A stretch of 64,000 bases of DNA from Tridacna crocea (lineage: Eukaryota; Mollusca; Bivalvia; Cardiida; Cardiidae). The translations under genes and the position numbers were made by a program. The DNA is taken from assembly GCA_943736015.1 (NCBI GenBank), contig OX031064.1:41963361-42027360 (forward strand), given 5' to 3'. Below, piece by piece: positions 1 to 64,000 of this stretch (position 1 is its first letter; each line of letters opens with the position of its first letter). The notes under the pieces are model-generated. The model did not search any database, was not told the origin of the DNA, and saw only the letters and a list, made by a program, of their open reading frames with translations.

Positions 1-1240
1 CTTCATCTGCGTCTTGTGCTGACTTTAAATTTGTTTTGGAAATTCCTCCAGTCCATTGCCAACCTAGCTGGTCCCTGCTGGTAGTTTTGGCTGGTTGGCT
101 GGTACCAGGTTCTATAGTTGGGGTTCTGGCTGTTTCATGGGCGTTTGTAGACGTTTGGTCGTAGTTTATTATGGTACATGTATTCTGGTATGCATCGTCA
201 CTATTAGTTTTTGCTGGTAAGCTGGTACTAGTCTTGGTTACAGCTCTGACCTGTGTAATCATTTTATTTGCAAATCTGTCAATATGGTACGATAGGGGTT
301 GATCCTGCTTCGTGACATCTACTGTTATAATACATTCAGGATTAGTTGACCTGGTTATTTCTAGCACTGGTTGGCTCTTCTGGTTTTGTCTCTTAGATTC
401 TAAATCTGCTGGTTTGTTGGTACCAGGTGTGCTCATCAATTTGCTCAGTTTGGCTGGTAAGGGCTGCTCTGCAGTGTCAAAGGTCCCATCTTGTAGTTTT
501 TGTAGGCTTATTTCGGTGGCGTTTGTCGTTTTATTGGTACCAGGAGTTCTTGATTTGCTGTTTGCGGCAACCTCGTGCTTATACTCTGGCTGATCACAGC
601 TTTTCGGCCCTATTTGTCTATTAATTGTTCTTCTGGCAGGTTGGACTCGAGTGCTTACACAAGCTCGATCCGGTCGATCAATGTTTTGAAATGTCATGGA
701 CTCTGGGATTCTGTACTCTTCTTGGCTAGTAGTCTTTGCTGGTTTGCTGGTATCAGGCTTAGATGGTTGTTGGTTTCTGGGAGCTGCTTCGGTATTGCCT
801 GCACTGGTGGGGTATATCATCTTACGGTATTTGTCATTCAGCATCATATCTTGGGCTGTCTTAACGCACTTCCTGCAGGGTCTGCATTTGAGCTGCTCAT
901 TCATATCAGCCTCAGGGCAGTCACATTCTTGCGGATTTTCATATCGAGATAATGCATCGCAGTGAGCTTGCTTTCTGCCTGAGCGGTACTGTATGGCGAA
1001 GTCATATTGGGACAGGATTTCTATCCAGCGGGCTATTTTACTTCGGAGTTCCTTCAGGCTAAACAACCAGACAAGTGCTTAGTGATCTGTTCTTACCAGG
1101 AACCTTCGCCCTAGGAGATATTGCCTGAAATATTCAATAAAATACCTAACTGCCAGTAGTTCTTTCTCTGTTATGCAGTAGTTGCGCTCAGCTTTGTTCA
1201 TGGACCTGCTGGCATAGGCTATGACAATCTCCGAGCAGAG
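1..1240 (-). pseudogene. Gypsy pol: RNase H C-terminal half plus repetitive linker, partial
   Basis: From 1240 to about 985 the minus strand encodes the second half of an RT-associated RNase H, with the segments [29 protein letters not shown] and ELRSKIARW. The codon after TDH is a TAA at 1079-1081 where the family normally has Gln, so a C-to-T nonsense change is likely. After it the same frame stays open without a stop for about 358 codons to base 1. This linker has a Cys cluster (CDCPEAD, CRPCRKC) and then several copies of a short PGT.KPAKT-like peptide near 75-125, 205-235, 405-430, 515-550 and 730-770. No integrase HHCC or DDE region has been reached. Long RNase H to integrase spacers are unusual in Gypsy pol. 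Confidence 0.85.
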
Positions 1241-1797
1241 TTGTCGTTCGTTACCTCACATACATCTCTGCGATGGGCTAAATGACAAGAATCTTGTCAA
1301 ACCGAGGAAAAGATGTTTTGTTACTGTTTAACAGTTTCATATGTAAAATTGGAAGTTAGACAAAGGAAATATGATTCTGGGTACATTATAGGTGCGTTCA
1401 AACTGATGAATTTACCTGTATTAAATGGAACTATTTTTCTTTTAACCTCTTCACTTTTAAGAATCTTACGCCGATTGTAACAAAAATAGCTGCGCCCATC
1501 AATGATGACAACTGATTTGGCACACCGCTGGATCTAAGTTTGTACGATTAAAAATCAAGTTATCGACCTATAAAGATATTTAGGCTTTTCAGAAAATCCC
1601 TCTTGTGTTCATTAACTATCGTTTAAGTCTGATTGGTCCCATGCTGTTTAAACAGCACACGAAACGATCGGTATTGGTCTTTCTTTCACCGGCGTTTGTG
1701 TAGCTATTTTGAGTTATGGTCATGTGACAAAAATATGACGTAATGACGGTCTACTTTCTGAGCCCACTACAGAGGTGAATGTAATGATCCGGAGTGC
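1241..1797. other. insertion interrupting RNase H, origin unknown
   Basis: RNase H coding reads correctly down to about 1798 on the minus strand (ending GRERVIA) and resumes at about 1230 (IVIAYASRS). The roughly 550 bp between has no coding match. The two sides share the short string TCATAGCC, which is either the target-site scar or microhomology at the junction. I see no clear terminal inverted repeats or poly-A tail. It is AT-rich and not similar to other repeats in the window. Confidence 0.6.
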
Positions 1798-2955
1798 AAG
1801 AGAGTGAGGCTATGACTCTCTCTCTGCCATCTTGTACCTGCAATAAAACCGACCCAATTGCAAAGTCCGATGAATCAGTATTTAGGATGAACTGGCCACC
1901 ATCATTCAGTGGGTAGCCCATTACTTCTGGACTGATCAAAGCAGCCTTTAGACTATAAAGGAATCTTGACAACTTTGGGTCCAGATAAACTGTTTTCCTT
2001 TCTTGGTTAGATCCACCATAGGCCTTGCTTTTTTTGCAAAGTCTTGTATGAACCTGCGAAAGTATGAACACATAGCAACAAACTGTTTTACATGTTTGGG
2101 ACATTTAGGGGTGGGCCATTCCACAATTTTGGCAATGTTTGTTGGACTTGGCTTGATACCGTCTGAGGACACGACGTGTCCTAAAAACGTAACTTCTCTC
2201 TGCAGCATCTCACATTTCTCTGGCTTTAGTTTTAAACCAGCTTGCGTCAATCTTATAAGGACTTTTTCCACTCTGCTGAGATGCTCTTGTACATTTCTGG
2301 CGAATATGATTATATCATCAATGTAGATGATGCAGGTCTGCCCTTGTAGACCTTGTAGGGCAAGTTCCATGGTCCTTTGGAAGGTGCTGGCAGAATTATT
2401 CAAGCCAAATGGCATTTTTGTTATTTCGTATTGCCCAAACTTGCATGCAAAAGCAGTTTTCGGTATATCTTCTCCCCTCACTGGAATCTGGAAGTAACCG
2501 CTGGTTAGGTCGAATGTGTTGAGGAGGATTGATCCTGAAACGGCATCTAGGCAATCCTGAATTCTTGGTAAAGGGAAAGCATCTGGTGTAACTAACTTGT
2601 TTAACTTGCGATAATCTATGCATGGCCTAATTCCGCCCGACTTCTTCTTAACCAAGCATAAAGGTGACGACCAAGGAGGTGTACTCTTCCGTGCCACTTT
2701 TTGTTGTAGTAACTAGTCTATAGCTTTTCGCTCCTCATCAGCATAGGCCATCGGTACTCTTCTTGGCGGTTGCTTTATAGGTGGGGCGTCACCAGTATCA
2801 ATTGAATGCTCGGTTAGGTGTGTGCAACCAAGATCCCATTCATCTTTTGAAAGGACATCGCGGTATTTCTGCAATAGGTTCGCTATCGCAATCTTGTCTC
2901 TTTCCGTGCAATCTCTTGTGGACTTTTCGAATAGTTCTTTAAGTTGGTCTGGTAT
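1798..2955 (-). pseudogene. Gypsy pol: reverse transcriptase and RNase H N-terminal half
   Basis: This encodes an RNA-dependent DNA polymerase of Ty3/Gypsy type. Visible motifs in order are the RT leader PPIKQPPRRVPMA, the substrate loop PPWSSPLCLVKKKSGG, the CIDYRKLN block, DLTSGYFQIPV with the first catalytic Asp, MPFGLNNSASTFQ, the catalytic YIDD box at 2314-2325 and LGHVVSSDGI. The RNase H start, NTDSSDFAIGSVL, follows after a one-base frameshift at about 1958 in a run of T. A TAG at 2713-2715 interrupts the leader. Ahead of it the frame continues directly from the protease segment, so protease and RT were one polyprotein. Confidence 0.92.
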
Positions 2956-3925
2956 TTATGGCATTGGCAAAGCTTCTGACTGGCAGCTCGAACCGTATTG
3001 CTGAGTTTCCTTCTTCTGTAGCTTTATTCTACGAATGTTTGTGTTGTTGTGCTCGCTAGGATCCTCTTCATTCATAATGATCAATGGCTCTTCGAATACT
3101 GGCTCGGCATGTCCAACAACTGAATTCTGTCTGAGTTCCACCTCGTTTTTGAAAGGGTTTAAAATACGAATTTTGCTGGTCACATTAGTCTGGTTGTCAA
3201 TCAGGGTAGGCGCCATCTGAAGTGGGTATGTGTCTCTGAAGCTTTCAGTTGGCTCAACGATGAATGCATTTAGGCTTAGAACGTCATCTTCCTCGGTTCT
3301 GTCGATGAAAACATCCACCAATGCCTCACTGTGTCCTGGAATAGTGTAGTTGTCTGCTAATGTGACCTTCCTGCTACCTTCTGTGGTGCTCATGTTTATG
3401 CATGGCACTTTGTGGCCCTTGAGTCTTATAATCCCTTCGCTCATTATAATATCCGCTGGGCCGCTCTGATCATTTTGAAGGATATCCATCCCCAGCAAGC
3501 CGTCATCCTCTATTTGTGCAACTATTATCTCTTTCTGTAGTTTAACTGGTCCCAGGCGGATTTCGAATAGACCTTTTCCCATTTCTTTTATTGGGGTTCC
3601 ATTTGCATTCACAACATTGTTTGATTGTTTCACCTGGGGTCTGCTTCCAGGGTCTATTCTGCGGTATACTTTGTCTGATATTACTGTTTTAGTGGCTCCA
3701 GTATCAGCAGTAAAGAGTACTGGGTTTCCTTCTATGAGTCCCTTTACATACAGACTGTTATACCCAGGTCGTTGCCGTCTGCTAAATTCATTCCCATGTG
3801 TTGTCTGTGTGTGGCCATTAAAACTTTGGGCCTCGCCTCGACCACAGGTCTCGGCCTCTAGCAGTTTAAATGATTCTGACTTGGTTTGTTTTGCTGTCTT
3901 GGGCTGTGGCTTGCATCTTTCTTAC
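2956..3925 (-). pseudogene. Gypsy pol: aspartic protease and spacer
   Basis: A retropepsin-type protease processes the Gag-Pol polyprotein. The active-site motif DTGA is encoded at 3694-3705 within VLFTADTGATKTVIS, followed by a flap region and the conserved LLGMDIL near 3480-3500. A spacer of about 150 residues (SEALVDVFIDRTEEDD, then NPFKNEVELRQNSVVGHAEP) leads to the RT and is typical of the domain between protease and RT in this group. The frame ends at a TAA at 2956-2958, beyond which the same frame continues into RT, so that stop is a mutation and not the real end. Confidence 0.88.
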
Positions 3926-5424
3926 CTTCTTTACCATATGCGAAACAGGCATTCTCTCTTTTTTCTTTCCTTCCATCTAAGTTAACAATTTTATTAAGCT
4001 TTGAAATCACCTCCAGCAGTGCTGCATGGATGGGGTTGGATGCATTGCCAATCTTTTCAGGTTGCCTCGCATCTTTTACTTGTTTTTCGAAGATCTTTTT
4101 ATTTCGGCATACCCTTGTTTCTGTCCTTTCTAGTGTGTCAAAGTCAGATTCGGAATCTTCCTCTGACTCGCTGTCTTGGTAGATCTTTCTGGTGAACCGT
4201 TTCATTTTTCTCTCGTTATAGGGGTCTCTTTCTTTGGTTTGTCTTACGTGGGTGAATCTCACAACATGGAACACAGCTTCGTCTATTGTTTTCGGATCTT
4301 TGTTATATTCGACCTCGAATCTGGCATCATGGTCTTTGAGCCCGTCTAAAAAAACGTCTCACCAAATCTTCTTGTCTAACTTGATTTTCTCTTGATTTGT
4401 AGGCCTTTGAATAAAGTCTTTTAAGTTCTGCGGCATATTCTTCAGCTGTCTCTCCATTTCCCTGATCACGCTTGCTGAACCTCGCAGCATACGACTGGTG
4501 TGTCTCTATTACTCTGAACTGGTTTGTCAACTCTGCTGTTAATTCTGCAAAGTCAAATAGTTTCCATCTAGGAAGCTGAGTATAGACAAATTCTCCTGCA
4601 GGTCCCTGCAATCTTGGTAGGATCTGGTCAATCATCTCATCTTCGTCCCATCGATTTCTGTCTGCAAACACCTCGAAGCGGTTAATCCATACTGACCAAT
4701 CCTCCCTTCCAGTGAAAGTTGGTATCTGTATGTCACCATAGTTAGTTTGTCTTTGTGGTCTAGGTGGTTGGTAATTTGGATGATGATACTGGTTGCAAAA
4801 CCTATGTGCTTGTGGAGGTGGTATTCTATCCATATTATGCCTTTGTCTTTCACTGATATAGGAAAGTCCAGTTTGATAGTCATTTCTTGGGCAGAGGGGT
4901 GCACTTATGATTTGTGTATGATAGCCTCTCTCCTGTCTCGTGGGTAGTCTGTCACCATTTCTAATTTGGATGGTATGGTCATATCTGTTGTGTAAGTTGC
5001 TATCTTCTGTGTTCTGTTCAAAGGTTGCTTGTCTGTTTGAATACATAGAGGGTCCGTCTGTTGTACAAGTAATTGGCTCTGTGAAATCCTTGGATGGTGC
5101 CGCTGTAGTAATGCAGTTAAAACTGGGTCTCTTATTGGTATCGGGTTCTCCCCAAAAATGCTTGCTTGGCAGCACATCTCCGCCTGCGGTTTCTGTCTCT
5201 CTTTGCGGTATCTGAGTGTAGGGTGAAGAGGGCTGTCGACTGGGCGTGTAGCCAGTAGTGCTCACATCCTCTGGTTGTCTTTAACCATCATGGGAGTTGA
5301 CTTCAAGTGGTGCGCATTCTGTATAATTCTTATCATTATTGGTTGTATACGGTATCTGACTGTGACAGGCTCCATCATTTAACTGTTGCTCTGTCTGTTC
5401 AGGTGCGCCTTTTCTTCTACCCAT
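3926..5424 (-). pseudogene. Gypsy gag with degraded zinc knuckle
   Basis: This is the capsid/nucleocapsid region of the element. The likely start is the ATG whose first base is 5424 (MGRRKGAPEQTEQQ), 68 nt downstream of the primer-binding site. A TAA at 5281-5283 breaks the N-terminal part. The central capsid-like block has IPTFTGREDWSVWINRFE and LLPRL-type helices, a common Ty3 gag signature. A seven-A run at 4348-4354 shifts the frame; the second part (DARFEVEYN, FHVVRFTHVRQ) continues in the other frame. Near 3905-3950 a CCHC knuckle can be recognised as CFA.GKEG, but its second Cys reads Tyr, the His is absent and the frame is lost just after it. Confidence 0.85.
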
Positions 5425-5491
5425 CACAATTGCTGTATGCTTGTAGGCCACAAGTTCGAATCTCTAGATTCACTGTCAATGTATGCTGTGT

Positions 5492-5506
5492 ATCCCACTT
5501 CTGACA
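5492..5506 (-). promoter_or_regulatory. primer-binding site, tRNA-Leu type
   Basis: On the minus strand the 15 bases TGTCAGAAGTGGGAT are exactly complementary to the 3' end of a typical animal tRNA-Leu (acceptor stem ending in CTGACA, T-arm GGGTTCGAATCCCAC). The site lies just ahead of gag at the expected place. The sequence diverges after GGGAT. TTCGAAC, the next piece of the same tRNA complement, reappears about 31 nt further in, which may be chance or a small insertion splitting a longer site. Confidence 0.7.
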
Positions 5507-6778
5507 ACAAGGAATATGTTGCGAGCCACTTCTCACCAAATTTCTTGCGCATGTAGAAAGGGCGCACAGGAGGGAGTAAGGGGAGGGGGGGGGAATGGAC
5601 TTCAGACAAAATATTACCTTTAGGAAAATGAAAAAATGAACAAGTTCCAGAAATTCAATATTGGATGATAATTTAATCAGATCTAAGTAACCAAAAAAAT
5701 CCACATGCGTTTAAATATGTATAAAATAGTGTTATATGCTTAAATGAATGAATTAGATTGAATGCCTTAACAAATATCAATTGGGTCTAATACCTTAACA
5801 ATAATACTGTTGATGTCTAGAATATGACCAGTAAGAATGAGTATAAACATGACAGTGTTCCTTAAGATGCTAGAAATAAAAAAGAGATCCTATAGTTAAT
5901 GAAACTTAGAATAAATTAATGAAAGTAATGTGGCCAAAGACAAAAGAATAAATAATAAATAATTTATAATTTGAAACCCCCCAACAAAACGCGAGAGAAA
6001 CAGACACAAAAATGGCAGGTTTTATGCCCCTTTAAGATAAACAAATAAATCACCCGAACCGAACTGAGAATTAATCAAATGTAAAATCTAAGTTTAAATG
6101 AAGTAAAAGTTAACTTAGGCTAATATTAAAATAAGAAAAAATCAAATGAAGTAATAACGGAGGTTTCCTACGAAAAAATCAAATCTGAAGTCCACGAAAG
6201 TGTCAAAACAGGGCTGTTTATAGTGCCGGTTCCAACAATTTTTCGAGTTGGATTTCCGACAGAAAAATCTGTTGGAAATAATTCCAACAAGAAAACTTGT
6301 TGGAAAATCAATACGCGAGATGCTGTAGGTACTAAGAATCTTGGGTAAAAACGACTCTAGAGAAACGAAACTGCATGGTATGGAGCAATAGATGTAAACA
6401 CTAGTCGCATTTACCTAAATAAGAAATTTAAAGAGTAGTTTATGATTTTTCGGCGATTCAAAGTTGGCGCTATATTGTAAAGGGGTTAGAATTGATACGT
6501 AAGTCAATGACGTCATCAATTCTATCCCAGAATGCATAGGGAAAGTGACAACCAACATGGCCGACGCTGAAGTAGAAAAGAAAGTGGAATGCCGATAAAT
6601 CAACAACTACGCAGCAATAAAAGATGTATGAGAGAAATGAATGGCTAGAGGTTAGTAAATAACGAACGAACATGAATTTAACGGGTCAAAAGGTAAATGT
6701 CAAACTGTTGGATGTGGGATAAACGTGATTAAAGGGGGATATTAAAGTCATTTTTAGCAATCGTTGGCGTAACATTGC
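5507..6778. other. probable 5' LTR and flank; no gene
   Basis: The retrotransposon's upstream LTR must begin just beyond 5507, but without its partner its far end cannot be set. A G-run lies at 5580-5594. At 6225-6312 there is a cluster of short GTTGGAA/TTCCAAC inverted motifs capable of small hairpins. No convincing coding region is present on either strand. Confidence 0.4.
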
Positions 6779-7178
6779 CTAGCTCGCTTCACCATCATTA
6801 ATATATATTAAAAACAAAAAAGGTCCTAAAATTGATCCTTGGGGCACACCTGCCTGTACGTGACATAAGTTTGAGATACTACCGGGTATATTAACTCGTT
6901 GAAAACGATTAGAAAGATAATCCGAAAACCAGCACAATAAATTACCTCTGATACTTGCTCTGCGCAACTTGAACAACAAACCTTTATGCCAGACTTTGTC
7001 AAATGCTTTACTTATATCAAAGAATATTGCCCTAAATTACAGTCCATCATCCAGTGCTTTACATATGTTATTATACAGCAGTGTTACTTGATTAACGGTG
7101 GAATCACCTGGCATAAAACCTGACTGGCAGGGAGTAAAGAAATTGGTGTCCTTTAGATAGTCCTTCGTTTTTTAAAAC
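6779..7178 (-). pseudogene. non-LTR (LINE) reverse transcriptase fragment
   Basis: The minus strand encodes the middle of a LINE-type RT: QSGFMPGDSTVNQ, then FFDISKAFDKVWHKGLLFKL (the block with the first catalytic Asp), then GVPQGSILGPFLFLIYIND. This is a Jockey/CR1-like signature. The fragment stops before the (Y/F)ADD box, so the catalytic centre is missing. A TAA at 7037-7039 breaks it. No poly-A tail or flanking duplication is visible. Confidence 0.88.
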
Positions 7179-7529
7179 CTTAATTTGTAAATTCCACTAT
7201 GCTTTATAAATTATTTTTTGTTATGTACCTCATTCCATGCTGTATGTATTGACCAAGTGGATTGCCTATCTATCAAGCGAAAAAGCCTGGAAAATGAAAA
7301 AGAAAAGGTTTGAACTGATCTATTAAGGGGAAAATGGGTGAAAAGTGCAAAAGTAGAAGGTTTGAACAAAACAAAACCATATATTAGGTTTAAAGAACGT
7401 CTCAGAACATAAACACAATATACATGTAATTACTTTGTTACCGAAACATCCAATTGATTTACTCTATAAGTCTATGTTACCGAACTCGTCTGTTACCGAA
7501 ACATCTGTCACCCTTTGGCAAATGGTCTA
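7179..7529. other. AT-rich stretch, nothing recognised
   Basis: No open frame with family resemblance, no terminal repeats and no microsatellite of note. It separates the LINE fragment from a TATA-containing motif. Confidence 0.4.
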
Positions 7530-7555
7530 TTACCTCGATCTATAAATATTCATGA
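7530..7555 (+). promoter_or_regulatory. 26-bp TATAAATA module, copy 1
   Basis: The 26 bases here, centred on CGATCTATAAATATTCATGA, recur identically at 23923-23948. TATAAATA at 7541 lies 57 bp before an ATG at 7598, a sensible spacing for a TATA box, start site and short leader. It may be a promoter or only the end of a repeat family. Confidence 0.35.
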
Positions 7556-7597
7556 GCAATCAAATTGAGTAGCGTGCAACCATAGGACGAACAAGCC

Positions 7598-7858
7598 ATG
7601 GAACGAATTGGTTTTGGAACAAAAAAGCCCAAGGTCAGTTGGCAAATTTGTATCATTTCGCCAATAAAAGGCTTTGAGCGAGAGAAGCTAGTTTCAATCA
7701 AAAATAAGTATCTCAACGATCGATGGCCTCGCCCAATGTATTTTAATATGCCATTTCAATTTACATATTTGAGTGCCACCCTAAAAGTCATTTGCCTGAG
7801 AAAAAATGAGTTTAACTGGGTTTATTTCCTTCGGCTTTGCACAAAATGGTTTAACTAA
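7598..7858 (+). CDS. hypothetical 86-residue ORF downstream of a TATA motif
   Basis: The frame starts MERIGFGTKKPKVSW and ends in TAA at 7856-7858. It is basic and ends in an aromatic-rich stretch (FNMPFQFTYL, YFLRLCTKWFN). I recognise no domain. The only support beyond length is the TATA-like motif 57 bp upstream. It may be a chance frame or a first exon; low confidence. Confidence 0.2.
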   Translation: MERIGFGTKKPKVSWQICIISPIKGFEREKLVSIKNKYLNDRWPRPMYFNMPFQFTYLSATLKVICLRKNEFNWVYFLRLCTKWFN

Positions 7859-8644
7859 AACTCTACAAAGTTTGGGTACGCTGTCTCGGTATAAACTCGG
7901 TATAGACTCTAAAGAGTTTGGGTACGCTATGACAAAATGGATACGCTGGCATATGTAGAAATACGTATCATATAGAAGATCTGCAAATCAAGATTTAAAT
8001 TGAAATGTCGTCCTAGATAGCTGCAAATTATGAAGAAAATGGCAATATTCATGTATTTGAATTGAACTACTTTATGCCAAGTTTTATATTCTTGCGCTAA
8101 AGCCCGGACCTTTTCGGAGGTTGATTAATTTATCAGTGTCAATGACGGCCGACTTTTTTTGAAAAGGGCTGAGTTATTACACTTGAAATTACGTTTTCAG
8201 CACGTCTGGCTTTTTTTGGAATAAAAGAGCATATAATCATTGCTTTGTCTGTTAGTATGTGGTTAGGACAGAGAACGTAGTAATGATATTAGAGATTTCT
8301 AGCTTTTACGGTTCACGGTTGACGGAGACGAACTTGCACCCAAATCGGGGGTCATCTCAAACTTTTTACTTGTTTACAGCGATTTTGGGCAGCGGTGTAG
8401 GGTGTCGGTGAGTGATGATTCGGATACATCTTATCGGCAAGCAAAACGCACTAATCACGAAATGATATATCAGCGCCTATCCCAGCTAACATGCGATATT
8501 GCTAGACATCATTTTGCTGACCCAGAAATCCACTACGTGTGGATCTTATGGTACCATGACCGTCAACAATGTTCTGCCTATGGATTGCATTGTAATATCA
8601 ATGTCCCGAATAAAACTGCTCCTGTGGTTCATTTTTCGGACGGT

Positions 8645-8762
8645 TAATTTCGTAAGAGATCGATCGATGGGCCCCATGGCATTAGGAATTTTGTTCCTGG
8701 AATCCCTCATGGCAACCCAATCACAATTCTATGGTCAAACATAGGTGAAATAAGGGTAGTCT
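8645..8762 (+). other. short open segment, possible exon remnant
   Basis: One frame reads about 35 codons including PHGIRNFVPGIPHGNPITIL before a stop at 8760-8762. It has a natural-looking composition but no start or good splice sites, and I cannot assign it. It lies inside the TIR-bounded segment. Confidence 0.15.
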
Positions 8763-9634
8763 AAATGTAACCGTCACACTCAAGACTTAGGTACGTCTAA
8801 TAAAGGGACCACAGAAAAGGAGAATGCATTTCTTTCATTGTAAGCGTCCTCAGCATCTCTCAATAATTAGGACATGTCTTTAAATTTATTTAAGGTTAGG
8901 CAGCGGTCCGATTAATTCTAAGAACATACATACGAGTAGCCATCTGACAGAGTAGTATTAAAACAGTTTAACCGAATATGATTATTGTAGCTAGTAATTT
9001 TAAAAAAATACAGGGAAAAATCACGTTTATGACAGACAGACAAGGGGCAAGGCGCAGATACATTTAACGGAAGGGAGGTAAAAAGGCGAAGTTTCTCTTC
9101 AAATTTTGTGATTATTGTGTTTGATTTTGTTTAAATTTTGATTTGCATTTGAAAGAAAAAGAATATAAATTGATAAATCAACTGCCGCTTCTAGATACCC
9201 CTCAACGCAAAAAAAAACCCGGACGTTCATCTTAAAGAGAATGAGCGTTCGGAAAGCACGTGCATATTGTGTTACAGTCGCTACACTTGAGTACAAAAAC
9301 ATGCGGAAGGTGGAAATAATGCCGGTAAGTCAAAACTTTGTTTGCAGCGCAAAAATTTTCAAACATACGTAAACACAAGGACGATCGCAGATTGCTTGAA
9401 TAAAGGTGCTTATGCGGCTTTGAACACCTTTTCTGTAATATCGCGTAGTTCATATTTTTATTTGCTTCATGGATAGAACGAAGGGAGTAGTAAAGATTAA
9501 TTTTAACATAAAAATAGTACTGAACTTTTAAACTAGATGCACGGCGTGTATTTGCCAGCGGATAGGCAGGACCCTTAGAATAAAGTCTTTATTTTTTACC
9601 ACTCACAAATGTCTGTTTATTCATTTTATATCAG

Positions 9635-9728
9635 TACCAAGAAGTATATCAAAAGCCAACACATTCAGTTACGCCAAAAAGTGACATCACTGAGGATGAG
9701 GATGCTCAAAGAAATCGCCGCACGGTAG
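9635..9728 (+). other. exon-like segment with splice-site signals
   Basis: A pyrimidine-rich tract ending TTTTATATCAG precedes an open stretch reading YQEVYQKPTHSVTPKSDITE then DEDAQRNRRT, followed by a GTAGGC donor-like site. The acidic/Ser-Thr content would suit a cytoplasmic tail. A second open stretch (9770-9952) ends ENAISVTEGNTVSENVSPVIF-stop. There is no recognisable domain, so this may be a captured gene fragment. Confidence 0.25.
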
Positions 9729-10480
9729 GCAAAGCGTGCTATCCCAACTGTAGGCAATATGTAAGGGTATTGTTCGTTTCATCACTTATGTACTATGCTT
9801 GCATTAAGGTCGCGTGTAGTTCGATCTATAATGGTAAAAAAATCTCGAAAGGACCAATTTACCCTACTGAAAGAACTGATGAAACTGAAAATGCCATCTC
9901 TGTAACGGAAGGAAATACAGTATCTGAAAATGTCTCCCCCGTTATTTTCTAGTTCCCGAGTTTTTCGCGTTTCTGATCGGTTCATCATATTACTGATAAG
10001 TCTTCAAGGGTGCACAGGATCCCCTCCGGTAAATACAATTCTGTAGAACTTCTCGATCCTTTTTGGACCTTTCCTGTATGTTAGCCTAATACATGTCCCA
10101 GTTTGTACTAGAATTCCGTTTTAAACTTTACGTATTTCTCTGCACGTAGGGATATAATGCAAGCAAACGTTTAACAGCTGCGATATGCATATTACAAGAA
10201 TAACCAACTGAAATGCATTTGCATACATTATTGCAAAAAAATCTTTATTCTTATGATTGATAAATTTGTCTTTTGTAAACATAAAGTTTCGCAAATGCTC
10301 CGCGGTCTCGTTGTTGGCACTTCCTCTAAATCTGAATCTTTACAATGGTTCGTGAAAATTAAACAGTAAAAATCATTCGTCTGGCCTTAAATTTTCCTCG
10401 ACAAATATGCTGAGATAACCCCCTGAAATAGTCACCGTCCGTCTCCGTCTATCGTGAACCGTAAAAGCTAGAAATCTCTA

Positions 10481-10914
10481 TTACAAAGCGTTTGAAGCAT
10501 TTTCAAGCTGCAAACATCCGGGATATTCCGGCAAAATTTAATCCGGAACTACTTGAACTCAACCTCTTTCTACTGCTGTGTACCTAAACGCGATGGAATG
10601 TTAGATTCACGGTACAAAATAAGATACATGGTTATCAAAATTCAATCTTGAACTCATAGTGGTATTGTCTTCGACAAATACCACAAAAATTACTGGGAGA
10701 AATCTTAGCATTTTCTCTTTTCCTCACAATGTTTTCAAAGGCAACATTATAACATATTCATCCAAATTCATAACATAAATTTTGCAAGTAACAAAGTCTG
10801 GATTATTCAAATGATGTTAACTTTCAAGTGTTTCAGCTTTTTTTTCCTTTTCCGCAATGTTTTCAAAAAACTTCTATCTGAGGGTAGTAAAAAACAGAGG
10901 GTCAACTGACCATG
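10481..10914. other. degraded palindromic MITE halves
   Basis: At 10708-10745 and 10838-10880 there are single half-cores of the window's commonest MITE (AGCATTTTCTCTTTTCCTCACAATGTTTTC). No gene is present. Confidence 0.4.
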
Positions 10915-11690
10915 GGGTACGGACAAAACCCCCCTAGGACAAAACCCCCCTAGGACAAAACCCCCATGGACAAAACCCCCCTGGACAAAACCCCCATACC
11001 CTTAACTGAAAAGTGGACAAAACCCCCATGGTTTTAAAATGATTCTTTTTGTACAACAAAAGTTGAATAAAAAATAATGTTTTTGTATAAGTTAAATTGA
11101 TTTGATATGATTTTTTTTTCTTTAAATTTAGCTTTATGATCAAAAATGTGTTTTTTTTCTTAAAATTTTGCCTTATGACCAAAAATGTGTTTTTTTCTTA
11201 ATACATTCATAATGAATTCATAATAAATTATAAATGCATTCATACAATGGAAAAAATCATTTAGATATTAATCAAAGGACTTTTTTTTCTTATTTGGTGC
11301 TAAATATTAGTGAATATGACAGGTGTAAACTTGCAAATCAGGTGTCTTAATCCCTTCTCAACACCTGTCTTGCCCAAGTCTGCATAGGTGTTGATATATC
11401 AATAGAAATTATCAACAAACTTGAGGTACAAATTAAAATAAGATAGTATCTAAATCATTTTTTGCCTTTCATGTTTGATTTTTTCCTTAAATCAAAGAGA
11501 CTTGTTTTGAATACTTTAAAACTGTTTGCAAATTATGTGTGTTTTCTCAAATTTATATGCTTTTTATATATGATGGGGGTTTTGTCCTGGGGGGTTTTAT
11601 CCTGTGGGGGTTTTGTCCTAGGGGGGTTTTGTCCATGGGGGTTTTATCCTAGGGGGGTTTTGTCCTAGGGGGGTTTTGTCCTACACTCAC
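10915..11690 (+). mobile_element. foldback-type element with GGACAAAACCCCCCTA arrays, copy A
   Basis: The left end carries five degenerate head-to-tail units of about 16-18 bp (GGACAAAACCCCCCTA). The right end, 11571-11688, carries seven or eight units in the opposite sense (GGGGTTTTGTCCTA). The AT-rich interior has no coding capacity; frames crossing the arrays merely read Pro/Gly repeats. The G-rich strand could form quadruplexes. Short-unit TIR arrays like these resemble Drosophila foldback elements. Confidence 0.7.
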
Positions 11691-12089
11691 TGACCATTCA
11701 CCAAACACAAAAATTTTAGACTAGTCCACATTGAAAGCATTTGCAGACAACAAAAGGAGTTGTGAACCAAAAACATTTGCAGCTGATTGGAGCAAAAAAC
11801 AATATGGTCAAAATATTTTAGGATTTGCCCTTTAAACAGTAAACATCATTTTCTTACCACACTATTTTTCAAACACTCTTTCTTTGGGTGTTGAAAACTA
11901 GTCTAGGGTTTGTATGGTAAAGGGTGAAGTCTGTATCTGGCTTCCGCTAGTCATGGTCATAAATGTTAATCCATCACCGACCACTTGAAACAATACAGGA
12001 AATGATTACATAACATTTGCATATCTCACCCCTTTACACTGTAATGTTTGTTTGTGACAGTAAACCCATGTTACAGCTTTTATCGGTGT
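11691..12089. other. spacer between the two inverted copies
   Basis: About 400 bp of AT-rich DNA with no coding frame or repeat that I recognise, apart from weak similarity to the ends of the common MITE near 11700-11740 (ATTTTAGACTAGTCCACATTGAAAG). Confidence 0.4.
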
Positions 12090-13030
12090 GCGGTAAAAAT
12101 GTCAGGTAAAAATGCCGAGTGTAGGACAAAACCCCCCTAGGACAAACCCCCCTAGGACACCCACCCCCCCGGACAAAACCCCCCTAGGACAAAACCCCTA
12201 TAGGATAAAAGCCCCCTAGGACAAACCCCCCCCCCCCCCATCATATTTAAAAAGCATATAAATTTGAGAAAACACACATGATTTGCAAACAGTTTTAAAG
12301 TGTTCAAAACAAGTCTCTTTGATTTAAGGAAAAAAAATTAAACATGAAAGGCAAAAAATGATTTACATATTATCTTAATTTAATTTGTACCTCAAGTTTG
12401 TTATTGATATATTAACACCTATACAGACTTGGGTAAGACAGGTGTTGAGAAGGGATTAAGACACCTGATTTGCAAGTTTACACCTGCCATATTCACTAAT
12501 GTTTAGTAGTAGAGTTGAACATATAAAAGCACCAAACAAGAAAAAAATAATAATAAATTTAAATGAATTTATTATGAATATATACAGAAACAACACATTT
12601 TTGGTCATAAAGCACAATTTTTAGAAAAAAAAAACACACATTTTTTTATCATAAAGCTCAATTTTAAGAAAAAATATTGTTATCAAATCAATTTAACTTT
12701 TACAAAAACATTATTTTTTACAACCCCCACAAGTATTTAAAGCAGTAAATTTTATTCCACTTCAACATGATTGTACAAAAAGAATTATTTTAAAACCATG
12801 GAGGTTTTGTCCACTTTTCAGTAAAGGGTATGGGGGTTTTGTCCATAGGGGTTTTGTCCGTGGGGGTTTTGTCCTAGGGGGAGTTTTGTCCTAGGGGAGA
12901 TTTGTCTGTACCCCAAAATGCCATAGGTAAAAATGTCATAGGTAAAATGTCATAGGTAAAAATGTCAGAGTCAAAGTGGTAAATATGCCATAGGTAATAA
13001 TGTCATAGATAAAAATGTCAGAGATACTTA
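12090..13030. mobile_element. second foldback family with AAATGTCATAGGTAA units, hosting copy B
   Basis: Short arrays of an AAAAATGTCATAGGTA-type unit lie at 12095-12117 (two units) and 12915-13025 (seven or more, variable). They bracket the inverted GGACAAAACCCCCC element exactly, which suggests that element B inserted into, or is nested in, a different short-unit element. The right-hand units run in one sense only. Confidence 0.45.
12118..12905 (-). mobile_element. foldback-type element, copy B, inverted relative to copy A
   Basis: Read on the minus strand this matches copy A from end to end: the GGACAAAACCCCCC array, the segment with AAAAGTGGACAAAACC, the stretch near the ATGATTCTTTTTGTACAA motif, and the far array at 12118-12240. 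Small indels and diverged units show that it is not a recent copy. Together A and B form a near-palindrome of about 2 kb with a 430-bp spacer. Confidence 0.7.
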
Positions 13031-13474
13031 GTACATGATATGAAAAATGTGGCTCTGGCCTCTCACCAAATCCATTGAAGTAAAGCCATTCTTTGTAGAT
13101 TTGATAATATACCAATTGTCCGATACATTTGTATGTATTATCTATTTAACTATCTTCATTGTATCCATGCTATACTGTGACTTTCGAAAACATTGTAGGT
13201 AAAAGAGAAAATGCTGCTGACAAGCAATTTCTCCTTTTTCTACAATGTTTTTTACCCCATCAAAAAAAAAAATCCAAATATGTAAGTTAAATTTGATCTG
13301 TTGACTCTAATTGCTTTCAATTCGGTTGAGTCAATAAATTTGACGTTTGGTAACAATTTAAACATGTATTTTAAATTTCTTGAGAAACCAGTTCATACAA
13401 CTCGTACAAATCTCTTCGAATACTGCTTCCTGTGAACTTAACCAGAACTCGTCCCCAATGTGTGGGATTTATAT

Positions 13475-13703
13475 TTAACCCTTTACCAATCAATCCCTAG
13501 TTTTTACGACCCCGAAGACAGAAGACTTTTAAAAACATTGTAAGAAAAGGAGATAATGCTAGTAACCAGCCTATTCTTCTTTAACACTGTTTTAAACTGC
13601 TGGAAACAAATTTCAATTTTTGAAAAACATAATTTTATTTTGTGGTCTGCAAGCGATTTCAGTTTGGATCTGTTTAATACTTTGTCGTATGGTAAAGAGT
13701 TAA
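13475..13703 (+). mobile_element. TTAA-flanked palindromic MITE copy (13.5 kb)
   Basis: It starts TTAACCCTTTACCAATCAAT and ends GTCGTATGGTAAAGAGTTAA. The 12-15 bp terminal inverted repeat lies inside TTAA on both sides, as in piggyBac-like elements. The core hairpin is present but diverged. It is immediately followed by a damaged half-copy to about 13800. Confidence 0.7.
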
Positions 13704-13803
13704 AAATAGAAAATATTGTGGATAAAGGATCAATTGATAGTTACCAGCTCTATGTTTTTACAATGACTCTGAAATCGTCTGTACTGCAATTTCACAGGAA
13801 TGT

Positions 13804-15031
13804 CAGTATTAACCGTTCAGACCCTATTAGACCGATTTGAGACTTACCCAAATTGTTTATTTTTTTATAATAAAACAATTGAAACAATTTGCAGAAGACA
13901 AACAAGAACTGAACAAATTTACACTGTCCTTTCCCACGGCTTACAATTCAATACTTTAAGACTTTCACAGAGGAGCTCTTTATGGAACATATAATAATAT
14001 GTATTATAAATTTTTGCATGGAATGGATCATGTATAAAGGTAAACAGCGAAAAAGTATTTCACACAGGTAGATCCCCTCTACCTCTCTCTGATGTTCATG
14101 TATTTCTGTATCATGGTAAGAAATACGACTAATATAGTTTTCAAAATAATTTTGAGAACTGTCTTAATAATCTCGGAACATATTCTTTTATCAAATTTCA
14201 CGCGTGTTAACAGCATTTCAAACTATTCTTTTTCTCATGAAAATCGCGATTTATTGTGTAACCCTTCACCCATGAGAGAACAAATTTTGTACCTCTCAAT
14301 GTTTACAGAATTCTTTACAGGTACAATTATAGGATCAATGAACAAATAGTTAGAACTAACATCTCACGATTATCAACCGTTAAAGTCAAGAAAAAGGTTA
14401 TTTGACATGAAAATAGTGTCGGAGAAATATCTTTAAAAGTGTCGGTGAACTGCCTAGTCGTGTAACTATCCTGAAACCGTCCTTTTCATTATTATTGTTA
14501 ATTCCGCCCGTTAATCTACTGAAAATGCTTCACGTCAAACAAAGCTTATGCCGTACACTTAATTTCATCATGTATAGAATATTTCCGTAAGCGACGTTCG
14601 CCCCGTGGCCTAATACATGTAGGCGTGATACTCAACACGCTGTTCAAAAGTCCGGCATAACATCGTTATTTTCGCTATTAGTGGGCGAAATTTTACTTTA
14701 TCCTTATCAGATACTATTAAGTTTCATTAAAAATTTGGTGGTACATGTACGGCCTTACCGGCCGAGAATCGTGTATTTCTTCGTCTTAAATATCGCTCAG
14801 TTCACTATCTTAAACAAGGTCCATATTGAAACAAACGCTCCTATGACGTCACAGATCAAGGTGCGCTACAATGAGTAAGGAAGGTCAGCGATGCAGGAAA
14901 AACCAATAAGCAAAAATATGAATTGAAAAAAGTACTTTCACTAATTTTTTTTTCAAAATACAACATTACCAGGTTACCATTTGATAAATGTAGATTTGAA
15001 AATTAATCATATCAGAAACTTGTTGATTTGC
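13804..15031. other. gene-free stretch
   Basis: AT-rich with no recognised domain on either strand. Open frames of 60-85 codons here are scattered among all frames and have no promoter or splice context. Confidence 0.4.
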
Positions 15032-15584
15032 CCTTTAAAGGTGGGTATTTAGAATTTTTACATCTCACCAAATTAAAAAAATATATATATCACTGAAATT
15101 CATATGAAAAAATAAAACAAATGATCAATAATTAAGATTCATATAATTACAAAAAAAAAAAAATGGTGGTGTTCCCTTAAGTTGAAAGGCTACGTAGCCT
15201 CTTAAGGTATTTTTAGATTTCGCGCCAAAAATCATTAAAGCATTGTGGGAATGTCCAGTGACTGGTACGTGACCCATGACGCTTAAATTCCATTACATAA
15301 AAACATGTAATTATTTTGCATAATGTCGTCTTCGGACGCCATGTTTGAAACTTCGTCTGAGTATTCCTGTTTGTAGATGAGCGAATTGATCATCTAAAAA
15401 TAGAACGTGTCTCCCGTTGGTGTCAACCTTAGCCGTAGTGAATCTCTAATTTCTCGTGTTGTCGGATGGTTTTCGACTACTGATTTTTTATGAATGAAAA
15501 TTAAATGGCTTTGGGAGTATAAGGATGATTTCTTTTGCATTTTTGTTAAATTTTCTTCCCAAAATCTGAAGGGCAACCTTTAAG
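15032..15584 (+). mobile_element. roughly 550-bp MITE, copy 1
   Basis: It starts CCTTTAAAGGTGGGTATTTA and ends near CTGAAGGGCAACCTTTAAGA, so the ends are imperfect inverted repeats of about 20 bp. Internal landmarks GGCTACGTAGCCTCTTA and AATAGAACGTGT recur in the copies at 27003 and 39343. It has no coding capacity. Confidence 0.65.
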
Positions 15585-16049
15585 AGCTGAAAGTGTTGCT
15601 TTTATTTTTTGGGTTATGAGAAATGATTTTTCTTCTGGCCCTTAAGTTTAGTTTGGCAGTATACATCCAAGAATTTAGAAATATAATAAACGATAGTATT
15701 AAAATATATCAAATTTGCAAACAAGATTTTCACTTACAAGCAAATTTTAAAGCCTTTTTATTTTTTTCCCAAGATATCCGAAATCAGATTTTCGCATTTT
15801 GACATCCATGCCACACATATATTGTTCAGCAGATTTTTTTTTTCCTATTGAAATGTTTTACTAGTTCATTTTATTTTGGGGAAAGAAGCAATACAACACA
15901 AGTTAATGTGTCTCAAATACTGAATTTTGTCTCTTGCAAGGTAGAAAGGTATTGTGTGAAAAAGGTAAAATGCTGATTATGACCATCTTTTGACACAGTT
16001 TTGAAATAGTTGATCTTCACTGTCGAGAACGACCCGAGAGTGTTTGGTT

Positions 16050-16296
16050 AAGGGTTAAAAATCGACAAGTTAAAGTTTTTCCTTTTTCATGTCGCTTTTA
16101 ACAACCTTGAGGGTGAAGCCTTTTGAAAATATCGCGAGAAAAGGAGAAATGCTGGTAAGCAGCATTTTCTTCTTTTCCCACAATGTTTATTACTCCATGT
16201 TTAACAAATTTCATGTTTTGAGTTACATTTTATTTTTCATTCGGGGATACTTCAATTTTGACAAGTGTATTTTTTTCTCTTATGGTAAAGATTTAA
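16050..16296 (+). mobile_element. palindromic MITE copy, left end damaged
   Basis: The core (CTTTTGAAAATATCGCGAGA to TTCTTTTCCCACAATG) and the right end TATGGTAAAGATTTAA are present; the left end is degraded. It shares its terminal TTAA with the next copy, so two copies sit head-to-tail. Confidence 0.6.
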
Positions 16297-16519
16297 CCCA
16301 TTACAACACAATCCCTTCCTTTGACAACTCTGAGAAAGAAGCCTTTAGAAAAGAATGTGGGAAAAGGAGAAATGCTGGTAACCAGCATTTTCTACTTTTT
16401 CCACAATGTTTTCTACCCATAATAAAACAAATTTGTTTTTTCACTCACTTTTATTTTGTCGGCTGCAAATTCTTTCGATTTGGAAAAGCCTAAAACATAG
16501 TCGTTTGGTAAAGAGTTAA
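16293..16519 (+). mobile_element. palindromic MITE copy (16.3 kb)
   Basis: Full length with TTAA at both ends (TTAACCCATTACAACACAAT to GTTTGGTAAAGAGTTAA). The core palindrome AAATGCTGGTAACCAGCATTT is intact. Confidence 0.75.
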
Positions 16520-16755
16520 CCAACTGAATAAAAGTGTTTACTGGAATGGTTAAAAAAGATGTGCTCATCCTGAATCACGTGCGTATATACAAGCTTACGT
16601 TCAGGTCGAGTTAGATTCTTCTTCTTTTTCTTATGTTTGTAGCAATTTCTCACGTTACTTTTTAAACCTTCCCAAATATCATATTGCATGTCTCCTGTCA
16701 CTTTTGTTGCTGATATTCGGATGGAGTTTTTAAACTCACATGGGATAGGCTTTTT

Positions 16756-17904
16756 CTAAAACCAGTGCGTAAAACCAAAAACGTCCTTTACTTCAGCTTT
16801 TATCAGTGTGCGCAATATACCAGTCACGAATACATCCTCTATATTCATGTAGTCCAAATATCTCGCCATTTTGTAGATTTCCATCGCTTTCGATCCGGGA
16901 ACAACGTAAGTATTGCCACATGTATATGTGGGATAAACCGGAAACGGAAATGACTTCGACGCCACTTTCCATCGACCAGTACGTAGAACTGCTGCATTTT
17001 CTTGAGTATGACCGTAAAATGTCGCTGTTTCAGTTTGAGAAGCATTTTTCAACATTTCAATCAGATTATGTACATGAACAAAAACGTCCTCATCAGCTTT
17101 TAAGATATATCTAGCTCCTGGGCAGAATTGTGCCACCCATCGAATTCCAGTGATAACCTTGTACGTTAAATTGAAATAAGAATCTTCAAAATCTGCTTGA
17201 ATTATATCATGATAAGTCTTACTTTCATCTTTCACTATCATATTCATTAACTGTGATTTACCCCTACCGAACAGGAACACCAACTTCACTTTGTCTGGAA
17301 GAACTCCGACTTTTGGCCACATACCCGGATTTGCAGATCGTCCCCATGTCTTTCTAATGGCTTCACGCGTATCTATATGTGAATGGACAGATAACACCAT
17401 AATAAGGAGGAAAGGATCGGGAGTCTTAGTGCAGATGTTCTTTCCATTGAGTAAAAATGGAAAATCGAACAGTGATTTCTGTTTGACTGCTGAGCCTACC
17501 TTGTAAAATTTTTTCAGCCATTTTGTATTTGGTGTCACATTGTATTTTGTCTGAATTTCTCTGTCAGTCTCTAGAATATTCTCTGCGCTACTTGTGTTGG
17601 ACGTGTTCGACTTAGTATTACTCAAAGCGTCCAGTTTAGTCGAAATTGTTAAACCTCTCCAATTATGATTTGCCCCTGTTTTTATTCCTTGACTCTCACT
17701 GTGTGCATTACGAATCAATGAGGTCACAGGCATTTTTACTGACAGGTAAACTCTGTCACGTACGGATGAGTTGATACCACGTGATTCAAGATTGTCCTGA
17801 GACAGGATTGTCGTTAGCACTGTCGTAGAAACACTTATTGTGATGACTACAACAAACTTTCTTGTTTGGCAGCAAAGTTTTCTGATGTTTTTCAGGCAGA
17901 TCAT
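16756..17904 (-). CDS. beta-1,3-galactosyltransferase-like (GT31) glycosyltransferase
   Basis: 382 residues with type II Golgi topology: a short cytoplasmic Lys/Arg/Cys tail, one signal-anchor helix (about residues 17-34), a Ser/Thr/Asn-rich stem to about 160, then the catalytic domain. GT31 landmarks in order are REAIRKTWG (180-188), FLFG (210-213), DIIQADFEDSYFNLTYKV (233-250), the DxD-type metal/UDP-sugar motif KADEDVFV (269-276), YPTYTCGNTYVV (324-335) and EDVFVTG (356-362). N-glycosylation sequons occur in the stem and at N245. Enzymes of this family add Gal or GlcNAc in beta-1,3 linkage in the Golgi; the donor and acceptor cannot be told here. The length fits the family. The coding region is in one exon. 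An acceptor-like TTTCTTATTTCAG ends at 17932, so at least one upstream exon (probably 5' UTR) is likely. Exact orthology is uncertain. Confidence 0.93.
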   Translation of the reverse strand: MICLKNIRKLCCQTRKFVVVITISVSTTVLTTILSQDNLESRGINSSVRDRVYLSVKMPVTSLIRNAHSESQGIKTGANHNWRGLTISTKLDALSNTKSNTSNTSSAENILETDREIQTKYNVTPNTKWLKKFYKVGSAVKQKSLFDFPFLLNGKNICTKTPDPFLLIMVLSVHSHIDTREAIRKTWGRSANPGMWPKVGVLPDKVKLVFLFGRGKSQLMNMIVKDESKTYHDIIQADFEDSYFNLTYKVITGIRWVAQFCPGARYILKADEDVFVHVHNLIEMLKNASQTETATFYGHTQENAAVLRTGRWKVASKSFPFPVYPTYTCGNTYVVPGSKAMEIYKMARYLDYMNIEDVFVTGILRTLIKAEVKDVFGFTHWF

Positions 17905-17931
17905 AATTATCTCGGGTTGGCAGCAGGTTTT

Positions 17932-17945
17932 CTGAAATAAGAAAT
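17932..17945 (-). promoter_or_regulatory. splice acceptor upstream of the GT31 coding exon
   Basis: On the minus strand a pyrimidine-rich tract ends in TTTCTTATTTCAG, with the exon starting at 17931, 27 nt before the ATG. The frame is open from the acceptor to the ATG, so an upstream coding extension cannot be excluded. Confidence 0.5.
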
Positions 17946-17991
17946 ATCATTTGAAGGAACATGAACATTTATAATAGTTCTGTCGACTTTT

Positions 17992-18035
17992 CTTTTCCTT
18001 CTTCTTCTTCTTCTTCTTATTGTTGTTGTTGTTCA
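17992..18035. repeat. TTC and TTG trinucleotide microsatellites
   Basis: Adjacent runs of TTC/CTT and TTG units upstream of the GT31 gene, in its likely 5' intron. Confidence 0.85.
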
Positions 18036-18539
18036 TATAATTATTACGCAAGACCAGGAATCGCAAACATACAACAACACGAAGAACCAGGATGGCCCTG
18101 AATCGCTCACCAGAGCCTTTGCTCATTCCAGAAAATAAAAATGTCAAGTATGTATAAGATTTCAAACCAATCACAAGCCTTGATACATGTTATGTAACTG
18201 CAGTTGGACACATAGGGGTTTGTCCAAGATTTGGCCAAATAATCCACTTCTTGACTCGAACAACTTATATTTCAACTTTTCTTACATAGATCTGCACGTT
18301 TTGGAAGGACAAAGCTCCTTCCAAGTTTGAAAAATATAGCTTAGAAATGTGGCTACCAAAGGAATTCGGTTGATGGGGACCAACTTTCTTTGAGTTGCAT
18401 AATGGAGAAACATGAATGATCTGAAACGAAGTAAATTTCTAGCGATTAAAAATAATGCGAGATAAATATGATACTGTTTGTAAAAAGCAATGATTAAACA
18501 TTTCCGTCAATAGTTTGAGAAGCTGTCTACGACACAAAT
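18036..18539. other. probable 5' region or intron of the GT31 gene; nothing coding
   Basis: No confident exon is visible here; the upstream exon of the galactosyltransferase gene may lie here or further right. Confidence 0.3.
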
Positions 18540-18581
18540 TTAACCCTTTACAACATGGCAACATTTTAGACCATACCAAAT

Positions 18582-18806
18582 TTAACTCTTTACCACACGA
18601 GAAAATTTTAGACTGGTCCAAATTGGAAGCATTTGCAGAAGACAAAAATAAATGTGACTGAAAAATTGAAACATGTTTTGGGAAGGGAAGAAAACATCGT
18701 GGGAAAAGGAGAAAATGCTGGTTACCAGCATTTTCTCCTTTTCCCTCAATGTTTTCAGAAGGCTTCTTTTTCAGGGCCGTTAAAAGTCGGGATTGTGTGG
18801 TAAAGG
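18582..18806 (-). mobile_element. palindromic MITE copy, inverted
   Basis: It begins TTAACTCTTTACCACACGA and ends TTGTGTGGTAAAGG without the second TTAA. The core hairpin GAAAATGCTGGTTACCAGCA is intact. A fragment of another left end (18540-18581) precedes it. Confidence 0.65.
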
Positions 18807-19660
18807 CACCAATCTTAATGGTACAAAAGTAAACAAAGCGGATCTTAGAATGCGTTCAATTTTACAAAATACCATTTAGCTAGTATGCCATTATTGTGAA
18901 GATCAGAATCAGTTACTAGTATTGTATGGTTAGTTCAAGAGTTAGTCACTAACAGAGAAACTAATATCAAAACCAGATTTAAAGTTGTCTGGTCACTCTT
19001 CTTTATAATGCTTTCAAAAGTAATAAATTGAAACAACAACATAAATGTGTAATTTTATAGTTATTAGTATTTGTACTTAGTTATTAGTATTTGAACGTGT
19101 ATTTTGTTTTCATTTAGAAATTGATTTAATACGGAGCATGGGTTATTAGTTAAGATTCATTTATGTCAGTATTTTATTATGCAGCATACAACCTTCTCAA
19201 AACTTAACAAAAACTTTCAACCTAATTTACCTCGTTTAATCGTACAATATACACTGCAGAAAACAAGATTCCTAGTTTTTAAATCACTCTTACATTTTAA
19301 GATACTTATAGATACAATGTCCACTTAATCACTTATATTATTTATTTCATTCAATATTTGTATATTATTGAAATATGTCATATATATTGCCTGCTTTGTA
19401 ATTAATTGTTATGACCATTGGACTTATATGCTTTTGTATCAAAATATTTTTTTTATTTACTTTTTGCCTGGTTTCAAAATAAATATTTCTGCCAACAAAA
19501 ATAGTATTATTTGGACAGACCAAACAATATCAGATTGTCATCTGCACGTTTTCCATACTCTTTGAATAGTATAATTTAGACTTAAATTCTTTGTAATAGT
19601 CAATTTTTATATTTATCGTTTTTGTTGCAATTCAGCCCTAAACATGATACAAAAATCGCC
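18807..19660. other. AT-rich gene-free stretch
   Basis: No domain or repeat structure apart from a short direct duplication of TTATAGTTATTAGTATTTG-like text near 19060-19100. Confidence 0.4.
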
Positions 19661-19889
19661 TTAACCCATTACAAAACGACAATATTTTAGCCTTGTCCAA
19701 ATCGAAAGCATTTGCAGACGACAAAATAAAAGTGACTGAAAATTTGAAATTTGTTCTGTGAAGGGAAGAAAAAATTGTGGGAACAGGAGAAAATGCTGGT
19801 CACCAGCATTTTTTCCTTTTTCCACAATGTTTTCTATAAGTTTCTTTTTCAGGGACGTCAAAAGTAGGGAGTGTGTGGAAATGGGTTAA
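19661..19889 (-). mobile_element. palindromic MITE copy (19.7 kb), inverted
   Basis: TTAA at both ends, 229 bp, core AAATGCTGGTCACCAGCATTT. Confidence 0.75.
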
Positions 19890-19943
19890 GGTAAACATGT
19901 AATCGCTTCGCCACCGGTTGTTAGTTGGGAGTCATCTCTTAGA

Positions 19944-20332
19944 AAGACAGACACACAGTCAAACAACCAGATAGACACACAGTCAAACAACCAGATAGAC
20001 AGACACACAGTCAAACAACCAGACAGACACACAGTCAAACAACCAGACAGACAGACACACAGTCAAACAACCAGACAGACAGACACACAGTCAAACAACC
20101 AGATAGTCACCCACACAGTCAAACAACCAGATAGACACACAGTCAAACAACCAGACAGACAGACACACAGTCAAACAACAACCAGATAGACACACAGTCA
20201 AACAACCAGACAGACAGACACACAGTCAAACAACCAGACAGACAGACACACAGTCAAACAACAAGATAGACACACAGTCAAACAACCAGACAGACAGACA
20301 CACAGTCAAACAACCAGACAGACAGACACACA
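19944..20332. repeat. minisatellite, CAGTCAAACAACCAGACAGA units
   Basis: About 15 units of roughly 22-28 bp; the variable part is the number of GACA/CAGA repeats and a C/T change in CAGAYAGA. No coding or structural role can be inferred. Confidence 0.95.
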
Positions 20333-20508
20333 AAACAAAAGGCTTACCAAAGACGATGCGCAGTTTTATTCAACTATATATTCATCTTTATGTGTTTTTC
20401 TTTTGTCAAAAATATCACTGTATATTCTTAAAGCTTTAAAAATTACAATATATATATATATACAAAATAATCAAACAAATCGAACAAAGCATATACACTC
20501 CTTTACCC

Positions 20509-20740
20509 TTAACCCTTTCCCAAACGAAACACTTTTGGACTAGACCAAATTGAAAGCATTTGCAGACGACAGATCAATTCTTGCTTAAAAGATGATTTCT
20601 GTCTATGATAGGGCCGAAAACATTGTGGGAAAAGGAGAAAACGCTGGTTATCAGCATTTTCTCCCTCCTTTTCCACAATGTTTTCAAAAGGCTACTATTC
20701 TAGACCCGTAAAAACCAAGGATTGTTTTGGAAAGGGTTAA
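20509..20740 (-). mobile_element. palindromic MITE copy (20.5 kb), inverted member of a pair
   Basis: TTAA at both ends (TTAACCCTTTCCCAAACGAA to TTTTGGAAAGGGTTAA). It faces the next copy across an 17-bp gap. Confidence 0.75.
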
Positions 20741-20757
20741 CAACACAGTCCCGAGTT

Positions 20758-20984
20758 TTAACCTTTCCCAAACAATCCCTGGTTTTTACGAGTCTTCAAT
20801 AGTAGCCTTTTGAAAACATTGTGGGAAAAGGAAAAATGCTGGTAATCAGCATTTTCTCCTTTTCCCACAATGTTTTCTACCCTATCATAGACAGACATCA
20901 TCTTTTCAGCAAGAGTTGAATTGTCGTCTGCAATTGCTTTCAGTTTGGTCTAGTCCAAAAGTTTGTCGTTTGGGAAAGGGTTAA
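20758..20984 (+). mobile_element. palindromic MITE copy (20.8 kb), forward member of a pair
   Basis: TTAA at both ends, ending GTCGTTTGGGAAAGGGTTAA. With the previous copy it makes an inverted pair of about 475 bp whose arms also contain their own core palindromes. A half-core follows at 21003-21060. Confidence 0.75.
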
Positions 20985-21155
20985 GACCCTAAGTGGAACA
21001 GTTTAGAAAACTGGTAACCAGCATTTTCTCCTTTTCCAACAAAGTTTTCTGCTTTTTCACAGACGAATATTACATAATATAATCTGAATCACACTGCAAA
21101 CTGTTTCAAATTGAATAACGTCAATATTATGTTTTTAGGTTAAAGAAATAAACCT

Positions 21156-21357
21156 GGGTCTGTATTCACCAACCATTCTCAAGAACATTCCTTGTCTTAT
21201 TCTTCAGAATTAATTTTGTCAATGTGAAAGTAACAGTACATCTGATTGGCTAAACCATGTGGTTTAGCCAATCAGATGTTCTGTTACTTTCAGAGTCCGA
21301 AAATCTTGAAGAATAAGACAAAGAACATTCTTAAGAATAGTTGTTGAATACGGACCC
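21156..21357. mobile_element. hairpin MITE with GGGTCTGTATTCACCAAC ends
   Basis: A 202-bp near-perfect palindrome. The left arm starts GGGTCTGTATTCACCAACCA and the right arm ends TTGTTGAATACGGACCC. The centre is the palindrome GGCTAAACCATGTGGTTTAGCC. Arms of about 95 bp pair with few mismatches. Confidence 0.75.
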
Positions 21358-21742
21358 TGTTTTTTGTCAACAACTAAATGCCTTTGGTTTACTCTTGTAT
21401 ATTTTATCTTCTGTGGACAATTTGTAGGGCCTTGTAAGTTTGGGGAAAAATTGACAAAAGGAAGGATTGTTTCTAACAAGCACTTGGTCCTTGTGCCAGG
21501 ATTTTTTAACTTATGTTTGGATCTGCGCTCTGCCAAAATAGGTTTTATTGCATCTTCGTGATGCATTAGGCTTACACCAAGCAAGAAAATAGATAATCAG
21601 AGATCTAGAAAGTCCACTTCGTCTAATAAGCGACTTAATCATGAAGCAGACTGGTCATTTGACATTCAGAAGAAAGACCAAAAGCAAAAAGAAGCTGCGG
21701 CCCAGGTAAGCCAGCGCGGATTACTCAAACTGACCTGGGTAG

Positions 21743-22130
21743 ATGCTTTTTGTGGATGCATTAAGCTCCTTTTTCACAGAGCAATGTTCATTTACATTTA
21801 CACATATAATCCTTATTGTCAGTCAGACAGTTATAGGTGTTTCAGTTACTGTCAGCAGCTGTGATTTTTGTCTGTATGTCCGTGTGTTTGAACTACTTTC
21901 AAAAAACTTTTTTCCACCTAGTAAAACTGTTGTAAATGTAGAAAGTTCAAATGTTCATTTCCGCTTGCCCGATTATGCCACATTCCTTTCTTATTGTCAA
22001 GTCAGTACACTTCGTCATACAGTCTGTCGGACAGTCATAGGTGTTACTATTAGCAACTGTGATTTTTTGTTTGCATGTCTGTATGTTTAAATTTATTTCA
22101 AATAACCCTTTTCCCCTTACTTTAAGTCAC
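21743..22130. repeat. diverged direct duplication of about 190 bp
   Basis: Two adjacent stretches (about 21815-21930 and 22005-22120) share CAGTYATAGGTGTT, CTGTGATTTTTG and TTTCAAA..CTTTT in the same order and spacing. No protein family is recognised in either. Confidence 0.45.
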
Positions 22131-22276
22131 GTGATTTACTATGTTTTGAAAATGTATGTGAAGTAGTCGATGTACATGTACAAGTCTAAATAAAATACCT
22201 GTATCTGTAGTGTTTTTCACTGTACATGTTTCAAAGGACTTTTTACAAAGCCGACTGCCTATTGTTTTTTTTAATC

Positions 22277-22500
22277 TTGACCCGTTACAACACAGCAAAA
22301 TATTAGACCAAATTGAAAGTAATTGCAGACGACAATTTCAAAGTAGCTCAAATGATGCAACTTTGCTTTGATAGGGTAGAACACTTTGTGGGAAAAGAAG
22401 AAAATGCTGGTTATCAGCATTTCCTCATTTTCCCACAAAGTTCTCAAAAGGCTTCTCCGACATAGGTGTTAAAAGTCGTCATTGTGTGGGAAAGGGTTAA
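22277..22500 (-). mobile_element. palindromic MITE copy (22.3 kb)
   Basis: The left TTAA has become TTGA; the right end is GTGTGGGAAAGGGTTAA. The core is GAAAATGCTGGTTATCAGCA. Confidence 0.65.
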
Positions 22501-22612
22501 CCGTGACTGAATTTAAGGTGTTGACCATCACAAAAATATATTTCCTTGAGTTTATTGGTACTGATTGGGATTCATAATGCCAAATCTACTAAAGGAGCGG
22601 GAGGAAGTGTGG

Positions 22613-22655
22613 AGCAAGATCAGCCTGCACAGACGTGCAGGCTGATCTTGCTTCA
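22613..22655. repeat. short perfect hairpin GATCAGCCTGCAC
   Basis: CAAGATCAGCCTGCAC and GTGCAGGCTGATCTTG are perfect inverted copies around an AGAC loop. The motif belongs to the same family as the hairpin element at 53735. Confidence 0.6.
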
Positions 22656-22731
22656 CTCTTTCGAGCAAATACGTATGTGTTTACAAACAGCAGGATAGGA
22701 CTAAAATACGCACATAAACATTTTTAGCTTT

Positions 22732-22962
22732 TTAACCTATTACCACGCAATCCCGACTTTTTAAGTCCCTGAAAAAGAAGCCTTTTGAAAACATTGTGGG
22801 GAAAGGAGAAAATGCTGGTAACCAGCATTATCTCCTTTTCCCACAAAGGTTTCTACCCTGCGGGAAACAAAATTTCAATTGTTGAGGTACATTTACTTTG
22901 TCGTCTGCAAGCAGCTTTAAATTTGGGCCCTTCAGAGGTTTTGTCGTTTGATAATGAGTTAA
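22732..22962 (+). mobile_element. palindromic MITE copy (22.7 kb)
   Basis: TTAA at both ends, 231 bp, core AAATGCTGGTAACCAGCATTA. Confidence 0.72.
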
Positions 22963-23105
22963 AATGGTATACCCTTTGCAAAACAATCTCATAGTTCTAC
23001 AACTCTTAGAAGGACCGTTTTTTTTTTATATAAAGACATTACATTGAAACCAATTTGAAACATTGCTGAAAATATGACTACCTAATATAGCGTCTGCTCT
23101 TACTT

Positions 23106-23190
23106 GTGTGGGTGTGTGGGTGTTGGCGGGGGGGGGGGGGGGGGGGGGGTGAGTGGGGAGAGGGGATCGTGGGAAGGGGGAGGGGGGGTA
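23106..23190. repeat. G-rich tract with a 22-G run
   Basis: 23128-23149 is an uninterrupted run of 22 G, followed by GGGGAG/GGGGGAGGGGGGG. It is quadruplex-prone, and its true length may be a sequencing estimate. Confidence 0.8.
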
Positions 23191-23217
23191 CACCAATGAA
23201 TGCTATTAACGGTTTGA

Positions 23218-23440
23218 TCCTTTACCCAATAATTAGTTTTAACAACCTTTTAACAGGAGACTTTTCAAAACACTATTCGGGGAAAATGCTGGTTTTTCAG
23301 CATTTTTTTCTATCTCCCACAATATTTTCTGCCCTTCCCAAAGATAAATCCTATCAATTGAGTCACATGTAAAATGTCGTGTGCAAATGCTTTCAGTTTG
23401 GAAAAGTCCATTTTTTGTTTTTGTCATCTGATAAAAGGAT
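23218..23440 (+). mobile_element. palindromic MITE copy, degraded
   Basis: Order and spacing of the landmarks (TTTAACAACCTTTTAA, ATGCTGGTTTTTCAGCAT, TGCAAATGCTTTCAGTTTGG) match the family, but both TTAA ends are lost. Confidence 0.5.
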
Positions 23441-23922
23441 TTTTTCTGAATCAATGAATCACTCGTTTTATACGCAGAAGGATTCGGTATAAGGTACTTG
23501 TATTTGACCAATTGTCTTTTGAGGTTTTATCTTCTCTTTATTTAATCTTTCAAATCAAAGCGTTGAGAACGCTGAAGTGGTATTTGTCAAGGAAACCCAT
23601 TGTGTGGAATTAATAGTTTGAAAGAAATAGAGACATATTGTGCAAATATTGGCTTAAAAGTCAACCCACTAATCAAATGAATACGTTTTTCGATTGAAGG
23701 GAGAGTACTCATGACAAAGTTTGGTTTATTTATGTATATGTTGTCTCACTTTGATCATTAGGAGGAAGCAGCAGTAACGCCCACTGACAGTAGGATGCAT
23801 GACGAATAGAGAGAAAAATCCTGTTGATATATCGAACAAAATAAAGTTTGTTCCTGAAAACAATAATTTTGAAATACAAGTATCTCCAGCCTTTTACATT
23901 TAATTTCCAACATTATAATCAA

Positions 23923-23948
23923 TTACCTCGATCTATAAATATTCATGA
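23923..23948 (+). promoter_or_regulatory. 26-bp TATAAATA module, copy 2
   Basis: Identical to 7530-7555. Here the sequence after it is a short-unit array and not an ORF, which favours a repeat-family end over a gene promoter. Confidence 0.3.
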
Positions 23949-23964
23949 TTAATGGAATGGATTG

Positions 23965-24145
23965 GGTCTAGGACATTTGCCCCACGGACTTCTGCCCCCC
24001 GGACTTTTCCCCCCATAGGACACCTGGCACCTGGACATTTGCTCCCCGGACATCTGCCAACTTAGGACATCTGCCCCCAGACATCTGCCCCCTTAGGACA
24101 TGTGCCCCCTTAGGACATTTGCCCCCTGGACATCTGCCCCCACTG
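23965..24145. repeat. array of GGACATTTGCCCCC-type units
   Basis: About eleven degenerate units of 14-17 bp (GGACATCTGCCCCC, with TTAGGACATTTGCC variants) in one orientation. It is built like the GGACAAAACCCCCC arrays but with a different unit. No partner array is found nearby, so it may be one end of a foldback element or a solo end. Confidence 0.7.
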
Positions 24146-24235
24146 TTTGTTTATAACTTGGACGTCGAGCACCTTTAAGGGAAATCTCAAAAAAGACACT
24201 TTGAGATATACACGTATATTGTACAAAATAATTCT

Positions 24236-24448
24236 GACCGGTGTAATGCAGAAAAATGACCCTCTTACAAAATGACCCATGGGTAATTCCTCTACGTCGA
24301 GTCATGACCCACATTACAAAATGACCCACGGGTCATTTCTCGACGTAGAGGAATGGCCACCCATGGGTCATCCCTCTACGTCGAGAAATGACCCGTGGGT
24401 CATTTTGTAATGGGGGTCATTTCTCTGCATTACACCGGACGATAAGAG
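24236..24448. mobile_element. foldback MITE with GACCCATGGGT and CTACGTCGAG motifs
   Basis: Ends TCTGACCGGTGTAATGCAGA and TCTCTGCATTACACCGGA are inverted copies. Inside, CAAAATGACCCAYGGGTMAT and CCTCTACGTCGAG alternate in both orientations, giving several nested hairpins in 213 bp. Confidence 0.7.
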
Positions 24449-25866
24449 AGACCACAAATTTCGAAAACCTGTCTGCTGAGGGCAAACTGATCTAACTGCA
24501 ACTCGTGACAGCTTTTTGTAACAGTTTTATAACACTAATACTGTTGTGACTTTAGAACTTTTAACCCTTTCAACAACTTATGAATTAAACAATCTTAAGT
24601 GAATCAATGAATATCAGATTATGTAAGCATATCTTCTAGTCGTCTGCTGTCCAAATTATTCGGCAAACTTCGAGTGATTCGTTGATCAGGTTATATATTT
24701 ACATTGTTACGGGATCGGCCGAGTCTTAACGAGTGCTGCTCATATATATGTATGTAGCGGGTGTTGAGATTATAGGTCATCTGGCCTTGAGCAGGGATAC
24801 AAATTGCAATGGAAATGGAGACTGTTTTGCCTTGGAGCAAACTGCTGTACATGTATATGCAACTGGAAACAATTGTAAATTGAAACTATATAGTATTTGG
24901 CTGTTGGTCGTTTATTGTTAACGAACTGGAGCTGTGAGGGACAAAGGATGTAGAGCTGTGTAAGGGATATATGACCCTAGCTGAGAGGTCATTACCTAAA
25001 CATTTCAGAATGAACTGGTCATCTTACGCTTCCAACCTTAGTAACTAGATTGTCCATTCACAATACTGACCATGCAGCATAGATCTGTTAGGCATCCTTC
25101 ATCTTTGAAAAATATAACCCTTAGACTGCTAAGCGAGCGCGACTTTGTGACCTGTTGCGGACAATGTCGATCAAGATCTGACTGAACACTACATACAGTC
25201 TGACGTTGGATGTACACTGTCCGATGACGAAATATTTTCCCCGAAGATACGTGCGAAATGGTTAAAACTTTGGGTTTTACTGTAGCTTAAAAATTTAATT
25301 TCACTCATTTAGATCTAGTAGATTAAAGATGGGTATTTAGATTTTTGACATCACACAAAACTAAATATATTGAAGCATACCTGACATAAAGTCAGGTTAT
25401 GCTTTGATCCGAACCTTTCTGTGTCAATGCAAGATTCTGGCTTCTTTTGTAAATATGGATTCGATGTCTTAATTGTAAATCTCTGTTGTGTTTTTGTCCT
25501 ATTCGGAAGCATGCTCGCAAATCAATCAGTCATTTACACCCGTAAAGTGAGGAATATTTATGGACACGATATGAACTATCATGTATGTTGATCGAAACAA
25601 ATGAGATTACCGTTGTGACTGTCGCTTTACATTCTGTCATTCGCCACAATTACCGTGGTATTCACACAACTTGGTTGTCGTGAATGTGCTTCATAGTTTG
25701 ATGACAGAATCTTATCTCCTTTTCTTTTACTGTATTTATGACCCATAATTTACAATGATAAGCATCCAAAGAAACTTCTATCAACTTGAAATTGAGAGCC
25801 ATGTTGACTTTCGTTCGGTCCATGGGTGCTCGGATTTTATCGTTATGTTACATTGTAAACCATCGA
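24449..25866. other. gene-free stretch upstream of a candidate promoter
   Basis: Contains one fragment of the 550-bp MITE start (about 25320-25375, GATGGGTATTTAGATTTTTG). No convincing coding frame is present. Confidence 0.35.
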
Positions 25867-26040
25867 CCAATCAGGAAGCCGTATTCCTGGACAGACTCGA
25901 TTCATTGGTAGGTTTCCTAGACAGATTCACTCGCTTGGAAACCTTGACGAATTAACCAATGAAGTGTGAGAATTTCTGGACAGTCCTTAACAACTGTCCA
26001 GCTGAAACCTATATAAGGAAGCGTTTTGAGCGGTTTTGCG
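25867..26040 (+). promoter_or_regulatory. candidate core promoter with CCAAT boxes and TATA box
   Basis: CCAAT occurs at 25867-25871 and 25957-25961, with ATTGG at 25904. CTATATAAGG at 26009-26018 is a strong TATA box, which would place the start of transcription near 26040. The arrangement (CCAAT about 50 bp before TATA, then a leader of about 110 nt) is typical of an animal Pol II promoter. Confidence 0.45.
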
Positions 26041-26155
26041 ACTCTTGGTTCCGGTCCACAACATTAAGTTGTCACCAAAAGAAGAAAACAAAAACTTGAT
26101 ATTTAGATCTCCTCATTGCATTTCACAAAGTTATTCTTGTGGTAATCAAAATGAA
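26040..26155 (+). CDS. candidate first exon with ATG and donor; gene unknown
   Basis: A leader of about 110 nt is followed by ATG at 26151 and, after ATGAA, a consensus donor GTGAGT at 26156. First coding exons of one or two codons are common in genes for secreted proteins. I could not find the next exon within the window, so the product is unknown; transcription start is inferred from the TATA position. The coding part is only 26151-26155. Confidence 0.35.
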
Positions 26156-26161
26156 GTGAGT

Positions 26162-26710
26162 GTTTCGACCGTAATATTCCTGTTTTGCATTTAAAGGGGC
26201 GTATTGACTGTGTATTCATACCGTTTAGTTTGTTTCCTTATTTTGGGGGAGAAACCCGAGGAACTTCGAGACGTACGGGGTGGGCGTCATCTGTTGTGGG
26301 AAGAGACACGACTGGGCAGTACATGATAAATGATAAATGGTCACGCTGATAGTTAGAGCTCGCTTTGGGAATTACTGGGTTATGGCCGGCAACCCTTCAT
26401 AGTACTGCGCTTAGGGACACCGGCGTTACGATCTCCATAGGTGAAGGGATACGCGAATTATTATTTTTAGTTGTAGACATTTATTTCTTGTAGTGAATTG
26501 TGCGCGTCATGCTTCCGGTAGTGTCTGAGGTGTGAGAAAGGTGGTATTCGTCTAACTTTCTATCCAATTAAATTATATCGTTTAAGTTTATCCGGTGTTG
26601 TTCAGTCAATCACTCTACCAAAGTTTGACACCGAAATCCCGCTTGGCACGGCCTGGGTCGGCAAGTCAGTCAGTCAGTCCATGCTACCTTACCCCCGTAT
26701 CCCAGGGTCG

Positions 26711-26711
<1 letters not shown>
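26162..26711. other. possible intron; no exon recognised
   Basis: Follows the candidate donor. It contains a small tandem CAGT run at 26667-26678. No acceptor with an open continuation is visible. Confidence 0.3.

Positions 26712-26765
<54 letters not shown>
26712..26765. repeat. TA dinucleotide microsatellite
   Basis: About 26 TA units, matched by another TA run at 26981-27002 on the other side of the hammerhead inverted repeat. Confidence 0.95.
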
Positions 26766-26767
<2 letters not shown>

Positions 26768-26809
26768 AAAAATCAACTGGTTCCGGCTCAAGGATATTAC
26801 ATAAAAAAC

Positions 26810-26975
26810 AAAAATAACATCACATGGGAGTATATATCAGTAACATTTATTGCCAACCGGTTTCGCTTTCGCTCATCAGGGCGATGATTTATTGTTATTG
26901 TTGCCCTGATGAGCGAAAGCGAAACCGGTTGGCAATAAATGTTACTGATATATACTCCCATGTGATGTTATTTTT
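26810..26975. repeat. perfect 73-bp inverted repeat containing hammerhead motifs
   Basis: 26810-26882 and 26903-26975 are exact reverse complements over 73 bases with a 20-base loop. Each arm contains the hammerhead core, one per strand. Such head-to-head copies fit the inverted pLTR pieces left by Penelope-like elements, which are known to carry hammerheads; that assignment is inferred because no Penelope RT is seen nearby. Confidence 0.9.
26898..26938 (+). ncRNA. hammerhead ribozyme motif, minimal type I
   Basis: All core elements are in place. Stem I pairs TTGTTGCC (26898-26905) with GGCAATAA (26931-26938), 8 bp including one G-U. CTGATGA is at 26906-26912. Stem II is GC-GAAA-GC (26913-26920). 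GAAA is at 26921-26924. Stem III is the self-complementary ACCGGT (26924-26929), and position 17 is T26930, so self-cleavage is predicted between 26930 and 26931. A loopless stem III would work best as a dimer, as in other minimal animal hammerheads. The minus-strand copy (CTGATGA complement at 26873-26879) has the same core but a weaker stem I. Confidence 0.85.
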
Positions 26976-27002
26976 CTTTATATATATATATATATATATA
27001 TA

Positions 27003-27482
27003 AAAAACTGAAATTGAATGAAAAACCAATACAAATCAACAATAATTACAAAAACACATTTTTTATAGTATTCCCTTAAATGGCTACGTAGCCTCTTACG
27101 CTATTTTAAGATTTCGCGACAGAAATCAAAAAAGCATTGTGGCAATATTAAGTGACTGGCATGTGACTAATGACGCTAAAATTCCATAACGTAACAAACA
27201 TGTGATTATTTTCCACAATGTCTTCTTTGGACGCTATTTTTGAAGCTTCGCCTGTGTATTTCAGGTATATAAATGAGCGAGTTGCTGATGTAAAAATAGA
27301 ACGTGTTTCCCGTCGGTGTCGACCTGGGCCGTAGTAAGTCTCTAATTTCTCTTGTTGTCAGATGGCTTTTAACTACTGGGGTTTTTATTAAAGAAAATTA
27401 TAAGGCTTTGGGAGTATAAGGATGGTTTTTTTCATACTTTTGTAAAACTTTCGTCGAAGAATCTGAAGGGCCACCTTTAAGG
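27003..27482 (+). mobile_element. roughly 550-bp MITE, copy 2
   Basis: Same order of landmarks as 15032-15584: GGCTACGTAGCCTCTTA, AAGCATTGTGG, AATAGAACGTGT, GGGAGTATAAGGATG and the end CTGAAGGGCCACCTTTAAGG. The start is replaced by the TA microsatellite. Confidence 0.65.
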
Positions 27483-29954
27483 ATTAAATCGTTTTCATAG
27501 CCCCTTTTCCTCTCCTTCCATCCACTTTTCTTCTGGGTGATATTCTAAAAACTGAAAACGGTCTTTCTAATGCTGACTAAACGTGTGGGACTTTAAAATG
27601 TAGTGAGAAAAAGTGCATGTATTCAGCATTTTCTCTCTTTCCTCACAGCGTTTTTCATAATTCAAAATAATTTCAACATTTAGATCTAGCAATTTCACGG
27701 ACAGAGTTGAATAAAGCATTTTCATAGAGAAAAAGTGAAACTGCAAACAAATAAGCTCACTACTCGTAACTTCATATTCTCCATGTCTGAACAATTGACC
27801 AGGTAAAAAGGCTTTTTTGGAGAGCCCAGATTCAGACCAGACATCGTAGAACATGCAATCAGATCTTGGGTATGTTAGGCCAGTTTTTCGAGCTACTCTA
27901 ATCAAAACAGCAGTGGCCCTGTAATAGTAAAGCTGCTTTTCCATGTTTCACATATCTATTTCATTAGTTCAGTGCTTTAAGAGTAAAACTCAATTGTTTG
28001 TCTGATTGGCTACTCCACATCAGTTAATTCTCATCCTCCATATTTCAGATTAAGAGCTAGCCCAAGGTTCACTGTAGCGATGATCTTGCTCATTAGAATG
28101 ACTCAAATACAATGACATGTGTTGTTTAAAGACAGAAAAAGTCACTTTTGAAGACAATGAAAGATTAAAATCAGACTGCCCTTTGAATGCAATGCAACAA
28201 ATCTATCCCATTTTTTGATGACCAAGAGGAAGACGGCTGTTAAAAACATCGTAGGAAAAAAAAAAGATGCAGATAAACATCGCTTTCTCCTTTTCCCAAG
28301 AGTTTTTTCTTTAGGCAAATCAGATCATTAATTGGTCTACATTTGGTCTACATTTGATTCGTATGAGTAAATGCTCTCGATTTCGACAAGTTTAAAATTA
28401 CACTATTTGGAAAAGGGTTGAGGGTTGGGAAGATATTACATTCATTGAAACAAATGCGTAAGAAATTGGCCAGTCAATGTTTTGGATAGAACGATCTTGC
28501 CCAGATATGAAAAAAAAGTAGGACAATTAGTCCAGATAAACACGATTGCTTCTTTAAATAGAAAAAAGTTAAAAGGCCTACTTGCAGCAAGAAGTAGGCA
28601 ACTTGTGTTATAATACGAGCATATACATGTATTTCATACGACTTATTCATGCCATTTCAAAGTATGGGTATTACTGATAATATTCGACAATATAAACCGT
28701 ACATTTATCTAAATTGTAAAAGTTACCGAAAAGAATATTTGTATATTGTTAAACTTATTCTGTTATTCAGAATGTGCACATGACATCTTAAGCTTGATGA
28801 TGGATACTTTAAACTACTAATTTGCAAAGGATAGTTTAAAAGGGAAGTTCCTACGTGGCTTTGTTACAACGAATAGGATTTCTATCCCATACATAGTTCA
28901 GAAAACTGCCATTTTCATTCGTAATTTCAAACCATTGTAGACTTTATTCAGTGTCGACCGATTACAGTGCTGGTCACAGCACTTTGATTTCAAGAGGTAC
29001 GCATTGCCTGTTGGCAATTCATCTCTAGCACTTTAGTATTCAGCATGAAAGGCTTTGTACTTCATTAACGTAATAACTTCAACAGGATTATTTCCCCTTC
29101 AATCAGAGTTTTGTTCAACACATGGCTACATTATCAAGTTTACACTGAAAAATACAATTACAGGCTCTCAAGAAACTTAAAAGTTCTCCCTCTCAACCCT
29201 TCCAGCTTCCTTTTTTCTTAAAGATTTAAATCTTCCACACCGAAAATGTCCTTTTAAAGAGCTGAAAGTAAAGGCTGCTTCAAATTTGCTTTAATGCAGA
29301 TAAATGATACTGATGTCGAGTTTAACGACAATTTTAAAAGCAGCTGAATCTGTTATGCCAGTTTTGGATTTGTATTTTTCACAAACTGTGGAACTTAAAC
29401 GAAATCCGTTTAAACTGGAAAAACCCGGAAGTAGTTGAAACCGAAAGTAGACATCAATCTAGATATTTCAAAATTTGACACTAAACAAGTAAATAGTTTG
29501 ACCGTATACGCTGGCAAGCTGAATAAAAAACTATAACAGTCTATACTGTTTTTCGTGACAATGGCAACAAGTTGACCGTCAGCATTATATTGATGGAAGA
29601 GTAGCAGGAATTTCAGGCGGGTCAAGGATTCCATCTTGTCACAACTTCTCTGGTAAGGAGCCTATGTGTGATTTTGTGAAGAAAATTTGTCTCATATAGA
29701 AACCGTCAACTTGTGAAGAAAATTTGTCTCATACAGAAACCGTCAACCATTTTGTGTTGTTTGTTACAGAAGACATTCTGGTAGAAATTATTGTGGAAAA
29801 CTAAGAAAATGCTGGTTATCATTATTTTCTTCTTTTCTCAATGTTTTTCATAGCTTTTTTGTCTTCAGTGAGCAAAAATGCAGGATTGAATGGTAATTGT
29901 TAAAAACTTCTCTTAACCGTTACAGAAAAATCAGGCCTGTGGAGCGATACAGGC
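27483..29954. other. gene-free stretch with MITE remnants
   Basis: Degraded palindromic MITE cores lie at about 27590-27660, 28230-28440 and 29765-29910. A 36-bp direct duplication (TGTGAAGAAAATTTGTCTCA, then TAGAAACCGTCAAC) sits at 29673-29748. No coding frame with family resemblance is present. Confidence 0.4.
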
Positions 29955-30050
29955 GCTCAAGCGCCTCTAGTTCACTAAATAACCTGCCAAATTTCATCGA
30001 CTGCCGGCACTGATAACAGTTCAAGCAGGAAATTGGCAATCATGATATTT
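29955..30050 (+). repeat. 96-bp repeat, copy 1
   Basis: Exactly identical over 96 bases to 31322-31417 in direct orientation. It contains a weak hairpin (TGCCAAATTTC with GAAATTGGCA). The two copies bracket 1.27 kb. Confidence 0.9.
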
Positions 30051-30461
30051 TATGTACGAAACTATTGGGGGGCAAATGAACAATCCAATGTACGAAACTA
30101 TTTGGGGGAAAATGAACTATAGATTGTATTCACATATTTTTACTCGACTCAGGCATTGACTCAATCATCCGACTGTGAACCGTTCCTGGTTTACATGTCC
30201 AAAACGAAAAATACAGACAGCTTTGTTAACTTCTAGGTACCCACATCACATTTGCGTTTCACAAAGTTTTGTTATACAAAAATAGAGAAATCAGCTCATA
30301 AAATTGATAGTTTTGAACCAGAAACAAGTTATGAAAATACCCGGCCTAATCTAGACCATGAGGTTTTTTTTTCCGCTCTCAAATTCGAGTGGATGTTTTT
30401 CGTTTTTGTCTTAGTACAGTAATTGGCTAAGTATTTTGTGAACAGAGCTTGTCATTGACCT

Positions 30462-30985
30462 AGTACAGATAACTGTCCCCCAAGGCGATGTTACTTTTCG
30501 TGCGCAAGTTTGAAGTCTTATAATTTCCTAAATAGAGCACAAAACTAGGATTTAAACATGCCCATGGCTTGCGTATTCAATATTCTTTCAATTGAAATAC
30601 AAATATTTTCAATTCAAACGCTGATCGTGAGAAAATACTGTGCATTTCATCAGTGACTAGCTGTTTATGTTCCCGAAAACATTCAAAATGGCCGCCACGC
30701 ACGATGAATTTCGTCCGTGATTTTTCCGAGATAAACATGTTGTAAACGACTTCTACAAGTTTTTTATGTAATGAATGGTTTAACAATTTGTTTATGGTCA
30801 TGATCAGTACTAAAATTTAATTGCATTTCACTGCAGTACAGATAAAACCAATGAAACCGAAAGTAGGTATAGCGCTCTATATTTGCTACTGGAAAATTCA
30901 CGATGGACTTGAGACGGTACGGTGTACAGTAAATATCCAAATATGAAAAAGATCATTGGGGCGTCTCATTATTGAGACTAGTCAT
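30462..30985 (+). mobile_element. roughly 510-bp dispersed repeat, copy 1
   Basis: Shares with 62675-63150 an ordered series of blocks: CAGATAACTGTCCCC, ACATTCAAAATGGCCGYCACGC, TTTTTCCGAGAT, GGATGGACTTGAGAC and TCCAAATATGAAAAA, ending in TCTCATTATTGAGACTAG. About 75-80 percent of bases agree. No coding frame is conserved. Confidence 0.7.
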
Positions 30986-31172
30986 TGACTAAAATGGATA
31001 TTCTCTATCAAAATCAAGCAAATTCTCTCTTGGACATATAAAGTGATAATGTCAAAACACATACAAAATGGTTTTCAAAGATGAATCGCCATGGAAAACA
31101 CATGAAAACACTAGTCTCAATAATGAGACGCTCCGGTGATCTTTTTCATATTTGGACAGTTATTGTACAAAT
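30923..31172. repeat. inverted repeat at the end of the 510-bp element
   Basis: GTCTCATTATTGAGACTAGT at 30964-30983 with CCAAATATGAAAAAGATCA before it reappears inverted at 31109-31172 (ACTAGTCTCAATAATGAGAC, then GATCTTTTTCATATTTGGA). The second arm may be an inverted fragment of the same element. Confidence 0.7.
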
Positions 31173-31310
31173 CAATCCTAGAAGAATAAAGTTTGAAAAA
31201 AGAAGCTGTATTGACTGTGCACATACTACTGTAAGTAGTATGTTAAATGCCTTATTATTAAGTTTATTGTAGGGTTAAATGTGTATTTCAAACTTTATAT
31301 TTTGTCAATA

Positions 31311-31500
31311 TTACCGTATATGCTCAAGCGCCTCTAGTTCACTAAATAACCTGCCAAATTTCATCGACTGCCGGCACTGATAACAGTTCAAGCAGGAAAT
31401 TGGCAATCATGATATTTCGCTTATAAGACGCTCCCCCAACTTTGTGATTCAAAATTAGGGATTTTGTTGATGACCTCCTATAAGACGCATGTAGACTTCA
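31311..31500 (+). mobile_element. element end with ACCGTATATGCTC and TTATAAGACGC motifs; second 96-bp copy
   Basis: The 96-bp repeat copy 2 occupies 31322-31417. It is preceded by TTACCGTATA and followed by CGCTTATAAGACGCTCCCCC. The latter recurs at 36411-36430, and the mirror end GAGCATATACGGTA closes at 36488. Ends with ATAAGACGC and TACGGTA are common in DNA-transposon MITEs of animals; here the 96-bp unit appears inserted inside such an end. Confidence 0.5.
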
Positions 31501-32117
31501 CACGAACCATAACAGTCCTAAAATTGTGATTATTCAGCTGGATATACACCAAGCAAATATATCGTCGGGTGTCAAAGTTGCATCACTCCAAAAATGAATA
31601 GCCTGTATCTTAGCCAATCATAAATTGATTCAACTCTTAATTTCTTTTTAAATTTAAAATGGGAAAAAGAAAAGGGTAAAAAAAGTGTAAGGCATAGACC
31701 AAACCACTCACATTTTTTGTTAAAATAATCCTTTCGGGGAAATTAGGCCTTCGACGGTTTGCTCTAACTGATTAAGAATGACAGTCATTTCGACACCCGG
31801 TCATTTCGACACCCGGTCATTTCGTCACTTTTTGGTCGTTTCGACCCCCCGTGAAAAATTTTTTGCGAAATCTGGTCGTTTCGACCCCAAATTTTTTTTG
31901 AGATCATGAAATGAAAGTTACTTGAATCTTAATTTTGTCATTTTTTAGTATTTATTTTGTAAGTTTGTGATTGAAATAAGTGTTTTTGTATTGTTTACAT
32001 GCCGATTTTAAATTTTTTTGTAAATCCAAATTTGAAAATGGGGGTCGAAATGACCAAATTTTAGAGGCTATTTCCCATTACCAAGACATTATAACTTCTT
32101 TGTTTTTATGTGTGTTT

Positions 32118-32340
32118 TTTGATTGATTGATTGATTGATTGATCGTATGATTGATACATTTATTGATTTGATAGTGGGGGTCGAAATTCGGTATTGCAAA
32201 TAATAAAAAATATAATAGAAACGATTACCTTACCAACAAATGTATCAATCATCCGATCAATCAATCAATTTCAATAGATTGAATGATTGATTATAGGATT
32301 GATTGATTGATTGATTTGTTGATTATCTTTTCTATTATCA
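32118..32340. repeat. GATT/AATC tetranucleotide microsatellites
   Basis: Runs of GATTGATT at 32121-32155 and 32300-32320 and the inverse AATCAATC at 32246-32275, together able to pair as a hairpin. Confidence 0.8.
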
Positions 32341-32399
32341 TTTTTATTATTTTCCATCATTTAAACATTATTTCAGTGCGACCATGCTTTAGTAAACAT

Positions 32400-32545
32400 T
32401 TCAACTCCTGTTTTTAACTGCGTTTTAAAAGCGGTTTGAAAACATTTTGAGAATTGGACAAAATGGTGGTAACCAGCATTTCCTCCTTTTTCCACTATAT
32501 TTTCAAACCTTCCCAGATCAAATGTAGATTGTACAGTCACATACA
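32400..32545 (+). mobile_element. palindromic MITE, partial
   Basis: Left half and core (TTTGAAAACATTTTGAGAAT, GGTGGTAACCAGCATTTCC), but the right end is missing. Confidence 0.45.
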
Positions 32546-32757
32546 TATGTTTAGTGAAATTTGTACTGGTGTTCGGCCCTTAACTCTTTACCAGAAAATT
32601 CCGTGGAATACGACACTGAATATAAGTATTCAAGGCCATTTATTACAAGGACACAAAGCCAACGTGTTATTTCTTTTATTTCGAATAATGGAAACAGAAA
32701 GGTTGTCAAAATATCACTCATTCACAAAATATATCTATATGTAAATATTAACCCTTT

Positions 32758-32976
32758 ACCAAACAATCCTTGGTTTTTACGAACCTGAGATAGAAGCATT
32801 TTGAAAACATTGTGGGAAAAGGAGAAAATGCTGGTAACCAGGATGTTCTCCTTTTCCCATAATGTTTTCTACCCTGCTGGAAACAAATTTCAATTTTTGA
32901 GTTACATTTATTTTGTCGTCTGCAAGTGCTCTGAATTTGGACCGGTCTAAAATCTTGTCGTTTGCTAATGGGTTAA
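32758..32976 (+). mobile_element. palindromic MITE copy (32.8 kb)
   Basis: TTAA at both ends (TTAACCCTTTACCAAACAAT to TTTGCTAATGGGTTAA). The core is intact except for GGATG in place of GCATT. Confidence 0.72.
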
Positions 32977-33134
32977 ACAATATCTTTCTCCCTTCCTCTC
33001 GCTGTCTCTCTCTCACGCACACACACTTCATCACTAATTTTTATCAACAAACTCAATTTGGAGATAATGACATTTTGACAAGTATGGTAAAGGCTCAGTT
33101 TAAATAAATCGAAAAGAATTATAACTTTATTTAC

Positions 33135-33411
33135 ATCATTAAACCAAGACCACACAATCCATACTTTTGATGACTCTGATGAAGAATCGTTTAGAAAACA
33201 TTAAGGGAAGAGGAGAAAATGTTGGTAACCAGCATTTTATCCTTTTCTCACAATGTTTTCCATCTTTTAAGAACCAGCATTTCTCCTTTAATCACAATTT
33301 GTTATCATTTACAAAACATCAAGTTCCCGTTTAATCACAAAGCTTTTTATCCTTCGCAAAACACATTTAAAACTTAGTTTTCAAAAAGATAGCTATATGT
33401 ACATATTAAAC

Positions 33412-33444
<33 letters not shown>

Positions 33445-33780
33445 TACTTACACACACTTTATCACCTTTTTTTTTAACGACTGTAATGACAATGTGACAA
33501 TTAGCGCACAATTAACGTTTTACCAAACAATCCCTCATTTTCACACCTCTAACATGGCAGCATTTCGAAAACATTTTGGGAAATGGAGAAATGTGGTAAG
33601 CCACATAATTTACCTTTTACCAAACAATCCATTTTTTTTCGACCCTAAGATAGAAGCCATTGGAAAACATTGTGGGAAAAGGAGAAAATGCTGGTCACCC
33701 ACAAGCATTTTATGCTTTCCCACAATATTTTCTACCCATTCCCAACACAAATTTTGGGTTTGGAGTTATTGATTTTAACA
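33135..33780 (+). mobile_element. three partial palindromic MITE copies and a CT microsatellite
   Basis: Left halves with cores lie at about 33140-33262, 33510-33612 and 33613-33765. A CT run occupies 33414-33441. None keeps both TTAA ends; the second and third are joined through their CCAAACAATCC starts. Confidence 0.55.
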
Positions 33781-33801
33781 TGTAAGTTATCAAATTTTTC
33801 C

Positions 33802-34352
33802 TTATATATCAGTGTCCTCTTCTCCTCTAGTAACCCGAGTGCGGTATAGCAGAGATACCTGCTTTATCAAGGAAGTTGCTGACATCTCTCCGTCTCCATA
33901 ACTGTAAAAGTGAAGTTATAATATTAGCCATTTATTGAAACTATTGAAATTCCCCTTTCTTTTTAGACTTTTTGTATTTTTAAAGTTTTCATCGATGATT
34001 GACATAATCCCTTAAAGTCAATTTTATATTTCTCCCATGACTGTTTCTATATCGTGCTTTTTTTATAGTTTGGAATACATACAAAAATAAAATTATCATG
34101 ATTTATACTTTGAGAAAGAAATTTTAATGTGCATTACCTGTCCCACAGTTCAAAAATCTTCGCCTACATTGTCGTAGTATTCCTTTGGCGACGGATCATC
34201 TGGTTGCCATTAAGCAAACGGACAGTCTCTCCAACCTGTTCACTCTCTCGATACAACAGTGTAATCAGAGAGTAAAAAGGAGGGGTAGACTGTCCGGCGG
34301 CTCTGTTAAGTCTGTTGTGCCAACTTGTGAAATCCACAAAGTAATTTGTCAT
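33802..34352 (-). pseudogene. MULE-like transposase C-terminal fragment, two exons
   Basis: Exon 1 (34138-34352) reads FVDFTSWHNRLNRAAGQS, then PPFYSLITLLYRESEQ and MIRRQRNTT, a stop (TAG, 34164-34166) and AKIFELWD. The pattern WHNRLN..AG....FY.LI..L..E with downstream RRQR and LWD matches the tail of MULE-type transposases. A GTAATG donor follows at 34137. An acceptor CTTTTACAG leads to exon 2 (33802-33901, YGDGEMSATSLIKQVSLLYR) ending in TAA at 33802-33804. The 236-bp intron has GT-AG ends. The catalytic DDE part is not found, so this is a remnant. The TAG is probably a nonsense change from CAG. Confidence 0.5.
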
Positions 34353-35121
34353 TAAAGCGCAATTTCTTATTTTCCAACATTATTTTCTACCCTTCACCAA
34401 ACAAATTTAAGATATTTCAGTCACTTTTGGACAAACCTAAAGTTTTGTCAATTGGGGATGCCCCTATCCAAACAACTCTCTAATTACTCAATTTAATTAA
34501 CGCTTTTTTAAATCTTCTTTAAAGAAAGTACATAAAAGGCAGTTTCAAAGGTAATATTGACTACAGTATACAGATTTAAGAAAACTATCAATCAGTGCGA
34601 AAAACAATTAGCAAATTAAAAGCAATCAAAAGAAACAATTTTTCACAATTACCATACTTTTTATTTCATAATTATTATTTCTTCAATCAACACGAGAAAA
34701 CATCAAAGGACAAAAATAAATGATTATTACTATTATCACTAACAAATAAAACATTTCTGTATTCTTTGATTGCCACTCTCCACAAATGCATTTCCACCGT
34801 TGTATCAACCAAGATGATGGTCCAGCTGCAATAGTAAAACAATAAAAAGTAAACACAAACACGGATATAGGTTAAAACAAAATAATATTCAATTATTCTA
34901 GGAAGGGCAAAAAAATGAACGGGTGTCGTTCAGTTTTTGCAAAAAAAATTTTTTGGGGGTCGAAATGACCAAACGGGTGTCGAAACGACCAGTTTTTGCA
35001 AAAAAAAATTTTGGAGGGTCGAAATGACCAAATTTGGGGTCGAAACGACCAAAATGTGTCGAAATGACCGGGTGTCGAAAAGACCGGGTGTCGAAACGAC
35101 TGGATACCGTTAATTATCAAT

Positions 35122-35522
35122 GGGTGCACACTATTTATCTCGCCAACAGGAGGAGTTAAATCAAAGAACTAAAGTATTCAAGTGTATTACGCTTGAAGTA
35201 GGCTGTAATTTAAATCTCTACCAAAAGAAAGGAATTTGGACCGGTCCAAATTCAAAGGATTTGAATATTATAAAAGTACCAGACTCAAAAACAGGATTTT
35301 GCTTCATCAGCATTTCCAATTTTCCAACACACTGTGTTGTATCAGTCTTTTTCTTCCAGGTTGTAAGTACCACGAATTATATGGTAAGCGATTAAATATC
35401 TTTATGGCCAGGATACTTTCTAGCCATAATTGATGAGTTATCACAAAAGAGACTGTAATGCTTGCTAATTCAAACCTAAATTATATAATCGGCAAAACCT
35501 TAACGGTAACTTTAGGCTATGT
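35122..35522. other. gene-free stretch with a broken MITE
   Basis: GGACCGGTCCAAATTCAAAG at 35238-35257 resembles the right end of the palindromic MITE in inverse orientation. No gene is present. Confidence 0.35.
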
Positions 35523-35753
35523 TTAACTCTTCACCAAACAATCTGAAGTTTTCAGGGCTGTGAGAAAAAAGCATCCTGAAATCATTGTGGAAAAAAGAGA
35601 AATGATGGTCACCAGCATTTCCCCTTTTCCTACAATGTTTTCTACCCGCCAAGAGCAAGTTTTAATCTTTGAACCGCATTAACTTTTCTTTTTTTGTCTG
35701 CAAATCCTTCAGTTTGGACCAGTCCAAGATTATGTCGTTCGGTAAAGAGTTAA
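35523..35753 (+). mobile_element. palindromic MITE copy (35.5 kb)
   Basis: TTAA at both ends, 231 bp, ending TATGTCGTTCGGTAAAGAGTTAA in two blocks; core AATGATGGTCACCAGCATTT. Confidence 0.72.
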
Positions 35754-36409
35754 CCAAAGTGATGTAAACTGCACAAATTTATCGATCGATGGCCTGGGTA
35801 GTGTAACCTATAAAATTTTGACATCTGGCTGTAAACTTCTAAAAATAGGCGTGTACTGTCTTGTAAACCACAGAGTCTGACTGCAGTCACAACCCTTTAC
35901 CTCCTTACCTCCACGATCAACTAATAAATGCTTCATAATCTTTATTTAGATCTGAATTGCACCGTGGAAATTTTTTACCTCAGTTAGGTTACTTCTTACC
36001 TCATTCTGATTCTTCACAATGCCAAAACTTATCAATTAGAATGCATTTGATTTTGAAAAAAAGTAATGATTCATCTTTGAGTTTTACAATCGTCGAAAGG
36101 GTCAATCAGTAGATCGTACTTTTATCTGTACTACACTGAACTAGTGGGCCATAAATGAACTGGCTGAAACTGACACAGTAAGAGGAATAACTGCTCAGTC
36201 GAGTAATTTTTAATCTAAACTAACTAGTATTACGTGATAACTGTGTTTTAAACTTAAATTGCTTCACACAATGGGTGATAAAAACAACTATTACTTAGTC
36301 ACTTATAGCTTTAGATCAGCGTAACTCGTTTGTGAGATGTTTTTTTCCTTCGCGCTGATCAGCAGGTAAGTACGTTCTTCAGATGAAATTTTGCAAAGTC
36401 CTTTGATTA
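35754..36409. other. gene-free stretch
   Basis: No domain, tandem repeat or clear terminal repeats. Confidence 0.4.
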
Positions 36410-36572
36410 TGCGCTTATAAGACGCTCCCCCAACTTCAAGCTCAAAATTCCAGGGAAAAAAATGCGTCTTATAGTCGAGCATATACGGTATTTTCCCATT
36501 TTTGACATGTTGTCAATTATTTTTATCCAAATTTGGCCAGGTCCCTTTTCTAAAAATGCTTGGATAAAGCCC

Positions 36573-37136
36573 TGTTATGGTACGAAGTGACTGGTGTTAC
36601 GAGTCAGGCGTAACTAGAAAGAAGAAGCCAGCAACAAACGATAACAATTAACAGAATTTATTAACAAAAATATCAAATAAACAGTGACAATATTACAATA
36701 GTACAAAACAATACCTTAGACGTTAAATTCAGAAGACAAACTATTCCAGTCTTAATTCCAATCTGATCCTGATCCAAACTGAATGTAATCCAAGCACACA
36801 AAGTAATCCTCACTTTAGTCTAGTCTGATCCGAATCCAAACTGAATGTAATCCAAGCACAAAATAATCCCCACTGTAGTCTGGCAATCATGTATTAACTA
36901 GTGAACCCTGAGATGTAAAAAGCTTTTCCTTTTATAATAACAGGGAAACTTCCAGAAAATTCATGTTAAAATCAATTGCATAATTCTTAGTAATCAGATT
37001 GTATAAAGGCCTGGAAACTTCCAGCACAATATTCCACAAGAGAGAATCCAGTTCTAAAAATAGCAACAGGGGAAAACCATTCAAAAATAGATACACACAT
37101 GAACAAAGCTAGGAATAACTGGGTATGTACATAACA
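36573..37136. mobile_element. possible solo LTR
   Basis: The 564-bp stretch starts TGTTATGGTAC and ends GTACATAACA, so the TG...CA ends are part of a short inverted repeat (TGTTATG.A) as in LTRs. An AATAAA lies at 36674. A 62-bp internal duplication (TCCAAACTGAATGTAATCCA twice) spans 36777-36885. The flanks show no matching 4-6 bp duplication, so the call is tentative. Confidence 0.35.
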
Positions 37137-37612
37137 CTGGATACAGTAGAAAATATCATTGGGAAAAAGGGGGAAAAAAGCTGGCTACAAGCATTTTCTC
37201 CTTTGACCATGCTGGTCTGAAAGGATTTTATTCTCAGGGTTGTTAAATCCAGGGATTATGTGGCAAAGATATTTTGATGTGTGTGCTCAAACCACATGTT
37301 TTTCTTTCCGTTTTAAACCCTGAAGGACTGGAACCAATGAACCAATTAATTCTTTTTGTGCAGACAGAGTAGATCAAGATCAGACTGCATACCACAATTT
37401 TGGACTCGTTGGTATAAAAATAATTTGGGAACTACTTGCTGATTACAATTAAAATAGGCTCGATTTTGAGCTTAATTTTTGAAAAAGGGAAGAAAATGTT
37501 GAGGATAAAAAAGAGAAATTTGCATGTTCTCCATTACCCATTGTTTTCAACAGCCTTTGTCTCTTTGTGTTGTATCAACAGATGATAGCATTATAAAAAG
37601 TTGAAGAAAGCT
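37137..37612. other. MITE remnants, no gene
   Basis: Half-cores of the palindromic MITE at about 37145-37265 and 37485-37560. Confidence 0.4.
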
Positions 37613-37848
37613 TTAACCATTTACCACACAATACTGATTTATAACAACCTTTATGAAGAAGACTTTTCGAAAACATTGTGGGAAAACGAGAAAATGCTGG
37701 TAACCAGCATTTTCTTTTTACCCAGCATGTTTTTTACCATACCAGAGACAACCTGGACAATTTTAGCCTCATTTAATTTGCCATATTCATCTGCATGAAG
37801 CTTTGAGTTAGGACTGGTCTAAAATTTTGTTGCATACTAAAAGAGTGA
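37613..37848 (+). mobile_element. palindromic MITE copy (37.6 kb)
   Basis: Left end TTAACCATTTACCACACAAT and core AAATGCTGGTAACCAGCATTT are intact; the right end has diverged. Confidence 0.65.
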
Positions 37849-39195
37849 GCCCCACAAACAGCCTAAAGACTCAAATGAATTTTAATCCTGTACAAAACAG
37901 CTCTGTATTTACAACCCAGAGGAAAATCTCTGAAAACATGAAACTGCTGGTGTGTTGCCTTTTTTTTCCCCACTGATATTTTCTACTGTCACAGTCTGAA
38001 ACAAAATGTAAGAAAATCAAATTGAGCAAAAATGTATGGATCATCTTGAACAGTCTGATTTCAAATTACATAAGTATAAAACACTGTCTTTGGGCAAAAA
38101 ATGGCATAATATCGCCAAATCCCAACCACTATACCATCAAATGCATGTAAGGCATGCAACATGTGAAAAGGGGCTTTCAGACATGCACATAAAAATGCAT
38201 TCTTGATCAGCCTGCATAATCCACATGGACTGATGTGAGGTGACACCTTCTGATTTTGTGTGATTTTCTGAAACACATGTGTGCTGTTGGAAAAAAATCA
38301 TATTCTAAAGTAAAGTGTCATCTGGGATTGTGCAGGGTGATCCTAGACGACACTTTACGCAAATAGCTGAAAGCACATGTGGCATTGTTTTATGAGTGAA
38401 AAGTTAAAAAAAAAAAATGAAATTTTCAGCTTCGTTCCATAGAACAATATTGTATTTGATGCCTAGGAATAAATCCTTAAATTATTACAAAATGTTTGTA
38501 GATTCTGTCAGGGAATGTATGTCACTGTTGCTTTCGATGTTTTTTATTAATTAAGAAGATGCATGCAAAAATAGTCTAGAAAGAATATTTATTTTGATAA
38601 CATGGGTATGGGTTAGGGGATTTGCTATAGGATGGTAGGGAGCTGCTAGTATAAACTGTATAATCCGAAAAGGTTTAAGAATCTTGTTTACTTGTGTTGA
38701 AATGAAATAAAGGTCAATACAGGTTGCTGTATGTTAATGTCTACTTGCACTAGGAAGTTTTTTATTTTCTCATAAAAATGTGTTTAAACGTATGTCATAT
38801 TTATTTGTTGAACAATAGTCCTTGTTGTATTTTGTAGGTCACTGTTGTGTAAGGATTCTTGTATACAATAATCTAACTTAAATTGTGATATTGTGGCAAA
38901 CTGTGTAAATTGCTAGTTATAGTAATTTTTTCATTTGCTGCAACGTTTTTCTGGGAAACAGGAAAAAAAAACCAATGTACATGCAGTGGTGATTTAACAC
39001 TCAGAACCCTTGTACAATGTAAATTCCATTTGCATTAGGTTTAGATCAAGATTAGGCTGCACAAAACATGCAGTCTTATAGATTATTTATGCTTTTGGCT
39101 TTCCTGATACATTTTGGCATAAGACAGAGTAGAAATTGTAAACTAAATGTGTCCTTTTTCCCCACATTTGAAATTTCTAATTTGGTTCCTGGAAG
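37849..39195. other. gene-free stretch with a diverged GATCAGCCTGC hairpin element
   Basis: 38167-38412 resembles the hairpin element at 53735 (TGATCAGCCTGCATAATCC near its left, GACACTTTACGCAAATAGCT near its right), much diverged. No gene is recognised. Confidence 0.4.
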
Positions 39196-39320
39196 CTTAA
39201 CCCCATACCACACAACCTGAGTTTTAACGACCCTTAAAAAAGGCCTTTGAAAACAGTGTGGGAAAAGGAGAAAATGCTGGTTTCCCACAATGTTTGCCAG
39301 CTGATTGAGGACAAATTTCT
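39196..39320 (-). mobile_element. palindromic MITE fragment
   Basis: CTTAACCCCATACCACACAA and ACAGTGTGGGAAAAGGAGAA blocks; the second half of the core is reduced to CCCACAATGTTTG. Confidence 0.45.
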
Positions 39321-39342
39321 TCATTTGACCCACCTTTAAAGG

Positions 39343-39523
39343 TGGCCCTTCAGATTTTAGGACAAAAATTTTACAAAAATGCAAAAAAAATCATCCTTAT
39401 ACTCCCAAGCCCTTTAATTTTCATCCATAAAACCCCAGTAGTTTAAAACCGTCAGACAGCATGAGAAATAAGAGATTTACTACAGCTCAGGTTGACACAC
39501 ACGGGAGTCACGTTCTATTTTTA
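39343..39523 (-). mobile_element. roughly 550-bp MITE, copy 3, truncated and inverted
   Basis: The reverse complement of the last third of the family: CACCTTTAAAGGTGGCCCTT, TCATCCTTATACTCCCAAGC and CACGTTCTATTTTTA. It is cut off by the start of the tandem-core element that follows. Confidence 0.6.
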
Positions 39524-40500
39524 TACGCTGAAGGGTCGTATTATGTTATACCCCGGTTGTCCATCCGTCTGTCCGTCCGTCCGGCCGTTAGTAATTTCTT
39601 GTGTGCGCAACTCCTCCTACAGTTTCCATCGGAATTATTTGAAACTTGCCACAATGAATCCCCATGATGTTTAGTTGTGCACCTGGGTCTTAGAATTTGG
39701 ATCATTGTTTGCGTTCTAAAATTATCTGCCCCTGCTTTCTGAAATTACCAACTTTTCACTTTGAATTTTCGTTCAGGCTATAACTTCCAAACTATAAAAG
39801 GTATCAACTTGAAACTACATACACTGATAGAACACATAATGGAGAAGTGCAGTGCATATGAACCATAACTCTTCCGCTTTATTTTGAGTTACTGCCCTTT
39901 GTTAATTTTCAGTTTGAATTTTTGTCCAGGCCATAACTTCTAAACTATAAAAGCTATTAACTTGGAACTTTATACACTGGTAGAACCCATTATGGAGAAG
40001 TGCACTGCACATGAACCAAAGCCACTTTTATTTTTTGAGTTACTGCCCTTTGTTAATTTTCACTTTGAATTTTTGTCCAGGCCATAACTTCCAAACTATA
40101 AAAGGTATCAACTTGAAACTACTTACACTGATAGAACACATTATGGAGAAGTGCTGTGCACATGAACCATAAGTCTGCCACCATTTTTTTTTGAGTTACT
40201 GCCCTTTGTTAATTTTCAGTTTGAATTTTTGTCCAGGCCATAACTTCTGAACTATAAAAGCTATCAACTTGGAACTTCTTACACTGATAGAACACATTAT
40301 GGAGAAGTGCATTGCACATAAATCATAAGTCTGCCACTTTTATTTTTGAGTAATTGCCCTTTATTGATTTTCAGTTTGAATTTTTGTCCAGGCCATAATT
40401 TCCAAACTGTAAAAGCTATTAACTTGGAACATAATACACTGACAGAACCCATTATAGGGAAGTGCATTGCACATGAATCATAACTCTTCCACCTTTATTA
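39524..40500 (+). mobile_element. tandem-core element E1, left part
   Basis: It begins near GGGTCGTATTATGTTATACC with a CCGT/CTGT run, then five units of about 170 bp (TGAGTTACTGCCCTTTGTTA, CCAGGCCATAACTT, GGAGAAGTGC). At 40500 it is cut by another element and its unit resumes at 45883. Elements with a non-coding end and a 150-170 bp tandem core are common in bivalves (pearl-like) and are thought to be Helitron/Helentron-related. Confidence 0.65.
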
Positions 40501-41598
40501 GCTCACCTGAGCACAATGTGCTCAAGGGGAGCTTTTAGGATCACCCTGTGTCTGTCGTGCATTGTCAAAAATTCTTTAAACATCCACTCCTCCTAAACCG
40601 CTGGGCCAATTTGGACCAAACTTGGCTGGAATGTTCCTTGGGAGGTCCTCTTTAAAAACTGTACACAGAATCTGGTTCCATCAAAAACTCTGGTTGCCAT
40701 GGCAACCAAATGGAATTTTTTAGCAAATTATTTAAAAATCTTCTTCTCTGAAACTGCTGGCCAGATTTTAAAATAATTTCACAGAGATGTTCCTTGGGTG
40801 ACCCTTTTCAAAAAGTGTTCGCAAACTTTTGATCTGTCAAGAAACATGGCTCTGGTGAATGGGGGCTACTTGCACTATACAGAAAGGAAGAAATTCTTCA
40901 AAAGTCTTCTCCTCTGAACTGCTATTCAGATTTTGAAATAATTTCACAGAGATGTTCCTTGGGTGACCCTTTTAAAAAGTTGTTTGTGAAATTTTGAGTC
41001 GTCAAGAAACATAGCTCTGGTGAATGGGGGCTACTTGCACTATAGGGAAATGAATGAAGAAATTCTTAAAAATTCATCTTCTCTTGAAGGGCTGGTCAGA
41101 TTTTGAAATAATTTCACAGAGATGTTCTTTGGGTGACCCTTTTAAAATAATTGTTCGTGAAATTTTGATTCGTCAAGAAATATGGCTCTGGTGAATGGGG
41201 GCTACTTGCACAATACGGACATAAAGATACGGACATAAAGAAATTCTTGTAAATTCTTCTTCTCTCGAACGGCTTGTCAGATTTTGAAATAATTTCACAG
41301 AAATGTTCTTTGAATGACCCTTTTCAAATAGTGTTCACCAAATTTTGATAGGTCAAGAAACAATCATGGCTCTGGTGAATGGGGGCTACTTGCACTTTAT
41401 GGAAATTAAGTAACTCCCAAAAATTCTTATTTTCTGAAACTGCCAATCAGATTTTTAAAGGACTTTTACAGGTGACCTATTGAAAATTGCTTGGCAAAAA
41501 ATTGATTTCGTTTCCAGTGTTTCAGTACCACAAAAAAATAAATGACTATGGTTCTCTCAAAACTTCAGAGCGATCCAGGGCCATCTTGGCCCTCTTGT
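40501..41598 (+). mobile_element. tandem-core element E2a, complete, AGCTCACCTGAGC type
   Basis: It starts GCTCACCTGAGCACAATGTG, has about five 165-bp units (CATGGCTCTGGTGAATGGGG, TTTCACAGAGATGTTCCTTG) and ends AGGGCCATCTTGGCCCTCTTGT. The end is a short hairpin just before the terminus, as in Helitron-type 3' ends. No rep/helicase coding is present, so it is non-autonomous. Confidence 0.65.
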
Positions 41599-43289
41599 GA
41601 AATAATTTCACACAGAGATGTTCCTTTGGAGACTCTTTTCAAAAAGTGTTCGTGAAATTTTGATTCGTCAAGAAACATGTCTGTGGTGAATGGGGGCCAC
41701 TTACACTATATGGAAATGAAGAAACTCTTGAAAATTCTTCTCCTCTGAAACCCGTTGTCAGATTTTAAAATAATTTCACAGGGATGTTCCTTGGGTGACC
41801 CTTTTAAAAAAATTGTTCGTGAAATTTTGATTCGTCAAGAAACATGGCTCAGGTGAATGGGGGGTACTTGCACTATACGCTCATGGAGAAATTCTTGAAA
41901 ATTCTTCTTCTCAGAAACTGCTGGTCAGATTTTAAAACAATTTCACAGAAATGTTCCTTGAATGACCCTTTTCAAAGTTTGTTCGCGAAATTCTGATAGG
42001 TCAAGTCAGAGTTCCCGATCACGCAAAATCGTGCGTGAAACACGTATAAATGAAATAAAACACGTACAAAATTGCAAACCTATACGTGAAATCACGCACA
42101 AAAAATACGGAAGAAGATCGAACAAAAAACGTAGGAAATGCTTGCATAGATTGGCTCGCGTAAGTGCGATTTTCGGAAAATATAAATCATTAGAAAAAGT
42201 TTGGATTTCCAGTTTCTATTTTTAGAACATTTACATGGTCAGAGTACTAGGTCTTCATTATCGCGATCAATAATATTTCAGACTGGGACTCGTTTGTTTC
42301 CAAAAAAAATTCCTTAATTCAGCTCTCCTTTGTTTAACACAGTCGATAAAAAAGCGTTTTGTCAACATCAACGTCTTTCGTCTGTAAACCAACATTGGGA
42401 ATAGCTCAGAAATACCCTATACCTTAGACGCTTGCGGGTTTCAGAATTCGGGTTTCCGTAGGCAAGCAAGGTACATTAGTTGTAGAACCATTCAAAATCT
42501 AGGAAAAAGAAGTAATTTCATGCAGAAATACTTATCCATAAGTAAACGGACATGAAAAATTGATCGGTTCAAAAAACGCGGAAACCCATGACACAACAAA
42601 ATGCTCCTTTTTACATTGTCCGATCACAGTCACTTCATACTGTCTTTTCAGCTTTTAATGGGTAACAGCTACAAATACCTTGATATAACAAACTTTTTTG
42701 GTGAAAACTATCAGTACTGAATACAGCAGTCTTCAGTCAGACTTCGACTATGATTAATGTAGATAAGGCATGTGAAAAGATGAGCATAAAGACTACTAGT
42801 TATTAGTTAACACTTTGCCAAACAATTCTTTAAGTGTCAATTACATTTAAAAGGGTACAATCACATAGAAGATCTATATGATTATTCTGCTTTTGATGAA
42901 AAATGAGGCAAAAAGTAAACAATTTAAAAACTGAGGGCATAGTAGTTTTTCTCTGAATTTATACCCCCATTTTTTTTCTTATACCCCCATTTTTCAAGTA
43001 TAGGGGGTACAAAACCCCCAAATAAAATTTTCAGTGGGAACACTGTCAAGAAACATGGCTCTGGTGAATGTGGAAAACTTGCACTGTATGGAAATTAAAA
43101 AACTCCTAAAAATCTTCTTTTCTGAAATTACTGGTCAGATTTTGAAAGGACTTTTACATGTGACCTTTTAAAAATTGCTTGGCAAAATAATTATTTTGTT
43201 TCCAGTGTTTCAGTACCTCAAAAAAAAAAATGGCTATGGTCCACTAAAAAATTCAGGTGAGCAATTCAGGGCAATCCTGGCCCTCTTGT
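41599..43289 (+). mobile_element. tandem-core element E2b, 5'-truncated, with an insertion
   Basis: It starts in mid-unit directly after the end of E2a and carries the same units. It is interrupted at about 42007-43046 and ends CAGGTGAGCAATTCAGGGCA followed by the hairpin end CTGGCCCTCTTGT at 43289. Confidence 0.6.
42007..43046. mobile_element. hAT-like non-autonomous insertion
   Basis: It splits a unit of E2b. Ends CAGAGTTCCC and GGGAACACTG are inverted copies (9 of 10), a CAG...CTG pattern frequent in hAT elements. TCAAG flanks both sides, but an 8-bp target duplication is not clear. AT-rich, without transposase. Confidence 0.5.
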
Positions 43290-45882
43290 TTTTAGCTCAC
43301 CTGAGCACGAAGTGCTCATGGTGAGCTACTGTGATGGTGCTGTGTCCGTCGTGAGTTGTCCGTCGTCAACTTTTTACCTTGTGTACGCTCTAGAGGCCAC
43401 AGTTTTGGTTCGATTCTCATAAAAGTTTGTCAGGATATTTGTCTCGATGAAATCTCGGACGAGTTCAAAAATGGGTCATGCGGGGTGAAAAACTAGGTCA
43501 CTAGGTCAAATCTTAGAAAAACATTGTGTACGTTCTAGAGGCCACATTTTCAGTCCAGTACTCATGAAAGTTGGTCAGGATGTTTGTCTGCATGATATCT
43601 CGGACGACTTTGAAAATGGGTCATGTGGGGTCAAAAACTAGGTCACTAGGTCAAATCTTAGAAAAACCTTGTGTACGCTATAGAGGCCACTTTTTCAGTC
43701 TGATACTCATGAAAGTTGGTCAGGATGTTTGTCTGGATGATATCTCGGACGACTTCGAAAATGGGTCATGTGGGGTCAAAAACTAGGTCATTAGGTCAAA
43801 TCTTAGAAAAACCTTGTGTACGCTCTAGGGGCCACATTTTCAGTCGATACTCATGAAAGATGGTCAGGATGTTTGTCTGCATGATATCTCGGACAAGTTC
43901 GAAAATGGGTCATGTGGGGTCAATAATTAGGTGAATAGGTCAAATCTTAGAAAAACCTTGTGTACGCTCTAGAGGCCACATTTTCAGTCAGATACTCATG
44001 AAAGTTGGTCAGGATGTTTGTCTGAATGATATCTTGGACGACTTTTGAAAATGGGTCATGTGGGGTCAAAAACTAGGTCACTAGGTCAAATCTTAGAAAA
44101 ACATTGTGTACGTTCTAGAGGCCACATTTTCAGTCCAGTACTCATGAAAGTTGGTCAGGATGTTTGTCTGGATGATATCTCGGATGACTTCGAAAAGGGT
44201 CATGTGGGGTGAAAAACTAGGTCAAATCTTAGAAAAACCTTGTGTACACTCTAGAGGCCACATTTTCAGTCAGATACTCATGAAAGTTGGTCAGGATGTT
44301 TGTCTGAATGATATCTTGGACAACTTTTGAAAATGGGTCATGTGAGGTCAAAAACTAGGTCACTAGGTAATATCTTAGAAAAACCCTGTGTACGCTCTGG
44401 AGGCCACATTTTCAGTCCAGTACTCATGAAAGTTGGTCAGGATGTTTGTCTGGATGATATCTCAGATGAGTTTGAAAATGGGTCATGTGGTGTCAAAAAC
44501 TAGGTCACTAGGTCAAATCTTAGAAAAACCTAGTGTACACTCTAGAGGCCATATTTTCAGTTGGATACTCATGAAAGTTGGTCAGGATGTTTGTCTGCAT
44601 GATATCTCAGACAAGTCCAAAAATGATTCATGTCGGGTCAAAAACTAGGTCACTAGGTCTAATCTTAGAAAAACCTTGTATACGCCCTAGAGGCCACATT
44701 TTCAGTCTGATACTCATGAAAGTTTATCAGGATGTTTTCCTGGATGATATCTCAGACAAGATTGAAAATGGGTCATGTGGGGTCAAAAACTAGGTCACTA
44801 GGTCAAATTTTAGAAAAATCTTGTGTACGCTGTAGAGGCCACATTTTCAGTTCGAAACTCTTGTAAGTTGGTCAGAATGTTTGTCTTGATGATATCTCAG
44901 ACAGGTTCGAAAATGGGTCATGTGGGGTTTAAAAACTAGGTCACTTGGTTAAATCATAGAAAAACCTTGTGTATGCTCTAGAGGCCACATTTTCAGTCCA
45001 AAACTCTTTAAAGTTGGTCAGAATATTTGCCTTTATGATATCTTGGATGAATTTGGAAATGGGTCATGTGGAGTCAAAAACTAGGTGACCTGGTCAAATG
45101 TTAGAAAAACCTTTTGTAGGCTCTAGAGGCCACATTTTCAGTCCAAAACTCTTGTTAGTTGGTCAGAATGTTTGCCTTGATGATATATTAAACGAGTTTG
45201 AAAATGGGTCATTGGGGGTTAAAAACTAGGTCACCAGGTCAAATCTTAGAAAAACCTTGTATATGCTCTGGATGCCACATTTTCAGTCCAACACTTGAAA
45301 ATTAGTCAGAATGTTTGCCTTTATAATATCTTGGATGAGTTTGAAAATGGGTCATGTTGGGTCAAAAACTGGGTCAATAGGTCAAATGTTATAAACACCT
45401 TTTGTATGCTCTGGAGGACACATTTTCAGTCTGATACTCCTAAAACTTGTTCATAATATTTGTCCTGGTGATACCTTGGATGAGTTTGAAAATGGGCCAT
45501 GTGGAGTCAAAAACTAGGTCAATGGGTCAAATATTAGAAAAACCTTGTGTACACTCTAGAGGCTACATTTTCTGCCTGATACTCTTCAGACTTGGTCAGA
45601 ATATTTGTTTTGGTGATGTCTCAAAAGAGTTTGATAATGGGTAATTGTCGGGTCCAAAACTAGGTCACTTGATGAAATCTTAGAAAAACCTTTGCACACT
45701 GTAGAGGCCACATTTAAAGTCATATACTCATGAAACTTGGCCAGAATGTTTCTTATTGATATCTCAAAAGTGTTTGATGATGGGTAATGTCTGATAAAAA
45801 ACTAGGTCACTGGGAAACTAGATGGTGCATGTTTGGTCAATAAACTCAGGTGAGCAATTTCAGGGCCATCATGGCCCTCCGG
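43290..45882 (+). mobile_element. tandem-core element E4 with about 17 units of 145 bp
   Basis: Starts TTTTAGCTCACCTGAGCACG and ends CTCAGGTGAGCAATTTCAGG with the hairpin GGGCCATCATGGCCCTCC. The unit (CTCTAGAGGCCACATTTTCA, AAAGTTGGTCAGGATGTTTG, GGGGTCAAAAACTAGGTCAC) is best preserved at the left and decays to the right. Repeated short frames inside are by-products of the unit and not genes. Confidence 0.7.
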
Positions 45883-46298
45883 TTTTGAGTTATTGCCATT
45901 TGTTAATTTTCAGTTTGAATTTTTGTATTAGACCATAACTTCCAAACTATAAAAGCTATTAACTTGGAACTTAATGCACTGATAGAACCCATTATGGGGA
46001 AGTGCATTGCACAAGAACCATAACTCTACTATACTTCTTTTTGAGTTATTGCCCTTTTCACTTTGAATTTTCGTCTGGGCCATAATTTGTAAAATATAAA
46101 AGATATGATCTTGAACCTTCAAAGACTGATAGAACACCTTGTGGATAAGAGCAATTCACAAAATTTGTAACTTTGCCACCCTTATTATTTTAGTTATTGC
46201 CCTTTTATATTTTTCACAATATCATGGAGAATAACCACTCTTCATTCATGGCCCATCTGTCAATGCAACTCATTTTACTGACAAGCCCCTTTGGGCAT
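45883..46298 (+). mobile_element. tandem-core element E1, right part
   Basis: Units of the 170-bp core resume (TGAGTTATTGCC, AGACCATAACTTCCAAACTA, GGGGAAGTGCATTGCACA). The element continues after the hAT insertion to about 47760, where CGCTCTGCGAAGCTCTTG looks like its end. Confidence 0.6.
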
Positions 46299-46406
46299 AT
46301 ATGCGCTAGTGTTGGGCAATCGGTTTAAAATCTCAATCGATTATCAGTTTGTAATCGGAAGAGCAAACCAACTAGCTATCGATAGTACAATTGGTTTAGA
46401 CTCCAT

Positions 46407-46635
46407 TTAACACTTTACCTAACAATCCCTGGTTTTCACGACCCTGAAGAAGAAGCTTTTTGAAAACATTGAGGGAAAAGAAGGAAATGCTGGTAACCAG
46501 CATTTTCTCCTTTTCCCACAATGTTTTCTACCCATCCTAAAACAATTTGCAATTTTTGAGTCACTTCAATTTTGTTGTCTGCAAAGGTTATCAATTAAGA
46601 ACAGTCTAAAATTTTGTTGTCTCTTAAAGAGTTAA
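46407..46635 (+). mobile_element. palindromic MITE copy inside the hAT element
   Basis: TTAA at both ends, 229 bp, core AAATGCTGGTAACCAGCATTT. Its position dates this insertion after the hAT insertion. Confidence 0.78.
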
Positions 46636-46872
46636 CTGAGAATGTCTTTTTGCTTAAAACACTGTGACATATTGTAAACATTATATAGTCTTCATGTATT
46701 AAGTTTACAAAGATGTTGTATTCTGCACTTTAATCAGTTGAAATACATTACAACTAGGTTTTCTGCTTTAATCAATATCATTCATTTTATTTCCTTATAA
46801 TTTCCAAATGAGTTAAAAAGGAATCAGACATATACCTAACAGTTCAAATATTTGCAGATGACCCATCTTTCT

Positions 46873-46903
46873 CCCCCCCCCCCCCCCCTTTTTTTTTTCT
46901 TCA
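46873..46903. repeat. poly-C/poly-T tract
   Basis: A run of about 17 C followed by about 10 T inside the hAT element. Confidence 0.9.
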
Positions 46904-48025
46904 TATCGTAAAACATTTTTTCCACCCATGAACAGTTTTTTAGCTTCCACTTATTGCTTCATTCAGAAATTTGTGTAAATTCACAATTCAAATTCATTAT
47001 AAAGATAAGAAGACAGTTTGAAGTCCCTCTGATTGGACGAAGCCACGCTGCTCATTTTAGTGTCATGGGTTTTCGCGCTTCTTTGGCGATCTATTTTTTC
47101 TTGATATTTAGTTTACTGAGTATTACTGCGTGATTTGACATCATAATTATAGTCAGTTTAAATAGTAAGTAACTTAAAAAGCTGTCACTTTACACTAGAT
47201 AAGAGGAATAGCACCTTTGTTACTCTGTCATAAATGACTTGCCAGCTTCATTATCATCTGGGTGTCCTTTGCATTCTATACTGACCGTGTTTAACCCATA
47301 TTTCTGCCTGATGCACGCAAGCCAGGTTATATGAAGTTCTAGACAATAAGTTCATGCCTCAGATTGACATTTAAGCAGATATCTTTCACCGTCAAGGACA
47401 GGTCATTTCAAATTTCTAAACGTCAAAACCTGGACTCAGGGAAGTTTGCCGAGTTGTCAACTTTTGTCAAGACTTTTGTGGACAAAGATTAATTTTTTGT
47501 TTCTCATTTTTCAGCCAATTTTCATGTTTGTTATCCATTATGTTCAATCCAAGATTGAGATTAATAATAGTAACAAAACCAGGCGCTAAAAACCAGAATT
47601 CAAGTTTTGGCCCCAAGCCACATTAGCAACTGACTACAATCGATTCTGGGATTTCTCAATCGATTATCGGAATCGGAAGCCAAATCCAACTGACTTTTGA
47701 CTATAGTCGATCATCGGCCCACCACTAATATGCGCCGCTCTGCGAAGCTCTTGTTTTTAATTCTAAATACCCACCATTAATGTGTTGTCTGCAAAATTCT
47801 TTTAATTTGGACAAGTCTAGAATTTTGCAGTATGGTAGAAAAATTAAACCTTTTCCAAACAATAAATGCAAAACATTTGTAGATGACAATCAAATATGAT
47901 TCAAATGAAGAAATTTGTTTTTCTTCTCAATTAGAAAATAGTGCATCAAGTTAGCCATCCTTAATTTACACCCTGCAAATTTTTTCCTCAATTTAGAGAA
48001 ATAATTTTTTTTTGCTAGCAAAGCG

Positions 48026-48259
48026 TTAACCTTTAACCAAATGACAAAATTTTAGACAGGTCCAAATTGAAAGCATCAAAATTTTTTAGACAAAAAGTAA
48101 ACATAACTCAAATATTTAAATTTGTTCCAACAAGTTAGAAAACATTGTGGGAAAAGGAGAAAATGCTGGTTATCAGCATTTTCTCCTTTTCCCACAATAT
48201 TTTCAAAAGGCTGCTTCGTCAGGGTCATTAAAAGTAGGGCCTGTGTGGTAACAACTTAA
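48026..48259 (-). mobile_element. palindromic MITE copy (48.0 kb), inverted
   Basis: TTAA at both ends and an intact core (AAATGCTGGTTATCAGCATTT). Shares its right TTAA with the next copy. Confidence 0.72.
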
Positions 48260-48485
48260 CCCTTTACCACACAATGACGACTTTAACACCCCTGAGGAGA
48301 AAGCCTTTTGAAAACATTTTGGAAAAAGGAGAAAATGCTGGTAAACAGCATTTTCTCCTTTTACCAAAAAGTTTTCTACCTTTTCAAAGTAAAACTGCAC
48401 CAGTTGAGCCACTTTGAAATTGTCGTCTGCAAATGCTTTCAGTTAGGATATAGGTCTAAAATTTAGCCATGTGCTTATGGGTTAA
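48256..48485 (+). mobile_element. palindromic MITE copy (48.3 kb)
   Basis: TTAA at both ends; core AAATGCTGGTAAACAGCATTT. It forms an inverted pair with the previous copy. A decayed third copy follows to about 48680. Confidence 0.72.
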
Positions 48486-48860
48486 ACAATCCTGAAGGAG
48501 ACATCTTTTGACAGGGGTTTGGGTTTTTTGCAAACTTTTTTTTTTCTCTACTTTTCTACCCTTCAAAAGACAAATTTTCAACATTAAAAAAGATCATTTT
48601 TTTCTGGAGTCATATTTATTCTGTTGTCTGTAAATGCCTTCACTTTGAGCAAGACAAAAGTTTTGTTGCTTGGAAAAGAGTTCAGTCATGGTGAGATCGA
48701 AATTTCATTAAATGGATATTATCAGTAGTATCTTCACAAATGGCACACCCACAAGTGAAAATAATACCAATGATGCTCAAAAGTATGAGAAATATAGATT
48801 AAGGGCAAATGAATCATGTCATATTTCACCCATTATTTCTTGATAAACTATCAAAAAGCA

Positions 48861-49091
48861 TTAACCCTTTACCATATGACAAAATTTTTGATTCGTCCAA
48901 GTTGAAAGCACTTGCAGACAGCAAAGTACCGAAAAGCGTAACTCAAAAATTGAAATTTGTACCCACCAGGGTAAAATACATTGTGGGAAAAAGAGAAATG
49001 GTTATCAGCATTTTCTCCTTTTCTCACAAAGTTTTCAAAAGGCTTATATCTCAGGGCCATAAAAACCAGGAATTGTTTGGTAAAGGGTTAA
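48861..49091 (-). mobile_element. palindromic MITE copy (48.9 kb), inverted
   Basis: TTAA at both ends, 231 bp, directly upstream of the first exon of the plus-strand gene. Its core has lost part of one arm (AGAAATGGTTATCAGCATT). Confidence 0.72.
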
Positions 49092-49131
49092 GTAAAATTA
49101 TTATTTTTTTTTCTTCTCTATGTCTTTTTAG

Positions 49132-52100
49132 ATTAAGTATGCTGACTTAGAAAGAAAATAATAACAAAACATAGAAATAAGACAAAAATTCAAACATAAA
49201 AGGTGTGCAGCTATGGATAGAGAAGATATAAGTAAGAGATGTGTACTGTTTAAAAATGTACCGATACGAACATCTCAGAGTGATTTCCGTCTATGGTTGG
49301 ATCATGTAGAAAGCGGTGCCTTCAGAGACCTATATCTCGATGTTCAACCACATATAGAGGATAAGCATGACAAACGATGGATAGTTCTGTTTAAACACGA
49401 GACAGGTAATGTCTTTTTCATTGCTTTTTTTCAGAGCCTAGTAGGATAGATCTTAGCAAGCCAAGGCTGGTGATTCACTACACTACTCTACCCTTGGCAG
49501 ATGGAGCTTGATTTTTACATTCCCCGATACGCTTTTTCATTGGATGCAGCCAGCTCATTTGCAAGGAATGAAATCGCTCGTAGCATTTCATCTTTGATAA
49601 AAAGAGAATAAGGTCACTACCTTTCGAATAGATAATAAACATGGAAACCCACGTGGATGTCTGCTTATCGCTTCATGTGTATTTGTAAGCAGTTTGTAAA
49701 AGGACATTTCATTAGCTTTTAGAAATATGATGTAAAGTGGGGGTAATAACCAGCATCCAATAGAGGGCGCATCACAGGAATCTCAAAATCTGGCTCAATC
49801 AGCCAAGGTAAAATCCACTTATTGTAACCTTGGCTCGCGAAAATGAGTAGTATAGTCAGTAGACCTAAGCCGTGCTAGCTCAGGCAGTAGCTAACAGTGA
49901 CCTTAGAACAGAGGGTAACTAGTTTGATCATCCATTTATTGTCGGGCATTGATGATAGCCTTGTGTTAGGATTCATTCCTCTCTCACTTTGACTCTTGTT
50001 CCAACAATGGTTATGTGGGAAAGTAGCCAGTGGCTTGGAAATGATTTTGTGCGGAGTACTTGTAAAAGAAACATGGGGAAAGAATGGATAGGTAAACTAG
50101 TCGCCATAATATATCTGAAATAATGTTGAAAGTCACGCTTAACACCATACAATCAATCAATCCTTTCCCAAACAAGCCCTGGTTTTTATGTGTCTGCAGT
50201 AAAAGTATTTGAAAACACTGTGGGAAAAGGAGAAATTGCTCTTAATGAGCAATTTCTCCTTTTCCCACAGTGTTTTCTACCCATTTTGAGGATTTTCTGC
50301 AATTTTCTCCAAATCTAATATTGTTGTCTGCAAACTCTTCCAGTTTGGAAGAGTCCAAAATTTGTTGTTAGGGAAAGGGTTAAGTAAGTAACATGCAGAA
50401 TAAGTCTGTATCTACACTCTGTCCAATATGATTTCAAATATGGTATGAATGATATATGTCCTGCAAGATGTGCATAAATTTGTGGTTCAACCCTTTACCA
50501 AACAGTCCCTGTTTTCACAACCCTGAGATAGAAGCCTTTTGAAAACATTGCTGGAAAAGGAGAAAGTGCTGTTAACTTAGCTGGAAACAAGTTTCAATTT
50601 TTTATTATGTTTATTTTGTCATCTGCAAGTGCTTTGAATTTTGACCAGTATAGAATTTTGTTGTTTGGTAAAGAGTTAATTTGTCAAAGTGCTATGCTAT
50701 ATACAACATGGACTATTCATAAAAACAAAGGTTTTACCATCTAACCATTAATTGATTGAAGTTGATTTTTTTTGTTTTTCTTTTTTGAAAAAATTATTTC
50801 AGTACATGCATTTTATTGTTGAAAGTTGTTGGTATTCAGTGAAAAGAATATTATGTCCTTACGCATGGTAAGACCATTTTGGCATCTGGAAAGACCTTCG
50901 GTATAGAATGATGTCAAATTTTCTTACACTTTTCAAATCAAATACAAGGACAAGAAAAATTACTACAATGAAGACCATTCTGTATTTAGTTCCCTTGGTT
51001 CCACTCCTGTACTATAAAGGGATTACTTGTTTTGTTTTCTTGCAATACACAGTAATGCTCTTGAGATAACATTTCTATTTAATCCAGTTAGATTGTTTTA
51101 CAAATCAACACACACATAGTACTTGATGATTAAGAACAGAATGTGATTTAAATTACATTGAGAGCTTACACATACATGTATATTATAAATCATATCATAT
51201 TTATCACATCGCCCCCAAGGGAATGAATGGTTAAAAAAAGAAGAAATGGCCCTTATTTCCTAAATTTATAATTATTATTTTAATAACAGTCAGCTTCCCT
51301 ACAGTTTTATATCTTTACCAAAATTTAGCCTTGTCCAATTGGAAAGCATTTGCAGATGACAATTTCAGTTTGGCTCAAATGGTGCAATTTTTCTTTGATA
51401 GGGTAGAAAACATTGTGATGAATGGAAAAAAAATGCTGACTACCAGCATTTTCTCCTTTTCTCAAAATGTTTTCAAAAGGCTTCTTTCCCATGGTTGTTA
51501 AAGTCGTTGTTGGACAGTCAGGGGTTAAGTGCTTTATCACTGTAGCATTGCCTTTGAACTATTTTTTGGTTTTTAGCTCACCTGAGCACAAAGTGCTCAT
51601 GGTGAGCTTTTGTGATCGCCCAATGTCCGGCGTCTGTCGTCCACAATTTCTTTAAACATCTTCTTTTCCTAAACCACTGCGCCAATCTTGATGAAACTTG
51701 GCAGGGATGTTCCTTGGGTCAAGCTCTGCCAAAGTTGTTCAGGAGATTGAATTCCACCCATAATTCTGGTTGCCAAGGCAACCAAAAGGAAAAAAAACAG
51801 CAAAATCTTTGAAAATCTTCTTCACTAAAACTAGAAGGCGTAGAGCTTTGATATTTGGTATGTAGTTTCACCTAGTGAACCTCTACCAAGATTGTCCATA
51901 TGATGCCCCTGGGGTTAAAACTGGCCCCATCCCGGGGGTCACAAGTTTGTATGATAGGAACAAAGAAGGAAAACTTTAAAATTCTTTTTCTCTGAAACTA
52001 GAAAGTTCAGGCCTTTGATATTTGGTATGTAGCATTTCCTAGTGGACCTCTACCAAGATTGTTCACATGATGTCCCTGGGGTCAAAACTGGCCCTGCCCC

Positions 52101-55100
52101 GGGGGTCTCAAGTTCGAAACATGGGAACAAAGCATCTCCTAGTGGACCTCTACAAAGATTGTTCATGTGATGCCCCTTTGGTCAAAATTGGCCCTGCCTG
52201 GGGGGGGGGGGGTCACAAGTTTGAAACATAGGATCAAAGAAGGAAAACTTTAAAATTCTTCTTCTCTGAAACTAGAACATGCAGGGCTTTGATATTTGGT
52301 ATGTAGCATCTCCTAGTGGAGGTCTACCAAGATTGTTCATATGATGTCCCTGGGATCAAAACTGGCCCCGCCCCGGGGTTCACAAGTTTGTATAATAGGA
52401 ACAAAGAAGGAAAACTTTAAAATTCTTTTTCTCTGAAACTAGAAGGAGCAGAGCTTTGATACTTTGGTTTGTAGCATCTCCTAGTGGACGTATGCCAAGA
52501 TTGTTCATATGATGCCCCTGGGGTCAAAAATGGCCCAGGCCCGGGGGTCACAAGTTTGAAACATAGTAAATAAGGAGGAAAACTTCAAAATTTTTCTTCT
52601 CTGAAACTAGAAGGGGTACAGCTTTGATATTTGGTATGTAGCATCTCCTAGTGGACCTCTGCCAAAGATTGTTCATATGATGTCCCTGGGGTCAAAACTG
52701 GTCCCATCCAGGGGGTCACAAGTTTAAATCATAGCAACAAAGGAAGAAAAAATTAAAATTCTTCTTCTCTGAAACTAGGTGGTGCAGAGTTTTGATATTT
52801 GCTATGTAGCATCTCCTAGTGGACCTCAACCAAGTTTTTTCTTAGGATGCCCCTGGGCCCTGCCAAGGGGTCACAAGTTTGATTTTACAGCTTGGTATTC
52901 AGGTGAGCGTAATAGGACCACCATGTTTCTCTTGTTGTATTTATTATTTATTTAGTCAGTAATTCTGTATGCATCATTAACTTTGTATTATAGATGCCAT
53001 TAAGTGTATAGACACCAAGAAAATCAAAGTGGAAACACCAACAGAAGAACTCCACATTGTCCCAGATTATTGTTCAGAATGCATTGTTCCTGATGAATGG
53101 CTGCAGGTAATTTTCTTAGTCTGTCAGGATTTCCTTTTTGTCTTTATTTCATTTTGCCAAACCCGAGTAGCTCAGTCAGTAACATGTAGAGAGAGTGGGT
53201 CCTTAGTGGTATCGCTGGCTCAACCAGTTTCTTTCCTAGGATTGATAATGGTCATTATTACAGGATTCATTCCTTTCCTACCACTGACCATTGTCTTGAT
53301 GTTGGAAAACCAGTGGCTTGGAAAGAAACTTGTGCAGAGCACTGGTAAAAGAGAAATTTTGTCAGTTGGTAAAGGTTTATGCAATTTTAACCACTTAAGT
53401 GATATCACAGCGATCATTGCATCTACACATTTGTTTCCTGGAGAATCACGCCAGTACTAAAACGCCTTTCTTTCAAAGCCGCTGATAACTCTTCTGAAAC
53501 ATTTTACTTGAGTGTTTTCAAACTTATCTACAGCAGCATTGACTTCAAAGGTGATAAATATATTTAAATTAGACCTCATAAGTATTCCAATTAGTCAAAA
53601 CAGACACTCATGTGTGGATTTTTATTCCGCTGTTTTTCAAAGGAAACAAGTTATTGTTGTATCCAAAGTGACACTGTTGTCTGCATTATTGTTGTTGTGC
53701 AAAAACTTTGACATTTTATGGGCAGTAACACGTGAAAAGGGACATTCGGGCGTTTGCGTAAAGTGTCGTCTCGGATCAGCCTGCGCAGTCCCCGCAGGCT
53801 AATCGGAGACAGCACTTTATGTTTTTATGTCTTTTTCTGCTTTGTGCATGTCTACTGTAACACAAAATCTAATGTAGCCGTAAATTGCTGTCTTGGATTA
53901 GCCTGCGCGGACTAAGCAGGCTGATCGAGACGACAGTTTACGCAAATATCCGAATGTCCCTTTTAGCATGTTACAAGCCTTATAGTATCTGTGTTATTAT
54001 TGATGATGTAAATTCCAACTTGAACAAGTTTAACTTTCAAAAGGGGAACTAATACAACAGGGCCAGATAACCACTTAATTTTTTGACACAGTATAAGCCC
54101 AGCTTTGACTTGGAATTTAGAAAAAAAAAATCTTAATATAAAAATAATATCTCTGTGATTTTTGAAGATATTTACTTTAATCTTGGACAAGTTCTTAACT
54201 GTCATCAGAGGCAACCCATACAACAAGGACAGATTACTACCAAAGTAATTTGACATAGTTATGCCCCTTTTTGGACAGCAGTTATGCTGCAAATCATGCA
54301 GCTGCATCTGAGCTACTCATCTGCATGTTGTGCTCTTGTTTGTACTTTGGAGTGATCAAGAATAAGTGTTGACCTCATTTTGTTTTTGTAGTAGGGTCAC
54401 TTTTTATATGACATGTCTGCTTATTGTCTTCTGCTTGATCAATCAACCAGAAAATAAGTAAATGCAGACTGACCAAACAGACATATCATGCAAAAGATGA
54501 TTCTACTACATATAGTGACCCTACTACAACCCTGCATTTTCTTTGACAGAGATCTGAGGACTGGGTTACAGTGAATAAACCCAACAATGAACCATTTAGC
54601 TTTCTACAAGATGATTTACATATGGGTGTTCAGGGGGCGTTATCTTCTAATGAGTCCTCCATTCATTCACAAGATCTTTTCTCAGAACACATGGAGGCTT
54701 CAAAATCAAAAACAGCAGCGTCAAAAAATGATGCAATTGATACGCTTGCTATTGAAATAGAAGATATCAGTGTTCAGTCAAGTGACTTGTTTGGAAGTGA
54801 TAAAAGCAGGAGAGCTTCTGGGACCTCGGTTTCATCATCGGCTCTATTTGGAAGCGGAAGAGACTTTTCAGGTTCATTAGGATTTGTTGATTTTAAGGAT
54901 GATTTATTAAACAAGGGAGAGACAAGTAAGGTGGATATCGAGAAAATTGTTGATGAACAAACTGAGGGAAGCAAAGAAAACACGACAATAAAGCCACCTT
55001 ATGAAATTGAACTTTTATCAAAGAGGATGGACACAAGGGAAAGGTCACAAAGCAAATCCCTGGAAACTGACGATACCAAAAGCACAGAAATACAAACGGA

Positions 55101-57659
55101 ACAAAAATCAGATAGAAATTCTTCATTAGCAAAGAAAGATACTGGTACATCTGAACCTAAACAAAACCCAACGCAACACAAAATGCCAGTGTTCTCTGGT
55201 TTTCCTTACCCCAGCCGCCTTGCACAAAACCAGCAGTCAGCTGAGGGTTTGCCCCGACAATCTTATGCCTATCAACCTGTGTTACAACAGATGAATGTCG
55301 AAGGATCAAGACAAACATATTTTCCGTACCATTTGATGCCAGCTGTATTTCAGAACATGATGCCCCAAATGACTAACCAACCAGAAACACAACCTGGAGA
55401 TTCAGGCCAGCTTGGGCAAGATAATGTAAAGTTTTTCTATGTACCTGTTCCCGTACCACAAATACCACTACAGACTGGGGGAGTGCAAGGGGTGCCAGAG
55501 GCCATGATACCATCCATGACACCAGGCATGCCGCCATATATTCCTTCCATTCCATACAATATGGTGCCTTTTGTTCAACCCATCCAGAACAATCAAATGA
55601 AAGAAACAGGTGCACCAGATACTAGACAAGGTACACATTCTTTAACTCTTTACTAAATGCTCACCCTGATAGCTCTTTGGATAGCATATCTGACCTGTGA
55701 CCAATCAGTTGCAAGTTCAATACCTGGTTGAGTGCAATGTTTCTTTTTGGTGATATTTTGCCTCTCACCTCTGATGCATGTTTGAAAAGCAGTTTGTTGC
55801 TTGGAAAGAAATTGAAGTTAGCACTGTTGTGTGAAAGCCGGGAACCACATGGGTAGGTGCACTGACCACCATGATATGAACCAAACTATTAAAAGGACAT
55901 AAACTCCAATACAAACAAACCTTTACAAAATGACAAAACTTTAGAATGGTCCAAATTGAAAGCATTTGCAGATGACAAATAAAAAAAAATGTGGAAATGA
56001 GCCATTTGTTACATGTAATAGGTCCTTTTCCTGCTATATACTATCAAGGTTTTCAACTGAAGAAGCCCAATATTGTTCTTTTACAGTGTTTGTCAACCCT
56101 TTACCACACAATCTTTTATTTGAACAAAATGGCTTTTGTAAACATTGTTGGAAAAGGAGAAAATGATGGTTACTAACATTTACTTCTTTTCTCACAATGT
56201 TTTCTATCCTATAATAGACAGATGTCATAGTATTAGTTGCTTTTTGATTATCATCTTTAAGGGTTTCAGTTTGGACAAGCCTTGAATTCTGTCATGAGGT
56301 AAAGGGTTAACTGTCCTCCAAAAGACAATTTTTTATGTCTAAATTGAGAGCGCATGCAGATTTCATATAACAGTTGGCTGAAAATAGTCTATAAAAATAT
56401 AGAAAACTATGTAGGAAAAGGAGTAAAACAAGCATTTTCTCCTTTTCCTACACTGTTTTCAAAAGGCTGCTTCCTCAAAATCATCAAAACTTGTGATTCT
56501 GTGGTAAAGAGTTAGCATTTCATATTTTGTCCAGAGCAAATTATTTTGCCATATTTTGTTGGTTTTCTTTTAGTTTCATTGTTTTAGAAAAAAAAGTCAA
56601 AGTAATGTCATCAGCTTTGGGTTGAAACTTGGTGCGATTTCTTTTTATTTATATATTTGCCTCAAAATCAGGGTATTTGTAAATGGGAACTGATGTCAGA
56701 AGGGTTAGAAAGCCTCAAAATGAGTGACTCTCTGGGAAAAGGGGGTTAAATTCACCTCCATGATTTGTATTACACAAATCGTTATACAATTATTGATTTC
56801 TAAAAATGGATTGTCCTGGCCCTTTAACCCTTTTCTCCATAGATGCTCATTTCTACACATTGCTTGTAGGAGCCTTTGGAAAACATTGTGGCAAAAGGTG
56901 AAATTGCTCATGACAACCAATTTCCCCTTTTGTCACAATGTTTTCTATGCCATCAAAAGGTGTCATTTACACGTGAGAAATGGCTTCATCCTTGCTGTTA
57001 TTTAGGATCAATTAGAGATGTCATAGGAATGTTTTATTGGGTTAAGGGTTTACATGCAGAAATTTTACCAATAGCATAAAATTTTCACCAAGGTCAGCCT
57101 GCACAAGCTGATCTGGGTTAACAATTTGAGGAGTTGTATGAATCTCATTACTACACAATCCTGAGTTTTAATGACCCTGAGAATGTAGCCTTTTGAAAAT
57201 ATTATGTGAAAAGGAGAAAATGCTGGTAACCAGCATTTTATCCTTTTCTCAATGTTTTCTCTATTCTCAGTATCAAGTTTTATCATTTTATTGGCATTTA
57301 TTTTGTCATTTGCAAATGCTTTCATTTTGGATAAGTTGTTGTGTGGTAAAGAGTTAAACCAACTTTATGATTATGGGCATTTTTTGGACCTAGAATTTTC
57401 AGCAGAAAGGCAAATGCAGCAGAACTTTGGCACCTTCAAGCACCACTCTTGTCATTTTTTTTAATTTTGAAGAACTCAGTGCTTTCTACATTTTCCACAT
57501 TTCATATTCGCTTCTGTAATTTGACAGAGAATGAAGGCAATGTGTACATCACTCCAATGGACAACACCTATCTGACCCCAATTGATTCTAAACCTCAGTC
57601 CCAGTCAGCCAACAGAAGAAATGCCATGCTGATAGATGTAAAAAGTACTGAAAGACCAG
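49132..57659 (+). CDS. multi-exon gene, RRM-like N-terminus and long disordered region; product unknown
   Basis: Four exons join without breaking the frame: 49213-49405 (coding part, phase 1), 52994-53106 (phase 0), 54550-55630 (phase 1) and 57528-57659 (phase 1). All introns have GT-AG ends. An acceptor GTCTTTTTAG at 49122-49131 implies an upstream 5' UTR exon. Residues 1-102 begin MDREDISKRCVLFKNVPIRT and include RWIVLFKHE; the VLFKNVP and RWIVLFKH strands resemble RNP2 and RNP1 of an RRM-like fold, as in some PARP14-type proteins, but this is only a resemblance. From about residue 103 the protein is low-complexity: Ser-rich with repeated SSDLFGS, SSALFGS and HSQDLFSEH motifs, then Gln/Pro/Met-rich. 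The small DLF/ALFG motifs could be peptide ligands. The gene continues past 57659. Confidence 0.75.
49213..49405 (+). CDS. exon A of the RRM-like gene
   Basis: ATG at 49213, 64 codons plus one base, donor GTAATG at 49406. VLFKNVP is at residues 11-17 and RWIVLFKH at 54-61. Confidence 0.72.
49850..50090 (+). mobile_element. tRNA-related SINE, copy 1
   Basis: TGCTAGCTCAGGCAGTAGCT resembles a Pol III A box. The downstream part shares GGATTCATTCCT, AGCCAGTGGCTTGGAAA and GAGTACTTGTAAAAG with the copy at 53158. It lies in intron 1 of the RRM-like gene. Confidence 0.5.
50157..50383 (+). mobile_element. palindromic MITE copy (50.2 kb)
   Basis: The right end GGGAAAGGGTTAA is kept, the left TTAA is lost. 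The core arms are GAAATTGCTCTTAATGAGCA, a variant with a different loop sequence. Confidence 0.65.
50487..50679 (+). mobile_element. palindromic MITE copy lacking one core arm
   Basis: Both ends are present (left TCAACCCTTTACCAAACAGT, right GTTTGGTAAAGAGTTAA), but only the left arm of the core remains. At 193 bp it looks like a deletion inside the hairpin. Confidence 0.65.
50680..51310. other. intron sequence, nothing recognised
   Basis: AT-rich, within intron 1 of the RRM-like gene; no repeat ends or coding frames. Confidence 0.4.
51311..51528 (-). mobile_element. palindromic MITE copy (51.3 kb), inverted
   Basis: Right end CAGGGGTTAA and core AAATGCTGACTACCAGCATTT; the left TTAA is lost. 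Confidence 0.6.
51571..52935 (+). mobile_element. tandem-core element E5, AGCTCACCTGAGC type
   Basis: Starts TTTTAGCTCACCTGAGCACA and ends CAGGTGAGCGTAATAGGACC then CATGTTTCTCTTGTT. About seven units of 165 bp (TTTGATATTTGGTATGTAGC, CTCCTAGTGGACCTCTACCA, GGGGGTCACAAGTTT) fill the middle. Ends match E2 and E4 while the unit is unrelated. It sits in intron 1 just ahead of exon B. Confidence 0.7.
52994..53106 (+). CDS. exon B of the RRM-like gene
   Basis: Acceptor TTTGTATTATAG, donor GTAATT. It reads DAIKCIDTKKIKVETPTEEL and then HIVPDYCSECIVPDEWLQ. 113 nt restores the frame left by exon A. Confidence 0.75.
53158..53365 (+). mobile_element. tRNA-related SINE, copy 2
   Basis: GAGTAGCTCAGTCAGT is a good Pol III A-box; the B box is weak (GTATCGCTGGCTCAACC). 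The body ends AACCAGTGGCTTGGAAAGAA, GCAGAGCACTGGTAAAAGAG. A frame of 143 codons runs through it by chance. Confidence 0.6.
53735..53964. mobile_element. hairpin element with AAAAGGGACATTCGG ends
   Basis: Ends are perfect 15-bp inverted copies, and the inverted similarity extends about 60 bp inwards (TTTGCGTAAA, TGTCGTCTCG, GATCAGCCTGCGCAG). GCCTGCGCAGTCCCCGCAGGC forms an extra hairpin in each arm. In intron 2 of the RRM-like gene. Confidence 0.8.
53965..54549. other. intron 2, remainder
   Basis: A weak inverted similarity (54393-54410 ATATGACATGTCTGCTTATT against 54465-54495) and GTAGTAGGGTCAC with its inverse GTGACCCTACTAC at 54390-54402 and 54520-54532 suggest a small 140-bp hairpin element just ahead of exon C. 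Otherwise no structure is seen. Confidence 0.45.
54550..55630 (+). CDS. exon C of the RRM-like gene
   Basis: Acceptor TTTTCTTTGACAG, donor GGTACAC (GT at 55631). 1081 nt encode RSEDWVTVNKPNNEPFSFLQ and then the disordered region: SSDLFGS, SSALFGSGRDFSGS, KSTEIQTEQKS, FSGFPYPSRLAQNQQ, FFYVPVPVPQIPLQT and PGMPPYIPSIPYNMVPFVQP. No catalytic or folded domain is visible. Confidence 0.8.
55640..55870 (+). mobile_element. tRNA-related SINE, copy 3, diverged
   Basis: CTGATAGCTCTTTGGATAGC and GTTGCAAGTTCAATACCTGG occupy the A-box and B-box positions at normal spacing. TTGCTTGGAAAGAAATTGAA corresponds to the GGCTTGGAAA block of the other copies. Intron 3 of the RRM-like gene. Confidence 0.55.
55915..56520. 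mobile_element. palindromic MITE copies and fragments in intron 3
   Basis: A right-end fragment at 55918-55990, a fairly complete copy at 56093-56310 (TCAACCCTTTACCACACAAT to TGAGGTAAAGGGTTAA) and a damaged one at 56330-56515 with a shortened core. Confidence 0.65.
56825..57357. mobile_element. two palindromic MITE copies before exon D
   Basis: 56825-57055 starts TTAACCCTTTTCTCCATAGA and has a variant core (GTGAAATTGCTCATGACAAC). 57143-57357 keeps the standard core and the end GTGTGGTAAAGAGTTAA. Confidence 0.62.
57528..57659 (+). CDS. exon D of the RRM-like gene
   Basis: Acceptor TTCTGTAATTTGACAG, donor GTAGGA. Reads ENEGNVYITPMDNTYLTPID and then SKPQSQSANRRNAMLIDVKS, TERP. Phase 1 at both ends, so it could be skipped without a frameshift. 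Confidence 0.72.
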
Positions 57660-58370
57660 GTAGGATTAAATAAACATTAAAAATACTGACACAATAGATA
57701 GGTTTACACACGAGATAGGTTAGATTGATGTTAAAATGATTGACAAATTAGGGAAGGGTAAGAAAGATGTTAAAGTACTTACATACAAGATAAGATAGAT
57801 GGATGTTAAAACTGACACACCAGGTAAGGCAAGATGTATGTTAAAAGTATTTACAGAAAATGTAGGATTAAGTAGATGTTGAAAATACTGACACAATTGG
57901 TAGGTTTAGGTAGATAGTCATGACGCATGAGGTAGGTAAGATTGATGTTAAAATGATTGACACGCCAAGCAAGATGTAAAAGTACTGCCACACAAGATAA
58001 GATGGATGTTAAAACTGACACACCAGGTTAGGTTAAATAGATATTAAAGTACCTGACACAATTGGTAGGGTTTGCTGGATTTTAAAAGTAAAGAGACAGC
58101 AGGTAGGGTTAGATAGACTTTGAAAACGCTGACATAGCAGGTAGTTTAGGTTGGTGTTAAAAGTATTGACAAACAATTGACTCACTAGATAGGGTTAGAC
58201 AGATGTTAAAGTACTGACACGCTAGATAGGGTTAGACAGATGTTAAAGTACTAACACGCTAGGTAGGGTTAGATAGATGTTAAAGTACTGACATGCTAGA
58301 TGATAGGGTTAGATGTTAAAGCGCTGACACACAAGATAGATAGATGTTAAAGTACTGTCATACCAGGCTT
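57660..58370. repeat. minisatellite of about 40-45 bp units
   Basis: Imperfect units containing TAGATAGATGTTAAAGTACT, GACACRC and TAGGGTTAGA repeat about 15 times, the most regular at 58180-58340. It begins right at the donor of exon D. Confidence 0.8.
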
Positions 58371-58519
58371 TTATATATATACAAAGCTATTCTTAGATAA
58401 ATAGGTTCGTTTTCAACCGACCATTCTAAATATAATTTTTTGGTCTTATTCTAGTTCAGCCAACTAGAGAGCATTCTAGTTTTGACGATTTATTTTTTTT
58501 CTGACAAATTTTTGAACAG

Positions 58520-58551
58520 GCACGAAGAGCTTAACTAACAGTCAATACTAG
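58520..58551 (+). CDS. possible terminal exon of the RRM-like gene
   Basis: A long pyrimidine tract ends TTTTTGAACAG, and joining exon D here keeps the frame for nine more residues (GTKSLTNSQY counting the split codon) before TAG at 58549-58551. It is short, so a chance match is quite possible; the true next exon may lie beyond the window. Confidence 0.3.
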
Positions 58552-60525
58552 CAAAGATTATCTGTTGCATGATTTTCAAGTAGTGTTGCGTATTTTAAAA
58601 GAACTTAGTGTACATACAGAACGAGGAATATGATTAATCGATTGATTGGTTTTTATGTCCCTCTGAATATTACTTCCATCTTATTACGGCGACAGGTCAT
58701 AATAATTCATGTTCATATATATATATCTCCGGAACCAGGCTGGGGCCGAAAGTTTCTTGACAGAGGAAAATGATGAGTATTCTCAATGAGGAATCTGTTC
58801 ACATGGCACTAAAAGTGGTTTCTGATATTATAATTTCTGAAACTAAACGAGAAGTATATGTGTATGTTGAAAACTTTATATTTTTACATACATGCATGTT
58901 AATGTTCATCAGAATAAAAATATATTACTCAGAAATTGTCTATCAGAAGTTCAAGTTGTCGAATATCAGAATAATGACTAGTGCAGGATCTCATATGTTA
59001 ACTACCTTCTTCAGTATCATAGTTGTATAATTACAGAAGCACAAACTTTGCAAACATTTGAAATGCATCATCAAATCACACGAGACGCAAACAATTCATC
59101 AAATCTTGGGATTTACACATCATTGCCTGCATTTCCAACCATCTAATGCTATTCGAAGGAAGATTTTGGTATTTAGATATTTGTGAAGTATAGAACAAAT
59201 CCAAAAGTAGCAGTTTGAACAACATTACTTCCTAGAGTAAGGAAACGGTAAAAGTGATTTGCCAAAAAGGACTCTGTGTACATCAATATTTGTTTGATAT
59301 ACATAATCAAGGTATATAGGGAGGGTAAGTTATTTCTGAACGTCAAAAAATTATGTGTTTACATAGGGAAAAAGATATAAAACTCTCGTCTAAAAAACAG
59401 TTTATTTTTAGAGTGTAGTATAACTAATGAACCTATGTATGATAAAACAAGAAAAATCAATTATACTGAAAGCCATATTTCAAACTGTTGCACAGGTGTA
59501 TCATTAAGGACAATAGCGGATATTAAACTTATCAGAACGAACCTGATTGCCATATCAGGGATCGTTTATTTACTTGGTTTCTTTTTGATATCAACGAAAC
59601 TCCTGAACAAAAAATATGTTTTGATATGTACATTAATCAAAATTAAACTTATCATGTACAGGTACATGATGAAGCAACAGCTATTTGATTAAGATATTCT
59701 TTACTAAACCCAATCTGTTTAAGTTACTGATTTTTTGATTTACATATGTTAATAAAGAAATTTAAAAAGAAAAGAGAAGGTACCGCTTATACTCTCAAAA
59801 CTTATCTCTTTTCAGCACACCTACACACATTAATTGTTGAAAATAATGAAGAAAGAAAACAAAAGGAAGAACACTAAATACAATATATTCCTCTAAAGCT
59901 ACATGTATTTATAGTTACTTTGAGTTGAGAGTTTATCTTTTCGTAAGCTGCATTTCATTGTCAATATATGGTTCGGTGTATAGATAGGATAGGCTATTTG
60001 CCTATGCTTCGAAAGTATTTCTATTCTTTACAAAGATTTTCAGACAACCTTTTAAGTTCCGCCGCTTCTTCTTTTATAATCATCAATTTTCATCTCTCCA
60101 GCCCCACGTCTGTCGAAAAAATTATGGTCTGTACAAGACATATGCAACGAATAGTGCTTTAATGATGTTGCAAACATAGGGTATGTTATTACCCCACGTT
60201 GTACCTCGTTTGTACCTGGGTGAATAAAAGGATTGTTCTGTTCTGTTTTGTTCTAGCCGACAAGCTGCATAATTGTGTTTCTTTCGGAAAATAATCAGAC
60301 ATCGATCTCTCATCTTTAATGCATTGAAGTAGATCAGGCTTTGAATGTACATATATTTTTTTAAGTGTGCGCAATGCAGTAGATAGAATTTCACCTGACC
60401 AGTTGAAGTCAAAATGATGTGGAAAGAGCTTCCGCTCTAGATTTGAGGCCTTTATTCTAATTCTCTTTATACGTATATATTTGGACATGTTTTTGTTACG
60501 CCATTCATACCTCCAGTGCTAGAGT
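58552..60525. other. gene-free stretch
   Basis: AT-rich, no family resemblance in any frame. A TGTTC microsatellite at 60232-60256 follows CGTTTGTACCTGGGTGAATA, which looks like the tail of an old retroposon. Confidence 0.4.
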
Positions 60526-62057
60526 TTAGTGTTTATTCTAGAGCGGAATAGCAGGGCGCGCCGCCCTGCCCCTTTTTCACTCCGCCCTTCTGCCCTCGAA
60601 TCTGTAAAAAACCCGCCCTGCTGCCCTTATCAAATGTATACAAAACTTTTTTGTGTATTGTTCTGGTTTCAGAACAAACCACCGGGCTACATGAGCAAAA
60701 AACTCATCTTCAATGTCTCGGCTCTGTCTTATCAAGCTTGCACAGTCACAAAAAGTCGCCATAAATTTCTTCCGACCTGACTAGATCTATATTCATGAAA
60801 TACAGCCAGTCTAAGACTAAGGGTGACACTAATTATGCTTTATCAACTTCGTCAGTTAAGACAGGACAGCAGGGTGTTATAATCTTTCTCTGTCATTAAC
60901 TTGCTAAACCATCCCTTTATCCCTCGAAACCCTGCCTTTTTTGCCCCACATGTACTTTAACGTCTGCTAATTTCTTTAAATGACGTCACACAGTCAGTGA
61001 AATTTATCAATACTTGAATAGTCTTAAAATAAAGCTGAATTAACTCTTATTGCAGGTGGAGATTATCATATCATATATTTTTTGCACAAATTACAAGTAT
61101 GGATGGTAAACCAAAGTTGCGAACTATCTTGAAAGTACTCGATCTTTGCTATTCAAGCATCGGCAATTTTCTTAAAGCAAAATCTGCATTGCAGTGTTCT
61201 ATTTTTAGCAGTCTATTTATAGAATTGCTATGCAGTAGTACACTACTCCATCAGTAGGCCTACACATTTTGTAATTCTTTCTATGTAATAATTAAGTTTT
61301 TTTTTTTATTTCTTTTTGAATCAAAATTAATGTGATTTCGTAAAACAGCTGAGAAGAAGGGTTTTTTTTTTTTATAATTACTCTGGACATTTTTTGTTAT
61401 CTGACGAGACGTTAGGTATGTGGACCTGTAATAGAAAACAGCTATTTCCACAATATTATTATCCTACAAAATTTGCTAAAATGAGTATTATTGTACTACT
61501 TTAACCGAGCCAATTTTTCCTTTTTTTCCTTCCTAGAATTATTATTTATTAATCCAAAACCATTGTATTCTCATTACAAAGCAAATTAATAATTACCTCC
61601 CTTTTCTGAAAACTAACAAAAGTATCAACAATTTTTTTAAAGAGACATCAAAGGCATTTCTAGCAGGTCAAAAATATGCATAAGTATTTTATCTGTATAA
61701 ATCTGTATTTATCAACTATCTAGAACTTTTATTCCATGCTACACCAGAAGTGTTACGGGTCTACTACATTAAAGCTAAGTGTGACTGTGCACCATGGGAT
61801 CATAAATTACATGGCAATCAAAACCTGTATAGTCAGATTGTGTTACTTTGAGTCTATGAGTTGATAAGAATCTTTTCTTATTCTTTTCTTTAATATGCAG
61901 TTCATATCCAAAGTTCTAGTTAGAACTTGTTTCGAAAAGAGTGAAGGACACTGATTTGCCTTTATCTGATATGAGAAGTCATTCAACAAGGCAATGTTCC
62001 TCCCTGCCCCTTTTTCCTGCCTCCCTGCCCTTTTGCTTGGTCTAGAATAATCACTAA
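60526..62057. mobile_element. DNA transposon-like element with TTAGTG.TTATTCTAGA ends
   Basis: Ends TTAGTGTTTATTCTAGAGC (60526-60544) and the reverse complement of 62039-62057 (TTAGTGATTATTCTAGACC) agree at 17 of 19 bases. Next to each end are GC-rich repeats of a CCCTGCCC-type unit (60550-60625 and 62003-62035). The 1.5 kb interior has no transposase frame. Confidence 0.6.
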
Positions 62058-62337
62058 GAGTTAGTGTCTTATATGTATTAGTGGTGCCAGGATCTAAACA
62101 GCATTGTTATAAATTGAAATTTCTATTGATAAGTCAAAGACTTTTCATAACGTGTTACGATGTTCTAACATCTTGAAGTAAATTCTGTATTTCAAGCGCA
62201 TTGTTTGTTTTTGCATGATATAGGTGCGTTTTCTACGTTGTGACCCTGTCACAAATAAAGTTTCTTTATGATATGCTTATGTGGTCGAATCACCTTTTCC
62301 AATCCATCTTACTGCGACCATGGAGCTTTGTGCTTCC

Positions 62338-62665
62338 CATTTATTTTTTTTGTGTACGGGTGTAACGGTTTGTGGGGTGGGGGTGGCTGGAAGCAGCCGA
62401 CAGGAGATTGCATACTTCTTTGGCGTAGCTGTATATAAGCTTTATTTTTTTGTATGTGTGCGGGTGTAATGGTTTGTGGGGTGGGGGTGGGCTGAAGCAG
62501 CCGACAGGAGATTGCTCATACTTCTTGGACGTAGCTGTATAGGCTGGCTATTGATTGCTAGCAATATTTATTGCTAGTATATAAAATATTTTTTTGCGTG
62601 TGCGTTATGGTTTGTGGGGACGGGGTGGGGTTGAAGCAGCATAAGTTGAAGATTGCATAATTCTT
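62338..62665 (+). repeat. three direct repeats of about 115-140 bp
   Basis: Copies starting near 62352, 62458 and 62598 share GGTTTGTGGGG.GGGGTGG, GAAGCAGC, AGATTGCATA and ACTTCTTGG.GTAGCTGTAT. They run directly into the second copy of the 510-bp repeat, suggesting a composite element. Confidence 0.75.
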
Positions 62666-62674
62666 GGGTAGAAC

Positions 62675-63150
62675 AGATAACTGTCCCCAAAATGCGATGT
62701 TACTTTTTGAATGGTCGCCTCTTGGTACAGAGACGATGAAGACAAAACCAGTTGAAAGTTCCGGACAGATTTCAATTTAAATGCTTAACATAAGAGAAAA
62801 CTGTGCATGTCATCTGTTACTTGAGTTATATACATTCCCAAAAACATTCAAAATGGCCGTCACGCATGATAAATTTTGTCAGTGTTTTTTCCGAGATTTA
62901 CATGTTATAAAAGACTTCAGCAAGCTTTTTAGGTAATGAAAGATTCAATAATTTCTCTTTGGTCATATTATTTACTTAAATTTAACTGCATTTTGCTGCA
63001 ATATAGATTAAACCATCGACACAGAAAAGCATTATAGCGCTTTATCTTTGCTGCTGGAAAATCTAGGATGGACTTGAGACAGTACGGTGCCTAATAAATG
63101 TCCAAATATGAAAAAAAAAAATCATCGTAGTCTCATTAATGAGACTAACT
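62675..63150 (+). mobile_element. roughly 510-bp dispersed repeat, copy 2
   Basis: Counterpart of 30462-30985 in the same orientation, ending AGTCTCATTAATGAGACTAA. Here it is followed by ACTTCTTGGGCATAGCTGTA, the end motif of the preceding direct repeats, so the 510-bp repeat seems inserted within that unit. Confidence 0.7.
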
Positions 63151-63660
63151 TCTTGGGCATAGCTGTATAAGCGGGCCATTGACCAGCTCCTTAATATTTG
63201 TTGCCAATGTATAATAAGTAATTGTGATCTGTAAAAATATTCTGATGTACGTTTTGTGGATACTCTTTTGCGCGCCCATTTATTACACCAATTTACTATG
63301 GTTGCTACTGTTTATTGATACTCCGCGGCAGCTTATTCATACCTAAGCAAAGAAGTAGGAAAGGTGCTAACCGATTTTCTCCCTCAAAACAATTTATTTC
63401 TTTTGTGCATTATAATTTTACTTATTAATCATAATGCTCAGCCTACGGATATTACCAGACACATCATACCTCGCAGTCACACCTTCTTTCCAATTACAGC
63501 TGGACTAATATGAACTATTTTTTTCATGATTGATAGCCTCTGTCTTCTGTTTGGTCTTTTTCTAAATGAATAAATAAATGTTTTTTCAATGATAATATCC
63601 CTATTTTCCTGCAAGATAGCAAAAATCAGATGCAGATTTCTGCGGCAATGTTCCTTTTTT
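63151..63660. other. gene-free stretch
   Basis: No repeat ends or coding frames identified, except a poly-T run directly before the last element. Confidence 0.4.
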
Positions 63661-63668
63661 TTTTTTTT

Positions 63669-64000
63669 TAGCTTACCTGAGCACAACGTGCTCAAGGGGA
63701 GCTTTTAGGATCACTGGGTGTCTGTCGTCCTTCATCAACAATTCTTTAAACATCAACTCCTCCTAAACTGCTAGTCCAATTTGGACCAAACTTGGCTGGA
63801 ATGTTCCTTGGGAGGTTCTCTTTAAAAAAATGTTCACAGAATTTGATTCCGTCAAAAACTCTGGTTGCCATGGCAACCAAATGGAATTTTTTAGGAAATT
63901 TTTTAAAAATCTTCTCCTCTGAAACCGCTGGTCAGATTTTAAAACAATATCACAGAGGAGTTCCTTGGGCGACCCTCTTCAAAAGGTGTTCGTGAAATTT
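63669..64000 (+). mobile_element. tandem-core element E6, start only
   Basis: TAGCTTACCTGAGCACAACG opens the element; the following text (AAACTTGGCTGGAATGTTCC, GGTTGCCATGGCAACCAAAT) is close to E2a, so it has the same internal unit. The element is cut by the window end. Confidence 0.7.

Follow-up and report, generated by a model that had tools for sequence, protein, structure and literature searches.

A minimal hammerhead in Tridacna crocea lies within a short head-to-head insertion of a Penelope-like element, probably made by asymmetric twin priming

How does a minimal hammerhead ribozyme motif come to lie in a perfect inverted repeat between two TA repeats, as it does in the 64,000-nt stretch of Tridacna crocea DNA analysed here (hereafter the window)? 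Our reading, to which we give a probability of roughly 0.7, is that the locus is a complete, very short head-to-head insertion of a Penelope-like element (PLE) in (TA)n, in which two pLTRs were fused at their 5'-truncated ends by asymmetric twin priming on one RNA. The evidence, read from sequence throughout, lies in the family to which the locus belongs, the architecture of its members, a near-exclusive rule of one tail per pair, coupled arm lengths, shared private alleles and the type of joint. As an element the window insertion is ordinary; it is informative on an insertion mechanism that is unsettled.

The arms of the inverted repeat, at 26810-26882 and 26903-26975, are reverse complements of one another at 73 of 73 positions and are bounded by a mismatch between 26976 and 26809. 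Direct reading of the sequence places a minimal type I hammerhead core on either strand of this repeat. On the plus strand, CTGATGA (26906-26912) is followed by stem II, GC-GAAA-GC (26913-26920), by GAA (26921-26923), and then by A15.1 (26924), CCGG (26925-26928), U16.1 (T26929) and H17 (T26930), where the numbered labels follow the standard hammerhead numbering. Stem I can form between GGCAATAA at 26931-26938 and TTGTTGCC at 26898-26905, giving 8 bp that include one G-U, and cleavage is predicted after T26930. A preliminary description of this locus had claimed both the perfect repeat and the ordered motif with its 8-bp stem I and cut site, and both are borne out. Its further claim that each strand encodes a core holds for the core itself, but the minus-strand stem I extends for just 3 bp (GCC/GGC) before a mismatch, because its 5' strand sits in the loop. 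The plus strand presents the conserved core, stems I and II, and the reduced stem III of the minimal PLE-type type I hammerhead. Allowing up to three mismatches, the 20-base core has two matches in the window, both exact, and none in 100 shuffles.

The insertion spans 26766 to about 26979, the minus-strand tail at 26766-26809 being part of it and lying beyond the limits first described (26810-26975), and its two arms start 117 and 135 nt from the tail end. Its features are as follows.

26714-26765, no strand: left (AT)26 microsatellite on the target side (tandem repeat finder)
26766-26809, minus strand: 44-nt tail of the left PLE copy (26766-26804 match the 39-base tail pattern exactly)
26810-26882, minus strand: left arm, the pLTR 3' region with the hammerhead core (on the element it covers the stretch between 117 nt and the tail end)
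26847-26882, minus strand: hammerhead core with 3-bp stem I, predicted cut 26855/26854 (from sequence; core match 26860-26879)
26883-26884, no strand: 2-nt filler GA at the joint between the copies (junction listing)
26885-26975, plus strand: right copy, comprising the loop and right arm with the tailless end (91-base matches in the genome; maps from 135 nt)
26898-26938, plus strand: minimal type I hammerhead with stem I of 8 bp, stem II GC-GAAA-GC and stem III A-CCGG-U, predicted cut after 26930 (from sequence, core match and folds)
26976-27002, no strand: end of the tailless copy (CTTT) passing into the right TA repeat (from sequence and flank comparison)

A covariance search had been put forward as a check on the motif, with a score below threshold to count against it, and that is how the search turned out: no Rfam hammerhead family matched the region, either at the gathering threshold or at E up to 10, where the matches were mostly to hairpin-like miRNA families and far under their thresholds. 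We regard this negative as weakly informative, because viral contig L006 has a hammerhead-like core whose stem III is longer, and this core likewise misses the threshold (19.6 bits to Rfam Hammerhead_HH9, for which the threshold is 52). The same CTGATGA-GC-GAAA-GC-GAAAC core is found in two IMG/VR viral contigs, at L006:4559-4578 (minus strand) and L007:714-733 (plus strand), in both of which stem III is longer and apparently complete.

The preliminary description also held that one RNA must choose between the long hairpin and the ribozyme fold. RNA of 26810-26985 folds into a single 79-bp hairpin at -139.1 kcal/mol (z -26.5), against -9.5 kcal/mol for the hammerhead pairing in a 57-nt piece whose best fold reaches -12.1 kcal/mol; in the window copy, therefore, the hairpin should win. 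The ribozyme of this copy is probably locked inside the 79-bp hairpin and idle, and the copy is best seen as a remnant.

Searched against the 1.05-Gb source genome, the 166-bp hairpin gave at least 106 matches, and at least 10 other loci with matches in both orientations, with 40 of 230 candidates scored in each case. The 91-bp loop plus right arm recurs at 100% identity in at least 29 other places, many of them paired and 0.5 to 5.9 kb across. This agrees with the suggestion that the insertion is young; gene conversion, which had been offered alongside, may have occurred but is not needed, given that both arms look as though copied from one template. At up to three mismatches, a 45-mer of the arm 3' of the predicted cut has 131 genome sites and a 39-mer of the tail has 70, the control giving 0 for each. 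The core is retained in subfamilies with other stem II loops, and some older copies have core changes. Stem II offers no covariation, since the subfamilies vary the loop yet retain the closing G-C and C-G pairs.

Some relatives elsewhere in this genome have a coding body, with a GIY-YIG endonuclease and a reverse transcriptase (RT) fold, that is flanked on its two outer sides by the arm. Open frames are present in long copies, among them L035 and L018, the L035 product being 772 aa. GIY-YIG (PF01541) lies at residues 680-768 of these 772, at 23.5 bits for a Pfam cut-off of 22.6. RVT_1 (Pfam) is below cut-off in L018 and in the homologue P0002, and is absent in the L035 product. The model of the L035 product (pLDDT 86) has telomerase reverse transcriptases as its six best PDB fold matches, but the TM-scores are low (0.31-0.36 by query), and retron RTs and viral RdRps follow closely; by sequence, the L035-type protein has no match in the PDB. 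EN-containing PLEs are characterised, according to the available parts of two papers (PMC11167929, PMC3846280), by an ORF that holds both RT and GIY-YIG, by pLTRs in inverted orientation, by a tail and by targets rich in AT. Here we find a telomerase-like RT, as judged from the model, with GIY-YIG in the same ORF, an inverted pLTR with a tail, and an AT-rich target. We conclude that the long relatives of the window hairpin are a PLE. The earlier view of the locus as a head-to-head pLTR remnant of such an element between TA repeats has held up, and the suggested genome-wide search with the arm has found long relatives with a 772-aa coding body.

In L035 and L018 the N-terminal part is encoded in one frame and the RT-endonuclease part in another that overlaps it, so that expression of the element may involve a frameshift or two ORFs. 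The close protein relatives P0002, P0009, P0016 and P0070 are filed under clam bacterial symbionts (Thiodiazotropha, Solemya velum symbiont) and are probably host DNA inside symbiont assemblies; no relatives of the PLE protein were confirmed in prokaryote-genome and viral contigs.

An element of the DNA transposon or MITE kind, flanked by terminal inverted repeats and bearing a hammerhead-like motif by chance, might also produce inverted ends and short forms that resemble internal deletions. We give this explanation next to no credence. The inverted part varies from copy to copy, from under 100 nt to 2.9 kb, and the ends differ by the tail, so that fixed, symmetric terminal inverted repeats are not what these copies have. 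Furthermore, single-ended insertions exist, the body encodes RT and GIY-YIG, and none of the copies examined was a fixed-end relative that bears a transposase.

Several other features lie elsewhere in the window. A short repeat with the palindromic core GGAGAAAATGCTGGTAACCAGCATTTTCTCC, present in more than 20 diverged copies in both orientations scattered over 13171-57261, looks like a MITE family. A satellite array at 43376-45811 consists of about 17 copies of a 145-bp unit. Broken LTR-retrotransposon-like pieces occupy 1948-5265 on the minus strand (an RVT_1 match at 1948-2697 and a weak gag-like match at 4327-5265), and an open frame at 16756-17904, also on the minus strand, has a Pfam Galactosyl_T domain.

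Mapping of the copies onto one unaltered genomic copy reveals a common architecture. A paired insertion consists of two copies back to back and pointing outward, each with the common 3' end on the outside and its own 5' truncation point on the inside; the shortest arms are 30 nt and the longest exceed 3 kb. Nineteen joints were displayed, 18 of them interpretable; 13 of the 18 overlap (12 by 1-5 bp, L027 by 13), and the remaining five have 0-2 extra bases, the window joint being GA. In all 20 of the pairs displayed, AT repeats directly flank the insertion on either side, and any target site duplication would be hidden within the (TA)n. There are also single-ended insertions, without a tail (L020, L023) or with one (L029, L054, L056, L057, L073, L074, L075), all of which have TA at the 5' junction.

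At two loci, tandem hammerhead units lie 3' of the head-to-head joint: 11 units of about 73 nt each at L015:558-1371, and three at L016:425-653. Such units would suit a small non-autonomous retrozyme spreading via circular RNA made by its hammerheads, which the preliminary description had entertained. Animal retrozymes are 150-450-bp tandem repeats with canonical type I hammerheads, as described in the accessible portion of PMC7229834; here repeats of that kind are not seen, tandem units having turned up at just these two loci, stem III is minimal, and the ends are PLE ends. We find no support for a retrozyme and consider it very improbable.

The distribution of tails among the paired copies is far from random. 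Pairing was done mechanically on 100 listed of the 131 arm sites, which gave 33 head-to-head pairs. An intact tail is present at exactly one end in 30 of the 33 (17 left, 13 right), the other three being without a tail at up to three mismatches. L011 and C1:2772603 carry a 34-nt tail at one end, bringing the one-tailed total to 32 of 33, and the nested pair C1:2771205 has no tail at either end. Independent ends would give one-tailed pairs in at most half of cases, and 32 of 33 has P about 4e-9. The pairs at C6:58815962 and C6:59531941 share a flank, which suggests that they are probably one duplicated insertion. Outside this set, L066 is an exception to the rule, being tailed at both ends, as is the rearranged locus L065. 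The 34 unpaired listed ends comprise 20 with an intact tail and 14 with none. We also considered two unrelated insertions as the source of a pair; random tails and lengths would result, and as a general explanation this fails.

For arm lengths, which were read by hand, we tabulated 39 pairs, one-tail pairs only. Left out as nested, tandem or ambiguous in their tail are L015, L016, L017, L026, L037 with L050, and the inner piece of L031; L041 was dropped because it duplicates L040, and L065 and L066 because each has two tails. Within the table, the tailed arm of L028 (3140) is an estimate beyond the reference slice and L039 is ambiguous by 8 nt. Both arms are shorter than 165 nt in 19 pairs and both are longer in another 19, with a single mixed pair (Fisher 3e-10). 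Within the 19 long pairs the arm lengths correlate (rho 0.57, permutation p 0.004). The mechanically found pairs taken alone, 28 without the C18 pair, divide into 11 short/short, 16 long/long and one mixed. The tailless arm is the longer by at least 20 nt in 17 of the 39 pairs, and the tailed arm is longer by that margin in eight. Fourteen of the 19 long pairs have their longer arm at the tailless end (p 0.06); L028 departs clearly from this, its tailed arm being much the longer.

Sequence differences between the arms were compared in 12 clean pairs, setting aside L026 and L037 as nested (eight arm differences each, several of them common to other copies) and not including L035. Twenty rare alleles are common to both arms of a pair, and 22 of the 26 differences have one allele that is absent from all other copies. 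Because the lengths are coupled and private alleles are shared, both arms of a pair appear to trace to one template, or at least to one source locus. Later arm-to-arm conversion could explain the shared alleles, but not the lengths or the tails.

Two other routes to paired arms have to be weighed here. In self-priming, or snap-back, a single cDNA or antisense RNA loops back and serves as its own template, yielding a palindrome; it was proposed for bdelloid Penelope elements from palindromes at inverted joints (PMC3846280, as far as its available text goes), and near-identical arms are what it would produce. Yet a copied arm can neither exceed its template nor gain a tail, and we see tailless arms that outrun their partners by 20 nt or more in those 17 of 39 pairs; nor does snap-back predict a rule of one tail per pair. 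The natural insertions speak against self-priming as the general route, and we think it quite improbable. The second is twin priming on two RNAs from the same source locus, for example by a dimeric enzyme holding two RNAs. Shared alleles and the far longer tailed arm of cases such as L028 are explained by it, but on its own it accounts for neither the coupled arm lengths nor the exclusive use of two start sites, making it unlikely in our judgement.

Asymmetric twin priming on one RNA, our preferred reading, would proceed as follows. The element's GIY-YIG endonuclease would cut both target strands in the AT repeat, and each free 3' end would prime reverse transcription on the same template RNA, one strand starting at the distal site (the end of the 44-nt tail) and its partner at a site some 44 nt upstream. 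Both cDNAs would extend inward, each to its own stopping point, and be joined by end joining; the hammerhead would be the pLTR's ribozyme, carried along with the insertion. Since the tailless arm starts upstream, the excess of longer tailless arms among the long pairs (14 of 19) is what two enzymes moving one behind the other along a single RNA would tend to produce. In vitro, the purified protein of an Anolis PLE cuts and extends both strands of an AT-rich target and has two adjacent internal RT start sites that bound the tail, according to the available sections of PMC11167929. No difference in start site between the strands was noted in those sections (PMC11167929), and this counts against an asymmetric choice.

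The window copy belongs to the 19 short pairs. Fifty short ends were compiled (39 from pairs, 11 from single-ended copies), of which 38 lie at 88-130 nt, 23 of them at 117-130; they sit by hammerhead stem I, downstream of the palindrome GTAGCAACGTAACGTTGCTAC. In L039 and L042 the joint coincides with the hammerhead cut site or falls a few bases from it, which is what a cleaved template would predict, though two cases prove nothing. At L026, a nested, older locus, a tailed pLTR lies upstream of and close to N-terminal coding sequence in the same orientation, so start regions could be present close to both ends of an mRNA. The short-class template probably itself ends in the pLTR; perhaps the short class arises by priming at the tail site of the mRNA's 5' pLTR, with synthesis running to the RNA 5' end. 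We would extend this only tentatively, at somewhat under even odds, to the proposal that PLE integration is asymmetric twin priming, with one tailed and one tailless copy per event, and that the same reaction at the 5' pLTR writes tiny hammerhead hairpins, which may account for many scattered minimal hammerheads.

The window core and the minimal hammerheads of PLE pLTRs are alike in being type I, with a reduced helix III, and in lying in pLTRs; the latter are also dispersed in animal genomes and are thought to cleave as dimers (PMC7761336, PMC6155905, in the parts available). With its palindrome ACCGGT, stem III is similar to that of amphibian hammerheads, a single pair with a palindromic loop; those ribozymes are most active as dimers in the account given in the accessible portion of PMC7229834. 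Unlike the minimal PLE hammerheads described, the window core sits within a perfect inverted repeat whose origin can be explained. The role of dispersed minimal hammerheads is called a mystery in a review (PMC7761336, available part), and doubled or single pLTR insertions offer a simple origin for them.

How PLEs integrate, and why inverted copies have an 'optional' tail, is unsettled. Self-priming was favoured in 2013 (PMC3846280), and in 2024 two start sites and both-strand cutting in vitro were reported, without a link to inverted copies in the available text (PMC11167929). The bdelloid EN-containing PLEs (Pen1-6_Av), as presented in the accessible text of PMC3846280, differ from the clam element, in which exactly one tail is present in 32 of 33 mechanically found pairs and half of the tabulated pairs are pLTR-only hairpins; the term 'hammerhead' is absent from that text. 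The Poseidon PLE of Anolis (PAc) is alike in its minimal pLTR hammerhead, its AT-rich cutting and its RT and GIY-YIG in one ORF, and two RT start sites bound its tail, as we propose for the clam element, whereas its ORF starts at stem II and the clam hammerhead ATG opens only nine codons (PMC11167929, available sections). We found no report of one-tail-per-pair coupling in those sections or in the openly licensed literature searched. Dozens of insertions in one genome separate the models by their ends, arm lengths and alleles, and make a specific asymmetric twin-priming model testable.

In twin priming of LINE-1, both target strands prime on the element RNA, and internal priming results in an inversion. 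The route that we propose for the clam element is alike in that both target strands would prime on the element RNA. Unlike in LINE-1, the start sites of both primers here would be fixed and close to the 3' end, and the outcome would be an inverted duplication.
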